A DNA stretch of 64,000 nucleotides, from assembly GCA_019638805.1 (NCBI GenBank), contig JAHBTA010000002.1, forward strand, positions 62,001-126,000, in the 5' to 3' direction. Source of the DNA: Microbacteriaceae bacterium (GTDB lineage: Bacteria > Actinomycetota > Actinomycetes > Actinomycetales > Microbacteriaceae). Positions 1 through 64,000 of this stretch are shown one piece after another. Within the stretch, counting starts at the first letter, position 1; each line of letters begins with the position of its first letter. The notes beneath the pieces are model-generated. The model saw nothing but the letters and a program-made list of their open reading frames with translations, was not told the DNA's origin and searched no databases. Both the position numbers and the translations under genes were made by a program.

Positions 1-76
1 CCTGCGCGACCTCGGCCCGCTCGGCGCGCGGGAGCGCCTTGGCGGCGTCGAGCACTTCGGCGGCGGTCGGGGTCAT
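1..76 (-). CDS. Putative addiction-module antitoxin, 5' end only
   Basis: Only the first 25 codons lie in the window; the gene runs off the left edge. The translated start (MTPTAAEVLDAAKALPRAER) is a short amphipathic helix like the N-terminus of the small antitoxins of the 'addiction module component' family, which pair with RelE/ParE-type toxins. The rest of the gene and any toxin lie outside the window, so this is a weak call resting on N-terminal similarity alone. Confidence 0.4.
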   Translation of the reverse strand, partial: MTPTAAEVLDAAKALPRAERAEVAQ

Positions 77-196
77 GAGTCGATTCTACGACGGTGAACT
101 GACATCGACCGGAACGGGGCGCGCTGGGTCCGGCTCATATGCGGTCCAGCGACCATCCGGGTACAAGAACCTCGTTGACAATATCCCGGGCTCTCG

Positions 197-271
197 TGGT
201 GGGCGATACTGGGATCGAACCAGTGACCTCTTCCGTGTCAGGGAAGCGCGCTACCGCTGCGCCAATCGCCC
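197..271 (-). tRNA. tRNA-Val (anticodon GAC)
   Basis: Read on the minus strand, a full cloverleaf is visible: acceptor GGGCGAT pairing with ATCGCCC, anticodon stem CTTCC/GGAAG around a loop with GAC, and a T-loop GGTTCGATCC. The CCA end is encoded (197-199). It is the last gene of a Gly-Cys-Val tRNA operon. A second valine tRNA with anticodon CAC and an almost identical acceptor lies at 1174-1246 on the other strand. Confidence 0.95.
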
Positions 272-316
272 TCACCGAATCTCTTCGGATCGGAGTGCCC
301 TCACAGGCACTGAGTG

Positions 317-387
317 AGGTGGCGACGGGATTCGAACCCGTGTATACGGCTTTGCAGGCCGCTGCCTCGCCTCTCGGCCACGCCACC
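317..387 (-). tRNA. tRNA-Cys (anticodon GCA)
   Basis: The minus strand folds with acceptor GGTGGCG/CGCCACC, an anticodon stem of GCGGC/GCCGT type around the loop CTGCAAA (anticodon GCA) and T-arm GGGTTCGAATCCC. The discriminator base is U, the known identity base for cysteine tRNAs. CCA is not encoded. It is the middle gene of the tRNA operon, 27 bases after tRNA-Gly and 45 bases before tRNA-Val. Confidence 0.95.
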
Positions 388-414
388 AGGTCGGAAACCC
401 TGTGCCTTCACTCG

Positions 415-487
415 AGCGGATGACGAGACTCGAACTCGCGACCCTCACCTTGGCAAGGTGATGCGCTACCAACTGCGCTACATCCGC
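415..487 (-). tRNA. tRNA-Gly (anticodon GCC)
   Basis: The minus strand shows acceptor GCGGATG/CATCCGC, anticodon stem CACCT/AGGTG around the loop TGCCA (anticodon GCC), T-loop GTTCGAGTC and discriminator U. CCA is not encoded. It is the first gene of the Gly-Cys-Val operon, a gene order common in Actinomycetota, and has a recognisable promoter immediately upstream (516-544). Confidence 0.95.
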
Positions 488-490
488 GTT

Positions 491-544
491 GCACCCGTTA
501 CCGGGTGCGGACTCGACTCTAGTCGATGGTCCCGAGCGGGCCAA
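491..544 (-). promoter_or_regulatory. Promoter and leader hairpin of the tRNA operon
   Basis: On the minus strand a -35 TTGGCC (544-539) and a -10 TAGAGT (521-516) are separated by 17 bases. Between the -10 and the tRNA-Gly 5' end lies a perfect 7-bp hairpin, GCACCCG-GTAA-CGGGTGC (508-491), which would form the leader removed during tRNA maturation. Confidence 0.6.
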
Positions 545-571
545 ACTCTTTACGCGCGCGGCGAAACACGT

Positions 572-1051
572 TCAGCCCCACCAGAACAGGTTGGGCATGA
601 ACAGCGCGCTCGTCGTCGATGCGGTCGCGATGGATGCCGTGAGGACCCGCGTGGTCCACAGCACCAGATGCAGGTAGGCGACCCCCAGGACCGCCGTCGT
701 CGCGTACCGGCCGACCCGCTCGGAGGCGCGGAGGGCACGCAGACCCCGGTGCCCGGTGAGGATGGCCGCGGCGATCGCGACGATCGAAAGGAACGAGACC
801 GAGCCCATCATCCGGGCCGTCTCGGTCGTGTCGATGAAGTGCAGGAACGTCAGGTTGACCGCCAGGATGCGCCCGGCGATGAAGGCGACCGTCACGATCG
901 CCACGATGCCCGCCGACGCCACCGCGGCCGGCGGCAGGGCCTCGACCGCGAGCACGAACCGGCGCCACGACGACACCGGCCGCGGCACCACGGTGAGCGC
1001 GGGCGCGACCGGGCGCAGGCCGACGGGTAACGCGGAGCCGGGGGAACTCAC
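572..1051 (-). CDS. Hypothetical four-helix membrane protein
   Basis: I do not recognise this 159-residue protein. After a short N-terminal tail it has about four hydrophobic segments (roughly residues 40-62, 82-98, 115-132 and 138-155) separated by short basic loops, so it is a small integral membrane protein. It lies between the tRNA operon and tRNA-Val and has no partner gene. The GTG start is supported by a TAGTGT -10 box ending six bases upstream (1063-1058), the spacing of leaderless actinobacterial transcripts; no Shine-Dalgarno sequence is present. Confidence 0.65.
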   Translation of the reverse strand: MSSPGSALPVGLRPVAPALTVVPRPVSSWRRFVLAVEALPPAAVASAGIVAIVTVAFIAGRILAVNLTFLHFIDTTETARMMGSVSFLSIVAIAAAILTGHRGLRALRASERVGRYATTAVLGVAYLHLVLWTTRVLTASIATASTTSALFMPNLFWWG

Positions 1052-1173
1052 CAGGCCACACTAGGTCGGCGCACCCCCCGTTGTCACCCGTTCGGGGGCC
1101 ACTCCCAGGGTTAAGGGACGGGTGAGGCACCCGTGCTCCGGCCCGTGCGGTGCTGTGGCAAGATGGAGGCCGC

Positions 1174-1246
1174 GGGCGATTGGCGCAGTTGGTAGCGCGC
1201 TTCCTTCACACGGAAGAGGTCATCAGTTCGAGTCTGGTATCGCCCA
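1174..1246 (+). tRNA. tRNA-Val (anticodon CAC)
   Basis: Acceptor GGGCGAT/ATCGCCC, D-arm GCGCAGTTGGTAGCGC, anticodon stem CTTCC/GGAAG with loop TTCACAC (anticodon CAC) and T-arm around GTTCGAGTC. CCA is not encoded, unlike the GAC valine tRNA at 197-271, with which it shares the acceptor and anticodon stems. It stands alone, on the opposite strand to the tRNA operon. Confidence 0.95.
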
Positions 1247-1295
1247 CACCCGAGGAAGCCCCTGGCACGACGCCGATGCACCGCGAAGGTCCGTC

Positions 1296-1769
1296 CTACG
1301 ACGGGGGCAGTGGATGCTCGCCCTTGACGAAGAAGTAGCTGCCCCGGATCTCGCCGGCCAGCTTCGAGCGCTGACGCGCCCATTTGAACGCGTCGAGCTC
1401 GGCGGGAGGAGTCATCCCTTCGCTCAGTTTGAAGCCGACGGCGCGCTTCCCACCCGCCGCCTTGGTCCACAGTACGTTCACGGCCAGCCCGTCGGCGAAA
1501 TGCAGGGTCGGCCAGAACAGATCGTCGTCCTCGTAGACGAACACTTCGAGGATCGGCGAGGCCAGCACGATGTCGCGTTCGCTGCGAAGGATCTGCTCGA
1601 CCCAGGCGACGACGTCGGCACGCGCTTCGGGCGCTGCGGTGACGTAGTCGGTGTCGTACTTGTTGGCGAAGTAGCGGGCCTCGCTCGCACGCAGCCCGGC
1701 CAGGGCCGGCGCCACGGGCGAGGACTCCAGCCCGGCTGCGGACACCTCGGTGTACGTCACGACGGTCAT
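1296..1769 (-). CDS. Hypothetical protein
   Basis: A 157-residue soluble protein with no motif I can assign. The middle (residues 60-110) is rich in aromatic and acidic residues (EVFVYEDDDLFWPTLHFADG), and the C-terminal part is basic. There is no signal peptide or membrane segment. It starts 9 bases after the stop of the glyoxalase-like gene upstream and is probably co-transcribed with it. ATG start at 1769. Confidence 0.6.
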   Translation of the reverse strand: MTVVTYTEVSAAGLESSPVAPALAGLRASEARYFANKYDTDYVTAAPEARADVVAWVEQILRSERDIVLASPILEVFVYEDDDLFWPTLHFADGLAVNVLWTKAAGGKRAVGFKLSEGMTPPAELDAFKWARQRSKLAGEIRGSYFFVKGEHPLPPS

Positions 1770-1778
1770 GATCAGCTC

Positions 1779-2408
1779 CTATGCCTGTCGGTTCAGGATA
1801 GGGCGCTCGACCCCGACCCAGCTGTAGCCGTCGAGGTCGGTGAACTCCTCGTCGCCGACGACGGTGAGGCGATGCGACCCTGACCCCGCCGGATCGCACC
1901 CGAGCTGCTTGGCGAGCGCCGCACGCTTGTACAGCGCCAGCTTGATGGCTCCGGAGTCGAACTCCACATAGGCGGGGAAGCTCTTCGCGACAACCAGACC
2001 GTGCTCCTGGTAGCAGCGCTTGCTCGCCTTGACGCTGTCGACGCCGAGCAGCAAGACGACTGCCTCGACGTCCCCTGTCGCCGGCCCGGTGGCGGTCTTG
2101 TTCGCGCTCGCCACCTGCCACGCCGTGCCGTCCGGGGCGAGGAGCGATCCGCCGTAGCCCCAGAGGCTCTTCGCGACCGGCTTGAGGGTGCGCGCCCCCG
2201 CGGCAAGCGCGCGCGCGACGACGGCGTCGACGTCGTCCGGCTGCGCGAGGATCAGCGAGGGTGCGAAGCCGCGGAAGCCCGAACTCGGCTGCGTGGCGAC
2301 CTGCACCCCGACCAGGTCGCCGAGGGCGAGCGCATTGCGGTAGAACGACTCAGCGGGCTGGATGTCATCCGCTCCCGCCACCTCGATCGTGATGCTGTGA
2401 ATGTTCAT
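1779..2408 (-). CDS. Glyoxalase/bleomycin-resistance-type (VOC) protein
   Basis: 209 residues. The first about 115 form a VOC-like module: the N-terminal strand MNIHSITIEVAGADDIQPAE, an FYRNALALGD segment, then a segment ending in SLLAPDGTAWQVASA, the usual 'DPDGn.w.l' end of VOC modules. Residues 125-209 repeat the pattern more weakly (VEAVVLLLGV, CYQEHGLVVAKSF). VOC proteins bind a metal and act on small molecules such as methylglyoxal adducts; the substrate here is unknown. A TACGCT -10 box ends six bases before the ATG (2420-2415), suggesting a leaderless transcript that continues into the downstream hypothetical gene. Confidence 0.75.
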   Translation of the reverse strand: MNIHSITIEVAGADDIQPAESFYRNALALGDLVGVQVATQPSSGFRGFAPSLILAQPDDVDAVVARALAAGARTLKPVAKSLWGYGGSLLAPDGTAWQVASANKTATGPATGDVEAVVLLLGVDSVKASKRCYQEHGLVVAKSFPAYVEFDSGAIKLALYKRAALAKQLGCDPAGSGSHRLTVVGDEEFTDLDGYSWVGVERPILNRQA

Positions 2409-2589
2409 ACCCCGAGCGTAAGAACCGCACTTCACTCGGCGCTTCTCCATTCCTGACCGATGTCGGACCAGGCCGGGCCGCTCGCGGGTCGGTGAGAGCG
2501 GCGCAAGGATCGCCCCCGCCCGCTCGAAATGAGACGATCGGACTCGTGAGCGAACCCCGGCTGCAGACTCGCTCGCCGGAAGCGGCGAC

Positions 2590-4011
2590 GTGACCGACGT
2601 CGACGCGGTCGTCGTCGGCGCCGGGGTCAATGGGCTCGTCGCGGCGGTCCGGCTCGCCGAAGCCGGGATGCGCGTGGTCGTCCTCGAGGCGCAGCACTCC
2701 CCCGGCGGCGCGTTCCGCACCGAGGAGCTGACCCTGCCCGGCTTCCGGCACGACGTCGGAGCGACGGTGCATGCGCTGGCCGCCGCCTCGCCCGCGTTCC
2801 GCGCCCTCTGCCTTCCCATCGAATACGCGCATCCCGAGGTTCCCCTGGGGCACGCGCTGGTACCCGGACGCTCGGTGCTCCTGCACCGTTCCGCCGCCGA
2901 GACCGCGGCCGGGCTCGGGCCTGACCGACGGCATTGGGAGCGGGTCTTCGGCTCGCTGGGGCGGCGCTGGGAGGGGCTGGTCGCATCCGTGCTCGACCCG
3001 ACGGCGCTCCCGCCCACCGCGCCCCGCGAACTCGTCGAGTTCGGCCTCCGGGGCGTGTGGCCGCTCACCCGGACCGACGCGCGCTTCCGCAGCGAGGAGG
3101 CTCGCGCGCTGCTCTCCGGCCTCGCTGCGCACGCCGTGCTGCCGCTGGATGCACCGGTGACCGCAGGATTCGCACTCTTCATGGGCGCCCTCGCCCACGG
3201 CGTCGGCTGGCCGGTCGCCCGCGGCGGATCGCAGTCGATCGTCGACGCGCTCGTGGCTCGCCTGCGCGAGCACGGCGGCGAACTGCTCACCGGGCACCCG
3301 GTGTCATCGCTGGCCGGGCTGCCGTCGACCCGTGCCGTGCTATTGGACCTGACGCCGCGGCAGCTGGTCGCGGTCGCGCGCGACGCGCTGCCACCGCGGT
3401 TCGCGCACCGGATGTCGCGGTGGCGCCACGCACCGGGGGTCGTCAAGGTCGACTGGGCACTTGATGCGCCAGTCCCCTGGGCGGATGCGGCGCTCGCCCG
3501 GGCTGGAACCGTGCACGTGGGCGGGAGCGCCGCGTCGGTCCGCGAGGCCGAGCGCGCCGCGGGGCAGGGGCGCATCCCGGAGGAGCTGCACGTCCTGTTC
3601 GTGCAGGCGAGCTCGGCGGATCCGACACGGGCCCCAGCGGGCAAGCACACCGGGTGGGGCTATGTGCACGTCCCGAACGGCTGGGACGGGGATCTCACCG
3701 ACGCGATCGAGAACCGGATCGAGCAGTTCGCCCCCGGCTTCCGGGAGAGGATCGCGGGGCGTCACATCTTCACCACCGCCACGCTCGAGCGCTGGGACGC
3801 GAACCTCGTGGGTGGTGACATCGGCGGCGGTTCCGTCGAATGGCGGCAGTTGATCGCCCGACCGCGGCTCGGCCCCACTCCCTGGGCGATCCCCACCCGT
3901 CGCGGTGACTCGGCGCTGTTTCTGTGCTCGTCCGGCGCCCTTCCCGGCGGGGGCGGGCATGGCATGGCCGGCTGGAAGGCGGCCGGCGCCGCACTGCGCC
4001 GGCTCGGCTGA
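2590..4011 (+). CDS. FAD-dependent oxidoreductase, phytoene-desaturase-like
   Basis: 473 residues. The N-terminus carries the FAD-binding dinucleotide fold (VVVGAGVNGLVAAVRLAEAG, residues 8-27), then EAQHSPGGAFRTEEL, the typical second part of the amine oxidase/phytoene desaturase FAD site. The C-terminal SSGALPGGGGHGMAGWKAA is the usual flavin-contacting tail of the family. Such enzymes catalyse desaturation or oxidation of carotenoids and other hydrophobic substrates; no other carotenoid gene is nearby, so the substrate is open. The GTG start at 2590 overlaps the stop of a possible 15-codon leader ORF (2546-2593). The gene faces the convergent DUF2071 gene, 9 bases away. Confidence 0.85.
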   Translation: MTDVDAVVVGAGVNGLVAAVRLAEAGMRVVVLEAQHSPGGAFRTEELTLPGFRHDVGATVHALAAASPAFRALCLPIEYAHPEVPLGHALVPGRSVLLHRSAAETAAGLGPDRRHWERVFGSLGRRWEGLVASVLDPTALPPTAPRELVEFGLRGVWPLTRTDARFRSEEARALLSGLAAHAVLPLDAPVTAGFALFMGALAHGVGWPVARGGSQSIVDALVARLREHGGELLTGHPVSSLAGLPSTRAVLLDLTPRQLVAVARDALPPRFAHRMSRWRHAPGVVKVDWALDAPVPWADAALARAGTVHVGGSAASVREAERAAGQGRIPEELHVLFVQASSADPTRAPAGKHTGWGYVHVPNGWDGDLTDAIENRIEQFAPGFRERIAGRHIFTTATLERWDANLVGGDIGGGSVEWRQLIARPRLGPTPWAIPTRRGDSALFLCSSGALPGGGGHGMAGWKAAGAALRRLG

Positions 4012-4020
4012 TTCGTCGCG

Positions 4021-4761
4021 TCAATGCCGCGCCGCGCCCCCGAACCGGGCCGAGACGCCCGGTGAGAACAGCACCGAGTCCGGACGGCGAGACGCGACGC
4101 CCGGCAGCCCGGCCGCCGCCACCAGCTCGTCCTCCAGAGAGAGGACCTCGGCGGCATGCAGCGTCCACGGCTCGTGCACGGTGGGCACCCATACCGTGCG
4201 GCGGCCGCGGCGCGTGAACATGCCCCAGCGCGCGGTCAGGAACTCCGCGAGCGCACCGGTGCGGATCGCCTTGCCCGTCCGCACCCGCACCGCGCTCGAC
4301 GGTCCCCCGCCGTGCCGCCGCGTGTCGTAGCCGAGCAGGTGGCCCTCGCGCTGCATGCGCGTCCGCGACCAGAAGTACGGCAGTCCGAACGCGGCGCGCG
4401 CCGCGATCACCGCCGCCAGTCGGGACGCCTCGAGCGACCGGAACACCACACCCCTCCTCCCCATCGCGTCGGTCCCGTAGAGGCGCACGTTGATCTCGAC
4501 GAAGTCCCCCGCGTGCGGCACCGGTGGCGACCCGAATAGAGTCGCCGAGCCGAGCCGGAACAGGATCAGCCCCACCCAGCCGGTCCCGTCGAACTCGTCG
4601 GGCGCGACGCCATCGGGCAGCAGCGCCGCGACCTCGGCCGACGGCACGCGCCAGTGCAGCATGGTCACATCGCTCCAGGTCTGCGACGCCACGGTGCGAC
4701 CCGGGAGCGGCGGGGCCAGGTGGGTGATCGGGAGCGGCTCGACCCGGCCGGACGGGTTCAC
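4021..4761 (-). CDS. DUF2071 (YqjF-like) protein
   Basis: 246 residues. It matches the DUF2071 pattern: an early W.....LHW.V....V..LLP.G segment (residues 29-50), then DEFDGTGWVGLILFRL, a central YFWSRTRM region and a late FLTARWGMFTRR. The function of the family is unknown. The GTG start (4761) overlaps the stop of the upstream Amt-like gene in a GTGA junction, so the two are translationally coupled. That coupling is the only clue to role. Confidence 0.8.
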   Translation of the reverse strand: MNPSGRVEPLPITHLAPPLPGRTVASQTWSDVTMLHWRVPSAEVAALLPDGVAPDEFDGTGWVGLILFRLGSATLFGSPPVPHAGDFVEINVRLYGTDAMGRRGVVFRSLEASRLAAVIAARAAFGLPYFWSRTRMQREGHLLGYDTRRHGGGPSSAVRVRTGKAIRTGALAEFLTARWGMFTRRGRRTVWVPTVHEPWTLHAAEVLSLEDELVAAAGLPGVASRRPDSVLFSPGVSARFGGAARH

Positions 4762-5810
4762 GACTGCTCCAGCAGGTCCTCGGGGATGCGCGAACGCGCC
4801 ACATGGCGCCTGGCGAGCAGCACCCACACCGGAACCGAGGCGACCACGGCGAACGCCGCGACCGCGGCGAACGCGATGACCGGCGGAGCCAGCACCGCCC
4901 AACGCGCGAAGAACAGAACGCCTGCGTTCTCCCCGGACACCGCCGGCGCGAGGAAGCCGGTGACGGCCGCGACGAGCACGGTCGCCCCCCAGCGTGCCGC
5001 GAGCCCGGTGCGCACGACCGCCCGAGCCGAGAAGACCAGCGCGGCGAGCGCCCCCGCGAGCAGGCCCGCACCGGCAAGCCACCCGGGCGCGACGCCCACC
5101 GCGCCGGGAAGCGTCGCCGCCATGCCGACCACCATTCCGAGCACGATCGAGCGGGCCGTCGAGCGCCGCGTAGCGCGCAGGATGTCGGCCAGCAGCCATC
5201 CGACGCCGCCCGCGACCGGGCCGACCAGGGTCGCGATCAGGATGCGCGGCACGAACGCGTCGAAAACCCCCTCCAGGTGTGCAAGCCACACCACGGCCGC
5301 GACCCACAACGCGAGTCCGGCCGCGACCGTCCGGCGGCTCGCCGCACGGTTCAGCCGAGGCTGCTCGCGGACGCCCGCCGGCGGCCTGGCCAGCAGCACG
5401 AAGGCCGCCGGGGACACCAGCAGCGGCAGTGCCGCCCCGAAGTCCTCGAAGCGGCATTCGGGCGCGATGCACCCCGCAGTCACCGCCAGGGGCACGAGCG
5501 CGCTCGCCGGGAGCACCACGACGCCCCACACCACGAGCGCCACGCGGCGGATCAGCAGGTCCGCCCCGGCGGCGAGGGCCGCCGCCTCCAGCAGCACGAG
5601 GATCGACGGCACCGGCAGCAGCAGCCCGATCAGGAATCGCGGCGCGATGCCCAGCAGCGTCCCGGCCGGGACGGTGACCAGAGCGGCCGCCACCGCGACG
5701 GCGAGGGCCGACCACGGCATCCGAGCGCCGAGGGCAGGGCGCACCAGAGCCATGACCGCGGCAAGGGCGACCGCGCCCGCGGCGATCCCGGCAAGGACGA
5801 TCGGTTCCAT
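4758..5810 (-). CDS. Divergent Amt-fold membrane protein without the pore histidines
   Basis: 350 residues, almost entirely hydrophobic, about ten membrane segments. By eye it aligns along most of its length with the ammonium transporter encoded just upstream: GGVGWLLADIL against AAVIGWLIVEKL, APGWLAGAGLLAGALAAL against APGWALLLGLIAGAICAL, and the C-terminal segment VIAFAAVAAFAVV against AIAAFGVAIFSFV. The first pore His of Amt (in AVHINAG) is replaced by Leu (LPLLVSPAA) and the second (GIHMVGG) by Val (ATVLVAAV). It therefore probably does not conduct ammonium like a classical Amt. ATG 5810 was preferred over an upstream TTG at 5819. It is coupled downstream to DUF2071. Confidence 0.75.
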   Translation of the reverse strand: MEPIVLAGIAAGAVALAAVMALVRPALGARMPWSALAVAVAAALVTVPAGTLLGIAPRFLIGLLLPVPSILVLLEAAALAAGADLLIRRVALVVWGVVVLPASALVPLAVTAGCIAPECRFEDFGAALPLLVSPAAFVLLARPPAGVREQPRLNRAASRRTVAAGLALWVAAVVWLAHLEGVFDAFVPRILIATLVGPVAGGVGWLLADILRATRRSTARSIVLGMVVGMAATLPGAVGVAPGWLAGAGLLAGALAALVFSARAVVRTGLAARWGATVLVAAVTGFLAPAVSGENAGVLFFARWAVLAPPVIAFAAVAAFAVVASVPVWVLLARRHVARSRIPEDLLEQS

Positions 5811-5823
5811 CCCGCACAACGAT

Positions 5824-5857
5824 ACGGGGCGTCGTCCCCGGAGAGACGACGCCCCGT
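5824..5857 (-). terminator. Hairpin terminator after amt
   Basis: A perfect 13-bp inverted repeat (5824-5836 and 5845-5857, arms ACGGGGCGTCGTC and GACGACGCCCCGT) with an 8-base loop lies 18 bases after the amt stop. On the minus strand it is followed by ATCGTTGTG, not a strong U-tract. It sits only 13 bases before the start codon of the Amt-like gene, so it could terminate or attenuate read-through from amt. Confidence 0.75.
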
Positions 5858-5875
5858 TGGCGACTCAGGCTGCGG

Positions 5876-7078
5876 TCACTCGACGATCGCGTAGCCCTCC
5901 TCGCCGTGCACCACCGTGTCGATGCCGGCGATCTCGTCCTCGTTCCTGACCCGGAAGCCGATGACCTTCTCGATGGCGAACCCGATGATCAGGGCCACCA
6001 CGAAGGAGAAGATCGCCACGCCGAAGGCCGCGATGGCCTGCGACGCCAGCTGCCCCAGGCCGCCGCCGGTGAACAGGCCGGTCCCGATCGCGAAGAAGCC
6101 CAGGTAGAGGGTGCCGATGAAACCGCCCACCATGTGGATCCCGACCACGTCGAGCGAGTCGTCGAAGCCCAGCTTGAACTTGAGCTCGATCGCCAGGGCG
6201 CAGATCGCACCCGCGATGAGACCGAGCAGCAGGGCCCAGCCGGGCGCGAGGTTCGCGCAGGACGGCGTGATCGCCACCAGGCCGGCGACCGCTCCGGAGC
6301 CGGCGCCGACCGAGGTGGCCTTGCCGTCCTTGAGCTTCTCGACGATGAGCCAGCCGATGACCGCCGCGGCGGTCGCGCCCAGGGTGTTGATCGCGATGAG
6401 GCCGACGTTCGCCATGTCGTTGAGGAACTCCGCGCCCACGTTGAAGCCGAACCATCCGAACCACAGGATCGAGGCCCCCAGCAGCACCAGCGGCACGTTG
6501 TGCGGCTTGTGGGCGCCCTTCTGGAATCCGACGCGCTTGCCGAGCACGAGCGCCAGAGCCAGGGCTGCGGCACCCGCGTTGATGTGGACGGCCGTGCCGC
6601 CGGCGTAGTCGATCACGGCGGGCAGTCCGGTCAGCTCGCCCAGGCTGTAGATCCAGCCACCGCCCCACACCCAGGCCGCGACCGGGAAGTACACGATGGT
6701 CGCCCACAGGCCGGCGAACAGCAGCCACGAGCCGAACTTGGCCCGGTCCGCGATCGCACCCGAGATCAGGGCCACCGTGATGATCGCGAAGGTCGCCCCG
6801 AAGGTCGCGCCGATGAGCGTCTCGTTGTCGCCGTTCATGAGGGCGAAGTCCGAGAACGGGTTGCCCGCGAAATCGAACGGTCCCTCCGCCGCGGACATGT
6901 TGTAGCCGTAGAGGATCCACAGCACGCTGATCAGCCCGAGCGCGCCGAAGCTCATCATCATCATGCTCACGACGCTCTTGGCCTTGACCAGACCGCCGTA
7001 GAAGAAGGCGACCCCGGGCGTCATGAAGAGCACCAGGGCCGTCGCGGTCACCGCCCAGGCGAGTTCACCGGTATCCAT
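5876..7078 (-). CDS. amt: Ammonium transporter (Amt/MEP/Rh family)
   Basis: 400 residues, about eleven membrane helices, the usual length. The protein begins MDTGELAWAVTATALVLFMT and has the early PGVAFFYGGLV segment typical of Amt. Both pore histidines are present (AVHINAG and VVGIHMVGG), as are the GWFGFNVGAEF and DDSLDVVGIH signatures. It imports ammonium or ammonia across the cytoplasmic membrane. No glnB/glnD is adjacent; the downstream neighbour is a degenerate Amt-like paralogue. Upstream (7168-7214) are GTAAC-n6-GAAAC boxes of the GlnR type, so nitrogen control is likely. The SD is GAGGGAG, ahead of ATG 7078. Confidence 0.95.
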   Translation of the reverse strand: MDTGELAWAVTATALVLFMTPGVAFFYGGLVKAKSVVSMMMMSFGALGLISVLWILYGYNMSAAEGPFDFAGNPFSDFALMNGDNETLIGATFGATFAIITVALISGAIADRAKFGSWLLFAGLWATIVYFPVAAWVWGGGWIYSLGELTGLPAVIDYAGGTAVHINAGAAALALALVLGKRVGFQKGAHKPHNVPLVLLGASILWFGWFGFNVGAEFLNDMANVGLIAINTLGATAAAVIGWLIVEKLKDGKATSVGAGSGAVAGLVAITPSCANLAPGWALLLGLIAGAICALAIELKFKLGFDDSLDVVGIHMVGGFIGTLYLGFFAIGTGLFTGGGLGQLASQAIAAFGVAIFSFVVALIIGFAIEKVIGFRVRNEDEIAGIDTVVHGEEGYAIVE

Positions 7079-7167
7079 CGTCGTATCGCTCCCTCTCGTG
7101 GTTCTGCAGGTGGTGCAGGTACGCCCGTCAGTGTGGGCGCGCCAGATTTCGGGAGGGATGTCGGGGC

Positions 7168-7214
7168 GTTTCGCGCGCGTTACGCGGTGCGCCCCGGTGT
7201 AAACATCGTGTTTC
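7168..7214 (-). promoter_or_regulatory. Probable GlnR-binding boxes upstream of amt
   Basis: On the minus strand GTAAC-GCGCGC-GAAAC occupies 7183-7168, an exact match to the paired half-site pattern gTnAC-n6-GaAAC known for GlnR in actinomycetes. A second pair, GAAAC-n6-TTTAC, occupies 7214-7199. The boxes lie about 90-135 bases upstream of the amt start codon and nearest to amt of the two flanking genes. The match is by eye; a GlnR gene is not in the window. Confidence 0.6.
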
Positions 7215-7250
7215 GCGGTGCCGGGACCGAGCCACGGCGAGCGACGCGGC

Positions 7251-8255
7251 TCAGGAGGTCAGCGCGATGAGGCGCGAAATGGCGCGCAGATACTTCTTCC
7301 GGTAGCCGCCCGCGAGCATCTCGTCGCCGAAGACCCGGTCCAGGGGTACGCCGGTGGCCAGCACCCGCACCTGCTCGTCGTAGAGCCGGTCGACCAGGGC
7401 GACGAAGCGCAGCGCATCGGTCTGGTCGCGCAGCACGCTCACCCCCTCGATGCCGATCGCGCTCAGCCCGTCGACCAGGCGCACGTAGCGCGAGGGGTGC
7501 ACCCGGGCGAGATGGCGCAGGATGACGGGGAACGGATCCGCCGTCACCGTGCCTCGCGAGGCGGCGCTCTCGATCCCGGAGGCGTAGGCCTCCTGGTCCA
7601 GCGCCACGGCGTGGCCCTCCGCATCGCGGTGCCGGTAGTCGACGCCGTCGATGCGGATCACCCGGAACCGGTCGGCCATGGCGTGGATCTCGCGCAGGAA
7701 GTCCACGGCGGCGAAGCGCCCCTCGCCCAGCGCGTTCGGCGGCGTGTTCGAGGTGGCCGCGATGCGGGTTCCCCCCGCGACCAGCTCGCCGATCAGCCGG
7801 GTCATGAGCATGGTGTCGCCCGGGTCGTCGAGCTCGAACTCGTCGATCGCGATGAAGCTCGCCCCGCCCAGGAGCTTCACGGTCGCCGCGTACCCCAAGG
7901 CACCCACCAGCGCGGTGTACTCGATGAAGGTGCCGAAGTAGGTGCGACCGGGCGCTAGCTTCCAGAGCGCCGCGAGGAGGTGCGTCTTGCCGACACCGAA
8001 CCCGCCGTCGAGGTAGAGCCCGGGCTTGAGCTCGGGCGCGCGCTTGGAGAAGAGGCCGCGCGCGGGGCGCCACTGCGCGGCGAACGCGCGCACCGCATCC
8101 ACCGCCGCCGCCTGCGACGGATAATCGGGATCGGGCACGTAGTTCTCGAGCGTCGCGTCCTCGAACTGGCGCGGCGGCACGAGCGACTCGGCGATCTCGG
8201 CCGCCGTCATGGCGGGCACGCGCTCGGCGAGCGACGGGATTTCGAGCTTCTGCAT
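7251..8255 (-). CDS. zapE: Cell division protein ZapE (AFG1-like ATPase)
   Basis: 334 residues, typical for ZapE. It has Walker [12 protein letters not shown] (about residues 84-94), Walker [12 protein letters not shown] (about 133-143) and the sensor-like [16 protein letters not shown]. ZapE is an AAA-like ATPase, described in E. coli as acting at the Z-ring; the AFG1 family also includes mitochondrial proteins. It is monocistronic, divergent from the sulfurtransferase gene, with ATG at 8255. Confidence 0.9.
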
Positions 8256-8373
8256 GCGGATGGGTGCCTTCGATGTGCGATCGTGTCGAACTCTTACAGC
8301 ACTTCAGCGGGCTCGCGGGTCGACTGCCTACTCTGAAACAGTACCCATTCCGCACAGCCCGTTGGAGGATCCC

Positions 8374-9270
8374 ATGGCCGTCGAGCGCGATCCGTCGCCC
8401 GCCTTCGCCGCATTCGCGCACCCCGAGCGCCTGGTGAGCACCGAGTGGCTGGCCGAGCATCTCGGCGACCCGGGCCTGGTCGTGGTCGAATCCGACGAGG
8501 ACGTCCTGCTCTACGAGACCGGCCACATCGAGGGCGCGGTCAAGATCGACTGGCACACCGACCTCAATGACCCGGTCACGCGCGACTACGTCGACGGCGC
8601 GGGCTTCGCCGCGCTCGTCGGCGGCAAGGGCATCGGCCGCGACACCACCGTCGTGATCTACGGCGACAAGAACAACTGGTGGGCCGCCTATGCGCTCTGG
8701 GTGTTCACGCTGTTCGGGCACGAGGATGTGCGACTGCTCGACGGCGGCCGCGCCAAGTGGGAGGCCGAGGGGCGCCCGTACACGACCGAGGTGCCCGCGC
8801 CCGCCGCGGTCGAGTACCCGGTGGTCGAACGCGACGACAGCGTCGAGCGCGCCTACAAGGAGGACGTGCTGGCCGCGATCGGCACCGTGCCCCTGGTCGA
8901 CGTGCGCTCCCCGGAGGAGTACGTGGGAGACCGCACGACGGCCCCCGCCTACCCGGAGGAGTCCGCGCTGCGGGCCGGTCACATCCCCACCGCCCGCAAC
9001 GTGCCGTGGGCGCGCGCGGTCGCCGAGGACGGCACGTTCAAGCCCCTTTCCGAGCTCGACGCCATCTACCGCGACGAGATCGGCCTGAAGGAGGGTGACG
9101 ACGTCATCGCCTACTGCCGCATCGGGGAGCGCTCGAGCCACACCTGGTTCGTGCTGACCCACCTCCTGGGGTTCCAGAACGTGCGAAACTACGACGGGTC
9201 CTGGACGGAATGGGGCAGCGCGGTGCGCGTGCCGATCGTCAAGGGCGCGGAACCGGGCGAGGCGCCCTGA
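8374..9270 (+). CDS. Thiosulfate sulfurtransferase, two-domain rhodanese
   Basis: 298 residues in two rhodanese domains: an inactive N-terminal one (residues about 20-140, beginning [20 protein letters not shown]) and a catalytic C-terminal one (about 165-290) with the active-site loop CRIGERSS, the CRxGx[RT] form of thiosulfate sulfurtransferases of the CysA/SseA type. The cysteine carries a persulfide. ATG 8374 follows TTGGAGG at a good distance. The SufE gene starts 14 bases downstream, so the pair probably handles sulfane sulfur together. Confidence 0.92.
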
Positions 9271-9284
9271 GCGGAGGGGACGGC

Positions 9285-9725
9285 GTGAGCGAGCGGCATC
9301 TTCCGGAGGCGCTCGCGGGCATCCGCGACGACTTCCTCGCGCTGGAGCAGAACGAGCGTCTGCAACTGCTGCTCGAGTTCGCCAACTCGCTTCCCGAGCT
9401 TCCCGAGCGCTACGCGAATCACCCCGACTTGCTCGAGCGGGTCGAGGAATGCCAGTCCCCCGTGTTCCTCTTCGTCGAGGTGGATGACGCTGACATCGTC
9501 CATGTCTTCGTCACCGCCCCGCGCGAGGCTCCCACGACGCGCGGGTTCGCGTCCATCCTCGCCGAGGGTCTCAAGGGCCTGACGGTCGAACAGGTTCTCG
9601 CCGTGCCCCCGGACTACCCGCTGACCATCGGGCTCACCGAGGCCGTGAGCCCGTTGCGCATCCGCGGGATGATGGGGCTGCTCGGGCGCATCCAGCGTCA
9701 GGTGGCCGAGAAGTCCGCCGCCTGA
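9285..9725 (+). CDS. sufE: SufE-like sulfur-acceptor protein
   Basis: 146 residues, the typical SufE length. The conserved Cys sits in EECQSPVFLF, the SufE position that accepts sulfur from a cysteine desulfurase, and the C-terminal part has SPLRIRGMMGLLGRIQ, a family hallmark. GTG 9285 was chosen because GGAGGGG stands 5-12 bases upstream and the protein then begins as in homologues. It is likely in one operon with the upstream rhodanese; the suf cluster itself is not in the window. Confidence 0.9.
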   Translation: MSERHLPEALAGIRDDFLALEQNERLQLLLEFANSLPELPERYANHPDLLERVEECQSPVFLFVEVDDADIVHVFVTAPREAPTTRGFASILAEGLKGLTVEQVLAVPPDYPLTIGLTEAVSPLRIRGMMGLLGRIQRQVAEKSAA

Positions 9726-9752
9726 GCCGCGCCGGGCACTCCGGCGCCGTGC

Positions 9753-10916
9753 CTACCGGGCGTCGAGATCCTCGAGCCAGCGCATGATCGCGCCCTCCCA
9801 GCGATCGCGGTCGTAGTTCCACAGCTTGGTGTGCCTGGCCACGTCGAACGCCTCGTAGGTGACGATGTCGGGGCGTGCCACCGCGAGAGCGCGCGACGCC
9901 GTGGACGGCACGAAGCCGTCGTCGTCGCTGTGGAGGATGAGGATGGGCACGTCCAGCTCGCGGGCGCGCGTCACGAAGTCGAGACGCTCCAGATCCAGTG
10001 GCTCGGCCAGGCCGGTGAGGACACCGCCCCACCGGTGCCGCAACAACTGGAAGACCCCCCAGCGCACGATCGCGGGCAGGCGGCGAAGTGCCGCCTGGAA
10101 GTCGAGGGTCGCGATCCAGTCGACGACGGGCGATTCGAGCACGACTCCGCGCACGCGTGCACCCAGCGGGGAGCGGGTCAGTGCCTGCAGCACGGTCGCC
10201 CCTCCCATCGACCACCCCATGAGCACGAGTTCCTCGGCGCCGTGGTCGAACGCGTACCGCATGGCCGCCTCGATGTCCTGCCACTCGCGATCCCCCAGGG
10301 CGTAGCGGTGATCGGAGCTGCGCGGGGCATCGCCGTCGTTGCGGTACGACACCAGGAGCGAGGTGTACCCGGACGCCCGGAACGGCGCCACGGCTCGCAG
10401 GGTCTCGGATCGCCGCACCGCCCGCCCGTGCACGTTGACGACCCAGCGTGCCCCGGTTCCGCCCTCGGCGGGAATGAGCCAGGCGGGCGCCGGCCCGAGC
10501 GGGGTCTCGATGCTCACGTCGCGATGCGGGAACGGCAGATCGCGCGGGCTCAGGTGGAACCAGCCGCTCAACCGCCCGCGCCGCGCCGCGGTCAGGTCGC
10601 CGAAGTCGACCCCGAGGACACGGCGCCGCACGGTGCGAGCGTCCTGCGCCACGATCTCACCGAGACGCGCGTGCCCCGTGTCACGCGAGAACCAGAAGCT
10701 GTACTCGCCCGGCAGCCGCGAGTCGGCGTTGGAGGACAGCAGGATGAGCCCGGTCTGCTCGTCGTAGCCGAGGATCGCGACGTCCTCCGCACGGCGGGAC
10801 GGCGGGATGATGACGGTGCGCGCCACGATGACGCTCAGCGCGGCGCCGGTCACCGCGGTCGCGGCGGCGGCAGCGGCCAGCCCCACGGCGATCCCCCGCA
10901 CCAACCGGCGTCCCAT
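9753..10916 (-). CDS. Alpha/beta hydrolase, membrane-anchored
   Basis: 387 residues. An N-terminal hydrophobic segment (residues about 7-32) is a signal anchor. The catalytic region has the nucleophile elbow LMGWSMGGATVL, an acid in LILHSDDDGFVPS and a late His (VARHTKLWNYD), giving a complete Ser-Asp-His triad. This arrangement resembles the actinobacterial family of exported alpha/beta hydrolases with a 100-150-residue N-terminal extension. The substrate is unknown. GGGAGG precedes ATG 10916. It is divergent from DUF3000. Confidence 0.85.
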   Translation of the reverse strand: MGRRLVRGIAVGLAAAAAATAVTGAALSVIVARTVIIPPSRRAEDVAILGYDEQTGLILLSSNADSRLPGEYSFWFSRDTGHARLGEIVAQDARTVRRRVLGVDFGDLTAARRGRLSGWFHLSPRDLPFPHRDVSIETPLGPAPAWLIPAEGGTGARWVVNVHGRAVRRSETLRAVAPFRASGYTSLLVSYRNDGDAPRSSDHRYALGDREWQDIEAAMRYAFDHGAEELVLMGWSMGGATVLQALTRSPLGARVRGVVLESPVVDWIATLDFQAALRRLPAIVRWGVFQLLRHRWGGVLTGLAEPLDLERLDFVTRARELDVPILILHSDDDGFVPSTASRALAVARPDIVTYEAFDVARHTKLWNYDRDRWEGAIMRWLEDLDAR

Positions 10917-10989
10917 GGCAGCCTCCCGTCCCGGACCGGCGACGGCGTGGCACCTGACGCCGCCCCGGTCAGAACCCTAGTCTTCAGTC

Positions 10990-11586
10990 GTGTCCGAAAC
11001 CGTGCAGGGAAGCGCCGTTCCGGCCCTGTTCGGCCAAGCGGCGACTGCCGTTCGCCGTGCCGCGACCCGGCCGGAGCTCGTGGTGACCGAGATCCCGGCA
11101 CCCGTCGACCTCGCGCCGCATGCGATCGCGCTGGCCGCCGACGTGCACCCGGCGGGTCACGGCGTTGACTCGGTTCTGGGCACCGGCCGGTTCGTCCTGC
11201 TGCACGACCCGGACGCCCCCGAGGCCTGGGGCGGACCGTTACGCGTGGTGTGCTTCGCGCAGGCGCCCCTGGAGACCGACATCGGACTCGACCCCTTCCT
11301 CACCGGGGTCGCGTGGTCGTATCTGACCGACGCCCTCGACGCCCGAGCCGCCCGGTACGGAGCCGCCTCCGGCACCGCCACCAAGGTGCTGTCCACCGGC
11401 TTCGGCGAACTCGCCGGGCAGAGCGACGGCGCCCAGCTCGAACTGCGCGCCTCGTGGACCCCGGAATCCGATTCCGTGGGAGCCTCCGTGGAGGCCTGGA
11501 GCGATCTGCTCTGCCGCCTCGCCGGACTCCCGCCGACACCCGACGCGGTCGGGCTGCTCCCCCACGTCCGGGCGGCACGTGACTGA
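10990..11586 (+). CDS. DUF3000 protein
   Basis: 198 residues, matching the actinobacterial DUF3000 family: FGQAATAVRRAATRPELVVTEIPAP at the start, GRFVLLHDPDAPEAWGG in the middle and the C-terminal VEAWSDLLCRLAGLPPTP. Its function is unknown, but it regularly precedes the RNase D gene, as here, where the two overlap by 8 bases. TAGTCT (10978-10983) ends six bases before GTG 10990 with no SD, so the transcript is probably leaderless. Confidence 0.88.
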   Translation: MSETVQGSAVPALFGQAATAVRRAATRPELVVTEIPAPVDLAPHAIALAADVHPAGHGVDSVLGTGRFVLLHDPDAPEAWGGPLRVVCFAQAPLETDIGLDPFLTGVAWSYLTDALDARAARYGAASGTATKVLSTGFGELAGQSDGAQLELRASWTPESDSVGASVEAWSDLLCRLAGLPPTPDAVGLLPHVRAARD

Positions 11587-12796
11587 GGGCAGCTCCACCG
11601 ACCCCGTCCACGAGGTCATCGACACCGCCGACGGGTACCGCCAGGCGGTCGACGCGCTCGCGTCGGGGCACGGCCCAGTGGGGGTGGATGCGGAGCGCGC
11701 ATCCGGCTTCCGGTACTCCCAGCGCGCCTATCTCATCCAGGTGTTCCGCCGGGGTGCCGGCACCTTCCTCATCGACCCGCCCGCTCTGGGGGCGCCGCTC
11801 ACCGAGCTCGCCGAGGCGATCTCCGGCGAGGAGTGGATCCTGCACGCGGCCAGCCAGGATCTGGCCTGCCTGCGCGAGGTGGGTCTCGACCCCGCCCGCA
11901 TCTTCGACACCGAACTCGGCGCGCGGCTCGCCGGCCTGGCGCGGGTGGGCCTGGGCAGCGTCGTGGAGGAGCTGCTGGGAGTGCACTTGGCCAAGGAGCA
12001 CTCCGCCGCCGACTGGTCGACCCGCCCGCTGCCGGAGAGCTGGCTGGTCTACGCCGCGCAGGACGTCGAACTGCTCCCGGACCTGCGCGATCGCATCGCC
12101 GAGCTTCTGTCCGAGGCGGGCAAGGAGGAGCTCGCCCGGCAAGAGTTCGATGCGGTATTGCAACGCGAGACCGCGGTGCGCACGGATCCCTGGCGACGGT
12201 TGTCCGGCATCCAGGCGCTTCGTCAGCCGCGCGCGCTCGCCGTGGCGCGCGAACTCTGGCTGGCCCGCGACGAGTACGCCCGCGAGATCGACACTGCCCC
12301 CGGCCGCCTGGTGCCCGACGGTTCGCTCGTGGCCGCCGCCCGGGAGCTGCCTGCGACCAAGCGCGATCTGGCCGCGATCAAGGAGTTCACCGGCCGCGCC
12401 AGTCGGACTCAGCTCGACCGCTGGTTCGCGGCGATCCAGCGCGGGCTCGCGACCGAAGACCTCCCGCCCATGCGGCTCGCGGGCGACGGCCCGCCGCCGC
12501 CTCGTGCCTGGGCGGATAAGAACCCAGAGGCGGACGCCCGTCTGCGCGCCGCCCGACCCGCGGTCGCCGAGGTCGCCGAGGCCATGGATCTGCCGGTGGA
12601 GAACCTGCTGACCCCCGACTTCCTGCGTCGCGTGGCATGGAGCCCGCCCGCCGATCCGACCGCGGACGCCATCGGGGACGCCCTCGTCGAGCTCGGCGCC
12701 CGCCCCTGGCAGGTTGACGCAACCGCACAGGTGATCGCGGATGCCTTTGTGCGTTCCACCCAAACGCCCGGCGACCCCGAGAACCCGGCTTCGTAG
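11579..12796 (+). CDS. rnd: Ribonuclease D-like 3'-5' exoribonuclease
   Basis: 405 residues. The N-terminal DEDD exonuclease domain (about 20-190) shows Exo I VGVDAERASGFRYSQ, Exo II around WILHAASQDLACL, and Exo III YAAQDVELL; an HRDC domain follows (about 205-290; WRRLSGIQALRQPRALAVARE). A C-terminal extension of about 110 residues follows. RNase D trims the 3' ends of tRNA and other stable RNAs. GTG 11579 overlaps the DUF3000 stop, indicating translational coupling. Confidence 0.92.
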   Translation: MTEGSSTDPVHEVIDTADGYRQAVDALASGHGPVGVDAERASGFRYSQRAYLIQVFRRGAGTFLIDPPALGAPLTELAEAISGEEWILHAASQDLACLREVGLDPARIFDTELGARLAGLARVGLGSVVEELLGVHLAKEHSAADWSTRPLPESWLVYAAQDVELLPDLRDRIAELLSEAGKEELARQEFDAVLQRETAVRTDPWRRLSGIQALRQPRALAVARELWLARDEYAREIDTAPGRLVPDGSLVAAARELPATKRDLAAIKEFTGRASRTQLDRWFAAIQRGLATEDLPPMRLAGDGPPPPRAWADKNPEADARLRAARPAVAEVAEAMDLPVENLLTPDFLRRVAWSPPADPTADAIGDALVELGARPWQVDATAQVIADAFVRSTQTPGDPENPAS

Positions 12797-12876
12797 GATC
12801 AATCAAACGATTCGGACCGGCCGCGGGCCCTGCCTAGGCTGGCCCGCGAACGTTCCCCGAGCCTCTGGAGGGCCCC

Positions 12877-14088
12877 ATGGCCGAAGCAGCCGACGTCGTC
12901 TTCGTGGACGGGGTGCGCACCCCGTTCGGACGGGCGGGTGAGAAGGGCCAGTACTGGGACACCCGCGCCGACGACCTCATCGTCAAGGCCATGATCGGGT
13001 TGCTGGAGCGCAATCCGAACCTGCCCAAGGACCGCGTCGACGATGTCGCGATCGCCGCGACAACCCAGACCGGCGACCAAGGGCTGACCCTAGGGCGCAC
13101 GGCGGCGATCCTGGCCGGGCTGCCCCTCAGCGTGCCGGGCTACGCGATCGACCGGATGTGCGCGGGCGCCATGACGAGCGTCACGACCATCGCGGGTGCG
13201 ATCGCCTTCGGCGCCTACGACATCGGGATCGCGGGGGGCGTCGAGCACATGGGCCGGCATCCCATGGGCACTGGCGCCGATCCCAACCCGCGGTTCCTCG
13301 CCGAGAAGCTCGTGAGCCCGGACGCCCTCAACATGGGCATCACGGCCGAGCGCCTGCACGACCGCTTCCCCGAGCTGACCAAGGAGCGCTCGGACCGCTT
13401 CTCGATGCTCAGCCAGCAGAAGGTCGCCGCGGCCTACGCGGCCGGCAAGATCCAGCCCGACCTGGTTCCGGTCGCGATCCGCAGCGCGTCGGGCTGGGGG
13501 CTCGCGACCCAGGACGAGGGCATGCGGCCCGAGACCACCATGGACGGCCTCGCCGACCTGAAGACCCCGTTCCGCCCGCACGGCCGGGTCACGGCCGGCA
13601 ACGCCTCGCCGCTGACCGACGGGGCGACCGTGTCGCTGCTGGCCTCGGCGGATGCGGCCAAGCAGCTGGGGCTCGGGGTCAAGATGCGCATGGTGAGCTT
13701 CGGTTTCGCCGGCGTCGAGCCCGAGGTCATGGGCATCGGCCCGATCCCGAGCACCGAGAAGGCGCTCAAGCGGGCCGGCCTGACCATCGGCGACATCGGC
13801 GCCTTCGAGCTCAACGAGGCGTTCGCGGTGCAGGTGCTGTCGTTCCTCGACCACTTCGGCATCGACGACGAGGACCCGCGGGTCAACCCGTGGGGCGGCG
13901 CGATCGCCATCGGCCACCCGCTCGCCGCGTCCGGCGTGCGGCTCATGACCCAGCTCGCGGCGCAGTTCGCCGAGCGGCCCGATGTGCGCTACGGGCTCAC
14001 CGCCATGTGCGTGGGCCTGGGGCAGGGCGGCAGCGTCATCTGGGAGAACCCTGCATGGACTCCGGGATCTGGCAAGGGAGCGAAGTAG
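12877..14088 (+). CDS. fadA: Acetyl-CoA acyltransferase (3-ketoacyl-CoA thiolase)
   Basis: 403 residues, a complete thiolase. The nucleophilic Cys is in DRMCAGAMTS, the His in IGHPLAASGVR and the second Cys in AMCVGLGQGG. It carries out the last step of the fatty-acid beta-oxidation cycle, cleaving 3-ketoacyl-CoA to acetyl-CoA. GGAGGG precedes ATG 12877. The fadB gene starts 4 bases after its stop, so the two form the trifunctional-type FadAB operon. Confidence 0.95.
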   Translation: MAEAADVVFVDGVRTPFGRAGEKGQYWDTRADDLIVKAMIGLLERNPNLPKDRVDDVAIAATTQTGDQGLTLGRTAAILAGLPLSVPGYAIDRMCAGAMTSVTTIAGAIAFGAYDIGIAGGVEHMGRHPMGTGADPNPRFLAEKLVSPDALNMGITAERLHDRFPELTKERSDRFSMLSQQKVAAAYAAGKIQPDLVPVAIRSASGWGLATQDEGMRPETTMDGLADLKTPFRPHGRVTAGNASPLTDGATVSLLASADAAKQLGLGVKMRMVSFGFAGVEPEVMGIGPIPSTEKALKRAGLTIGDIGAFELNEAFAVQVLSFLDHFGIDDEDPRVNPWGGAIAIGHPLAASGVRLMTQLAAQFAERPDVRYGLTAMCVGLGQGGSVIWENPAWTPGSGKGAK

Positions 14089-14092
14089 AACC

Positions 14093-16228
14093 ATGGCGAC
14101 CGATTTCAGCAAGCTGGTCTCGCTCGACCCCGACGAGGTCGTGACGCATTCCCTGGTGCGCGACGTGACGCTTCCCAGCGGCAAGGTGCTCGCGCTCGTG
14201 ACCCTCGACAACGGCCGCGACCACACCCGCCCCAACACGCTCGGCCCGAACACGCTGCTCGAGCTCAAGGGCGTTCTCGAGGGTCTCCGCGACCGCGCCG
14301 CGAAGAAGGAGATCGCGGCGGTCGGCATCACGGGCAAGCCGTACATCCTGGCGGCCGGTGCCGACCTCTCCAAGGTCGACCAGATGGCCGACCGCGAGAC
14401 CGGCGTGCTCATGGCGAAGCTCGGCCACGCCACCCTGGGCATGCTGTCCGAACTGGGGGTGCCGTCGTTCTGCTTCATCAACGGGCTCGCACTCGGGGGC
14501 GGAACCGAGATCGCGCTCAACGCGACGTACCGGACGGTCGACTCCAGCATCCCGGCCCTCGCCCTGCCGGAGGTCTTCCTGGGCCTCATCCCCGGCTGGG
14601 GTGGCGCCTGGCTGCTGCCCAACCTGATCGGCATCGAGAACGCTCTCGAGGTCATCATCTCGAACCCGCTCAAGAACAACCGCACGCTCAAGGGCTCCCA
14701 GGTGCTCGAGCTCGGGATCGCCGACGCCATGTTCGGCCCGGCGACCTTCCTCGAGGACTCGTTGCGCTGGGCAGACGGCGTGCTCGGCGGGAAGATCAAG
14801 GTCAAGCGCAAGAACGAGCCGGGCAAGCTCGAGCGCGCCGTCAAGTGGGATGTTGCGATCGGCATCGCCGAGAAGACGCTCAAGAGCCGCATCGGCGAGG
14901 TCGCGAAGTCCCCGTACCGCGCGCTCGCACTGCTCAAGGCGGCGAAGAACACCGACAAGGCGACCGGGTTTGCCGCCGAGGACGACGCCCTGGCCGACCT
15001 CATCGCCGGGGACCAGTTCCGCGCCTCGATCTACGCCTTCAACCTCGTGCAGAAGCGTGCGAAGAAGCCCGCGGGAGCGCCCGACAAGGCGCTCGCCCGC
15101 CCGGTCAACAAGGTCGGCGTCATCGGCGCAGGGCTCATGGCCACGCAGTTCGCCCTGCTGTTCCTGCGTCGGCTGCAGGTCCCGGTCGTCATCACCGATC
15201 TCGACCAGGAGCGCGTCGACAAGGGAGTGGCGGGTATCCGCTCCGAGGTGGACGAGTTGCTCGCCAACGGGCGCATCGACTCGGACGAGGCGGGCAAGCT
15301 GCGCGGCCTCATCTCGGGCACCACCGACAAGGCGGACTTCGCCGACTGCGACTGGGTCATCGAGGCCGTCTTCGAGGAGGTCGGCGTCAAGCAGCAGGTC
15401 TTCGCCGAGGTCGAGCAGCACATCGCCGAGGACGCGATCCTGGCCACCAACACCTCCTCGCTCTCGGTCGATGAGATCGGGTCGAAGCTCAAGCACCCCG
15501 AGCGCCTGGTGGGGTTCCACTTCTTCAACCCAGTCGCGGTCATGCCGCTCATCGAGGTCGTGAACGCGAAAAAGACGGGCGACATCGCGCTCAGCACGGC
15601 CATGGTCACGGCCGAGAAGCTGCGCAAGAACGCCGTCATCACAACCGATTCCCCCGGCTTCGTGGTCAACCGCCTGCTGGCCAAGCTCCTGGGCGAGGCC
15701 ATGCACGCGGTCGAGCAGGGCACGCCGTTCGAGACGGTCGTGGAGGCGCAGAAGCCCTTCGGCTTCCCCATGGACCCGTTCGTTCTGCTCGAGCTCGTCG
15801 GGCTCACGGTCGGTGCACACGTGCTCGACACCCACCACACCACGTTCCCCGAGCGGTTCTTCGAGTCGAAGGCCCTGCACGAGCTGGCCGACTACGGTCA
15901 CATCCTCGAGAAGGACGGCAAGGGCAAGGTCACCGGCTACGACAAGAAGGCGCTGGAGATCGTGGCGAAGCACCGCCCCGCCGACGCGACGCCGCTCTCG
16001 GCGGACGAGTTGCGCATCCGCATCGAGGACGGCCTGGCCGACGAGATCCATCGCATGCTGGAGGACGGCGTGGTCGCCGCGGCCGAGGACATCGACCTGT
16101 GCATGATCCTCGGTGCGGGCTGGCCGTTCCAGATGGGCGGGGCGACGCCCTACCTGGATCGCGTGGGCGCCTCCCAGCGCGCGTTCGGCGACACCTTCCA
16201 TCACCCGCCGATCCGCGGAGTGGAGTAG
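14093..16228 (+). CDS. fadB: Fatty-acid oxidation multifunctional protein (FadB-type)
   Basis: 711 residues. The N-terminal crotonase domain (about 25-320) has the oxyanion-hole segments ILAAGADLSK and FINGLALGGGTEIALN; the NAD-binding 3-hydroxyacyl-CoA dehydrogenase domain starts near residue 343 (VGVIGAGLMATQFA) and includes the signature VGFHFFNPVAVMPLIEVV and TTDSPGFVVNRLL. It catalyses hydration and dehydrogenation in beta-oxidation. ATG 14093 lies 4 bases after fadA. A GC-rich hairpin region ends the operon before the convergent MFS gene. Confidence 0.95.
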   Translation: MATDFSKLVSLDPDEVVTHSLVRDVTLPSGKVLALVTLDNGRDHTRPNTLGPNTLLELKGVLEGLRDRAAKKEIAAVGITGKPYILAAGADLSKVDQMADRETGVLMAKLGHATLGMLSELGVPSFCFINGLALGGGTEIALNATYRTVDSSIPALALPEVFLGLIPGWGGAWLLPNLIGIENALEVIISNPLKNNRTLKGSQVLELGIADAMFGPATFLEDSLRWADGVLGGKIKVKRKNEPGKLERAVKWDVAIGIAEKTLKSRIGEVAKSPYRALALLKAAKNTDKATGFAAEDDALADLIAGDQFRASIYAFNLVQKRAKKPAGAPDKALARPVNKVGVIGAGLMATQFALLFLRRLQVPVVITDLDQERVDKGVAGIRSEVDELLANGRIDSDEAGKLRGLISGTTDKADFADCDWVIEAVFEEVGVKQQVFAEVEQHIAEDAILATNTSSLSVDEIGSKLKHPERLVGFHFFNPVAVMPLIEVVNAKKTGDIALSTAMVTAEKLRKNAVITTDSPGFVVNRLLAKLLGEAMHAVEQGTPFETVVEAQKPFGFPMDPFVLLELVGLTVGAHVLDTHHTTFPERFFESKALHELADYGHILEKDGKGKVTGYDKKALEIVAKHRPADATPLSADELRIRIEDGLADEIHRMLEDGVVAAAEDIDLCMILGAGWPFQMGGATPYLDRVGASQRAFGDTFHHPPIRGVE

Positions 16229-16262
16229 CCCGGCCGGAGCCGGGCGGCCGGGCGGCCGCCCG
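16228..16262. terminator. GC-rich hairpins between fadB and the MFS gene
   Basis: GCCCGGC-CGGA-GCCGGGC (16228-16245) forms a 7-bp stem-loop directly at the fadB stop and is followed by a second self-complementary stretch (GGGCGGCCGCCC). Both convergent genes end here, so a two-way terminator is plausible, but no U-tract follows either stem. Confidence 0.45.
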
Positions 16263-17765
16263 TCAGTGCGTCGGGATGCTCCCGGTCACCGACTCCTCGC
16301 TGATCTCGGGTTCCACCGGCTTGCGGATGAAGAACGTGATCGCGACGACCACGAGCGACACGAACCCGCCCGCCAGGAAGGCGAGGTGCGATCCCGCCGC
16401 CGCCTCGGCGGCCGACGGGTTCTGGGGGTCGAGGTTGCCCGCGGCGGCGAGCCCGGTCGCGTAGAGCGCGATGAACACGGCCGTTCCCGCGGCGCCGGCC
16501 ACCTGCTGCAGGGTCGCGACCGTGGCGCTCCCGTGCGAGTACAGGTGCGGCGGTAGTGAGCCGAGTGAGGTGCTGAAAAGCGGCGTGAACATGAACGCGA
16601 GGCCAATCGACAGCAGGACGTGCGCCACCAGCAGCGCGACCCATGACGCGCCCTCGCCCAGGGTGAACGCGAGCAGCCACATCGACGCGGACACGACGAT
16701 CGAGCCGGGGACGATGAGCGGGCGCGGCCCGTACCGGTCGTACAGGCGGCCGACGATCGGCCCGAGCAGCCCCATGGTGAGCCCGCCCGGCAGCAGGAGC
16801 GCGCCGACCCACAGCGTGTCGAGCCCGAGCGTGTAGCGCGCGAATTGTGGCAGCAGGATGACCGTCCCGAACAGGGCCAGCATGGCGGTCGCGAGCAGCG
16901 CGACCGAGAGCGTGAAGGTGCGCGCCCGGAACGTGCGCAGGTCCAGCAGAGCGCTGTCGGTGCGCTGCAGTACGAGCTGACGCCAGACGAAGACCGCGAG
17001 CATCGCCACGCCGACCGCGATCGGGATCCACGGCTGCACGGGAACCTCGCCCAGGGCCGCCGCGCCGATGCTGCTGAGCCCGTAGACCAGGGACGAGAAG
17101 GCCAAGGCCGAGACGATCACCGAGGCCACGTCGAGCGGCACGCGACGCGTCTCGGACACGTTCGGCACCCAGCGCATGCCCACCGCGAGCATCGCGAGCG
17201 AGATCGGCAGCATGACCACGAAGAGCCCCTGCCAGGGCAGCACCTGCAGCAGCGCGCCGGACACCGCCGGGCCGATGGCGGGGGCGACCGACATGACGAT
17301 CGAGATGCGCCCCATGATCCGGCCGCGGTCGGTCGGCGGGACGATCGTCATGACCGTCGTCATCATGAGCGGCATCATGATCGCGGTTCCGGTGGCCTGA
17401 ACCACGCGCCCCACGACGAGCATCTCGAAGACGGGCGAGAGCGCCGCGATGAGTGTCCCCACCGTGAACGTCGCCATGGCCATGATGAAGACCGGCCGCG
17501 TGTTAAGCCGCTGCATGAGCCACCCGGTGATCGGGATGACCACCGCCATGGTGAGCGCGAACGCGGTCGTCAGCCACTGCCCCTGCGTCGCATCGATGCG
17601 CAGCGACTCCTGGATCTTGGGCAGCGCGACGTTCATCATGGTCTCGTTCAGGAAGACCACGAAGACCGCGGCGAGCAGCAGGATCAGCGCGAGTCGGTTG
17701 CGGGATGCGGTGGCCGCGTCGATCGGGACGCTGGCGGTGCGGGGCGCGACGGTGTCGTTCGTCAT
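16263..17765 (-). CDS. MFS drug exporter, DHA2 (EmrB/QacA) type
   Basis: 500 residues, about 14 membrane helices, the number expected for DHA2. Motif C-like ATGTAIMMPLMMT and the early FLNETMMNVALPKIQESL are typical of the proton/drug antiporters with 14 helices. ATG 17765 was chosen over more upstream codons because the first helix then starts near residue 25. A palindromic operator and a -10 box lie about 120-140 bases upstream (17881-17905), but no TetR- or MarR-type regulator is adjacent. Confidence 0.88.
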   Translation of the reverse strand: MTNDTVAPRTASVPIDAATASRNRLALILLLAAVFVVFLNETMMNVALPKIQESLRIDATQGQWLTTAFALTMAVVIPITGWLMQRLNTRPVFIMAMATFTVGTLIAALSPVFEMLVVGRVVQATGTAIMMPLMMTTVMTIVPPTDRGRIMGRISIVMSVAPAIGPAVSGALLQVLPWQGLFVVMLPISLAMLAVGMRWVPNVSETRRVPLDVASVIVSALAFSSLVYGLSSIGAAALGEVPVQPWIPIAVGVAMLAVFVWRQLVLQRTDSALLDLRTFRARTFTLSVALLATAMLALFGTVILLPQFARYTLGLDTLWVGALLLPGGLTMGLLGPIVGRLYDRYGPRPLIVPGSIVVSASMWLLAFTLGEGASWVALLVAHVLLSIGLAFMFTPLFSTSLGSLPPHLYSHGSATVATLQQVAGAAGTAVFIALYATGLAAAGNLDPQNPSAAEAAAGSHLAFLAGGFVSLVVVAITFFIRKPVEPEISEESVTGSIPTH

Positions 17766-17880
17766 GGAGTCCTTTGTGCGGTGGTGCCGGTAACCCTGCG
17801 AGGAGCGGGAGTGCGCCGAGAGGCGCGAGGGATGACAACGCGAGTCGCGCACGACGCATTCCCGATCCGCGCGGCGCCCG

Positions 17881-17905
17881 TTGTGAACAGTGTCCACAAA
17901 TAGTA
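17881..17905 (-). promoter_or_regulatory. Palindromic operator and -10 box upstream of the MFS exporter
   Basis: A 19-bp near-perfect palindrome TTGTGnACAnTGTnCACAA (17881-17899) is directly followed, in the minus-strand sense upstream, by TACTAT (17905-17900), a good -10 hexamer. Its place over the expected transcription start is typical for a TetR-type repressor controlling an efflux gene. The repressor gene is not next to it. Confidence 0.5.
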
Positions 17906-17970
17906 CCCACGGCCGCCGACATTGCAAGCAGACCGCGGGCGACTCCCAGTTTCGGCCCGGTCGAAACCGG

Positions 17971-18561
17971 TCAGGCGCGCGCGAGCGTCAGCGTGTAGAT
18001 GATCCGCCCGCCCACCGGGCAACCGGATGCGGCGAGAGCGTCCGGGTCCTGCTCGACGAACTCGACCACGCCGCTGCCGGCGAAGGCGGTCGCGGTGTCG
18101 CCGTCGGCCGCGGACAGGGTGAGCTCGTAGCTCACCGAGTTCAGCCAGGCGCCGGCGAGGGTCACCGACCCGTCGGAGGAGTTCACGCAGTCGATGAGCT
18201 GCGGCTCGAATCCGTAGGTCAGGGTGGTGCCGTCGTACGCGTACGAGGTGCGCTGGCCCTCGCCGCCGCCCGTCAGGTACGCCTCGTCGGCGCTGCTGCC
18301 GAGCTCGCCCGTGCACGACGCCGCCGCGCACTCCCCCTCGTCGATCACGAGGTACCGCGTGTCGGCGTCACCGGTCTTCAGGCCGTTCTGGGTGGTGTTC
18401 GTGACGACCGTCCGGGTCAGCACCCAGCCTCCCGAGATGCCCTGCGCGGATGTCGCGGCCGGCTCGGGTGCTGACGTGACGACCCCGGCGGGGGCGCCCC
18501 CGCATCCCGCCAGCATGGTCAGCACGGCGGCACCCGCGAGCGCCGCGACGAGCCGCCTCAC
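17971..18561 (-). CDS. Putative lipoprotein
   Basis: 196 residues with a lipoprotein signal peptide: basic start MRRLV, hydrophobic core and lipobox LAGC with the lipidated Cys at about residue 20. The mature part is Ser/Thr/Ala-rich at first, then contains three further cysteines that could form disulfides outside the cell. No family is recognised. GTG 18561 overlaps the dxs stop (GTGA), so translation is coupled to dxs, an odd partnership that gives no functional hint. Confidence 0.75.
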   Translation of the reverse strand: MRRLVAALAGAAVLTMLAGCGGAPAGVVTSAPEPAATSAQGISGGWVLTRTVVTNTTQNGLKTGDADTRYLVIDEGECAAASCTGELGSSADEAYLTGGGEGQRTSYAYDGTTLTYGFEPQLIDCVNSSDGSVTLAGAWLNSVSYELTLSAADGDTATAFAGSGVVEFVEQDPDALAASGCPVGGRIIYTLTLARA

Positions 18562-20558
18562 GGGCGGGTCTCGTCTCGGTGCAGGGACGGATCGGGGTGC
18601 AGGGTTGTGTCGGGGTGCAGGGACTCGTCGAGCGCTTCGGCGTCCTCCGGCAGGGGCCGTGCGACCGGGATGCGCGCCCCGCCGGTGCCCAGCACCTGCG
18701 CCACGATGTCGCGCGCGATACGGCGGTCGGTGAGCCCGGCGTCGGCCAGCAGCTCGTCACGGGAGCCGTGTTCGAGGAACTCGTCGGGCAGGCCCAGTTC
18801 GTCGAGCGGGGTGTCGACGCCCGCCGCGCGCAGGTCCTGACGGATGCGCGTGCCGATGCCGGCCACCCGGATGCCGTCCTCGATCGTGACCACCAGGCGG
18901 TAGTCGCGGGACATGTCGACGATGCTCTGCGGCACCGGGACCACCCAGCGCGGGTCGACCACGGTCGCGCCGATGCCCTGTGCGGCCAGTCGCTCGGCGA
19001 CCTGCAGGCCCAGCTTGGCCATCGGACCCACCGTCACGATGAGCACGTCGCGGTGCGCCGCCTCCCGCAGCACGTCCACCCCGTCGTCGGTGCGGCGCTC
19101 GGCGTCGAACTCGGTGCCGACGCTGCCCTTCGAGAAACGCAGCACGGTCGGGCCGTCGTCGATCGCGACCGCCTCGGCCAGCTCCTCGCTCAGGCGGGTC
19201 GCGTCGCGCGGCGCGGCGAGCCGGATGCCGGGGACGATCTGCAGGAGCGCCAGGTCCCACATGCCGTGGTGGCTGGCCCCATCGGGACCCGTGACACCGG
19301 CCCGGTCCAGGACGAAGGTGACGCCCGCGCGGTGGAGGGCGACATCCATAAGCACCTGGTCGAAGGCGCGGTTCACGAAGGTGGCGTACATGGCGACCAC
19401 CGGGTGCAGGCCGCCGAACGCGAGGCCCGCGGCGCTCGTCACGGCGTGCTGCTCGGCGATGCCCACGTCGAAGACCCGGCCGGGGTGCTTCTCGGCGAAG
19501 CGGTGCAGACCGGTCGGTCGCAGCATGGCCGCCGTGATGCCCACCAGGCGCGGGTCGCGATCGGCGAGTTCGACGATCTCGTCCGCGAAGACGCTCGTCC
19601 AGGACGGGCGGCTGGCCTGCTCGACCGCCTCCCCGGTCTCCGGATCGATCTGGCCGACGGCGTGGAACTGGTCGGCGACATCGGCGACCGCGGGCTCGTA
19701 CCCGTGGCCCTTCTCGGTGATGACGTGCACGATGACCGGCCTGGCCAGCTCCTTGGCCTGGCGCAGCGCCTCCTCGAGGGCGTGCTCGTCGTGACCGTGG
19801 ATCGGACCGATGTACTTGATGTCGAGATTCGAGTACAGCGACTCGTTGTTGCTGAACCGGGCGAGGAATCCGTGCACGGCTCCGCGCGTGCCGCGGTAGA
19901 TGGCACGGCCGGGCGACCCGAAGCGGTTGAACAGCCGCTCGCTCGAGCGGTGCAGGTTGAGGTAGGCGCGGCGCGTGCGCACGGTGTTGAGGAAGCGCGC
20001 CATGCCGCCGATGGTGGGCGCGTAGGAGCGCCCGTTGTCGTTGACCACGATGACCAGCCGGCGGCTGTTGTCGTCGCTGATGTTGTTCAGGGCCTCCCAG
20101 GTCATGCCGCCCGTGAGGGCACCGTCGCCCACCACCGCGACGACGTGGCGGTCGTCCTGACCGGTCATCTCGAAGGCGCGCGAGATGCCGTCGGCCCAGC
20201 TGAGCGAGCTGGAGGCGTGCGAGGACTCCACGATGTCGTGCTCGCTCTCGGAGCGCTGCGGGTAGCCGGCGAGCCCACCGCGCATGCGCAGCCGGCTGAA
20301 GTCGCGGCGCCCGGTGAGCAGCTTGTGCACGTAGCTCTGGTGGCCGGTGTCGAAGACGACCGCGTCGTTCGGCGAGTCGAAGACCCGGTGGATGGCGAGG
20401 GTGAGCTCGACGACGCCGAGGTTCGGGCCGAGGTGCCCCCCGGTCTTCGAGACCTCCTGCACGAGGAACCGGCGGATCTCACCGGCGAGCTCGGCGAGCT
20501 GCTCACGCGTGAGGCCGTCGAGGTCGCGAGGGCCGCGGATCGCGTCGAGCAGTGCCAT
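18558..20558 (-). CDS. dxs: 1-deoxy-D-xylulose-5-phosphate synthase
   Basis: 666 residues. The thiamine-diphosphate motif GDGALTGGMTWEALNN, the catalytic-region histidines in SKTGGHLGPNLG and DTGHQSYVHKLLTGR, and the transketolase C-domain with DVGIAEQHAVT are all intact. It makes DXP from pyruvate and glyceraldehyde 3-phosphate, the first step of the MEP isoprenoid pathway. Its C-terminus carries a tail of repeated LHPD/LHRD units (18579-18632) that is not part of the fold. TACCCT ends six bases before ATG 20558, suggesting a leaderless transcript. Confidence 0.95.
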   Translation of the reverse strand: MALLDAIRGPRDLDGLTREQLAELAGEIRRFLVQEVSKTGGHLGPNLGVVELTLAIHRVFDSPNDAVVFDTGHQSYVHKLLTGRRDFSRLRMRGGLAGYPQRSESEHDIVESSHASSSLSWADGISRAFEMTGQDDRHVVAVVGDGALTGGMTWEALNNISDDNSRRLVIVVNDNGRSYAPTIGGMARFLNTVRTRRAYLNLHRSSERLFNRFGSPGRAIYRGTRGAVHGFLARFSNNESLYSNLDIKYIGPIHGHDEHALEEALRQAKELARPVIVHVITEKGHGYEPAVADVADQFHAVGQIDPETGEAVEQASRPSWTSVFADEIVELADRDPRLVGITAAMLRPTGLHRFAEKHPGRVFDVGIAEQHAVTSAAGLAFGGLHPVVAMYATFVNRAFDQVLMDVALHRAGVTFVLDRAGVTGPDGASHHGMWDLALLQIVPGIRLAAPRDATRLSEELAEAVAIDDGPTVLRFSKGSVGTEFDAERRTDDGVDVLREAAHRDVLIVTVGPMAKLGLQVAERLAAQGIGATVVDPRWVVPVPQSIVDMSRDYRLVVTIEDGIRVAGIGTRIRQDLRAAGVDTPLDELGLPDEFLEHGSRDELLADAGLTDRRIARDIVAQVLGTGGARIPVARPLPEDAEALDESLHPDTTLHPDPSLHRDETRP
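18579..18632 (-). repeat. Three 18-bp tandem repeats in the dxs 3' end
   Basis: Units 18579-18596, 18597-18614 and 18615-18632 all begin GTGCAGGG and share most of their 18 bases. They encode the Dxs tail ESLHPD-TTLHPD-PSLHRD. The repeat is in frame and adds about 18 residues beyond the expected end of the enzyme. Confidence 0.8.
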
Positions 20559-20572
20559 GGTTCCAGGGTAGG

Positions 20573-21100
20573 TCAGGCGACTGGGTCGGAGCCGTACACC
20601 TCGCGGTGCAGTCCGCGCGCACCGCCCACCCAGTCGTCGCGCTCGATGCGACCGTGGAAGACGCCCAGTGCCTCGTCCAGTTCGGCGATGTCGTCCGGGG
20701 TCATCCGGGCGACCTGCCGGAAGCTCGTGATGCCTAGCGCCTCGAGCGATGCGGCGATCTTCGGGCCGATCCCGTGGATGCGCGTCAGGTCGTCGTGCGG
20801 GGGCGTGAGACCCCCGGCGGTGCGGGCCGCGATCCCGGCGGCGGGCGGTTCCGGCTCCTCCACCTCGTCGGGCCCGACCGGCTCGGCGACGGTACCCGCC
20901 TCCCCCGTATCGATGACCTCGACGCGCGTCCCCTCGGGCTCGTCGGGCTCCTTGGGGACCCCGAGCGCCTCGGCATCGGGGGCGGCGGCGACCCCGACGC
21001 GCGGCGCGAGCAGTCCCCGCAGCAGCCACCCCAGGGCGACCCCGAGCAGGGCGGCCAGCAGCATCCACAGGACGATCTCGCCCACCGTGTACCAGGACAT
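20573..21100 (-). CDS. Membrane-anchored helix-hairpin-helix protein
   Basis: 175 residues: one N-terminal membrane helix (about 8-28), an acidic and proline-rich linker (about 45-95), then a C-terminal HhH-type domain beginning DLTRIHGIGPKIAASLEALG and continuing ITSFRQVARMTPDDIAELDE. The domain resembles the helix-hairpin-helix units found in DUF4332 and respiratory-complex-associated proteins. Its partner is unknown. Its ATG overlaps the stop of the upstream OmpA-like gene by one base (TGATG), so the two are expressed together. Confidence 0.75.
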   Translation of the reverse strand: MSWYTVGEIVLWMLLAALLGVALGWLLRGLLAPRVGVAAAPDAEALGVPKEPDEPEGTRVEVIDTGEAGTVAEPVGPDEVEEPEPPAAGIAARTAGGLTPPHDDLTRIHGIGPKIAASLEALGITSFRQVARMTPDDIAELDEALGVFHGRIERDDWVGGARGLHREVYGSDPVA

Positions 21101-21780
21101 CAGCCCGCCTCCGTGAACTCGATGCGGACGACCCGGCCGACGTCCGGGGCGGGGTCGGCGAGCACGTCAATGCGCGCCGGGTCGATGCCGGCGTCGGCGA
21201 GAGCGTCCGCGACCGCCTGTGCGCGGCGGAGAGCGACCTCCCGTGCGGCATCGGAGGTGCCCGTCACGGTCGCGACGTGCCCGGTCAGCCGCACCGCGGC
21301 ATCCGGGTAGCGCGCCAGGACGACCGCGAGGCGGGCGACAGCGCGCAACCCGTCCGCGTCGAGCTCCGTGCTGTCCGGCCCGAACGCGATCTCGGCGGCC
21401 TCGAGCTCGTCGACGACCTCGGCGGGCGGGAGCGCGGGAGTCGGCGTGGGGGTCGGCGAGGGTTCGGCGGTGGGCTCCGGTGCGGGTTCGATGCTCACCC
21501 AGCGCACCCCGGGCACGTCCGCGACCACGCGCTCGGCGGCATCCGGGTCGGTGCCGTCCTCCACCGTCAGATACGCCTCCCGGCCCTCGACGTGCACCGC
21601 GGCACCCGTGATGCCGGCGTCGCGCAGGGCCGTGGTCGCCCGCTGCGTGAGCCCCGCGCCGATGGCCTCGGACCCCACGACGGCGACCGCGGCGATGGTG
21701 CCGCCGAGCACGCTGGCGACGGCGATGACCGCGATCCGCTGCGTGCCGGATGCCCGGAAGCGCGCGCCGATCGGCGTCAT
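21100..21780 (-). CDS. BON/OmpA-like envelope protein
   Basis: 226 residues. One N-terminal membrane helix (about 17-40), then a BON-like unit (residues about 45-100), a proline/threonine spacer (PTAEPSPTPTPTP) and a C-terminal OmpA-like domain (about 125-222) with LTGHVATVTGTSDAAREVAL in place of the usual GHTD motif. This organisation recalls mycobacterial ArfA, which has BON and OmpA domains. It likely faces the cell wall. ATG 21780; it is followed by the coupled HhH gene. Confidence 0.75.
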   Translation of the reverse strand: MTPIGARFRASGTQRIAVIAVASVLGGTIAAVAVVGSEAIGAGLTQRATTALRDAGITGAAVHVEGREAYLTVEDGTDPDAAERVVADVPGVRWVSIEPAPEPTAEPSPTPTPTPALPPAEVVDELEAAEIAFGPDSTELDADGLRAVARLAVVLARYPDAAVRLTGHVATVTGTSDAAREVALRRAQAVADALADAGIDPARIDVLADPAPDVGRVVRIEFTEAG

Positions 21781-21821
21781 GCCCGTGGACGGGCGGCGGC
21801 GGGTTCCCTCACGCCACCAGA

Positions 21822-22229
21822 CTACGGAACGATGGTGACCGCGGTGCCATCGCCGAACCGGAGCACACCGAAGTGCCGGCGGTCGAGCGTCGCGATGGTG
21901 CGGGTGCGATACGCCTCGGCGAGCACGATGTTGGACGCATCGGCCAGTCCGATCGGCTGATCGCGGAAACGTTCCACCAAACGCGCGGCCGCCTGCACGC
22001 GCTCCGCGTCCATCGAAGCGAGCTCCCACGCGCCCCCAGCGAGTTCGCGGATCACCTCCAGCTCCGCGGCGACCCCGTGTCGATTCGACACAAGGTAGTC
22101 CACCTCGGCCATGACGTAGGGCGACACGACCAGTGTCTCGTCGGAGCCCTCGATCACACGCGACACCGCAGCGTGGGCGGGCTCTGCCGCGTCGACATAG
22201 GCGAGGATCGCGCTCGTATCGACGATCAT
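21822..22229 (-). CDS. vapC: VapC-type PIN-domain toxin
   Basis: 135 residues with the four acidic positions of PIN ribonucleases: D4 in MIVDTSAIL, E in VMAEVDYLV, D in GLADASNIVLA and D in ATLDRRHFG. VapC toxins cleave tRNA or rRNA and are neutralised by VapB. The start overlaps the vapB stop by 4 bases (22226-22229), the classical toxin-antitoxin arrangement. The module lies between housekeeping genes (OmpA-like gene and acnA). Confidence 0.9.
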   Translation of the reverse strand: MIVDTSAILAYVDAAEPAHAAVSRVIEGSDETLVVSPYVMAEVDYLVSNRHGVAAELEVIRELAGGAWELASMDAERVQAAARLVERFRDQPIGLADASNIVLAEAYRTRTIATLDRRHFGVLRFGDGTAVTIVP

Positions 22230-22438
22230 TCGCCGAATCCGGCGAGGAGATCATCGACGCGTTCCGCGATGGGCTCCCGGCCACTGAAGAGCGCACCGCG
22301 CGGCCGCCGCACCACCGCCGGAATGGACGAGCGCAGGGCCTCGCGAATGACCTCGGCCTCGCTCTCGCCCCGTCGCACGGCTTCGGCCTCGATGGCGCGC
22401 TTGAGGTCGTCCGGCAGGTAGAGCGTGGTCTTGGTCAT
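22226..22438 (-). CDS. vapB: VapB-type ribbon-helix-helix antitoxin
   Basis: 70 residues. The N-terminal TKTTLYLPDDLKRAIEAEA is a ribbon-helix-helix DNA-binding strand and helix; the C-terminal RPRGALFSGREPIAERVDDL is the toxin-binding tail (GLFSG-type). It represses its own promoter through the palindromes at 22440-22464. No Shine-Dalgarno sequence is present: a TACCAT -10 box ends seven bases before the ATG, so the transcript is probably leaderless. Confidence 0.9.
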   Translation of the reverse strand: MTKTTLYLPDDLKRAIEAEAVRRGESEAEVIREALRSSIPAVVRRPRGALFSGREPIAERVDDLLAGFGE

Positions 22439-22439
22439 G

Positions 22440-22464
22440 CCATATATGGTACTACCGGTGGTAC
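22440..22464 (-). promoter_or_regulatory. vapBC promoter-operator
   Basis: A perfect palindrome CCATATATGG (22440-22449) adjoins a near-perfect 16-bp one, GTACTACCGGTGGTAC (22449-22464, two symmetric mismatches). Both abut the vapB start codon and overlap the likely -10 box, as expected for autorepression by the RHH antitoxin or the VapBC complex. Confidence 0.65.
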
Positions 22465-22486
22465 GCTCCCGGTCGAGCCGCGGTGT

Positions 22487-25303
<2,817 letters not shown>

Positions 25304-25436
25304 TGTCGTCTCCCTCGAATGACCTGCACCCATCCTGATGGGCGCTCGTCGCGCGTTCCAGCAAGGCCACCCTAAGCCCGTTCGCCTGCGCGAGAGCCGG
25401 ATGCCGCCTGCCGATTTATCTCGACATCAAGATATC

Positions 25437-26177
25437 TTAGCCGGTTTGCGAACCCGGCGCAGACGCCTCGCCGGCCGGACGCCACGCGGTGCGCGCGAGC
25501 ATCCAGGTGGCCCAGAGCAGCCCGAGGTACAGCGGGACGCCCATGAGCAGCTTGGTGGCGGCGAGGGCGTCCGGCAGCTCGGCCAGGTAGAGGGGCACCT
25601 GAACGACGAGCCGCAGGGTGGACAGCAGCAGCCACAGCACGGTCGTGACGTAGGCCACGCGCAGCTTGGCGCGATCCCGCCGCCAGTGCGCGTCACCGGT
25701 CAGCAGCCCGATGACGACGCCGACGAGGGGTCGGCGCACCAACAGACTCACCGAGAGCACCACGACGGCGACGCCGTTGATGACGAAACCCGGCAGGAAA
25801 TTGTTGGCGGCGTTGCCCGTCACGATCGCGAGAACGGCCGAGATCGCGATGCCGATGGCCCCGCTGATCGCGGGCGTCACGGGCTGGCGCTGCGCGAGCC
25901 GCACGGCGATGAAGACGATCGCGATCGCCACCGGCCCGAGCACGGAGGGCAGCAGCTCGTGGGTGATCGTGTAGATGATCAGGAAACCCAGAGGCGGCAG
26001 GATCGTCTCGATCAGACCGCGGATGCCGCCCACCGCGGCGAGGAGCACCGCACCACTGGGCGCCTCGCCCGGATTGACGCCCGAGAGGCGGGAGCGCTGC
26101 GCCGCGGCCTGGAACGCCTCGCGGAAGGTCGGCTCGGGGGCGGGCTCGTCGCCCGTCGGATGCTCGCTCTGCGACAT
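25437..26177 (-). CDS. DUF3159 membrane protein
   Basis: 246 residues, about six membrane helices after a 35-residue polar N-terminus. The start of the domain (SGAVLLAAVGGIRGLIETILPPL), VTGNAANNFLPGFVINGV and the late YLGLLWATWMLAR match the actinobacterial DUF3159 family, whose function is unknown. The gene follows DUF3710 by 15 bases, in the conserved actinobacterial block dut-DUF3710-DUF3159. Confidence 0.88.
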   Translation of the reverse strand: MSQSEHPTGDEPAPEPTFREAFQAAAQRSRLSGVNPGEAPSGAVLLAAVGGIRGLIETILPPLGFLIIYTITHELLPSVLGPVAIAIVFIAVRLAQRQPVTPAISGAIGIAISAVLAIVTGNAANNFLPGFVINGVAVVVLSVSLLVRRPLVGVVIGLLTGDAHWRRDRAKLRVAYVTTVLWLLLSTLRLVVQVPLYLAELPDALAATKLLMGVPLYLGLLWATWMLARTAWRPAGEASAPGSQTG

Positions 26178-26192
26178 CGGCTGCCGGCGTCG

Positions 26193-26813
26193 TCAGGCGT
26201 TCTGCGCGGGCGGCGTCGCCTGCGCCGACGGCGGGACGTGCAGCGGGATGAGGTCGCGCGGGGGCATCGGGGTCGACCCGCGCACCACGACGATGCTGCG
26301 GAAGAGCTCCTCGATCGGAGCGGCCGCGCTCGCGTCCACCGCCGCCGTGCCGCTGATGACGCCCCGGAGGAACCACCGCGGGCCGTCCACCCCGATGAAT
26401 CGCGCGATGCGCGGGCCCTGCGCGCCGGCGGCGGGCGGGAGCTCCGCGCGCAACTCCGGGCCGAAAGGACCCGTCAGCGGGGTGACCGATCCGCCCTGCT
26501 TCGCGATCTGCGCGGCGATCTGCTCCCGGATCTCGTGCCACAGGCCCGAGCTGCGCGGAGCCGCGAAGGGCTGCACCTGGAGGGAGGACTCCTGGAAGTC
26601 GAGAGCGACCGCGACGACGCGCTTGCCGCCCTCCTCGACCTCGAGGCGCACCCGCAGGTCGGGACGGGGCAGGATCTTGACGCCGCCCAGGTCGACGTAG
26701 GGACGGACCGCGTTCGCCTCGCTCTCGTCGAGCGGACCGCGCTCGGCGCGGTCCTCGGGCGCGGACTTCGGGTGCTCGACCGGCGCGGGCTGGTCGGCGG
26801 GGATGTCGCTCAC
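26193..26813 (-). CDS. DUF3710 protein
   Basis: 206 residues: a polar N-terminal tail, then the DUF3710 core with PYVDLGGVKILPRPDLRVRL, GLWHEIREQIAAQI and GVDGPRWFLRGVISG. The function is unknown. The gene lies between dut and DUF3159 and overlaps the dut stop by 4 bases (26810-26813), so it is part of the same transcript. Confidence 0.9.
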   Translation of the reverse strand: MSDIPADQPAPVEHPKSAPEDRAERGPLDESEANAVRPYVDLGGVKILPRPDLRVRLEVEEGGKRVVAVALDFQESSLQVQPFAAPRSSGLWHEIREQIAAQIAKQGGSVTPLTGPFGPELRAELPPAAGAQGPRIARFIGVDGPRWFLRGVISGTAAVDASAAAPIEELFRSIVVVRGSTPMPPRDLIPLHVPPSAQATPPAQNA

Positions 26814-27259
26814 GTGCTGGCTCCTTGCTGGGCGTAGCCGGTGGATCCGAAGCCGCCCTCGCCGCGGTGGCTGCCGGGGAGGCGCTCGACCCGGATGAAG
26901 CGCGCGCGGCTCACGGGCATGACCACGAGCTGCGCGATCCGGTCACCCGCGGCGACCGTGTACGGCTCGGTCCGGTCGGTGTTGAGGAGGGTCACCCGGA
27001 TCTCACCCCGGTAGCCCGCGTCGACCGTGCCAGGGGAGTTGACGATCGTGATGCCGTGGCGGGCGGCGAGGCCGCTGCGCGGAACGACGAAGGCCGCGTA
27101 GCCGTCCGGCAGGGCGATGGCCGTCCCGGTGCCCACGGTCGCCCGCTCCCCCGGCCCGAGGACGACACCCTCGGTCGCGATCAGGTCGGCCCCCGCGTCG
27201 CCGGGATGGGCATAACCGGGCTCGTGCTCCCCGGTCAGCAGCACCTCCACGTCGGTCAC
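26810..27259 (-). CDS. dut: Deoxyuridine 5'-triphosphate nucleotidohydrolase
   Basis: 149 residues, a trimeric-type dUTPase with all five motifs in order: HPGDAGADL (1), PRSGLA (2), GTVDAGYRGEI (3), GDRIAQLV (4) and RGEGGFGSTG (5). It hydrolyses dUTP to dUMP, limiting uracil in DNA and supplying dTMP synthesis. A TAGCCT -10 box ends six bases before GTG 27259 with no SD, so a leaderless transcript is likely, starting the dut-DUF3710-DUF3159 operon. It is divergent from DUF3093, with 32 bases between start codons. Confidence 0.95.
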   Translation of the reverse strand: MTDVEVLLTGEHEPGYAHPGDAGADLIATEGVVLGPGERATVGTGTAIALPDGYAAFVVPRSGLAARHGITIVNSPGTVDAGYRGEIRVTLLNTDRTEPYTVAAGDRIAQLVVMPVSRARFIRVERLPGSHRGEGGFGSTGYAQQGAST

Positions 27260-27291
27260 GCAACGAGGCTAGTCCATGGTCGAATGGGAGC

Positions 27292-27747
27292 ATGCCCGAC
27301 ACCGCGCCGCCCCGATCGGGCGTCTACCGCGAACGGCTGTGGCCCGCGCCGTGGATCTTCCTGTCCACCGCCCTGGTGATCCCGGCCAGCCTCCTGGTGT
27401 TCCTGCCGATCTCGCCGATCGCCGGGGTCGTGGCCGCTGTCGTGCTGTACGGCGGGATCGTGACCGTGCTCCTGCTGACCACACCGCTCATCGAGGTGAC
27501 CGACGCAGGATTGCGGGCCGGCCGCGCGCGTATCGAGAGGCGGTTTCTGGGGGTGGCGGAGGCATCCACCGGGGACGAGGCGAGGGCGGAGCGCGGCGTG
27601 CGCCTCGATGCGCGCGCCTGGCTGCTGCTGCGCGGGTGGATCCCGGGGGTCGTGCGGGTCGAGCTCACGGATCCGGAGGATCCGACGCCTTACTGGTTGG
27701 TCTCCAGCCGACGAGCGGACGAGCTAGCCGCAGCGCTGAATGGCTAG
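27292..27747 (+). CDS. DUF3093 membrane protein
   Basis: 151 residues: two N-terminal membrane helices (about 17-37 and 40-62), then a cytoplasmic part (IEVTDAGLRAGRARIERRFLG ... ARAWLLLRGWIPGVVRVEL ... DPTPYWLVSSRRADELAAAL). This matches DUF3093, of unknown function. GGGAG precedes ATG 27292. Its stop codon is shared with the convergent DUF4193 gene in the tetramer CTAG. Confidence 0.88.
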   Translation: MPDTAPPRSGVYRERLWPAPWIFLSTALVIPASLLVFLPISPIAGVVAAVVLYGGIVTVLLLTTPLIEVTDAGLRAGRARIERRFLGVAEASTGDEARAERGVRLDARAWLLLRGWIPGVVRVELTDPEDPTPYWLVSSRRADELAAALNG

Positions 27748-28037
27748 AGACTGCACTCGTGACACACCGGCCCGAGCTTGGTCTTGTGGTCGAACTGGGA
27801 CTGGTGCTTGACGAGGAAGCAGCTGACGCAGGTGAACTCGTCCTCCTGCGCGGGCAGGACCACGACATCCAGTTCAAGATCGGCCAGGTCCTGGCCGGCG
27901 AGTTCGAAGCTGCCCGGGTTGTCGGCGTCGTCCACGTCGACCACGCCCGAGAGCTTGTCGGGGACGCGCTCCTGGAGGGCCTGGATCGACTCGGTGTCCT
28001 CGTCGGTCTTCCTCGGTGCGTCGTAGTCGGTAGCCAT
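27744..28037 (-). CDS. DUF4193 zinc-ribbon protein
   Basis: 97 residues, beginning MATDYDAPRKTDED, the hallmark start of the actinobacterial DUF4193 family, which decided the start at 28037. The C-terminal half carries CVSC ... CHEC, a probable zinc ribbon. The function is unknown. It is adjacent to sepH, a common arrangement. Its TAG shares CTAG with the stop of the convergent DUF3093 gene. Confidence 0.9.
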   Translation of the reverse strand: MATDYDAPRKTDEDTESIQALQERVPDKLSGVVDVDDADNPGSFELAGQDLADLELDVVVLPAQEDEFTCVSCFLVKHQSQFDHKTKLGPVCHECSL

Positions 28038-28236
28038 TCCCATCCACATTTCTCGTTGCCGTGACACGCCCAGCGGCGGCGACAGTCTGCATTATCGGCT
28101 CGCCGGATGCAAACCGTCCCCGCGACCCGCGTGGCTGCACCGCATGCAACTGACGGCGCGCCCGCGATATTCCCCGGAATCCGGGCCCACGCATGCGATC
28201 CTGACCGGGAATCGTCATGGCTGGAGGGCATTCGGC

Positions 28237-29265
28237 ATGCAAGAGCTGAAGGTTATCGGTGTCGAGGAGGGAGCCCTCCTGGTCGCCTCCGACGAGGGCG
28301 CGCGATACCGCGTCGCCGTCGACGACACGCTGCAGTCCCGGCTGCGCCAGTCCTCGCCCGACCTGGGCGCCAACCGCAAGCTCTCCCCGCGCGAGATCCA
28401 GAGCCACATCCGCGCCGGGATGTCGGCGCAGGACGTCGCCTCCATCACGGGCGCGCCCCTCGACTACGTGCAGCGCTTCGAAGGCCCGGTGCTGGCCGAG
28501 CGCGAGTTCGTCATCGAGTCCGCGCTCAACGTCCCCGTGCACACGGCGCTCGAGATCGACCCGCTCGCGGGCGGCGCGACCTTCGGCGGTGTCATCCGCC
28601 GACGGCTCGTGGATGCGGGGGCCCTCAACGAGCGCTGGGCCAGTTGGAAGGAGGAGGGCGGTTCCTGGATCGTCAAGCTGACCTTCGTCGCCGACCAGGT
28701 CGAGCACGATGCCCGCTGGAGCTTCGACCCCAAGAAGCAGGCGCTCGCGCCGCTCAACAACGAGGCGATCTCCCTCTCCCAGATCGGTGAACTCCCCCCG
28801 AGCCTCGTTCCACGGCTGCGCGCCGTAGAGGACGAGGAGCAGTCCAGCCGCTTCGACAGCGGTGCCTTCGAGGTTCCGCCGCCCGCCGGGGAGGAGACCG
28901 GGCCGCTTCTCGAGCCCGTCGTGCACGGTCGCATCGGCGCCATCGCCGAGGACGCGGCACCGGCCAAGACCACCCACCAGACCGCGGACCTGCTCGAGGC
29001 CCTGCGCCGGCGGCGCGGGGAGCGCGACCCCATGGACCCGGAGCACGACGAGTCGATCGCCGCGCACCCGTCGACGGGTTCGGTCAAGCTCATCGACGTT
29101 CCCCTGGGCGAGCCGGAGGACGCGCCCGTGGGTTCCGCGGGAACGCCGTCGGCGGGGGCCGCGGCCACCGGGCCCCAGGGTGCTTCGCGTGGCAGCCGCA
29201 AGAACCGCACGGCCATGCCCAGCTGGGACGAGATCGTCTTCGGTACGCGCGGCGACGACGAGTAG
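28237..29265 (+). CDS. sepH: Septation protein SepH
   Basis: 342 residues. The N-terminal DUF3071 domain (about 1-165) has KLSPREIQSHIRAGMSAQDV, a helix-turn-helix-like segment, and the C-terminus has the short conserved motif TAMPSWDEIVFGTRGDDE. The region between is a charged, probably unstructured linker. SepH binds FtsZ and promotes its assembly at sporulation and division septa in Streptomyces and mycobacteria. GGAGGG precedes ATG 28237. It converges on the phosphodiesterase gene. Confidence 0.92.
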   Translation: MQELKVIGVEEGALLVASDEGARYRVAVDDTLQSRLRQSSPDLGANRKLSPREIQSHIRAGMSAQDVASITGAPLDYVQRFEGPVLAEREFVIESALNVPVHTALEIDPLAGGATFGGVIRRRLVDAGALNERWASWKEEGGSWIVKLTFVADQVEHDARWSFDPKKQALAPLNNEAISLSQIGELPPSLVPRLRAVEDEEQSSRFDSGAFEVPPPAGEETGPLLEPVVHGRIGAIAEDAAPAKTTHQTADLLEALRRRRGERDPMDPEHDESIAAHPSTGSVKLIDVPLGEPEDAPVGSAGTPSAGAAATGPQGASRGSRKNRTAMPSWDEIVFGTRGDDE

Positions 29266-29299
29266 CACCCCCGCTCGATCGACCCGGGCCGGGGCCCGC

Positions 29300-30403
29300 T
29301 CAGGCGGCGAAGGCTCCGAACCGCAGCAGTGGGATCTCCTGCTCCTCCGGCCCGAACGAGCCGTGCTGGCCCACCATGCGACGCCCCGTGTCGTCCGCGT
29401 CGACGTAGTACGCGAAACCGGTGCGCGCGGCCACGAGCACGTCGCCGATGCGCGGGCGCACGGCCGGGTCGGTCTCCCCGAACCACCCGGCGCCGATGGC
29501 CTCGTCCCGGGTTGCGACCCAGGCGCGCGGGCCCTCGGCTTCGCGCCAGGAGGCGGCCACGGCATCCGCCTCGATCCCGGGCTCCAGGTGCAGATGCAGG
29601 CAGCGCGGCTCGCCGGCCACCTGACGCACGCCGGCCAGCAGCTCGGGCGGCACGATGCGCTGACCCTCGGGCGGCACCCGGGTCATGCCGTGGTCGGCGG
29701 TCACGAGCATGCCCTGGCGCTCCCCCATCTCGCGCACCAGGCCTCCCGTCTGCGCGTCGAGCTCCTCGAGCGCCGCGAGCCAGCGCGGCGACCCCACCCC
29801 GCGCGCGTGACCTTCGACATCGAGCTCGGCCACGTACAGATAGATCAGCGCGGGCCCCGGTTCGGCGAGCATTCGCCGCGCCTCGCGGAACCGGTCGGCG
29901 GTCGAGGCCGCGCCGACGTATTCGGCTCCGCGCAGCACGGCGCGCGTGAGGGCGGAGACCCGATGCCGCGGCGAGGCGATGGCGATGCTGCGCACATCCT
30001 CCGCGCTCTCGAAGAGGGTGGGCTCGCGCTGCCAGATCGCGGGATCGACCCCGTCGAGCGTGAGCTGGGGGACCACGACGCCGCGCGCCGGGTCCAGGGC
30101 GCGATAGCCCACCATCCCGTGCGTCCCGGGCGGTCGCCCGGTGGTCAGCGTGGCGAGCGCGGAGGCGGTCGTGGTGGGGAACCCGGCGGCGATCGCGGGA
30201 TCCGCGTCCAGACGGGATGCCAGGGTGCGCGCGTGCCCGCGGTGCGTCTCGAGGGCGCGGCGCCCCAATCCGTCGGCGAGCACCACGACGGCGTGCGTCA
30301 CCGCCCCGAGGCCGAGCCGGCCCCTCCTCCCCCGCAGCGCGTCGAGGCAATTCGGCAGCACATCGGCAAGGCTGAACCGGGAGGTTTTCGCCGCCGGTAG
30401 CAT
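29300..30403 (-). CDS. Alkaline phosphatase-superfamily phosphodiesterase
   Basis: 367 residues, type I phosphodiesterase/nucleotide pyrophosphatase family. It has the first metal-binding site VVLADGLG, the nucleophile Thr in [16 protein letters not shown], the mid-protein [15 protein letters not shown] and a [10 protein letters not shown] metal site. The natural substrate is unknown. It regularly neighbours sepH and parC in actinobacteria. The ATG (30403) lies 12 bases from the divergent parC ATG; a TAGGAT -10 box ends seven bases upstream of it. Confidence 0.88.
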
Positions 30404-30415
30404 GGCCCCGATCCT
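30404..30415. promoter_or_regulatory. 12-bp gap between divergent start codons
   Basis: The phosphodiesterase (minus) and parC (plus) start codons are 12 bases apart. A TAGGAT -10 box for the minus gene overlaps the parC start codon, and a TAGCAT box for parC lies inside the first codons of the phosphodiesterase gene (30397-30402). The two promoters must therefore overlap physically. Confidence 0.5.
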
Positions 30416-32887
30416 ATGACTCCCCCTGATTCCCCTTCTTCCGCCAACCTCTCCTCCGGCGAGCGAATCGAGGACATCGACGTCGACGCCGAGATGCGGG
30501 CGTCCTACCTCGAGTACGCGTACTCCGTCATCTACTCGCGCGCCATCCCGGACGCCCGCGACGGGCTCAAGCCCGTGCAGCGGCGCATCCTGTACCAGAT
30601 GTCGGAGATGGGGCTGCGCCCCGATCGCGGTCACGTCAAGAGCGCGCGCGTCGTTGGCGACGTCATGGGGCGCCTGCACCCGCACGGCGACACCGCCATC
30701 TACGACGCTCTCGTGCGCATGGCGCAGGACTTCACGATGCGCCTGCCGCTCGTGGACGGGCACGGCAACTTCGGCTCGCTCGACGACGGGCCCGCCGCCG
30801 CGCGCTACACCGAGGCGCGCCTGCAAGCCGCCGCGATGTCCATGACCGAGGGGCTCGATGAGGACGTCGTCGACTTCGTTCCCAACTACGACAACCAGCT
30901 GACCCAGCCCGAGGTCCTGCCCGCCGCCTACCCCAACCTCCTGGTCAACGGCGCGTCGGGCATCGCGGTGGGCATGGCGACCAACATGGCCCCGCACAAC
31001 CTCATCGAGGTGGCCGCCGCGGCCCGGCACCTGCTGGAGAACCCCGAGGCGACGCTCGACGAGCTCATGGCCTATGTCCCCGGCCCCGACCTGCCGACGG
31101 GCGGGACGATCGTCGGCCTCGACGGCATCAAGGATGCTTACGCGACCGGCCGGGGAACCTTCCGCACGCGCGCCCGGGTCGCGATCGAGCAGCTCTCCGC
31201 CCGGCGCACCGGGCTCGTGGTGACCGAGCTGCCCTATCTCGTGGGGCCCGAGCGCGTGATCGAGAAGATCAAGGACGGCGTGCAGAGCAAGAAGCTCACC
31301 GGCATCGCCGACGTGACCGATCTGACCGACCGCAAGAACGGCCTCCGGCTCGTGATCGGCATCAAGACCGGTTTCAGCCCGGAGGGCGTGCTCGAGCAGC
31401 TGTACCGGTTGACCCCGCTCGAGGACGGCTTCTCGATCAACAACGTCGCCCTCGTGGACGGCCGCCCGCAGACCCTGGGTCTGCGCGAGCTGCTGCGCGT
31501 GTATCTGGACCACCGCATCCAGGTGGTCACCCGCCGCTCGCGATTCCGGCTCGCGCGCCGGCAGGAGCGTCTGCACCTGGTCGACGGACTGCTCATCGCG
31601 ATCCTGGACATCGACGAGGTCATCCAGGTGGTGCGTTCGAGCGACGACGCGGCGCAGGCGCGCACGCGTCTGACCGAGGTCTTCGATCTGAGCGTGATCC
31701 AGGCCGACTACATCCTCGAACTGCAACTGCGCCGGCTCACCAGGTTCAGCCGCATCGAGCTCGAGAACGAGCGTGACCGGCTGCACGCCGAGATCGCCGA
31801 GCTTGAGACCCTGCTCGCCGACCCCGCTCGCGTACGGGAGCGCGTCGGCGAAGAGCTCGACGAGATCGCCGAACGTTTCGGGACGCCCCGGCGCACGATG
31901 CTCACCGAGGCCTCGGGTGCGCCCGCGACCCCGGCGGCGCGCCGCGCAGCGGCCGCCTCGGCCCCCGCACTGGAGATCGCCGACGTCCCCACCCTGGTCG
32001 TGCTCTCGACCACGGGGCGCGCGGTGCGCGTCGATCTGCCGGAGGGCACCGAGCCTCCGACCCGGCCGACGCGCCGCAGCAAGCACGACGCCATCCGCTC
32101 GACCGTTCTGACCACCTCGCGCGGGCACCTGGGCGCGGTCACCTCGCGGGGACGTGTGCTGCGTTTCACGCCCGTCGACCTGCCGTCCGTCCCCGCCAAC
32201 TCGGTGCAGCTCGCCGCGGGTGCGCGCATCGGCGACTACCTGGGGATCGCGGACAAGAAGGAGTCCGTGGTCGGTCTCGTCGCGCTCGACTCCGAACTCC
32301 CGGTGGCCCTCGCCACGGCGCAGGGCGTGGTCAAGCGCGTCGCCCCCGGCGGCTACCCCGCGCGCCCCGAGGCCGAGGTCATCGCCCTCAAGTCCGGTGA
32401 CGAGGTGGTCGGGGCGGCTCAGGGTCCGGATTCGGAGGAGCTGGTGCTCATCACGAGCGACGCCCAGCTGCTGCACTTCCCGGCATCCGCGGTGCGTCCG
32501 CAGGGGCTCGCGGCCGGCGGCATGGCGGGCATCAACCTGGGTTCGGGCGCCCGCGTGCTGTTCTTCACCTCCCTCGACCCCGGCGCGGATGCGGTGGTCG
32601 CCACGATCTCGAGTCCCGCCGACACACTCACCGGTGCCGATCCGGGTCGCGCCAAGGTCTCCCGGTTCGGGGAGTTCCCGGGCAAGGGCCGCGCGACCGG
32701 GGGTGTTCGGGCGCACACCTTCCTCAAGGGCGAGAACGCGCTCGCGCTCGCCTGGGCGGGTCCCGCGCCCGCTCTCGCGGTCGGCCCGGACGGATCATTG
32801 CGCACCCTTCCCGACCCGGGCGCCAAACGCGACGCCTCGGGCACGCCCATGGATGCCGTGGTCGGCTCGATCGGGCGCGCCCTCTAG
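30416..32887 (+). CDS. parC: DNA topoisomerase IV subunit A
   Basis: 823 residues. The N-terminal breakage-reunion domain (about 25-490) has [25 protein letters not shown] and the active-site Tyr in AARYTEARL. The C-terminal beta-propeller (about 500-800) lacks the GyrA-box (QRRGGKG-type), supporting ParC over GyrA. It decatenates chromosomes together with ParE. parE lies 15 kb away at 47712-49838 on the other strand, separated by an accessory sugar island; the two genes may originally have been closer. Confidence 0.9.
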
Positions 32888-32922
32888 CGCCGGGGGTGCA
32901 TGACGGCGCGTTTCCGGGATGA

Positions 32923-32972
32923 TTGACAGCCCCGGGCCGAGTGTATAGATTGCGCAGGAAGTAAAGTTTCCT
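32923..32972 (+). promoter_or_regulatory. Promoter and operator of the ROK regulator gene
   Basis: TTGACA (-35, 32923-32928) and TATAGAT (-10 region, 32944-32950) are followed immediately by the palindrome-like AGTAAAGTTTCCT (32960-32972). The operator sits over the expected transcription start, so binding would block the promoter. A 12 of 13 match to it, a perfect palindrome, lies upstream of the ABC substrate-binding gene (46102-46114). Confidence 0.65.
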
Positions 32973-32990
32973 AACTCACCGGAGGGAATC

Positions 32991-34181
32991 GTGCCACGCC
33001 CTTCGTGGGAGCACCCCGGCCGAGGCCCCGAGGGGCCCAAACCGGCGACCCCCGGGCTGCTCCGGTCCCTCAACGACCGCGTGGTGCTCGACCTGCTGCT
33101 CGAGCACGGCGCTCTGAGCCGCAGCGATGTGTGGCGGCTGACCGGGGTCTCCAAGCCCACCGCGTCGCAGTCGCTCACGCGGCTCGAGGAGAGCGGGCAC
33201 GTGCTGCAGAGCGGCGTCGAGGAGTCGGCACGCGGCGGCCGGGCGACGACCATGTACCGGCTCAACCCGCGCGCCGGATTCGCCGCCGCGATCGACGTGA
33301 CCGCGACAGGCGTGCACGTGCGGATCGCGGATCTCCTCGGAACCGTCATCGGCGAGCACCGCGGCGAGGGCGCACCCCGCCCCCAGGACGCCATCGACGC
33401 GCTGCAGACCGGACTCGAGCGGGCCGGACTCACCGGACCCGACCTCTCCGCGCTGGTCGTGGCGCTCCCCGGTTCCTACGACCCGGACGCCGACCTGCTG
33501 CGGTTCGCACCGCACCTCCCGCGCTGGCTGGAGCCGGGGCTGCTCGCCCGGCTCGAGGAGGCCGTGGGCGCGCCCGCGTACATCGAGAACGACGTCAACC
33601 TCGTCGCGATCGCCGAGCAGCGGGTCGGCGCCGCGCGCGATGACCAGGACTTCCTGCTGCTCTGGAGCGACGAGGGCCTCGGCTCCGCCATCGTGCTCGG
33701 CGGGCGACTGCACCGCGGAGGCGCGGGCGGCGCCGGCGAGATCGCCTACCTGCTCGTGCCCGGGATCGACGTCGTGCGCAACCCGGTGCGCGAGGACCAC
33801 GGCGGCTTCGACGACCTCGCGGGGGCGGCCGCGATCCTGGACCTGGCCGCACGGCACGGCCTGCCCGGCGATGCCCCGCACGATGCCGTCGCGACGGCCG
33901 TCTCCTCGGGATTCACGGGCTTCATCGACGAACTCGCGGAGCGCTACGCCTATGGGCTCGCCTCGGCCATCGCCCTGCTCGATCCGCCGGCCGTCGTGCT
34001 CGCGGGGCGCACCATGGATGCCGGGGGCACGAACCTCGTCGACGCCATCCGCCGCCAACTGGACGAGATCTCGATCCGCAGTCCGCGGCTCGTGCTCGGC
34101 GAGGTGGCACGAGAGGCCGTGATCACCGGCGCCCTGCTGGTCGGGCTCGAACGCACCCGGGACGGGGTGTTCTCGACGTGA
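32991..34181 (+). CDS. ROK-family transcriptional regulator
   Basis: 396 residues: an N-terminal winged helix-turn-helix (about 25-80; GALSRSDVWRLTGVSKPTAS then RLEESGHV) and a sugar-kinase-like ROK domain with GGAGEIAYLL. ROK regulators of the NagC/XylR type repress sugar operons and respond to the sugar or its phosphate. A GGAGGG SD precedes GTG 32991. The gene overlaps the GH4 gene downstream by 4 bases. Its own promoter carries the motif shared with the ABC-transporter promoter, so it probably controls itself and the whole island. Confidence 0.9.
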   Translation: MPRPSWEHPGRGPEGPKPATPGLLRSLNDRVVLDLLLEHGALSRSDVWRLTGVSKPTASQSLTRLEESGHVLQSGVEESARGGRATTMYRLNPRAGFAAAIDVTATGVHVRIADLLGTVIGEHRGEGAPRPQDAIDALQTGLERAGLTGPDLSALVVALPGSYDPDADLLRFAPHLPRWLEPGLLARLEEAVGAPAYIENDVNLVAIAEQRVGAARDDQDFLLLWSDEGLGSAIVLGGRLHRGGAGGAGEIAYLLVPGIDVVRNPVREDHGGFDDLAGAAAILDLAARHGLPGDAPHDAVATAVSSGFTGFIDELAERYAYGLASAIALLDPPAVVLAGRTMDAGGTNLVDAIRRQLDEISIRSPRLVLGEVAREAVITGALLVGLERTRDGVFST

Positions 34182-35431
34182 GGATCGCGGTGATCGGGGG
34201 TGCCTCCACGTACACCCCGGAACTCGTCGACGGCATCGGACGCCTGGGCCTGCCGGTCGACGAACTGGCGCTCGTGGACCCGGACACCGACCGGCTCGAG
34301 GTCGTCGCGGGTCTCGGCCGCCGCATCCTGGCCAGGTGGGGCAGCCCATGCACCGTGACGACCACGACCGACGTCGCCGAGGCGTCCACGGGGGCGGCGG
34401 CCGTCCTGCTGCAGCTGCGGGTGGGCGGCCAGGCCGCCCGGGAGCGCGACGAGACCTGGCCGCTGAGCTGCGGCTGCATCGGACAGGAGACCACGGGCGC
34501 GGGAGGGCTCGCGAAGGCGATGCGCACCGTCCCGGTGGTCCGGCGGATCGCCGAACGCGTGCGCGAGGTGGCGCCCGATGCCTGGATCGTCGACTTCACC
34601 AACCCGGTCGGCATCGTGACCCGCGCCCTGCTCGACGACGGGCACCGCGCGATCGGACTGTGCAACGTCGCGATCGGCCTGCAGCGCCTCATCGCGAAAT
34701 TGCTCGAGGTCGAGCCGGGCGCGGTCGAGCTCACCCACGTCGGGCTCAATCACCTGAGCTGGGAGACCGGGGTGACGGTGGCCGGCGAACCCGTGCTGCC
34801 CCGACTGCTGCGGGACTTCGGCGACGCGCTCGTCGAGGAGGTCGAGCTCCCGGTGTCCCTCCTGCGTCGGGAAGGCACCATCCCGTCGTACTACCTGCGC
34901 TACTTTTACGAGCACGACGCGCTCGTCCGGGAATCGCGTGAGAAGGGGAGTCGCGCGGCGGCCGTCGCCCGCATCGAGCGCGAGCTCCTCGAGCTCTACG
35001 CCGACCCGGAACTCGACAGCAAGCCCGAGCTGCTCGCCCAGCGCGGCGGCGCGTACTACTCGGAGGCGGCCGTCGCCCTCCTGCGCTCGCTCCTCTGGGA
35101 TACCGTGCCCGCTCGTCACGTCGTCAACGTCAGGAACGCGGGCACGCTCCCCTTCCTCCCGGACGAGGCCGTCATCGAGGTCTCCGCAGCGGTCGGCCGC
35201 GACGGTGCCGCGCCCCTGCCGGTCGGCGAGGTCCCTCCCCTGGCCGGCGGCCTCATCGCCCACACGGCCGCCTACGAGGTCCTCGCCCTCGACGCCGCGC
35301 GCCACGGCGGCCGCGATCGCATCGCGCGCGCCCTTCTCGCCCACCCCCTGATCGGACAGCTCGACCGGGCGGAGCCGCTGGCCGACCTGCTTCTGGCCGA
35401 GAACGCCCCGTGGCTGGCGGGCACCCGATGA
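34178..35431 (+). CDS. GH4 family glycosidase (6-phospho-beta-glucosidase-like)
   Basis: 417 residues. The NAD-binding start MRIAVIGGASTYTPELVDG, the metal-binding Cys in LCNVAIGLQ and His in GLNHLSWE, and SYYLRYFYEHD are typical of GH4 enzymes, which use NAD and Mn2+ and cleave glycosides by an oxidation-elimination route. Family members act on 6-phosphoglycosides. Nearby BadF-type kinases and the ABC importer suggest an intracellular route in which an imported disaccharide is first phosphorylated; this is inference. GTG 34178 overlaps the ROK stop (GTGA). Confidence 0.88.
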   Translation: MRIAVIGGASTYTPELVDGIGRLGLPVDELALVDPDTDRLEVVAGLGRRILARWGSPCTVTTTTDVAEASTGAAAVLLQLRVGGQAARERDETWPLSCGCIGQETTGAGGLAKAMRTVPVVRRIAERVREVAPDAWIVDFTNPVGIVTRALLDDGHRAIGLCNVAIGLQRLIAKLLEVEPGAVELTHVGLNHLSWETGVTVAGEPVLPRLLRDFGDALVEEVELPVSLLRREGTIPSYYLRYFYEHDALVRESREKGSRAAAVARIERELLELYADPELDSKPELLAQRGGAYYSEAAVALLRSLLWDTVPARHVVNVRNAGTLPFLPDEAVIEVSAAVGRDGAAPLPVGEVPPLAGGLIAHTAAYEVLALDAARHGGRDRIARALLAHPLIGQLDRAEPLADLLLAENAPWLAGTR

Positions 35432-36426
35432 GCGTCGACCGCACGATCGTCGCAATCGACGGCGGCAACAGCAAGACGGACGTCGTGCTGCTCCGCGGCG
35501 ACGGCGAGCTGCTCAGTCGCGCCCGATCGGGCCCCTTCGTGCCGCACCTCATCGGCGCAGAAGCGGCCGTGGACTCGCTCGACCAGGCGGTCGCAGCGGT
35601 GCTCGCGGCCGCGGGCCTGACGCGCGCCGACCATATCGCCGCATACCTCGCCAACGCGGATCTCCCGGCCGAGGAGGACGCGATCCGCGACGCCATGATC
35701 GCCAAGGACTGGGCCGGCGACGTGGCCGTCGAGAACGACACGCTCGCCCTCCTGCGGGCGGGAACGCTCGCCGCGGATGCCGTGGCCGTGGTCTGCGGGG
35801 CTGGCATCAATTGCGTGGGGGTCGCCTCCGACGGCGCACGCGTGCGCTATCCGGCGCTCGGCCGCATCACGGGTGACTGGGGCGGCGGGCTCGGGCTCGC
35901 CAAGGAGGTGCTGTGGTCGGCGGCGCGTCACGAGGACGGCCGCGGCCCCGCGACGGCGCTCACGGCTGCCGTGGCCGCCCACTTCGGGCGGCCGACCGCG
36001 GTGGGGGTCTCCGAGGCGCTGCACCTGCACGAGATCCCCTACGACCGGGTGTACGAGCTCGTCCCCGTGCTTTTCGAGCTGGCTGCCGCTGGCGACGAGG
36101 TCGCGGCGGCCATCGTCCGCAGGCAGGCGGCCGAGATCGTCCTGCTCGCGGTCGTGACCCTTCGCCGGCTCGGCCGCATCGACTCCGCCGCTGACGTCGT
36201 CCTCGGCGGGGGCATCCTGACCGCGGCCGAACCGGTTCTGCTCGACGACGTGCTCGCGGGCCTGGCTCGCGACGCGCCCCACGCACGGCCGGTCATCGTC
36301 GATGCCGCGCCCGTCGTGGGCGCGGCCATGCTGGGCATCGAGCGGGTGCGCGCCGGGGACGATCCGGCCGCGATCGAGGCCGCCCTGGAGCGCGCACGCG
36401 CGCAGATCGGAGCACCGCGTGGCTGA
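35428..36426 (+). CDS. BadF/BadG/BcrA-type sugar kinase (N-acetylglucosamine kinase-like)
   Basis: 332 residues, an ASKHA-fold ATPase. Phosphate 1 motif VAIDGGNSKTDVVLL at residues 7-21, a central GRITGDWGGGLGLAKEVL loop typical of eukaryotic-type GlcNAc kinases and a late adenosine motif (VVLGGGIL). It likely phosphorylates an amino sugar at C6. The start ATG 35428 overlaps the GH4 stop (ATGA). It is one of two such kinases in the island; the other is at 41357-42286. Confidence 0.8.
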   Translation: MSVDRTIVAIDGGNSKTDVVLLRGDGELLSRARSGPFVPHLIGAEAAVDSLDQAVAAVLAAAGLTRADHIAAYLANADLPAEEDAIRDAMIAKDWAGDVAVENDTLALLRAGTLAADAVAVVCGAGINCVGVASDGARVRYPALGRITGDWGGGLGLAKEVLWSAARHEDGRGPATALTAAVAAHFGRPTAVGVSEALHLHEIPYDRVYELVPVLFELAAAGDEVAAAIVRRQAAEIVLLAVVTLRRLGRIDSAADVVLGGGILTAAEPVLLDDVLAGLARDAPHARPVIVDAAPVVGAAMLGIERVRAGDDPAAIEAALERARAQIGAPRG

Positions 36427-37309
36427 CCTCCGCTTCGGGCTCGTCGGAACCGGATACTGGGCCGCCGAGACCCACGCCCCCGCGATCGCCGCCACCCCCG
36501 GCATGCGGCTCGAGTCCGTATGGGGTCGCCGCGCCGAGGCGGCGGAGCAGCTCGCCTCCCGTCACGGGGCCACCGGATTCACCGACGTCGACGCCTTCTT
36601 GCAGACCGTGGACGCCGTCGCCTTCGCCGCGCCGCCGCACGTGCAGTCCGGGCTCGCCGTCCGAGCAGCCGAGGCGGGCAAACACCTGCTGCTCGAGAAG
36701 CCCATCGCGGTATCGGAGGCCGAGGCCGAGCGGGTCGTGACGGCCGTCGAGCGGGCCGGGGTGGCATCCGTCGTCTTCCACACCATCCTGTTCGACCCGC
36801 GCATGCGCGCCATCGTCGAGGGCCGCCCCGAAGAGGGCTGGTCGGGGGGTCAGGGCCTCTGGCTCGGATCGGCACTGCGCGACGACAACCCGTTCAACAC
36901 GCCCTGGCGGCACGACAAGGGCGCGCTCTGGGACCTCGGACCGCACGCGATCTCGGTGCTCTGGGCGACGCTCGGGCCGATCGTGGACGCGACGGCGACG
37001 CGGGGAGACCGCGATCTGGTGCATGCCGTGCTGCGCCACGCCTCGGGCGCGACCAGCACGACCTCCATGACCCTCCAGGCATCGGATGCGGCGGACGGCT
37101 TCTCCACGCTGCTGTGGGGCGAGACGGGCCGGCAGGCCCTCCCGGTCGACGACGTCGACGAGGGCGAGGCGCTGCGGACGGCCCTGGCCGAGCTCCGCGA
37201 CCTGATCGTGACGGGCGGCACCGAGCACGCCTCCGACGCGCGGTTCGGACGCGACGTGGTCGCCGTGCTGGCCAGGCTCGAGGCATCCCTCGGGGAGGAC
37301 GCGTCGTGA
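36419..37309 (+). CDS. Gfo/Idh/MocA-family oxidoreductase
   Basis: 296 residues. The Rossmann motif LVGTGYWAAETHAPAIAA (about 8-25), the family EKP motif (LLEKPIAVSEAEAE), and HDKGALWDLGPHAISVLW with the dehydrogenase His are visible. Such enzymes oxidise or reduce sugars and inositols, and some are NAD-dependent glycosidases. GTG 36419 overlaps the kinase stop by 8 bases. It belongs to a run of six overlapping genes (32991-39302). The substrate is unknown. Confidence 0.85.
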   Translation: MADLRFGLVGTGYWAAETHAPAIAATPGMRLESVWGRRAEAAEQLASRHGATGFTDVDAFLQTVDAVAFAAPPHVQSGLAVRAAEAGKHLLLEKPIAVSEAEAERVVTAVERAGVASVVFHTILFDPRMRAIVEGRPEEGWSGGQGLWLGSALRDDNPFNTPWRHDKGALWDLGPHAISVLWATLGPIVDATATRGDRDLVHAVLRHASGATSTTSMTLQASDAADGFSTLLWGETGRQALPVDDVDEGEALRTALAELRDLIVTGGTEHASDARFGRDVVAVLARLEASLGEDAS

Positions 37310-38319
37310 GCGGGACGCGTCGCATCGTGTTCCCGGCTCCCGGCCTGGTCGTGGTCGAGGACGCAGCGGCCTCGCCGCCCGGACCGGGCGAACTGCTGTG
37401 CGAGGCGCGGGTCTCGCTCCTGAGCACGGGCACCGAATCGTTCTGCCTCGCCGGCGAGTTCGATCCGGGCACGTTCTGGGAGGAGTGGGTGCGCTACCCG
37501 TTCGCGCCCGGGTACTCCATGACCTCGGTCGTCGTGGAGGCGGGTACCGAGACGACCGGGTTCCGCCCCGGCGACCGGATCGCCACCCAGACGCCGCACG
37601 TCGAGCGCTTCACGATCGCCGCGGCCGAGGCCGTGCGCATCCCGGACGACATCACGGACGATCAGGCCGCCTGGATGTCGCTGGCCTGCACGACCCAGCT
37701 CGGCGTGCGCCGCGCCGAGCTGCAGCTGGGCGAGACGGTGGGCGTCGTGGGCCTGGGGCTCCTTGGCCAGCTCGTGACGCAGTACCTGCGGGTCGCCGGG
37801 GCGGGCCGCATCATCGCCATCGACACCGCCCAGGAGCGGCTGGACCGGGCCCTCGCACACGGCGCGACCGACGCCATCGCGGCGACCGCGGGCTCCGCGC
37901 GCGACCGGGTGGCCGAGCTCACAGGCGGCGACCTGCTCGACGTGGTCTTCGACATCACCGGGCACCACGACGTGCTCGCGGACGCCTCGACCCTGCTGCG
38001 CCCGCTCGGGCGCCTCGTACTGCTCGGCGACAGCCCCTCACCCAGCCGCCAGCGACTCGGCCCGCGCATCGTGGGCGACTCGATCGCGGTCCTGGGCGTG
38101 CACGCCTCGATCGCCCCGGAGGTCCGCACCCCGCGCGACCGATGGACCATCGAGGCGATGACCGGACTGTTCTTCCTGCTGCTGCGCACCGGGCGGATGG
38201 ATGTCGACGGGCTGGTGTCGCACCGGTTCTCCCCCGACGACGCTCCCGCGGTCTACGAGCGGTTGCAGACGCATCGCTCCGAGCACCTGGGCGTCCTGTT
38301 CGATTGGACTCGTCCATGA
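37306..38319 (+). CDS. Medium-chain dehydrogenase (MDR family), zinc-less type
   Basis: 337 residues with the MDR nucleotide fold VGVVGLGLLGQLVTQYLRVA (about 145-164). The usual catalytic-zinc cysteine (C-G-T/S-D) is replaced by STGTESF, as in the MDR half of bi-domain (MDR plus Gfo/Idh) oxidoreductases. The next gene encodes a Gfo/Idh protein, overlapping by 4 bases, so the two could act as separated halves of such an enzyme. GTG 37306 overlaps the upstream stop (GTGA). Confidence 0.82.
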   Translation: MSGTRRIVFPAPGLVVVEDAAASPPGPGELLCEARVSLLSTGTESFCLAGEFDPGTFWEEWVRYPFAPGYSMTSVVVEAGTETTGFRPGDRIATQTPHVERFTIAAAEAVRIPDDITDDQAAWMSLACTTQLGVRRAELQLGETVGVVGLGLLGQLVTQYLRVAGAGRIIAIDTAQERLDRALAHGATDAIAATAGSARDRVAELTGGDLLDVVFDITGHHDVLADASTLLRPLGRLVLLGDSPSPSRQRLGPRIVGDSIAVLGVHASIAPEVRTPRDRWTIEAMTGLFFLLLRTGRMDVDGLVSHRFSPDDAPAVYERLQTHRSEHLGVLFDWTRP

Positions 38320-39302
38320 GCGCCGTGCGCTGGGGCATCCTGGGGGCCGCCGGCATCAACGAGGCGATGGCCCCCGCGATCGCGGCCGCCTCCAACGCCG
38401 AGCTCGTGGCGATCGCGAGCAGGACGGCGGAGCGCGCCGAGGCCGCCGCGGAGCGGTTCGGCGCCGCGCGTGCCGTCGAGGGCTACGACGCGCTGCTCGC
38501 CGATCCGGACATCGAGGCGGTCTACATCCCGCTGCCCAACGCCTTCCACCTCGAGTGGACGCTGCGCGCCGCCGCGGCGGGCAAGCACGTGCTGTGCGAG
38601 AAGCCCATGGCGATCACCGCCTCGGACGCGCGCGCGATGATCGCGGCCTGCGACGCCGCCGGCGTTCTGCTGGCCGAGGCCTTCATGTACGCCCATCACC
38701 CGCGGTACGCGCGGATCGCCGAGATCATCGACTCCGGTGAGATCGGGACGCCCCATGCGATCCTCACCACCTTCTCATTCGACGCGAGCGACGAGCTCGA
38801 TCACTCCGGCTTCCAGGGCCTGCCCGGCAGCGGATCCGTCTACGACGTCGGCTGCTACGCGGTGCACTCGGCGCGCATGCTGCTGAAGCGCGAACCGCGC
38901 GCGGTGACCGCCCGTGCCACCGAGTCCGCGCTGCACGGCGACATCGACCTGGCGACCTCGGCTCTGGTCGAGTTCGACGGCGCGACTCTGCTCTTCCACG
39001 TCGACATGGCGGCCGCCGATACGGACGTGCTCGAGGTCATCGGCAGCGCCGGACGCATCGTGGTCCCGCACGCCTTCATCTGCTCCCCCGGCGACGGCGA
39101 CTTCCGGGTGGAGACCGCGGCCGGGTCCCGGGTCGAGAGCGCGGATGCCGTCGACCACTATCGCGTGCAGGTCGAGACGTTCTCGCGCGCCGTCGGAGGC
39201 GACGGGGACCTGCTGCTGGACCCCTCCGATGCGGAGCGCAACGCCGCCGCCCTCGAGGCGATCACGCTGTCCTGGCGGGACGGGCGGCGCGTCCTGGTCT
39301 AA
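38316..39302 (+). CDS. Gfo/Idh/MocA-family oxidoreductase
   Basis: 328 residues with ILGAAGINEAMAPAIAA as the NAD(P)-binding loop, the EKP motif LCEKPMAITASDAR, and GSGSVYDVGCYAVHSARMLL with the conserved His. This form is close to NADP-dependent 1,5-anhydro-D-fructose reductase or glucose-fructose oxidoreductase. ATG 38316 overlaps the MDR stop (ATGA). It ends the plus-strand operon; the GH84 gene converges 13 bases away. Confidence 0.87.
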   Translation: MSAVRWGILGAAGINEAMAPAIAAASNAELVAIASRTAERAEAAAERFGAARAVEGYDALLADPDIEAVYIPLPNAFHLEWTLRAAAAGKHVLCEKPMAITASDARAMIAACDAAGVLLAEAFMYAHHPRYARIAEIIDSGEIGTPHAILTTFSFDASDELDHSGFQGLPGSGSVYDVGCYAVHSARMLLKREPRAVTARATESALHGDIDLATSALVEFDGATLLFHVDMAAADTDVLEVIGSAGRIVVPHAFICSPGDGDFRVETAAGSRVESADAVDHYRVQVETFSRAVGGDGDLLLDPSDAERNAAALEAITLSWRDGRRVLV

Positions 39303-39315
39303 CCGGCGTTGGAAC

Positions 39316-40620
39316 CTAGCCGAACTCGTGCGCCGTGTCGGACAGGAACATGTCCACGAGGTCCCCGTGGACCCGCAGCCGATGCGATCGCAGTTCGCGC
39401 AGGTGCGCCATGACGCGCTCGCGATCCGCCGGTTCCACAGGTGAGGACGCCAGCACCTCGGCGCAGAGGGCCAGCCCCTCGGCCGCGCGGGCGTACTGCG
39501 CGATCCACGGCTCGGCCTCCCGCGCGAGCGCGGCATTGGCGATGCCCCTCATGCGCTCGGCGACCCCCGACAGGCCGCGCGCCTCGTCGGCCAGGGCCTC
39601 CAGCGCCCCGGCGCGATCGCCGAACTCGACCTCGAAGGCGAACCGCGCCAGTGCGTCGGCGAGGCGCGGTGAATCGTCGGTGCACAGCGCCGACCCGCGG
39701 AAGGCGTCCGCGAAGGTCCGCACGGCATCCAGGTCGGCGCCCGCCACCCGCTCGAGCGCGCGCTCCCAGGCGGCCTCCGGGTCGAACCCCGCCGGGTCGT
39801 TCGCGTACTCGGCGACCGACGACAGGCCGACCTTCGATGACTCGGCCAGGGGCATCGCGTTGGCGATGACCCCGCGAGCGATGCCGGCGAGCCCCGGATC
39901 CCGACCGAGGTAGGGGCCGATGTGCAGCTCCCCCGTCATCGCCACATCGTTCACCGGGAAGTTGTCCCAGTACAGCGGCGCATGCCCCGTCGCCGCGAGG
40001 AACCCCCGGGCATCCGCCTCCTCCAACTCGGGCGAGCAGATCGCGCGACCCGTCCAGAAGATGTCGATGGCCGGGTCGAGACCCCGCCCGAGCTCCACGA
40101 TCTCGGGCTCATCGCCCTTCCCCCAGTAGCGGGTGGGTGCGACCATGAGCGGCACGGACGGGAGGGCGTCGTGCACGCGTCCGACGAGCACGACCTGGGC
40201 GGCCACGAGCGACGGGAACGCGCGGACGTCGCCCGGGTGCTGCAGACGGGGCGGGATGTCGTCCAGCAGCAGCGCGATCCCGGTCGCCCCGAGCTCGAGC
40301 ACCTGACGGTACTTGGTCAGCAGCGCATCGAGGTCGGCGGGCTCGGAGTACCGCATCGAGAGGCCGGGCGAGAGCGCGAACACGAAGCCGACCCCGCCGG
40401 AACGGCAGCGTTCGATCAGCGCGGCCAGCGCATCCAGAGCCGGCCCCGAGTAGGGCATCCGCCAGTCGCGCCGCAGCAGTGCGTCGTCCTTGGGCGCATA
40501 GACGAAGGTGTTCATGCCGATGGAGGCGACGAAGTCGATCATGTCCAGGCGCTGCGCGTGCGTCCAGGGCGTGCCGTAGAAGCCCTCGATGACCCCGCGG
40601 ATCGGGAGCGCGCCGGTCAC
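39316..40620 (-). CDS. GH84 beta-N-acetylglucosaminidase (O-GlcNAcase-type)
   Basis: 434 residues. The GH84 hallmarks are all present: RGVIEGFYGTPW (8-19), the substrate-binding VYAPKDD (K44) and the twin catalytic aspartates LLDDI (D120, D121), followed by RYWGKGDEPEI. GH84 cleaves terminal beta-GlcNAc by substrate-assisted catalysis. No signal peptide is visible, so it works in the cytoplasm on imported material or intracellular substrates. GTG 40620 overlaps the SIS-domain stop, and it ends a short operon kinase-SIS-GH84. It lacks the carbohydrate-binding and dockerin modules of secreted clostridial forms. Confidence 0.92.
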   Translation of the reverse strand: MTGALPIRGVIEGFYGTPWTHAQRLDMIDFVASIGMNTFVYAPKDDALLRRDWRMPYSGPALDALAALIERCRSGGVGFVFALSPGLSMRYSEPADLDALLTKYRQVLELGATGIALLLDDIPPRLQHPGDVRAFPSLVAAQVVLVGRVHDALPSVPLMVAPTRYWGKGDEPEIVELGRGLDPAIDIFWTGRAICSPELEEADARGFLAATGHAPLYWDNFPVNDVAMTGELHIGPYLGRDPGLAGIARGVIANAMPLAESSKVGLSSVAEYANDPAGFDPEAAWERALERVAGADLDAVRTFADAFRGSALCTDDSPRLADALARFAFEVEFGDRAGALEALADEARGLSGVAERMRGIANAALAREAEPWIAQYARAAEGLALCAEVLASSPVEPADRERVMAHLRELRSHRLRVHGDLVDMFLSDTAHEFG

Positions 40621-41360
40621 AGCGAACGGACCCGCGCGCGGTAGCGCTCGAGAGCCGCGCGATTGCGCTCGTCGCCCCCCGCCACGTTGCTGCTGGTGAA
40701 GACGACCGGTTGCACCCCGCGCTCGGCCGCAATGGCCGCGGCGGTCATGGCGACGGCGTTGACGATCGCCGCACCCATCACGGTCGAGGTCGGACCCATC
40801 GGAAGCTCGACCCCGGGAACCGCGATCGCGGCATCGCCGGGCCTGCCGAGGTTGTCGATCACGATGTCGGCGATCTCGTCGACGCGTCGCGCACCGGCAC
40901 CCCGGGACGACGCCGAGGTCGCGTGCGCGAGGCTCACGATCGCGATGGTCGTCATGCCGTGGTCGCGCGCTCGCTCCACGAGCTCGCGGGCGATGATGTT
41001 GGATCCGGAGTTGGTGGCGACGAGCATGGTGTCGACCGGTGCGGCGCCGAGCCGGTCGAAGATCACGGCTCCGAGCCCCGCCGTGCGTTCCATCGAGGTG
41101 CTGAGTTCGGCCCCGGCGTGCAGAAGCAGACCCTCGATGAGGACCGGGTTCACCGCGGCGAGTCCTCCCGCCCGGTAGAACAGCTCCTCCGCGAGCAGAT
41201 GCGAATGTCCCGTGCCGAAGACATGCAGAAGCCCGTCCGCCGCGATGGTGGCGGCCACGGCCTCACCGGCACGGCGGATGGCATCCGCCTGTTCGCGCAG
41301 GCCGTCCAGCTGACCGGTGACGGTCGAGATGTAGGCATCGAGCGGATCCGGTGTGCTCAC
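40617..41360 (-). CDS. SIS-domain protein (phosphosugar isomerase/etherase-like)
   Basis: 247 residues, one SIS domain with LLHVFGTGHSHLLAEELFYRAGGLAAVN, TNSGSNIIARELVERA and the C-terminal ELPMGPTSTVMGAAIVNA. It resembles the UPF0309 family of SIS proteins, related to MurNAc-6-phosphate etherases and GmhA-type isomerases. A role on a phosphorylated amino sugar fits the neighbours. GTG 41360 was chosen because GAGGAGG stands 6-12 bases upstream. It overlaps the kinase and GH84 genes on either side by 4 bases. Confidence 0.82.
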   Translation of the reverse strand: MSTPDPLDAYISTVTGQLDGLREQADAIRRAGEAVAATIAADGLLHVFGTGHSHLLAEELFYRAGGLAAVNPVLIEGLLLHAGAELSTSMERTAGLGAVIFDRLGAAPVDTMLVATNSGSNIIARELVERARDHGMTTIAIVSLAHATSASSRGAGARRVDEIADIVIDNLGRPGDAAIAVPGVELPMGPTSTVMGAAIVNAVAMTAAAIAAERGVQPVVFTSSNVAGGDERNRAALERYRARVRSL

Positions 41361-42286
41361 GCCGACCTCCTCGTCCTGATCAGTCTCTCGTATCCCGGCC
41401 GAGCCGTCCCCGCCGCGAGTGCGCAGGCGCCGTCGAGCGGGGTGCCCGCCGCCTCGACCATCCGGACGCCCGGCTCGTCCCGCAGCCGCGCGACGACGCG
41501 CGCCCGCAGGGGTGTCCCGTCCGCCACGGCGCGTCCCTCGAGCGCGACCGGCACGGGCGCCGGGGTGACGACGGATGCGGCCGCGAGCACCGTCCGGGCG
41601 ATCTCCTCCGCGGCGGCGGCGATGATCCGGTCCGCGACCGCGTCCCCGGCCGCGGCGTGCTCCTGCACGACCGAGGCGAAGTGGGCGATCGCGTTCACCG
41701 GGCGATCGAGGGCGTGAACGCGGGCGGCGAGGGTGTCGAGCTCGCCGAAGCGCTGCACCGCCGCACCGTCCAGGCTGGTCTCCTGACCGCGGCCGTCGGC
41801 GGATCGCAGGGCCGCCTCGATCCCTCGACTCCCGATCCAGAACGACGCACCCGCATCCCCGAGCAGGAAGCCGTCCCCGTCGACCCGGCGGGACGCGCCC
41901 GTGGCCGCGTCGATCGCGAGGCAGGCGATCCCGGTGCCGACCACCATGACGACGCCGTGGCCGTCGGGCAGCGCGCCCGCATGCGCCGTGACCGCATCGC
42001 CCGTGAGCCATACCTCCCGCGCCCCGGTGCGCTCGGCGATCGCCTCCGCGAGCCGTCCGGCCTCACTGTCGTCGGCCGGCATGGTGGTCAGGCCGAGCAC
42101 CATGCGACCGGGTTCGTCGTCCACCGCGCGAGCACGGTGCCAGGCCTCGGCCACCCCGTCGGCGACCAGTGCGACCGTGTCGCCGTCCGAATGCGCGACA
42201 CCCTCGACGACGTGCACCCCGTCGCGCCCGGCGATCGCCAGCCGCACCTGCGACTGTCCGCCGTCGACGCCCACCGAGACGATCAC
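41357..42286 (-). CDS. BadF/BadG/BcrA-type sugar kinase (N-acetylglucosamine kinase-like)
   Basis: 309 residues with phosphate-1 VSVGVDGGQSQVRLA, phosphate-2-like MVVGTGIACLAID and the loop GDGFLLGDAGASFWIG, the pattern of GlcNAc kinases. It is the first gene of the minus-strand operon kinase-SIS-GH84, so it probably phosphorylates the sugar released by GH84. The GTG 42286 start is 50 bases from the divergent GNAT gene. It is only distantly similar to the kinase at 35428-36426. Confidence 0.8.
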   Translation of the reverse strand: MIVSVGVDGGQSQVRLAIAGRDGVHVVEGVAHSDGDTVALVADGVAEAWHRARAVDDEPGRMVLGLTTMPADDSEAGRLAEAIAERTGAREVWLTGDAVTAHAGALPDGHGVVMVVGTGIACLAIDAATGASRRVDGDGFLLGDAGASFWIGSRGIEAALRSADGRGQETSLDGAAVQRFGELDTLAARVHALDRPVNAIAHFASVVQEHAAAGDAVADRIIAAAAEEIARTVLAAASVVTPAPVPVALEGRAVADGTPLRARVVARLRDEPGVRMVEAAGTPLDGACALAAGTARPGYERLIRTRRSA

Positions 42287-42336
42287 GCCGCACCCCGCCG
42301 GATAGGCTGGATGCTCGCGAGCAAGGAGCGTCGAGC

Positions 42337-42939
42337 GTGCACATCCGTGGGTTCCAGCCGCGCGACACGGATGAGCTGTACCGGGTCTGCCTGAGAACCG
42401 GGGACGCGGGCGAGGACGCCACGGCGCTGTACACCGACCCGCGCCTGCTCGGCGAGGTCTACGTGGGACCGTACCTCGCCCTCGAGCCGCAGGCCGCCCT
42501 GGTGATCGAGCTCGACGGCGTCGCGTCGGCCTACGCACTGTGCGCACCGGACACGGCGGCCTTCGAGGCCGCATGCGCGGCGACCTGGTGGCCGCCCCTG
42601 CGCGAGCGCTACCCGCTGGGCACCTTCCCGGCCGGAAGCCCCGACGACGAGCTGGTCCGGACCATCCACGACCCCCCGCGGACGAGCCCGGAGCTGCTGC
42701 GCGAGTACCCGGCGCATCTGCACATCGATCTCGTCCCGGAGGTTCAGGGGCGCGGCCTCGGTGGCGAGCTCATCCGCACCCTGCTGACGCAACAGGCCCG
42801 GGTGGGCGTCCCCGGCATCCATCTCGGGGTCGCGACCACCAATCTGCGGGCGATCGGGTTCTACGAGCATCTGGGATTCTCGACCCTCTGCGTCGACGGG
42901 GACACGACCGTCATGGGACTGCGCCTGACCACGGCCTAG
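42337..42939 (+). CDS. GNAT-family acetyltransferase resembling the C-terminal domain of human O-GlcNAcase
   Basis: 200 residues. GNAT features: N-terminal VHIRGFQPRDTDELYRVCLR, acetyl-CoA loop PEVQGRGLGGELIR, and the late TTNLRAIGFYEHLGF. The central DAGEDATALYTDPRLLGEVY, YLALEPQAAL and HIDLVPEVQG match the GNAT group related to the HAT-like C-terminal domain of metazoan O-GlcNAcase. In humans this domain is fused to GH84; here a GH84 gene lies two genes away. AAGGAG precedes GTG 42337. Substrate and acetylation activity are unknown. Confidence 0.82.
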   Translation: MHIRGFQPRDTDELYRVCLRTGDAGEDATALYTDPRLLGEVYVGPYLALEPQAALVIELDGVASAYALCAPDTAAFEAACAATWWPPLRERYPLGTFPAGSPDDELVRTIHDPPRTSPELLREYPAHLHIDLVPEVQGRGLGGELIRTLLTQQARVGVPGIHLGVATTNLRAIGFYEHLGFSTLCVDGDTTVMGLRLTTA

Positions 42940-43799
42940 TGCACCGAGCCTTCGGTGATGCCGCTGATGACCTGGCGGTGGAAGATCACGTAGATGCCGA
43001 TCATCGGGATCGTGATGATCGAGAGCGCCGCGAAGAGCGTCGGGTAGTCCGTGGAGTACTTGCCCGTGAAAGCCAGCAGTCCGATGGGGATCGTGCGCAG
43101 ATCCTCGTCCTGGATATAGAGCATCGCCAGGAGGAACTCGTTCCAGCAGCTCAGGATCGAGAAGGTCGCGACCGTCGCCAGGCCGGGGCGCATGAGCGGC
43201 AGCACGAGCTGCACGAGCATCCGGAAATCGCCCGCCCCGTCGATCCGCGCCGCCTCGAACAGCTCTCGGGGCAGGGTGTCGAGATAGCCCTTGAGCAGGA
43301 ACACCGCGAGCGAGAGACCCAGGCCGATGTAGGGCAGAATGAGCGCCCACCGCGTGTCGAGCAGGTAGAAGGCGTCCAGCCAGCGGCTCTGCGCCGTGAT
43401 GTAGGACTGCACCGGCAGCAGCAGGCCGAGGACGAAGGGCAGCAGGAGCCACCGGCTCAGCCGGAACCGGAACCGGCTGAAGGCGTAGGCGGCGAGCAGG
43501 CCGAAAACCAGGATGCCCGCCACCGACACCACCGTGGTCAGCACGCTGTTGAGGGCGTAGACGCCCAGGTCGCCGCGCTCCCAGGCGCTCGTCCACACCG
43601 TGAGATCGAACGAGGTGGGCGGGGCGAAGGGCGACTCGAAGATCTCGCGCTTGGTCTTGAACGACGAGGCCACCATCCAGATCAGCGGCACGACGAAGAA
43701 CAGCGACGCGGTGACCATGACCACGTGGTAGATGACGGCCGCGGTCCGCGGCGCCAGGCGGCGGCGGGTGCGCTCAGTACGGGTGCGCTCAGTACTCAA
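42936..43799 (-). CDS. Sugar ABC transporter permease (MalG type)
   Basis: 287 residues, six membrane helices. The EAA loop is EAARIDGAGDFRMLVQLVLP followed by LMRPGL. It forms the importer with the second permease and the substrate-binding protein; no ATPase gene is present, so a shared MsiK/MsmX-type ATPase encoded elsewhere is likely. The start is TTG 43799 with GGGGGGAG upstream, overlapping the first permease by 11 bases. Its N-terminus has a duplicated TERTR segment caused by a 15-bp repeat. Its TAG shares CTAG with the GNAT stop. Confidence 0.9.
   Translation of the reverse strand: MSTERTRTERTRRRLAPRTAAVIYHVVMVTASLFFVVPLIWMVASSFKTKREIFESPFAPPTSFDLTVWTSAWERGDLGVYALNSVLTTVVSVAGILVFGLLAAYAFSRFRFRLSRWLLLPFVLGLLLPVQSYITAQSRWLDAFYLLDTRWALILPYIGLGLSLAVFLLKGYLDTLPRELFEAARIDGAGDFRMLVQLVLPLMRPGLATVATFSILSCWNEFLLAMLYIQDEDLRTIPIGLLAFTGKYSTDYPTLFAALSIITIPMIGIYVIFHRQVISGITEGSVH
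43766..43795 (-). repeat. 15-bp perfect tandem duplication at the permease junction
   Basis: GGGTGCGCTCAGTAC occurs twice in a row (43766-43780 and 43781-43795). The second copy covers the stop codon of the MalF-type permease, while both copies lie in the N-terminus of the MalG-type permease (TERTRTERTR). It is in frame and probably recent. Confidence 0.9.
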
Positions 43800-44673
43800 G
43801 GCCGGCTCCCCCCGCGCGGGCCCGGATCCGGGTGAAGACGAAACCGAGGGCGAGCACCACGACGGTCATGATGGTCGCGAGCGCGGCGCCGTAGCCCAGG
43901 TTGTGGAAGCGGAAGACGACCTCGACCAGATAGGTCGTGATGATCTCGGTCGCGTGGTCCGGACCGCCATTGGTCATGACGTAGAACAGGTCGAAGCTCT
44001 GGAAGGCGCCCGTCACGCAGAGGAGGACGGCGATCTCGATGATCGGGCGAATCATGGGTACCCGGATGGAGAAGAAGATGCGCCACTGCGATGCGCCGTC
44101 GAGCGTCGCGGCCTCGACGATGTGGGTGGGGATGCGCTGCAGGGCCGCGTAGAAGATCGCCATGTAGAAGCCCGCGTAGATCCACCCCGAGACGACGCTG
44201 ACCGCGATGAGGGCGGTCGACGGATCACCCAGCCATACGGGGGCCCACTCGTCGAGACCGATCGCGCGCAGTCCCGAGTTGATGAGACCGATGTCGTCGC
44301 TGTAGACGAAGGCCCACAGCACGGCGATCACGACCATGGGCAGCATGACCGGCACGAAGAACGCGATGCGGTAGAAGGCGGTCCGCCGCCCGCGCATCGT
44401 CACGAGCCCCGCCAGGATGAGGCCGGCCAGCACCTCGAGGATGAGCGTCAGACCGATGTAGACGAACGTGTTGCGGTACGCCATCAGGTAGATGTCATCC
44501 CGGAAGGCGCGGAAGAAGTTGTCCAGCCCCACGAAGGTCATCTGGTTGGTGCCCGACCAGTCCATGACGCTCAGGGCGGTGTTGAGCACCGCGGGGATGA
44601 GCACCACGAACGCGAACAGCAGGAAGGCCGGCGCCACGAGCAGGTACGGCGTCCACCGCCGGTCCGCCTTCAC
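43789..44673 (-). CDS. Sugar ABC transporter permease (MalF type)
   Basis: 294 residues, about six membrane helices. N-terminal DRRWTPYLLVAPAFLLFAFV is typical of UgpA/MalF proteins and the EAA loop is EAATLDGASQWRIFFSIRVP. It forms the membrane pore with the downstream permease. GTG 44673 was chosen because GAGGAGG lies about 10 bases upstream. It lies 85 bases after the substrate-binding gene in the same transcript. Confidence 0.9.
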   Translation of the reverse strand: MKADRRWTPYLLVAPAFLLFAFVVLIPAVLNTALSVMDWSGTNQMTFVGLDNFFRAFRDDIYLMAYRNTFVYIGLTLILEVLAGLILAGLVTMRGRRTAFYRIAFFVPVMLPMVVIAVLWAFVYSDDIGLINSGLRAIGLDEWAPVWLGDPSTALIAVSVVSGWIYAGFYMAIFYAALQRIPTHIVEAATLDGASQWRIFFSIRVPMIRPIIEIAVLLCVTGAFQSFDLFYVMTNGGPDHATEIITTYLVEVVFRFHNLGYGAALATIMTVVVLALGFVFTRIRARAGGAGLEY

Positions 44674-44758
44674 CTCGTCCGTCCTCCTCGATGCAGGATG
44701 CGGGGGCCCGCCTGAGCCGGCCCCCGCATCGTCCGTGCTGTCGCGTCGCGATCCGTCG

Positions 44759-46045
44759 TCAGCGGATCTCGGCCACCCGCTTCTCGGCCGTGTCGAGCGC
44801 GTCCTGAACGTTGCCGCCGCCGATGATCGAGGCGACCGCGTCATAGAACGCGGCGGCCACCTCGATGTCGTAGCCGCTGTCGGACGGCGCGACGACCGTG
44901 CTGGCGGTGGACATCAGGGTCGCGAGCGAGACCGTGCGGGGGTCGGCGTCGACGCCCGCGAACGGGTCGACCGTCATGGGCGCCAGGCCCGCGTCCGCCC
45001 ACAGCTTCGTGCCCTCGGTCGAGGCGACGAGCGCGAGGAAGTCCATCGTCTCGGCGATGTGCTCCGACTTGGCGTTGACCATGAAGCCGGTCGAGATGCC
45101 CAGCACGCTGGTCTGGTCGCCCGCGCCCTCCAGCGCCGGGGTGTTGAAGTAGTCGAAGTCCAGGCCCTCGGCATCGGTGGCCGCGTCGGCCATGAGCCAG
45201 CTGCCGATCACGATCATGGCCGCCTTGCCGAGGAAGAACTGCGTGTTCGCCTCGTCGTCGGGCAGCGCGTTGACGCTGTCGTTGATGTAGCCCTTCTCGG
45301 CGATCTCGGCGATGTAGCTCATCGCGTCGAGCATCTCGGGCGAGTTCATGGCGGCCTCGCCGTTCATGGTCTGGGCGTAGAGATCCTCGCCGAGCACCCG
45401 GGACGCGATGTGGGCGGCCCAGTTGCCGACCGTCCACTGGTCCTTGTTGCCCTCGACGATCGGCGTGACGCCGGACGCCTTGATCGCGGCGCAGACATCC
45501 ATGAACTCGTCCCAGGTGGTGGGAACCGAGAGCCCGAGGCTGTCGAAGATCTCCTTGTTGTACCAGACCACGTCGGTCACGTCACCGGTCCACGGCACCA
45601 TGTAGATGCCGCTGCCGTCGACGTCCATGCCGGTGAATGCGCCGTCGTCGAAGCGGCCCGCGAAGGCCTCGCCGGCAAGGTACTCGCTCACGTCGGCGCC
45701 GTCGCCGTCCGCGACGTGGTTGCGCATGCGGGGGCCGGACCACTCGAAGTAGGCGTCCGGCGCCTCACGGCTGGACAGCAGGGTGGCCAGGCCGGTCGTC
45801 TGGTAGACGTCGTCCTCCTGCACGATGATCTCCACCTCGCGGTCGGGGTAGAGATCCTCGTACTGGTCCTTCAGGTCGTCGAACTTGCTGTCGACCGCGT
45901 CGCCGGAGGATCCCATCGCGATGCGGATGACGACGTCGGCGTCCGAGCCGGGTGCGCACCCGGTCAGTGCGGACAGCACGAGGGCCGCTCCGGAGACGGC
46001 CGCGACACCGGCTGCGAGACGACGGGGGGCTGTGGATGGTGCCAT
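44759..46045 (-). CDS. Sugar ABC transporter substrate-binding lipoprotein
   Basis: 428 residues, family 1 solute-binding protein. Signal peptide with lipobox LTGC (Cys at about residue 30), then the mature lobes with IRIAMGSSGDAV, VPTTWDEFMDVCAAIKASGVTPI and FFLGKAAMIVIGSWLM, the usual SBP segments. It captures an unknown oligosaccharide, probably GlcNAc-containing given the GH84 neighbour, and delivers it to the two permeases. A shared palindrome at 46102-46114 puts it under likely ROK control. Confidence 0.9.
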   Translation of the reverse strand: MAPSTAPRRLAAGVAAVSGAALVLSALTGCAPGSDADVVIRIAMGSSGDAVDSKFDDLKDQYEDLYPDREVEIIVQEDDVYQTTGLATLLSSREAPDAYFEWSGPRMRNHVADGDGADVSEYLAGEAFAGRFDDGAFTGMDVDGSGIYMVPWTGDVTDVVWYNKEIFDSLGLSVPTTWDEFMDVCAAIKASGVTPIVEGNKDQWTVGNWAAHIASRVLGEDLYAQTMNGEAAMNSPEMLDAMSYIAEIAEKGYINDSVNALPDDEANTQFFLGKAAMIVIGSWLMADAATDAEGLDFDYFNTPALEGAGDQTSVLGISTGFMVNAKSEHIAETMDFLALVASTEGTKLWADAGLAPMTVDPFAGVDADPRTVSLATLMSTASTVVAPSDSGYDIEVAAAFYDAVASIIGGGNVQDALDTAEKRVAEIR

Positions 46046-46101
46046 GGGGGTAGACCTCGATCCCTCTCGGCCCGGAGGCGCCTGTGCCGCCGGGCGATGT
46101 C

Positions 46102-46118
46102 AGTAAACTTTACTTCCC
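46102..46118 (-). promoter_or_regulatory. Operator of the ABC importer operon
   Basis: AGTAAACTTTACT (46102-46114) is a perfect 13-bp palindrome around one central base and extends in the minus sense to GGGAAGTAAAGTTTACTG. It matches the ROK promoter motif at 32957-32972 and lies 57 bases upstream of the SBP start. Possible -35 boxes (TTGACA and TTGACG) lie upstream on the minus strand. Confidence 0.65.
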
Positions 46119-46174
46119 TCTGATGAGTGAATCGTCAAATGCCCGCGATGTCAATGGATTCGCACCGCGAAACC

Positions 46175-47731
46175 CTATTCGCCGGCGTAGAACCGGGCGA
46201 TCCTCTCCCGTGCAGCGGGGGCGTCGTAGATCAGCACGTCGCGGGCGTCGTCGCAGCATTCCACGCGGTCGGGCTCACCGAAGCGCTCCACGAGGAGCGT
46301 CTCGTCGATGGGCAGCTCGTCGCCCGCCCGATTGATGTAGAAGAAGGCGCCCCCGTCCGTGCGCGCGGTCGCGCGATTCGCCAGCCACCCGTTGGGCGTC
46401 CCGTCCGGGAGGATCGGGATGAGACGGACCCCCGTCGCCGACGGCAGGGACAGCCGTCGCGCATCCGAGAACGTCGCGTAGCCGATCATGCCGGGCACGG
46501 CGTCGTCCAGGCACACGGTCTCCGGCGTGCGATAGCCGTCGTACCGACCCCAGCCACCGAGGTTCGTCGGAAGGCCCGTCGCGATCAGCACGACGACGAG
46601 CGCCGCCGCGCCGGCCCCGAGCGCAGCGGGCCGCACCGGACGGGGCAGCGCCAGCAGAACGAGCGCGTACGGCAGGATCAGCACGGGCCAGAAGTAGTAG
46701 TAGTGCGTGATCATCATGAGGTAGGTCGCGCCGAGCCCGCCGAGCGGCACCGTCCCGAGCATGACGACGACGAGCAGGCGCCGATCCGGTGCCGGCCCGC
46801 GCCGGAGCCAGGCGACCGCGGCCCAGACCGCCCCGGCCAGGCACGCCGCCGCGAGCACGACCCCCATGACGAGGATCACCCCCGCCGCGGGATCCCTGGC
46901 CTGATACGCGTAGTACGGCCCGATCGCCGCGAGCCGGCGCGCGAAGACCTCCGGGTCGACATAGGTGAACGGTGAGGTGCCCTGGAGGGGGCTGAACGCG
47001 AACCGCAGTACGAGCGCGCCGAGCAGCAGCGCCCCGACCGTCACCGCGGGGCGCACGGCGGGGCGCCACCCCCGGCGGATCACGAGCAGCACGAGCGCGG
47101 CCGCGGTCCCCGGGGCCGCGAACAGCAGAGCCAGGGGGTTCGAGGCGGCCGTGAGCGCGAGCGCGACACCGAGGGTGATGCGAGCGGGCCGGCCCCTGGC
47201 CAGCACGACCGCGGGCGCGGCGACGAGCGCCGCATACATCCCCAGGTAGTAGGTGGGGGCCAGGTGGAACGAGAGGATCCAGGACGTGCCGATGAGCGGC
47301 AGGACGAGCAGGGGCACGACGGCGACACCCGCGCGCATCACCGCCGAGGTGACCGGCGCCTCCGGGCCCAGGACCCGCGCCAGCAGTACCACGCACAGCA
47401 GCAGCAGAACGTTCGCGAGCACCGCCACCGCGATGTAGTACAGGTAGATCGAACCGCCCGAGACCGCGAAGGCGATGGCCGAGAGCGGCAACTCGGGAAA
47501 CACGTAGACCTGGGGCGAGAAGCTCCAGTCCAGTGGGCGGCCGGCCACCGCATCCTGCATGACCTGGAAGAGCGTCCCGTTGTCGCTCGACCGCAGCTCC
47601 CAGGTGATCGGCCAGGTGGCCGCGTCGGCGGGGTCGCCCCCCGCGCGCACGACGAAGACCAGGGCGGTGAGCGCGGCGACCACGAGCGCGGCGCCGACGA
47701 CGGAGAGGGCGCTACGTGTCGATGCGCTCAC
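46175..47731 (-). CDS. Polytopic membrane protein of unknown function
   Basis: 518 residues with about 11-12 membrane helices in the first 400, a first extracytoplasmic loop with TWELRSSDNGTLFQVMQD, and a soluble C-terminal domain of about 120 residues. The organisation resembles GT-C-type glycosyltransferases, but no catalytic motif could be identified with confidence. Its GTG start (47731) lies 20 bases inside the end of parE, so it is coupled to parE rather than to the sugar genes that follow. Confidence 0.7.
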   Translation of the reverse strand: MSASTRSALSVVGAALVVAALTALVFVVRAGGDPADAATWPITWELRSSDNGTLFQVMQDAVAGRPLDWSFSPQVYVFPELPLSAIAFAVSGGSIYLYYIAVAVLANVLLLLCVVLLARVLGPEAPVTSAVMRAGVAVVPLLVLPLIGTSWILSFHLAPTYYLGMYAALVAAPAVVLARGRPARITLGVALALTAASNPLALLFAAPGTAAALVLLVIRRGWRPAVRPAVTVGALLLGALVLRFAFSPLQGTSPFTYVDPEVFARRLAAIGPYYAYQARDPAAGVILVMGVVLAAACLAGAVWAAVAWLRRGPAPDRRLLVVVMLGTVPLGGLGATYLMMITHYYYFWPVLILPYALVLLALPRPVRPAALGAGAAALVVVLIATGLPTNLGGWGRYDGYRTPETVCLDDAVPGMIGYATFSDARRLSLPSATGVRLIPILPDGTPNGWLANRATARTDGGAFFYINRAGDELPIDETLLVERFGEPDRVECCDDARDVLIYDAPAARERIARFYAGE

Positions 47732-49838
47732 GGTCCAGACCCTGGCCCGCGATGATGAAGTCCTTGCGCGGTGCCACGTCGTTGCCCATGAGCAGCTCGA
47801 ACACCTCCCGCGCGCGATCCGCGTCGGCCATGGTGATCTTGCGCAGGGTGCGGTGCGCGCGACTCATGGTGGTCTCGGCGAGCTGATCGGCGTCCATCTC
47901 CCCCAGGCCCTTGTAGCGCTGGATGGGCTCCTGGTACTTCCGTCCGCCCTTGCGCAGCGTGCCCAGCACGGTGTGCAACTCGGCCTCGGAGTACGTGTAG
48001 ACGATGTCGTTAGGCTTGGCACCCGGATTCTGGATGATCACCCGGTGCAGCGGCGGCACGGCCGCGAAGACGCGCCCGGCCGTGATCATGTCCGGCATGT
48101 ACTTGTAGAACAGCGTCAGCAGCAGGGTGCGGATATGCGCGCCGTCGACATCGGCATCGCTCATGATGATGACCTTGCCGTAGCGCGCCTGGTCGAGATC
48201 GAAGGTGCGCCCCGAACCCGCGCCGATGACCTGGATGATCGAGGCGCACTCCGCGTTGCCGAGCATGTCGGTCAGCGAGGCCTTCTGCACGTTGAGGATC
48301 TTGCCGCGGATGGGCAGTAGCGCCTGGTACTCGCTGTCGCGCGCGAGCTTGGCGGTGCCGAGGGCCGAGTCGCCCTCGACGATGAAGAGCTCGGTGTCGC
48401 CGACCGTGGTCGAGCGGCAGTCCACGAGCTTCGCGGGCAGGGACGACGACTCGAGGGCGTTCTTTCGCCGCTGGGTCTCTTTGTGCGCGCGCGCCGAGAT
48501 GCGGCTCTTCATCTCGGCCACGATCTTGTCCAGGATCAGCGCCGACTGCGCCTTGTCGTCGCGCTTGGAACTCGTGAAGCGCTCCCCCATGCCCTTCGCG
48601 ATGGCGTTGGCGACGATGGCCCGCACAGCCGGGGTGCCCAGGACCTCCTTGGTCTGGCCCTCGAATTGCGGCTCGGGCAGGCGCACGGTGAGCACCGCGG
48701 TCAGGCCGGCCAGGACATCCTCTTTCTCGAGCTTGTCGTTGCCCGCCTTGAGCCGCCGCGCGTTCTTCTCGACCTCGGCGCGCAGGAACTTGAGCATGCC
48801 CTGCTCGAATCCGGCCTGGTGCGTGCCGCCCTTGGGCGTCGCGATGATGTTGACGAAGCTGCGGAACACCGTGTCGTACCCGGTGCCCCAGCGCAGCGCG
48901 ATGTCCACGGCGCATTCGCGCTCGAGCTCGGTGGCCACCATGTGGCCGTCGTCCTGCAGCACCGGCACTGTCTCACGGTAGGCACCGGTGCCCTGGATGC
49001 GCCAGGTCGCGGTCAGGGACTCGTCGGGCGCGAGGAAGTCGGCGAACTCGGAGATACCGCCCGCGAACCGGAACTGCTCGACGACCGGCTCGTCGCCGCG
49101 GTCGTCCTCGATGCGGATGCCGAGCCCGGGCACCAGGAACGCCGTCTGCCGCGCGCGCTCGGCCAGCTCCTCAGCCTGGAAGCTCGCCCCGCGCGTGAAG
49201 ACCTGCGGGTCCGCCCAGTACCGGATGCGGGTGCCGGTCACGCCCTTGCCCGCCTTTCCGACGACCCGCAGCTCGCTCGTCGAGACGAAGGGCGTGAACG
49301 GGGCGTCGGGACGCGGATGGGCCGGGTCGGCATCCTCGAAGACCCCCGGCTCGCCGCGGTGGAACGACATGGCCCAGGTCTTCCCGTCGCGGTCGACCTC
49401 GACGTCGAGCCGCTCGCTGAGCGCGTTGACCACGGACGCGCCCACGCCGTGCAGGCCCCCCGAGGCCGAGTACGAGCCCGAGCCGAACTTGCCGCCCGCG
49501 TGCAGCTTGGTGAAGACCACCTCGACACCGCTCAGACCCGTCTTGGGCTCGATGTCGACCGGGATGCCGCGGGCGCGGTCGCGCACCTCCACGCTCCCGT
49601 CGGGATGCAGCACGACATCGATGAGCTCGCCGTGGCCCGCGAGCGCCTCATCGACCGAGTTGTCGATGATCTCCCACAGGCAGTGCATGAGGCCGCGCGA
49701 ATCCGTCGAGCCGATGTACATGCCGGGGCGCTTGCGCACCGCCTCCAGGCCCTCGAGCACGCTCAGGTGACGGGCGGAGTAGGTCTCGGCGCTCGCCACG
49801 GGGCTCCTCTGAGATCGGGGAATCGGCCGGATGGCCAT
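47712..49838 (-). CDS. parE: DNA topoisomerase IV subunit B
   Basis: 708 residues, GHKL ATPase plus TOPRIM. N-terminal VLEGLEAVRKRPGMYIGST, ATP-binding EIIDNSVDEALAGH and GGLHGVGASVVNALS; the TOPRIM acidic motif ELFIVEGDSALGTAK and IIMSDADVDGAHI are intact. It lacks the insert typical of many GyrB proteins. It partners ParC (30416-32887). A TAGGCT box ends five bases before ATG 49838, suggesting a near-leaderless transcript. The 3' end overlaps the next gene by 20 bases. Confidence 0.92.
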   Translation of the reverse strand: MAIRPIPRSQRSPVASAETYSARHLSVLEGLEAVRKRPGMYIGSTDSRGLMHCLWEIIDNSVDEALAGHGELIDVVLHPDGSVEVRDRARGIPVDIEPKTGLSGVEVVFTKLHAGGKFGSGSYSASGGLHGVGASVVNALSERLDVEVDRDGKTWAMSFHRGEPGVFEDADPAHPRPDAPFTPFVSTSELRVVGKAGKGVTGTRIRYWADPQVFTRGASFQAEELAERARQTAFLVPGLGIRIEDDRGDEPVVEQFRFAGGISEFADFLAPDESLTATWRIQGTGAYRETVPVLQDDGHMVATELERECAVDIALRWGTGYDTVFRSFVNIIATPKGGTHQAGFEQGMLKFLRAEVEKNARRLKAGNDKLEKEDVLAGLTAVLTVRLPEPQFEGQTKEVLGTPAVRAIVANAIAKGMGERFTSSKRDDKAQSALILDKIVAEMKSRISARAHKETQRRKNALESSSLPAKLVDCRSTTVGDTELFIVEGDSALGTAKLARDSEYQALLPIRGKILNVQKASLTDMLGNAECASIIQVIGAGSGRTFDLDQARYGKVIIMSDADVDGAHIRTLLLTLFYKYMPDMITAGRVFAAVPPLHRVIIQNPGAKPNDIVYTYSEAELHTVLGTLRKGGRKYQEPIQRYKGLGEMDADQLAETTMSRAHRTLRKITMADADRAREVFELLMGNDVAPRKDFIIAGQGLDRERIDT

Positions 49839-49990
49839 CGTTCAGCCTAACCAGGCGCACCGACGGGATCCTCGCCGACACCCCATCGGTGCAGACCTGC
49901 TACGCGGTGAGCGAAATGCGCCCGATTACCCGGCCCGCGACGGTCGTCCATGCTTGACTGGTCGCACGTCGCGCACCCGAGGAGGACACC

Positions 49991-50218
49991 ATGTCGCAGA
50001 TCACCGACACCGTCGATGAGCTGGAGCTCGACGCCCCCCTCACCGCTTTCGACCGCTGCGACAGTTGCGGCGCGCAGGCCTATATCCGGGTGACCCTGGC
50101 GTCCGGCGACCTGCTGTTCTGCGCCCACCACGGCGCCAGGTTCAAGGACAAGCTCGCCCCCACCGCGATCAACTGGCACGACGAGACCGCGCGCCTGCAC
50201 GAGGCGCCCGCCGACTGA
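49991..50218 (+). CDS. DUF7455 zinc-ribbon protein
   Basis: 75 residues with RCDSCGAQAYIRVTLASGDL and FCAHHGARF, giving a CxxC...CxxH metal site, matching the small actinobacterial DUF7455 family found beside parE and sigA. A GAGGAGG SD lies 7-13 bases before ATG 49991. Its function is unknown. It is divergent from parE and ends 23 bases before the racemase-like genes. Confidence 0.85.
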   Translation: MSQITDTVDELELDAPLTAFDRCDSCGAQAYIRVTLASGDLLFCAHHGARFKDKLAPTAINWHDETARLHEAPAD

Positions 50219-50241
50219 CCGTTCGCCGGTAGATTCGACGC

Positions 50242-50922
50242 GTGGCCGGCATCCGGCGCGTCGCGCGCATCGACCTCGAGGCCCTCGCGAGCAATCTCGC
50301 GGGGGCCTCTGCCTCGTTCCTGGACGCGCGCGCCGACGCGTACGGCCATAATCTCGCGCTCGTCGGCCCGGTCGCACGGGACGCGGGAATCGTCCGGGTC
50401 CTGGTCTCCGACGACCGGGATGCCGCCCTTGCCTCCGCCGCCGGGCTCACCCCGGTCGTGGGCCGGCTCGCACCCCCGGACGTCGGTGATCTCGCCGGCG
50501 CTGCAGCCTACGGGCTGGAGTCGGGCGGGCGACCGGTCATGACCCTCGTGGGCGAGGTCATCGCCGTCAAGCACGTCGGCGCGGGCGCCGGGGTGTCCTA
50601 CGGCTACACCTACCGCACCCCCGCTCCTACGCATCTCGCCCTCGTGGGGCTCGGCTACGCCGACGGGGTGCCGCGCATCGCCGGGGGTCGGGCGCACGTC
50701 GCCATCGACGGACGCGCGCTGCCCCTGGTCGGACGCATCGCCATGGACCAGTTCGTGGTCGACTGCGGCGATGACCCGGTCGGGCTCGGGGACGAGGTCG
50801 CCCTGTTCGGATCGGGTTCGGTCGTCCCGTCCGCCGGGGAATGGGCGGGGTGGACGACCCGCGACGCGCTCGCGGTGACCGCGGGACTCGGCCCCCGCAT
50901 CCACCGGGAGGCGCGTGCGTGA
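50242..50922 (+). CDS. Truncated alanine-racemase homologue with the C-terminal catalytic half
   Basis: 226 residues instead of about 370. The N-terminus keeps the start of the barrel (RIDLEALASNLAGAS) and the ADAYGH loop, but Arg30 stands where the PLP lysine should be and most of the barrel is missing. The C-terminal domain is well preserved: GVSYGYTY (Y120, the family's catalytic Tyr), LGYADGVPR and GRIAMDQ (M168, D169). Alone it should not bind PLP. TAGATT ends six bases before GTG 50242, so the mRNA is probably leaderless. It overlaps the next racemase by 4 bases (GTGA). Confidence 0.85.
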   Translation: MAGIRRVARIDLEALASNLAGASASFLDARADAYGHNLALVGPVARDAGIVRVLVSDDRDAALASAAGLTPVVGRLAPPDVGDLAGAAAYGLESGGRPVMTLVGEVIAVKHVGAGAGVSYGYTYRTPAPTHLALVGLGYADGVPRIAGGRAHVAIDGRALPLVGRIAMDQFVVDCGDDPVGLGDEVALFGSGSVVPSAGEWAGWTTRDALAVTAGLGPRIHREARA

Positions 50923-51980
50923 CCGGACCGACGCTCATCCTGGACCTCGCCGGTTTCCGCGAGAACGTGCGCACGCTCGCCGCGATGGTCGCCCCCGCGC
51001 GCACCATGCTCGCGGTCAAGGCCGACGCCTACGGCCACGGGGCGGCCGAGTTCGCGACCGCCGCACTCGAGGGCGGGGCGGATTCGCTCGCGGTTCTCGA
51101 GGTGCCCGCCGGAATCCGGCTGCGCGAGGTGGGCTTCACGGTTCCGCTCTTCGCGTGGCTGCACGGGCGGGACACCGACTTTGCGGCCGCCATCACGGCG
51201 GACATCGATCTGGGTGTGTCCTCGATGGTCGAGCTGGAGCGCATCGCGGCCGCCGTGCGGACAGCCGGGTCCCCCGCGTCGGTGCACCTCAAGATCGACA
51301 CCGGGCTGCACCGCAACGGCGCGAGCCCGGAGGACTGGCCCGCCCTGGTGTCCGCCGCGCGCGACGCCGAGCGCGAGGGGCTCGTCCGGGTCGTCGCGCT
51401 CTGGTCGCACCTCGCGGATGCGTCCCCCGCGGACGACGAGGCCGCACTCGCGGAGTTCCGCGCGGCCGTCGCCGTGGCGGCGGGGCTCGGGGTCGAGCCG
51501 CCTCTGCTGCACCTCGCGGCCTCCTCGGCCGGGATCCGCGAGCCCGAGGCTCGCCTGGGGCTCGTGCGCTTCGGCATCGCGGCCTACGGAATCTCGCCCT
51601 TCGACGACGTCGACGGGCGGGGGCTGGGCCTCCGGCCCGTCATGACCTTCCGGGCGCCGGTGCTCGCACTCGAGGACGGCGTCGCGGTGCTGGCCGCCGG
51701 CTCGGGCGACGGTGTCGCCCCGGTCACCGCGGCCGACGGCGCCGCCGTGCTGCTCGAGGGCGTGCGGCGGCCGGTCCTCGGCGTCGACGTCGACACCATG
51801 ACCGTCGGCGTCGACGCTACCGCCGGGGGCCGGGTGACACCGGGCGATGTGGCTACAGTCTTCGGCCCCGGCGACGACGGCGAGCCGACCGCCGAGGAAT
51901 GGGCGGCGTGGGCTGGCACGATCGGCGACGAGATCGTCGCGCGCGCCTCCCGCCGTGCGGCCCGCGTCATCCGCCGCTGA
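50919..51980 (+). CDS. alr: Alanine-racemase homologue with the PLP-binding half only
   Basis: 353 residues. The barrel has all expected residues: K34 in AVKADAYGHG (PLP lysine), R132 in TGLHRNG, H164 in WSHLADAS, SSAG near 202-205 and R217 in VRFGIAAYG. The C-terminal domain, however, lacks the VSYG segment with the catalytic Tyr and has GVDVDT in place of GRICMDQ, so Tyr and Met of the second-subunit face are missing. These are exactly what the upstream homologue keeps. GTG 50919 overlaps its stop, so the two are co-translated. A heterodimer is likely (inference). Confidence 0.88.
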   Translation: MTGPTLILDLAGFRENVRTLAAMVAPARTMLAVKADAYGHGAAEFATAALEGGADSLAVLEVPAGIRLREVGFTVPLFAWLHGRDTDFAAAITADIDLGVSSMVELERIAAAVRTAGSPASVHLKIDTGLHRNGASPEDWPALVSAARDAEREGLVRVVALWSHLADASPADDEAALAEFRAAVAVAAGLGVEPPLLHLAASSAGIREPEARLGLVRFGIAAYGISPFDDVDGRGLGLRPVMTFRAPVLALEDGVAVLAAGSGDGVAPVTAADGAAVLLEGVRRPVLGVDVDTMTVGVDATAGGRVTPGDVATVFGPGDDGEPTAEEWAAWAGTIGDEIVARASRRAARVIRR

Positions 51981-51984
51981 GGCG

Positions 51985-52701
51985 CTACCTGGGGAGCGCG
52001 GGCAGGCCCAGCCGGGCGCGGATCGCGTCACGTGAGCGCCGCGCGTAGTCGTCCACTTCGGCCCGGCGGGCGTCGGGCTCGTGGCCGGTGACTCCGGCGA
52101 GCTCCGCGGCGAGGTCGAGCAGGCGATCGGCCCACACCGGGTTCATGGGCAGCAGCGGCCCGTGCAGGTTGGTCCCGATGAGCCCGCCCGCGATGAGGCC
52201 GTCCTCCGCGCCCGAGGCGAGCCGGGCGAACGGGGCGACCCCGGCATCCCGTGCGTCGTCGGCACCGAAGTTCACGAAGCCCGCGACCTCGCCCAGCTCG
52301 GTCTCCCCCGCGACCTCGCCCACCACGCGCTCCGGCGAGACCCGCGCGGTCGAGGGCAGCACTCCGGCACCCGCCGAGACCGAACCGTCGAGCTCGGTCA
52401 CCTCGCGGCCGAGCAATTGCCACCCGGCGGCGATCGCGAGGAACGGCACCCCGGCATCCGCCCAGGAGCGCAGCTTCTTCGCGTGCCGGGCGATGTCGGC
52501 GTGCAGGGGCTGCCGGGCCGATGCCGGACCACTGCCGATGTGCACGAGGTGCGCGGTGGACGGGAGGGCATCCCCCGCGCCCACGTCGATCACCTCGAGC
52601 GGCATTCCCCGCCATCCCGCGCGGACGCGCAGTGCCGTCACATTGCCGACATCGCCGTTGATCCCGAGTTCTCGCGGGTAGAGGTGCACGAGCGTGATCA
52701 C
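51985..52701 (-). CDS. gatD: GatD-like glutamine amidotransferase homologue without the catalytic cysteine
   Basis: 238 residues, GatD family by overall alignment: LYPRELGINGDVGNVTALRVRA, AIAAGWQLLGRE and GTNLHGPLLPMNP. In active GatD the nucleophile is the Cys of ICGGY; here A91 stands there (codon 52431-52429). H180 remains. The GGGxDxxQ motif is also altered (GSGPASARQ). It therefore should not release ammonia from glutamine. GTG 52701 overlaps the MurT-like stop (GTGA), with GGAGGG upstream, so the two are coupled as in canonical murT-gatD. Confidence 0.87.
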   Translation of the reverse strand: MITLVHLYPRELGINGDVGNVTALRVRAGWRGMPLEVIDVGAGDALPSTAHLVHIGSGPASARQPLHADIARHAKKLRSWADAGVPFLAIAAGWQLLGREVTELDGSVSAGAGVLPSTARVSPERVVGEVAGETELGEVAGFVNFGADDARDAGVAPFARLASGAEDGLIAGGLIGTNLHGPLLPMNPVWADRLLDLAAELAGVTGHEPDARRAEVDDYARRSRDAIRARLGLPALPR

Positions 52702-53972
52702 GACGCGCCCTCCAACTCGCGATAGCCCAGTCGCTTGCGGATGAGCATCATCTGCTCGTAGTTCACGACCATGGTCTTGCGACCGGTGGCGGGTGGCGGC
52801 AGGGCGAGGAAGCGATCGAGCGCCGGGCCGAGCTCGGGCACGACCGCGTCCACGCGAACGCCCTCGTAGGCGAAACGCGTCGCGAATTGCCAGCACTTGG
52901 TGCCCGTGACGACATCGACGCGCCGGATCTTCGACAGGTCGGTTCCGTACACCCAGGACGGGTCGGGCGTGCCCTCGTCGACCGCGACGAGCACCTGCTC
53001 GGGCGGCTCCGGCAGCGCGTCGAGGTTGACCTGCATACTCGGCGGGTTCTTCATCATGAGCAGCTCGAGCTCCTCGCCGGCCGGCGTGCGGATGACCTCC
53101 CCGCGCCCGTAGACCGCGGCCATCGAGCCGACGCCCCGCGCAGCGGCCGCGAGATCGAAGCCGTCGCCCAGGAGTGCGCGCGCCATCGCGAACGCGGCCG
53201 TCGCATCCACCGCGTTGTGCAGCCCGCGTGCCGGCAGCATGACATCGACCCCCACGCCGTCCACCTCGATCACGGCGACCTCGTCGTGCGCCGAGACGAG
53301 CCGGGTGGATGCCGCGATCGGCGCCGCCTGGGACGTCGCGAGCGCCGGGTTGTCGCCCCTCGCGAGCCAGGCGGACTCTGCCAGCAGCTTCGGGTCCGTG
53401 GCGAAGGCGCTCAGCTCGGCGCCCCGATCGGCGAGTCGGGAGGCCAGCGCCACCAGGTTGTGGTCGTCGGCGTTCACCACCAGGTGACGGGTCGCGACCG
53501 CGGCGAATGACTCGAGCATGCCCACCACGCGATCCGGCTCGTGGAAGCGGTTGAGCTGGTCGACCTGCACGTTGATGAGCAGGACGCTGTGCGGGACGAG
53601 GCGCTTCGCCAGCTGCGGGCCGAACGCCTCGTCCACCTCGAGCACCGCGATCGTGTTGCGCAGCCGCCCGTCGAGGGGTGCGGTGGCGAGGATCGCGGAC
53701 GCGATGCCCTGCGGGAGGTTGGCGCCGCTGGGGTTGGTGAAGACGTCCACCCCGTTCTCGCGCAGCGCGCTGACCAGCATCTGCGTCGTGGTCGACTTGC
53801 CGTTGGACCCCGAGACGAAGACCACCCCGAGGGGGAGGTTCTCGACCGCGCGCTGCAGGAAGCGCGGCGCGATGAGCAGGGCCACCCGGCCGGGGAACGC
53901 GGAGCCGCCCCCGCGCAGGCGCGTGAGCACCCGGGCCAGCCGGCCGGCGAGCACCGCCAGCGCCGTGCGCAC
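52698..53972 (-). CDS. murT: MurT-like Mur ligase homologue
   Basis: 424 residues, MurT family (Mur ligase central domain plus DUF1727): P-loop VSGSNGKSTTT, AVLEVDEAFG, LLINVQVDQLNRFHE, KNPPSMQ and DPSWVYGTD. Departures from canonical MurT: no four-cysteine ribbon between residues about 190 and 225, R lost in the FRDQ motif (VQVDQ), KNPxG changed to KNPPS, and one Asp of the SWIYDADF motif replaced by Gly. Canonical MurT amidates D-Glu of lipid II with GatD. Here the pair is likely repurposed. GTG 53972 starts 5 bases after sigA. Confidence 0.88.
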   Translation of the reverse strand: MRTALAVLAGRLARVLTRLRGGGSAFPGRVALLIAPRFLQRAVENLPLGVVFVSGSNGKSTTTQMLVSALRENGVDVFTNPSGANLPQGIASAILATAPLDGRLRNTIAVLEVDEAFGPQLAKRLVPHSVLLINVQVDQLNRFHEPDRVVGMLESFAAVATRHLVVNADDHNLVALASRLADRGAELSAFATDPKLLAESAWLARGDNPALATSQAAPIAASTRLVSAHDEVAVIEVDGVGVDVMLPARGLHNAVDATAAFAMARALLGDGFDLAAAARGVGSMAAVYGRGEVIRTPAGEELELLMMKNPPSMQVNLDALPEPPEQVLVAVDEGTPDPSWVYGTDLSKIRRVDVVTGTKCWQFATRFAYEGVRVDAVVPELGPALDRFLALPPPATGRKTMVVNYEQMMLIRKRLGYRELEGAS

Positions 53973-53977
53973 CCGGC

Positions 53978-55609
<1,632 letters not shown>

Positions 55610-55733
55610 GCAGACCTCTTCCGGTGCATCTGGGCAGTATGAGGACCCATGTCAAGTCCCCCGCGACGGCTCCCGCTCGTGATGAAACGGGAACGGCGTC
55701 GGCTCCGGGGATCGACCGGGTCCTGAGTGTCGA

Positions 55734-57059
55734 TTATCGCACAGTCCCGGGTGGCCTCCCGCGCCGCGCTCTGAAGAGTGCAACCCACAGGGGGGCGATC
55801 TGTATTCCCTCGGCCTCGAAGAGCGCCCTGCGCGCCCGGCGCCGGGCGATGGCCACACCCACCATGCCCACGACGATGACCGCGATCGGCACCACGAAGG
55901 CCAGCCGGAACGCGTCCAGCGAGTAGAGCGGCGCGGCCGGGCCGCCGGTCGCACGCACCAGGTCGATGACCAGGCCCATGCCGAACATCGAGAGGAAGCC
56001 GCCGATGAACCCACCCGTGTTGACGATGCCCGACGCCGAGCCCATGGCGTGCGAGGGGTTGAGGGTGCGCGCGACGTCGAAGCCGATCAGGGAACCCGGC
56101 CCGCCCATCCCGATCGCCAGGAAGAGGGCGCCGACCAGGATGGTCGGAGGCGTGCCCGGCCACAGCACCACGACGGCCCACACCACGAGGATGATGCTCA
56201 CCACGAAGAGCGCCAGGTTCGAACGCCGCATCGGGTACCTGGTCACCAGGTAGCCGAGCACCGGGCCGGTCGTGACGTTGCCGACCACGAGCATCGTGAA
56301 GACGAAGGCCGCGGTGCCGAGGTCCAGCCCGAGCCCGGCGGTGAGGAAGGGGTAGCCCCACAGCAGCCCCATCGCGGTCGGGGCGGTTCCCCCGGTCAGG
56401 TGCACCCAGAAACCGAGCTGGGTTCCCGGGCGCCGGACGGTCGCGAGCAGCTGGTGCAGCATCCCCCCGGCCGGGACCGGGCTCGTGAGGGGCGGCGGCT
56501 CGCCTCGCCGCACGAGTGCGGCCGCGACGGCTGCCGCGACGACGGAGAGCCCGCTCGCCGCCAGGAGCGCGGGACGCCACCCCGTCGCCTGCAGCAGGAA
56601 CGCGAACGGCACGGTCGCGATGATCTGCCCGAACTGCCCCAGCGTGCCCACCCATTGCGCGAGCTGCGGCAGGATCCGCCCGCCGAACCAGTTGGGCAGC
56701 AGGCGGATGACGCTCACGAACGTCAGCGCATCCCCCATTCCCACGAGCACCCGGGCCGCGATCACGACGCCGATGCTCGGCGCGAAGGCCAGCACGACCT
56801 GACCCGCCGCCATGATGAGGGCGCCCGCGACGATGAGGCGCTTGGGCCCGACGCGGTCGGCCAGGACTCCGACCGGGATCTGCAGCACCGCGTACACGAT
56901 GATCTGGATGACCGCGACGCTGGACACGGTCGCCGCGGACACCGCGAACCGCTCGGTCGCCTCCACCCCGGCCACGCCGAAGGAGGTGCGCTGGGTCATG
57001 CCCACGACGTAGGCGAGAACCGCCGCGCCGAAGACGACCCAGGAACGCGCGGAGTTCAC
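55734..57059 (-). CDS. Major facilitator superfamily transporter
   Basis: 441 residues with 12 membrane helices. Motif A-like GVLADRVGPKRLIVAG follows helix 2, and PNWFGGRILPQLAQWVG lies between the halves. It resembles the nitrate/sugar-acid (NNP/ACS-like) branch of MFS carriers, but the substrate cannot be named. TAACCT ends seven bases before GTG 57059 with no SD, so a leaderless transcript is probable. It lies between sigA and the PAC2 gene. Confidence 0.85.
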   Translation of the reverse strand: MNSARSWVVFGAAVLAYVVGMTQRTSFGVAGVEATERFAVSAATVSSVAVIQIIVYAVLQIPVGVLADRVGPKRLIVAGALIMAAGQVVLAFAPSIGVVIAARVLVGMGDALTFVSVIRLLPNWFGGRILPQLAQWVGTLGQFGQIIATVPFAFLLQATGWRPALLAASGLSVVAAAVAAALVRRGEPPPLTSPVPAGGMLHQLLATVRRPGTQLGFWVHLTGGTAPTAMGLLWGYPFLTAGLGLDLGTAAFVFTMLVVGNVTTGPVLGYLVTRYPMRRSNLALFVVSIILVVWAVVVLWPGTPPTILVGALFLAIGMGGPGSLIGFDVARTLNPSHAMGSASGIVNTGGFIGGFLSMFGMGLVIDLVRATGGPAAPLYSLDAFRLAFVVPIAVIVVGMVGVAIARRRARRALFEAEGIQIAPLWVALFRARRGRPPGTVR

Positions 57060-57085
57060 ATGGCCCAGGTTAGGACCCGCGGGGA

Positions 57086-57991
57086 TCAGTCCTCGCGACG
57101 CTCGGCGAGGAAGCGCTCGAGCTCGGCCGCGATGGCGTCCCCGTGCGGAACCTCGCCGTCGGAATCCACGAGCGGCGACGGGAGGCGGTTCTCCTCCATG
57201 TAGGAGTCATGGCGCTCCTCGAGCGTCCCCACCAGTCGCTGCAGCTCGGCGTTCTGCCCCACCTGGTCGTCGACCTTCTGGATGAACTCGCGGTTCTCCT
57301 CCCGCAACCGGTCCGTCGGGAAGATGAGCCCGGTCGCCGCGCTGATGCTCTCGAGCGCGCTCACCGCGGCCAACGGGTACTCGGTGTCGGCGAGATAGTG
57401 CGGGATGAGCAGCACGAAACCGGCCGTGGGGTGCCCCAGCTCGGCCAGGCGGTACTCCAGGAGGTGCAGCGCGTTGGTGGGCACCTGGGTGTGGGGCCGC
57501 CAGATCGACATGGCATCGATGAGCTCGCGCCGGTTGCCGCTCACCGTGACCCCGATCGGGCGGGTGTGCGGCGTCGGCATCGGGATGGCGTGCACCCAGG
57601 TCGTGTCGCGCACGTCGTAGCGCTCCACGAGCTGCACGACCGCCCGGGTGAACCGCTCCCACTGGAAGTCCGGCTCGAAACCGGTCAGGAACAGGAAGGG
57701 CTGGCCGAGCTCGTCGTCGGCCAGGTAGAGGGACAGCTTGGCCGGTTTGTAGTCGGTCAGGTGATCCTGGTCGAAGTACATAGTGGGGCGCCTTGCCCGG
57801 TAGTCCAGGAGGGCGTCGGCGTCGAATTGCGCGATCTCGCGCACGTCCAGGGTCTCGAGCAGGTACTCGCTGAGCTGCGAAACCGCCGAGCCGGCATCCG
57901 AGAAGCCGGTGAGCCCGGCGACCAGGTGCAGTCCCGCCGGCACACTCGCGGCATCGACGGACACGTCGTACAGCCCACCCGGATCCCGCAT
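57086..57991 (-). CDS. PAC2-family protein
   Basis: 301 residues. A PAC2 domain spans about residues 15-240 with LVAGLTGFSDAGSAVSQLSE, HLLEYRLAELGHPTAGF and LIPHYLADTEYPLAAV; the C-terminal 50 residues are charged and helical. PAC2 proteins relate to proteasome assembly chaperones, but their role in bacteria without a proteasome is unknown. A TAAAAT -10 box ends six bases before ATG 57991, a clear leaderless layout. It is divergent from pepA. Confidence 0.88.
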   Translation of the reverse strand: MRDPGGLYDVSVDAASVPAGLHLVAGLTGFSDAGSAVSQLSEYLLETLDVREIAQFDADALLDYRARRPTMYFDQDHLTDYKPAKLSLYLADDELGQPFLFLTGFEPDFQWERFTRAVVQLVERYDVRDTTWVHAIPMPTPHTRPIGVTVSGNRRELIDAMSIWRPHTQVPTNALHLLEYRLAELGHPTAGFVLLIPHYLADTEYPLAAVSALESISAATGLIFPTDRLREENREFIQKVDDQVGQNAELQRLVGTLEERHDSYMEENRLPSPLVDSDGEVPHGDAIAAELERFLAERRED

Positions 57992-58078
57992 GCCACGATT
58001 TTACGTGGCGCCCCTCGTGCCCGCCCGATCGCCGGGCTCCCCCGGTCACGCCGACAGCGAACGCAATACGCTCGAACC

Positions 58079-59575
58079 ATGCCCGTGCCCACGATCTCGA
58101 TCAGCCGTGACGACCCGGAGGGCACGGACACCCCGGTGCTCGTGCTCGGGGTGCTCAAGACCGGCGAAGGACCGCGCATCGCCGGACCCGCGACCGGACG
58201 AACCGATCTGCAGGACGCCATCACACAGATCGGCGCCACGGGAGCGCCTGATCAGCTGCATCGGCTGCCCTCGGGCGGGAGCGGGCCGTCGATCGCGCTC
58301 ATCGGCGTCGGCCCCGAGGCGACCCCGGACACCCTGCGGCTCGCCGCCGGGTCCGCGGCGCGCCAGCTCACGGGTGTCGACCGGATCGCGATCGCGCTCC
58401 CGGTCGAGGTCCCGGAGGATGCGGCGGCCGTGCTCGAGGGCGCGGCGATCGGCGCCTACGCCTTCACCGGATACCGCGCCGACTCGCTCGCCGCGACCAG
58501 GACCCCCGCCGCAGACATCGTCGTGCACATCCCCGCGGGCATCGCGGCCGACGATGCCGAGCTGACCCGGCGCGCCGGGATCGTGGCCCAGGCCGTGCAC
58601 ACCGTACGCGACCTGGTGAGCACACCGGCATCCGATCTGCACCCCGAGGCGCTCGCCGCCGCGGCCGCCGAGCGCGCGGAGGGACTCCCGGTCGAGGTGG
58701 AGGTGCTCGACGAGAACGCGCTCGCCGACGGCGGCTACGGCGGGATCCTGGGGGTCGGGGCCGGATCGGCGCGCCCGCCCCGGCTGGTCACCCTCCGCTA
58801 CGCCCCCGAGGGGGCCGCGCAGCACCTCTCGCTCGTGGGTAAGGGCATCACCTTCGACAGCGGCGGCCTGCAGGTCAAACCCGCCGGGTCGATGCTCACC
58901 ATGAAGTACGACATGACCGGCGCGGTGACGGTCATGTCCGTCCTGCTGGCGGTCGCGCGCCTGGGCCTCCCGGTGCGAGTCACGGCGCGCATGTGCCTGG
59001 CCGAGAACATGGTCTCGGGCAGCTCGATGCGGCCGGGGGACGTGCTGCGCATGCGCGGCGGCTCCACGGTCGAGGTGCTCAACACCGACGCCGAGGGGCG
59101 GCTCGTGCTCGCGGACGGGCTCTCCGACGCGGTCGCCGAACGACCCGACGCGCTCGTGGACGTGGCGACCCTCACAGGAGCCGCGCGCACCGCTCTGGGC
59201 GAGCGGTACATCCCGGTCATGGGCGACGAGCAGCTGGCCCGCTCGATCGCCGACGCGGGTGCCTCCGCGGGCGAGACGTTCTGGTACATGCCCATGCCGC
59301 CGGAGCTGCGCACCTCACTCGACAGCGATATCGCCGATCTGGCCAACGGCCGGCCCGCGCAGCCCATCGGCGGAATGCTCGTCGCGGCGCACTTCCTCAA
59401 GCACTTCGTGACGAAACGCGACGACACGGATGCCGCCCCGCCCCCCTGGGCCCATCTCGACATCGCGGGGCCGGCCTACAACCCCGGCACCGCGTGGGGC
59501 ATGACGCCCAAGGGCCCGACCGGGACCGTCGTGCGCAGCCTCATCGCGCTCGCAGACGCCATGTCGCGACCGTAG
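58079..59575 (+). CDS. pepA: Leucyl aminopeptidase (M17)
   Basis: 498 residues. The C-terminal catalytic domain carries the metal ligands in KGITFDSGG and the M17 signature NTDAEGRLVLADGL, with LSLVGKGI before them; the N-terminal domain is the divergent nucleic-acid-binding-like part. It removes N-terminal residues from peptides with two metal ions. TACGCT ends six bases before ATG 58079. The order pepA-lpdA-E2 recalls the mycobacterial pepB-dlaT region. Confidence 0.93.
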   Translation: MPVPTISISRDDPEGTDTPVLVLGVLKTGEGPRIAGPATGRTDLQDAITQIGATGAPDQLHRLPSGGSGPSIALIGVGPEATPDTLRLAAGSAARQLTGVDRIAIALPVEVPEDAAAVLEGAAIGAYAFTGYRADSLAATRTPAADIVVHIPAGIAADDAELTRRAGIVAQAVHTVRDLVSTPASDLHPEALAAAAAERAEGLPVEVEVLDENALADGGYGGILGVGAGSARPPRLVTLRYAPEGAAQHLSLVGKGITFDSGGLQVKPAGSMLTMKYDMTGAVTVMSVLLAVARLGLPVRVTARMCLAENMVSGSSMRPGDVLRMRGGSTVEVLNTDAEGRLVLADGLSDAVAERPDALVDVATLTGAARTALGERYIPVMGDEQLARSIADAGASAGETFWYMPMPPELRTSLDSDIADLANGRPAQPIGGMLVAAHFLKHFVTKRDDTDAAPPPWAHLDIAGPAYNPGTAWGMTPKGPTGTVVRSLIALADAMSRP

Positions 59576-59648
59576 TAGGGTCGTGGAGGCGCCGCGCACC
59601 ACCCCCTGATGCGACGCCGGACGATGCAACCGCACAAGGAGTCGCCGG

Positions 59649-61022
59649 GTGTCCGAGCAGAACTTTGACCTTGTCGTGCTGGGTGCGGGCAGCGGCGGCT
59701 ACGCCGCGGCCCTGCGCGCGAGCCAGCTCGGCATGACCGTTGGCCTCATCGAGAAGGGGAAGGTCGGCGGCACCTGCCTGCACGTGGGCTGCATCCCGAC
59801 CAAGGCGCTCCTGCACGCGGCCGAGGTGGCCGACGTCACGCGGGAATCCGCCAAGTACGGCATCTCGAGCACCTTCAACGGCATCGACATCGCGGCCGTC
59901 ACCGGGTACCGGGAGGAGGTCGTGGCCAGCAAGTGGAAGGGCCTGCAGGGCCTCATCAAGGCGCGCGGCATCACCACGATCGAGGGCGAGGGGCGTCTGA
60001 CCTCTCCGACCACCGTCCAGGTGGGCGACATCACCGTCACCGGAAAGAACGTCGTGCTGGCCACCGGGTCCTACTCCCGGTCGCTCCCCGGCCTCGAGAT
60101 CGGCGGTCGGGTCATCACCTCCGAGCAGGCGCTCGCCCTCCCGTTCGTCCCGCGCAAGGTCGCGGTGCTCGGCGGCGGCGTCATCGGCGTCGAGTTCTCG
60201 AGCGTCTGGCGCTCCTGGGGCGCCGAGGTCACCATCATCGAGGCCCTCCCGCACCTGGTGCCCAACGAGGACGAGGCCATCAGCAAGCAGTTCGAGCGCG
60301 CCTTCCGCAAGCGCGGCATCGAGTTCAAGACCGGTGTCCGGTTCCAGGCCGTGACCCAGAACGAGACCGGTGTCGTGGTGTCGCTCGAGAACGGCGAGAT
60401 CATCGAGGCCGAGCTGCTGCTCGTGGCAGTCGGCCGCGGGCCGTCGACCGCGGGCCTCGGCTTCGAGGAGGCCGGCATCGCGATGGACCGCGGCTTCGTG
60501 CTGACCGACGAGCGGCTGCGCACCAACGTCCCCGGCGTCTGGGCCGTCGGCGACATCGTGCCGGGCCTTCAGCTGGCGCACCGCGGCTTCCAGCAGGGCA
60601 TCTTCGTGGCAGAGGAAATCGCCGGGCTGAACCCGGTCGTGGTCTCCGACGTCAACATCCCGAAGGTCACCTACTCCGACCCCGAGGTCGCGTCGGTCGG
60701 GCTCACCGAGGCGAAGGCGGTCGAGCAGTACGGCGCCGAGGCCGTCTCGAGTTACGACTACAGCCTGGCCGGCAACGGGAAGAGCCACATCCTGGGCACC
60801 TCCGGTTCGATCAAGGTCGTGCGCGTCAAGGACGGCCCGGTCGTGGGCGTCCACATGATCGGCGGCCGCGTGGGCGAACTGATCGGTGAGGCGCAGCTCG
60901 CCGTCAACTGGGAGGCCTACCCCGAGGACATCGCTCCGTTCATCCACGCGCACCCGACGCAGAACGAGGCACTGGGCGAGGCGTTCCTCGCGATCGCCGG
61001 AAAGCCCCTGCACGCGATCTGA
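59649..61022 (+). CDS. lpdA: Dihydrolipoyl dehydrogenase
   Basis: 457 residues: FAD motif VVLGAGSGGYAAALRASQLG, redox disulfide GGTCLHVGCIPTKALL, NAD motif VAVLGGGVIGVEFSSVWRSW and the C-terminal His-Glu dyad in HAHPTQNEALGEAF. It is the E3 component that reoxidises lipoyl groups of 2-oxoacid dehydrogenases. AAGGAG precedes GTG 59649. The E2 gene follows after 59 bases, so they probably form one operon. Confidence 0.95.
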   Translation: MSEQNFDLVVLGAGSGGYAAALRASQLGMTVGLIEKGKVGGTCLHVGCIPTKALLHAAEVADVTRESAKYGISSTFNGIDIAAVTGYREEVVASKWKGLQGLIKARGITTIEGEGRLTSPTTVQVGDITVTGKNVVLATGSYSRSLPGLEIGGRVITSEQALALPFVPRKVAVLGGGVIGVEFSSVWRSWGAEVTIIEALPHLVPNEDEAISKQFERAFRKRGIEFKTGVRFQAVTQNETGVVVSLENGEIIEAELLLVAVGRGPSTAGLGFEEAGIAMDRGFVLTDERLRTNVPGVWAVGDIVPGLQLAHRGFQQGIFVAEEIAGLNPVVVSDVNIPKVTYSDPEVASVGLTEAKAVEQYGAEAVSSYDYSLAGNGKSHILGTSGSIKVVRVKDGPVVGVHMIGGRVGELIGEAQLAVNWEAYPEDIAPFIHAHPTQNEALGEAFLAIAGKPLHAI

Positions 61023-61081
61023 CGCGCCGCAAGGGGCCCACCTAGACTGGAACGCGAAACACGGCATAAGGAGCACGACCG

Positions 61082-62542
61082 ATGAGTGAATCCGTCAGCC
61101 TTCCGGCACTCGGTGAGAGTGTCACCGAGGGCACGGTTACCCGCTGGCTGAAGAAGGTCGGTGATCGCGTCGAGGTCGACGAGCCGCTGCTCGAGGTCTC
61201 GACCGACAAGGTCGACACCGAGATCCCCTCGCCCGTCGCGGGCGTGATCGAGGCCATCCTGGTCGCCGAGGACGAGACCGTCGAGGTGGGCACGCCCCTC
61301 GTGACGATCGGCGACGGCTCCGGCGCCGCGGCGCCCGCCGCTCCCGCGGCCGAGACGCCCGCCCCTGCTCCGGAAGCGCCCGCCGCCCCCGAGGCCCCCG
61401 CTCCGGCCGCCGAGGCTCCCGCCGTTCCTGCACCCCCCGCTGAGGCACCCGCACCGGCCGCGGAGGCACCCGCTCCCGAGCCGGCCGCGGAGGCACCCGT
61501 CGCAGAGCCCGCTCCGGCGCCCGAGGCTCCCGCCGCCCCCGAGCCCGCGCCCGAAGCACCCGCTGCTCCTGCTGCTCCCCCGGCTGCCCCGCCCGCCGCC
61601 GCTCCCCCCGCATCCGCCCCGGCCTCGACGGCACATGCCGGCTACGTGACGCCCATCGTGCGCAAGCTCGCCAACGAGAAGGGCGTCGACCTCGATGCGC
61701 TCGCCGGGACCGGCGTCGGCGGCCGCATCCGCAAGCAGGACGTCCTGCAGGCAGCCGCCGGCGGTGCCCCGGTCGCGTCCGCTCCGGTCGCGGCGTCCAC
61801 CCCGGCGCCGCAGCTCGAGGCATCCGCCCTGCGCGGAACCACCGTTCCGATGTCGCGCCTGCGCAAGGTGGTCGCCGAGCGGGCGGTCGTCTCGATGCAG
61901 TCGATGGCGCAGCTCACGACCGTCGTCGAGGCGGATGTGACCCAGGTCGCGGCCCTGCGCGACGAGGTCAAGGCGGCCTTCCAGGCCAAGACCGGCACCA
62001 AGCTCAGCTTCCTGCCGTTCTTCGCCCTCGCCGCCGCCGAGGCCCTGCGCGCCTACCCGATCATCAATGCCACGATCGAGGGCGACAACATCGTCTACCC
62101 CGACACCGAGAACATCAGCATCGCCGTCGACACAGAGCGCGGGCTGTTGACCCCGGTCCTGCGCGACGCGGGCGGGCTCGACATCGCCCAGATCGCGCAG
62201 CAGATCGCCGACCTGGCCGAGCGCACGCGCGACAACAAGCTCAAGCCCGATGAGCTCGCCGGCGGCACGTTCACGCTCACCAATACCGGATCGCGCGGCG
62301 CGCTCTTCGACACCCCCGTCGTGTTCCTGCCCCAGGTGGCGATCCTCGGCACCGGCATCGTGCAGAAGAAGCCCGTTGTCGTGAGCGACGGTGGCCTCGA
62401 CGCCATCGCCATCCGCTCGACGGTGTACCTCGCGCTCTCCTACGACCACCGGATCGTCGACGGCGCGGATGCAGCACGCTTCCTGACGGCGGTCAAGGAC
62501 CGCCTGGAGAGCGGCGACTTCGCCAAGAACCTGGGCATCTGA
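61082..62542 (+). CDS. sucB: Dihydrolipoamide acyltransferase (2-oxoacid dehydrogenase E2)
   Basis: 486 residues: one lipoyl domain (1-80, lysine in VSTDKVDTEIPSP), a very long Ala/Pro/Glu-rich linker (about 85-180), a peripheral-subunit-binding domain (VTPIVRKLANEKGVDLDAL) and a catalytic acyltransferase domain ending YDHRIVDGADAARFL with the active-site His-Asp. In related actinobacteria one such E2 serves the pyruvate and 2-oxoglutarate complexes, so SucB or DlaT/AceF are equally possible names. AAGGAG precedes ATG 61082. Confidence 0.93.
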   Translation: MSESVSLPALGESVTEGTVTRWLKKVGDRVEVDEPLLEVSTDKVDTEIPSPVAGVIEAILVAEDETVEVGTPLVTIGDGSGAAAPAAPAAETPAPAPEAPAAPEAPAPAAEAPAVPAPPAEAPAPAAEAPAPEPAAEAPVAEPAPAPEAPAAPEPAPEAPAAPAAPPAAPPAAAPPASAPASTAHAGYVTPIVRKLANEKGVDLDALAGTGVGGRIRKQDVLQAAAGGAPVASAPVAASTPAPQLEASALRGTTVPMSRLRKVVAERAVVSMQSMAQLTTVVEADVTQVAALRDEVKAAFQAKTGTKLSFLPFFALAAAEALRAYPIINATIEGDNIVYPDTENISIAVDTERGLLTPVLRDAGGLDIAQIAQQIADLAERTRDNKLKPDELAGGTFTLTNTGSRGALFDTPVVFLPQVAILGTGIVQKKPVVVSDGGLDAIAIRSTVYLALSYDHRIVDGADAARFLTAVKDRLESGDFAKNLGI

Positions 62543-62543
62543 G

Positions 62544-63992
62544 TCATTCGCCGGGATGCGCCGCGAGGTAGTCCCGGATGCGCCACCCGGCCTCCGTCCT
62601 CATGAGCAGGACGGAGGCCGGATCGCTTCCGGCGCGCAGTGTCACCAGCACCGTGCCGCCCAGGCTCTCGGCGATGCTCGCGCCGACGCTGTCGAGGGGC
62701 ACCGGCTGCTCGCCCGCGTCCCGTAGCGCCACGAGCGCCGCCCGGTCCGCCGCCGCGGCCGCGGAGCCGTCCTGATCGACCTCGGTGAGGCAGAGCTCGG
62801 ACAGTTGCCGGAAGCAGCCCGTTCGACGCTCCAGGAGTTCGCCAACCGCGACCAGCGGGTCGTCGGCCGCGGACGGGTCATCGGCCGCGGACGGGTCATC
62901 GGCCGCGGACGGGTCATCGGCAACGGAGGGGTCCTCGACGCCTGTCGGGGTCGACTCATGCCATGACTCGGGCGGTCCGGCCTCAACAGTCGGGCTCCCC
63001 AGTCCTTCGGTCGACCCGCCCTCGCCTCCGGGCAGGACGCTCATGAGCAGCACGAGACCCGCGAGCCCCGCCGCGACCGCGACGGCGGCTCGGCGGCCGC
63101 GGGGGGTCAGCGCCTGCCACCGCTCCCTGAGCGCATCGCGGGCCACGTGCACCGGTCCGATGTCGACGAGTGACCGCAGGACCCCCGCCAGGCGGAGGGG
63201 AGGGTCGTCGCGATCGGGCACCGGGTCCGGATCCACGGGGGCCTCGACGACCACGGGGGCGATGGCGCGCCCCACCGGCGGCGCCGACTCACGGGAGGCA
63301 GCCGCGCCCCCGCTGTCGCCTCCGCGCGCGAACTCGACAGGTCGCGCGGCGGCGAGGCCGAAGAGCTCGCGCGTCACGCGCTCCTCCAGCCCGGTGCGAT
63401 CGTCGGCCGCCAGGCGGGCGGCCACGTCGGTCGCCGCCGCCGCGCGCGGCCCGGTCACCCGACCGAGAACCTCGCGCACGAGCGACGCGAGGGCCGCGCG
63501 GTCGGCGACCACGGCATCCACCCGCTCGAGGCGCACCTCGGGCAGTCCCGGCTCGAACAGCACGGCGTGACCGAAACCGGTCAGGACGGGCGCGCCGTCC
63601 GCGCGGAACAGCACGGCGGCCGGTCCGGGGGCGCCATGCGCGACCCCGGCGTGGTGCATCCGGGCGAGGGTCTCGGCGACGGGGGCGAGCACGGTCACCG
63701 CCTCCCCCGCATCCAGCGCACGGAGCGCGAGCAGGTGCGCGAGCGATTCGCCCAGACGCGGGAAGACTAAGACCGCCCGTTCGTCGTCCATCGCCATGTC
63801 GAGCAGGGGCACCACGTGTTCGCCCGCCGCGCGCCCCAGGGCGTCCGCCTCGAGCACCGCATCGTCGGCGGTCGCTCGCGCGGGCACCACCTTGAGCACC
63901 ACCCCGCCTTCGGCGAGCCAGACGCGCGAGCGCTCGCCGCGCGCGAGCAGCCGCAGCACGCGGTATCCGGCGATCTCGGGGACGGGCTGCAT
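62544..63992 (-). CDS. Membrane-anchored protein pseudokinase
   Basis: 482 residues. Residues about 1-230 align with a serine/threonine kinase fold: the glycine loop LLARGERSRVWLAE, the Lys in VVLKVV and LVFPRLGESLAHLL. The catalytic HRD Asp is missing (VAHGAPGPAAVL) and DFG is TGFGHA, so phosphotransfer is unlikely. One membrane helix follows (about 302-322), then an extracytoplasmic region with four DPSAADD-like repeats and a Cys-containing C-terminal domain with about 110 residues. GGAG precedes ATG 63992. It converges on the E2 gene with one base between. Confidence 0.8.
   Translation of the reverse strand: MQPVPEIAGYRVLRLLARGERSRVWLAEGGVVLKVVPARATADDAVLEADALGRAAGEHVVPLLDMAMDDERAVLVFPRLGESLAHLLALRALDAGEAVTVLAPVAETLARMHHAGVAHGAPGPAAVLFRADGAPVLTGFGHAVLFEPGLPEVRLERVDAVVADRAALASLVREVLGRVTGPRAAAATDVAARLAADDRTGLEERVTRELFGLAAARPVEFARGGDSGGAAASRESAPPVGRAIAPVVVEAPVDPDPVPDRDDPPLRLAGVLRSLVDIGPVHVARDALRERWQALTPRGRRAAVAVAAGLAGLVLLMSVLPGGEGGSTEGLGSPTVEAGPPESWHESTPTGVEDPSVADDPSAADDPSAADDPSAADDPLVAVGELLERRTGCFRQLSELCLTEVDQDGSAAAAADRAALVALRDAGEQPVPLDSVGASIAESLGGTVLVTLRAGSDPASVLLMRTEAGWRIRDYLAAHPGE
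62857..62928 (-). repeat. Four 18-bp tandem repeats in the pseudokinase gene
   Basis: Units begin at 62857, 62875, 62893 and 62911, with the consensus GGGTCATCGGCCGCGGAC; the middle two are identical, the first differs by one base, and the fourth is diverged. In frame they encode the DPSAADDPSAADD linker outside the membrane. Such arrays change length easily between strains. Confidence 0.9.
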
Positions 63993-64000
63993 CGCTCCAG

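Follow-up and report, generated by a model that had tools for sequence, protein, structure and literature searches.

A split racemase beside a Cys-less MurT/GatD-like pair in Microbacteriaceae: a candidate B-type peptidoglycan cross-bridge module

Genes between parE and rpoD

The window analyzed here is a stretch of 64,000 nucleotides from a member of the Microbacteriaceae, the family of Microbacterium, Clavibacter and Curtobacterium. It contains two gene pairs in a slot with conserved borders (Table 1). In both pairs the two genes overlap by a few bases, and alrB starts with a GTG codon that overlaps the alrA stop. The four genes showed strong matches to Pfam and NCBIfam families and to PDB structures, and the same arrangement was found in dozens of genomes; therefore, it is not a product of chance. 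The original prediction described a murT-gatD-like pair without the glutaminase Cys adjoining an unusual racemase pair, and all four genes were indeed found where it placed them.

Table 1. Features of the slot and its borders, in positions of the window
Feature	Position	Strand	Description
parE (name used here)	47712..49838	-	type II topoisomerase subunit B family; the slot's other conserved border
DUF7455 small protein gene	49991..50218	+	conserved border
alrA	50242..50922	+	part of the split racemase; contains Ala_racemase_C with the catalytic Tyr and a remnant of the barrel
alrB	50919..51980	+	part of the split racemase; complete PLP barrel carrying the Lys, no Tyr265 segment
gatD-like	51985..52701	-	class I glutaminase fold lacking the catalytic Cys
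murT-like	52698..53972	-	Mur ligase middle domain and MurT C-terminal domain; Zn ribbon absent
rpoD (sigma factor)	53978..55609	-	conserved slot border

Residues lost and kept in the two pairs

The active-site residues of alanine racemase are distributed over the two racemase proteins. Lys39 and the barrel residues are present in AlrB only, where the PLP-lysine is Lys34 (codon at 51018), and Tyr265', Tyr284', Met312' and Asp313' are present in AlrA only, where the catalytic Tyr is residue 120 (codon at 50599) and Arg30 of the barrel remnant (codon at 50329) stands at the Lys39 position. No single chain holds both catalytic residues. This complementarity of Lys and Tyr was found in every AlrA/AlrB pair read, and in two Microbacterium-related MAGs the two proteins are naturally fused. 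The Tyr354 equivalent of AlrB is Asp337 (codon at 51927); Asp or Glu replaces this Tyr in AlrB of the pairs read and in most full-length tandem copies read, and the second alr of genome G017 (L358, L359) does not follow this pattern. We take position 354 to be a specificity residue, and its assignment to a monomer is likewise our assumption. Both subunits score below the TIGR00492 cut-off. Their closest matches are alanine racemases, as would be expected if AlrA/AlrB were an ordinary alanine racemase in split form serving as a back-up for alr. We consider this very unlikely, since a separate full-length alr with Tyr354 is already present elsewhere in the source genome, the Asp/Glu replacement recurs as described, and the presence of the extra racemase follows the type of ligase.

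The GatD-like protein shares the fold of GatD (TM 0.86 against 5n9m). Its Ala91 (codon 52429-52431) aligns with the catalytic Cys94 of S. aureus GatD, and the equivalents of His189 (His180) and of the glutamine-capturing Arg128 (Arg125) are kept. In the survey, the Cys is absent from every type I and type II GatD, with Gly, Ala, Ser, Asn or Thr in its place among the relatives; Arg128 is retained in 178 of 183 and His189 is missing from many type I copies. The MurT-like protein, whose best PDB matches are MurT chains, retains the equivalents of the P-loop, Asn85, the acidic pair and Asp349 (ATP and acceptor residues), as type I MurTs do, and has Val137 at the position of the gate Arg135, a residue present in 58 of 58 canonical MurTs and in 0 of 101 of type I. 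The roles of this gate Arg and of GatD Arg128 have been described previously (PMC6085368). Both proteins remain below the NCBIfam cut-offs, with 98.7 against 800 bits for the MurT-like protein and 88.5 against 450 and 44.9 against 400 bits for the GatD-like protein at the equivalog level. The MurT-like protein also lacks the Zn-ribbon cysteines; as a marker, this loss is weak, many canonical actinobacterial MurTs having few cysteines as well. The missing His189 of many type I copies could be read as a sign of decay, with both the Cys-less pair and the split racemase being functionless relics. This is hardly credible, given that the P-loop, Asn85, Asp349 and Arg128 are conserved, that the losses in the two racemase subunits are complementary and natural fusions exist, and that ligase and racemase pairs are both retained in a 0.93-Mb genome, comparable in size to that of T. 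whipplei Twist.

MurT/GatD normally caps one acid group of the cell wall with ammonia. B-type walls are cross-linked through the alpha-carboxyl of D-Glu, which amidation would block, and this cross-linkage has been a defining trait in the taxonomy of Microbacteriaceae for decades. In S. aureus, the GatD substitutions C94S and C94G abolished glutamine-dependent amidation (PMC6113224; PMC3266927). With GatD C94G, MurT was still active on free NH3, both subunits being needed together, and this activity was present at pH 8.5 and absent at pH 7.5 (PMC3266927). Since the C94G complex works with free NH3 and its subunits act together, it offers a precedent for a dead GatD partnering a ligase that uses an outside amine. 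The same activity at pH 8.5 would support the view that the window pair lost only its glutaminase and still amidates D-Glu from free ammonia. This is quite unlikely in our opinion, since the mutant enzyme is inactive at pH 7.5, the gate Arg is gone in all 101 type I MurTs, the product would be blocked at the very carboxyl that is cross-linked in B-type walls, and other amide ligases take turns in the slot, which is also paired with a racemase.

Distribution of ligases and racemases in Microbacteriaceae

Pairs without the Cys are found throughout Microbacteriaceae, a B-type family, and Clavibacter, a pathogen of plants, has one too; almost all of them lie at a single locus, rpoD–X–parE. Outside the family, the Cys is present in all 63 pairs that could be read, in a survey that left out the B-type Firmicutes (Erysipelothrix, Acetobacterium); neither a scatter of Cys-less GatD over Actinomycetota nor the case named beforehand as contrary to the original prediction, a Cys-less pair in an A-type lineage, appeared among those 63. 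Canonical pairs were found at the rpoD-parE slot in 0 of 12 cases within the family and 0 of 44 in other families. On the tree, the GatD Cys was lost twice, at this same slot. Where the slot has no MurT/GatD, as in most Microbacterium, CofE-like (PF01996) and ATP-grasp (PF14397) ligases are found instead (Fisher, 1e-13), and some Microbacteriaceae possess only a canonical Cys pair and an empty slot. As 82% of the sampled Microbacterium have no MurT/GatD-like pair, the pair was rejected as a marker of all B-type members; at least three ligase systems, this pair among them, are found in the slot, and the pair is therefore not needed for every B-type wall. The expected tracking of B-type chemistry held insofar as Cys-less pairs were confined to Microbacteriaceae among the sampled genomes, and failed as a one-to-one match because of the CofE-like Microbacterium and the canonical-only members.

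At least two Alr-type genes were found in 36 of 37 genomes with a window-like MurT (types Ia and Iq) vs. 6 of 48 with type Ib, type II or canonical pairs, counts that lack phylogenetic independence, type I being one clade. The racemase is missing in the majority of type Ib and type II carriers, which mostly have one alr. It also accompanies the CofE-like system and occurs at the slot without MurT (non-carriers, genome G053); thus, the idea that racemase and ligase always occur together was rejected.

Among the named carriers, B-type walls have been described, with few papers behind the chemotypes, in Clavibacter (Dab), Agreia (L-Dab/D-Orn) and Rhodoluna (D-Dab bridge), and Gly is present in the walls of Subtercola and Rhodoluna. 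The peptides found for Rhodoluna, Mur-Gly, Gly-D-Glu and D-Ala-D-Dab, were interpreted as type B2-beta; we place Gly at position 1 of the stem and D-Dab in the bridge. The Rhodoluna genome has a type Ib pair along with one alr of the ordinary kind, and the D-Dab must therefore have another source. Schleifer and Kandler reportedly gave formulas for both a Gly-D-Orn and a direct D-Orn bridge in 1972. No enzyme attaching the bridge to D-Glu is named in the literature searched. Alternatively, D-Glu might receive glycine or an L-amino acid from the ligase, the racemase acting in a different step, for instance on a further bridge residue, as the single alr of most carriers of types Ib and II, the racemase beside the CofE-like system and the Gly of the Subtercola and Rhodoluna walls would suggest. 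Nevertheless, the Rhodoluna peptides as read above assign Gly to the stem and D-Dab to the bridge, and the additional ATP-grasp gene expected for a two-residue bridge is missing from window-like pairs, which makes this alternative unlikely.

A candidate cross-bridge module and related systems

Taken with a probability of about 0.64, our preferred reading is that the four genes constitute a B-type cross-bridge module, in which a D-diamino acid made by AlrA/AlrB is joined by the MurT-like ligase to the alpha-carboxyl of D-Glu, the GatD-like protein being a non-glutaminase partner. The observed basis of this reading consists of residue losses and retentions, synteny, distribution and co-occurrence, from which we infer the substrate, the reaction, the heterodimer and the role of Arg125. 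AlrA and AlrB would assemble into a heterodimer whose single functional active site combines the barrel and PLP-lysine of AlrB with the partner domain and Tyr265' of AlrA, since in a racemase split over two proteins only one hybrid site can work. It may racemise 2,4-diaminobutyrate or ornithine, and the Asp at position 354 points to Dab as perhaps the substrate here. Like MurT, the MurT-like protein would use ATP to activate the D-Glu alpha-carboxyl of the wall precursor, but the amine attacking it would be the D-diamino acid instead of ammonia. Its GatD-like counterpart would make no ammonia and act as an obligatory partner that may bind the incoming amino acid through its kept Arg. With the ammonia-making half lost and a split racemase adjoining, the pair is likely to add a mirror-image amino acid that serves as the cross-link. 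The earlier proposal that an amino acid replaces ammonia on D-Glu thus gains from the lost gate, the kept acceptor site and the confinement of Cys-less pairs to one family and one locus, its chemistry being deduced from these; that the racemase supplies the D-amino acid of the bridge agrees with the extra modified racemases of the window-like type, and fits less well with their separability from the ligase and their absence from the majority of carriers of types Ib and II.

A broader hypothesis, for which we see even odds, is that a single modular rpoD-parE slot builds B-type bridges with interchangeable ligases, plus a heterodimeric single-site racemase for bridges containing a D-diamino acid, so that slot content predicts bridge chemistry. 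The ligases would be, on this modular reading, two independently glutaminase-dead MurT/GatD types or a CofE-like protein with one or two ATP-grasp proteins. Bridges of one D-diamino residue would then be expected with type I and longer ones with CofE-like and ATP-grasp ligases, and members having only a canonical pair would be expected to show an A-type wall or D-isoglutamine. The module makes bridge attachment to D-Glu testable through a small set of genes. If true, it would show an ammonia-channelling complex turned into an amino acid ligase, provide a natural example of a racemase whose complementary halves are separate proteins, and make wall chemistry readable from genomes.

Several known systems can be compared with this locus. 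CofE (F420-0:gamma-glutamyl ligase, PF01996) and ATPgrasp_ST (PF14397) occupy the same slot in genomes without MurT/GatD but belong to different families, and no wall function for either is described in the literature searched. Archaeal MurT/GatD and the MurT-like proteins of pseudomurein makers represent another lineage with relatives of the pair in wall synthesis; GatD is absent there if only a MurT-like protein is present, whereas a Cys-less GatD-like partner is kept here (PMC11915815). Alanine racemase (Alr, TIGR00492; PF01168 and PF00842) has both domains and the active-site residues that AlrA and AlrB hold combined, but in one protein and with Tyr354 in place of Asp/Glu. Finally, the MurT/GatD lipid II isoglutaminyl synthase of S. 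aureus, S. pneumoniae and M. tuberculosis has in common with the window pair its folds, the overlapping genes and the ATP and acceptor-carboxylate residues; unlike that enzyme, the window pair is without the catalytic Cys and the gate Arg135, lies at a different locus beside a racemase, and scores far under the NCBIfam cut-offs.

Residues, structure and classes of the MurT/GatD-like pair

In the window, the convergent alrA-alrB and murT-gatD pairs are separated by a gap of 4 bases. The GatD-like protein carries GATase_3 (Pfam) and the MurT-like protein Mur_ligase_M with MurT_C below threshold, and both fall far short of the cut-offs set for the MurT and GatD equivalogs in NCBIfam. Alignment places GatD-like Ala91 at the position of S. 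aureus Cys94, with the His189 and Arg128 equivalents kept, and the MurT-like protein retains GSNGKST, the acidic pair and the Asn85 and Asp349 equivalents. The AlphaFold model of the GatD-like protein (pLDDT 94) had GatD 5n9m as top PDB match (TM 0.86); the MurT-like model (pLDDT 84) best matched MurT chains, at TM of only about 0.5-0.6, perhaps reflecting a different domain arrangement. Glutamine-dependent amidation is lost in the GatD mutants C94S and C94G (PMC6113224; PMC3266927); C94G leaves ammonia-dependent MurT activity unharmed at pH 8.5, and the subunits must act in concert (PMC3266927). The 135-143 loop of S. pneumoniae MurT lies at a gate opposite the GatD site, which Arg135 shuts in one model, and the GatD Arg has a proposed role in glutamine capture (PMC6085368).

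Coordinates of the features
Feature	Position	Strand
alrA-alrB, overlapping pair	50242-51980	+
murT-gatD, overlapping pair	53972-51985	-
rpoD, slot border	53978-55609	
parE-type gene, other slot border, small DUF7455 gene beside it	47712-49838	
CofE-like and ATP-grasp genes beside alrA-alrB	L300:4807-6588	
CofE-like and ATP-grasp genes beside alrA-alrB	L303:7722-9513	
AlrA-AlrB in a single open frame	L208:8076-9725	
AlrA-AlrB in a single open frame	L210:8148-9770	
Divergent Cys-less pair (L343)	G053:C1:612191-615889	

Among 120 genomes of the window's family, the GatD-like protein was matched in 89 and the MurT profile in 100. Reading out about 100 loci gave classes Ia (the window's), Iq, Ic, Ib, the separate type II, and canonical pairs with the catalytic Cys, found in 12 family genomes. 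Cys was present in 44/44 readable non-family pairs (149 genomes of the order) and 19/19 further readable pairs at phylum scale, so that Cys loss was restricted to the family in our sample. In a residue tally counting some genomes twice, type I GatD had Cys at 0/183 loci and Arg128 at 178/183, and type I MurT had Arg135 in 0/101, vs Cys in 81/81 and Arg135 in 58/58 canonical pairs. A quick MurT tree, with SH-aLRT and no bootstrap, united Ia, Iq, Ic and Ib (support 100) and placed type II on a long branch outside this clade; therefore, two Cys losses took place.

The type II loci L038, L099, L101 and L102 hold this second, independently Cys-less pair, whose GatD has an FTHN motif and whose MurT has a Zn ribbon. 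A second pair, of type Ib, lies on a small contig in the only same-genus genome sampled (L034, G041:C246), and may be foreign, the genome being 6% contaminated. L202, a contig recorded under the name Planococcus sp. APC 4015, bears a Microbacterium-type locus that is 72% identical to the query at the protein level. The record probably has a wrong name or is contaminated.

The rpoD-parE slot and its alternative ligases

Cys-less pairs share one slot, between rpoD and the parE-type gene: 28/29 Ib, 7/8 type II and 22/25 Ia pairs with rpoD in the flanks examined. Canonical pairs were never there (0/12 in the family, 0/44 outside, 0/2 second copies), and the interval held no recognisable module part in the canonical-only members with a readable slot (G016, G096, G014, G047, G070 and, in part, G003), or in G202 and G230 from other families. 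Besides the Cys-less pair at its slot, each of two genomes (G054, G066; L035, L036) has a canonical Cys pair at another location. In G049 and G118, of one genus (L375, L376), the slot holds no ligase but genes resembling those of an ABC transporter with its binding protein.

Only 21/119 Microbacterium (genus g85) carry the pair, including M. esteraromaticum, M. arabinogalactanolyticum, M. resistens, M. aoyamense and M. ginsengisoli, and alrA-alrB lies immediately behind it in 18 of 20 carriers read. Ten non-carriers read also have alrA-alrB; in the only three with genes called (L297, L300, L303) it is at rpoD-parE, where the place of murT-gatD is taken by a CofE-like ligase (PF01996) together with an ATP-grasp protein (PF14397). 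This substitution next to alrA-alrB is the arrangement of most Microbacterium. The CofE-like gene recurred in 18/18 further non-carriers and was not found in six carriers searched (one weak 4e-4 match). Across the family sample, 16 of the 17 genomes with it had no MurT/GatD (Fisher 1.3e-13), and four genomes had neither. Type II loci have the pair followed by an ATP-grasp gene, without racemase, and some single-alr Microbacterium (L317, L318, L320) have the CofE-like gene and apparently two tandem ATP-grasp genes, without split racemase. In G053 (L040), a further divergent Cys-less MurT/GatD-like pair adjoins a CofE-like gene outside the slot, which itself holds alrA-alrB.

Split racemase and wall chemotypes

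AlrA has Ala_racemase_C, and AlrB has Ala_racemase_N plus a weak C domain (Pfam). Their residues were complementary in the pairs read: AlrB has the Lys39, Tyr43, Arg136, His166, Ser204 and Arg219 equivalents and no Tyr265, and AlrA has Tyr265, Tyr/Phe284 and Met312 and no Lys39, a pattern kept in G015 with minor deviations. Two Microbacterium-related MAGs carry natural fusions (L208, L210). AlrA and AlrB would form a heterodimer. Tyr354 of ordinary Alr, at a position which we take to lie in the Lys39 site and influence specificity, is part of GTINYE, and this motif reads GTIGDE/GTIGEE in AlrB. Most type I genomes read without the split pair have two tandem full-length racemases; residue 354 is Tyr, or rarely Trp, in one of them and Asp or Glu in the other (Asp in Clavibacter; Glu in G105, a Curtobacterium flaccumfaciens genome identical to L250). 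The Curtobacterium wall contains D-Orn. At least two Alr-type genes occurred in 36/37 Ia/Iq genomes vs 6/48 Ib, II and canonical genomes.

Among genomes surveyed, Clavibacter nebraskensis NCPPB 2581 (G034; 3,063,596 bp) has a B2-gamma, Dab wall (PMC5358740), and Rhodoluna lacicola (G010; 1,430,433 bp), with a type Ib pair and single alr, is B2-beta/B10 with D-Ala-D-Dab and Gly-D-Glu peptides (PMC4156110). G030 is Pontimonas salivibrio (1,760,810 bp; PMC6106888), and G015 was matched to T. whipplei Twist on size (0.927303 Mb; PMC9523146). Agreia walls are of type B2-gamma and contain both L-Dab and D-Orn, and those of Frondihabitans are B2-beta (PMC5945732). Microbacterium species have D-Orn, L-Lys or Dab (PMC10757982), and the single-alr ones would be the L-Lys species.

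We infer that, as originally suggested for the B-type cross-bridge, the MurT-like ligase uses an amino acid in place of ammonia, and its substrate would be a D-diamino acid. Literature searches of open papers found no published description of such a module. Membership tests placed neither the ligase pair nor the racemase pair within its parent family, from which each clearly derives.
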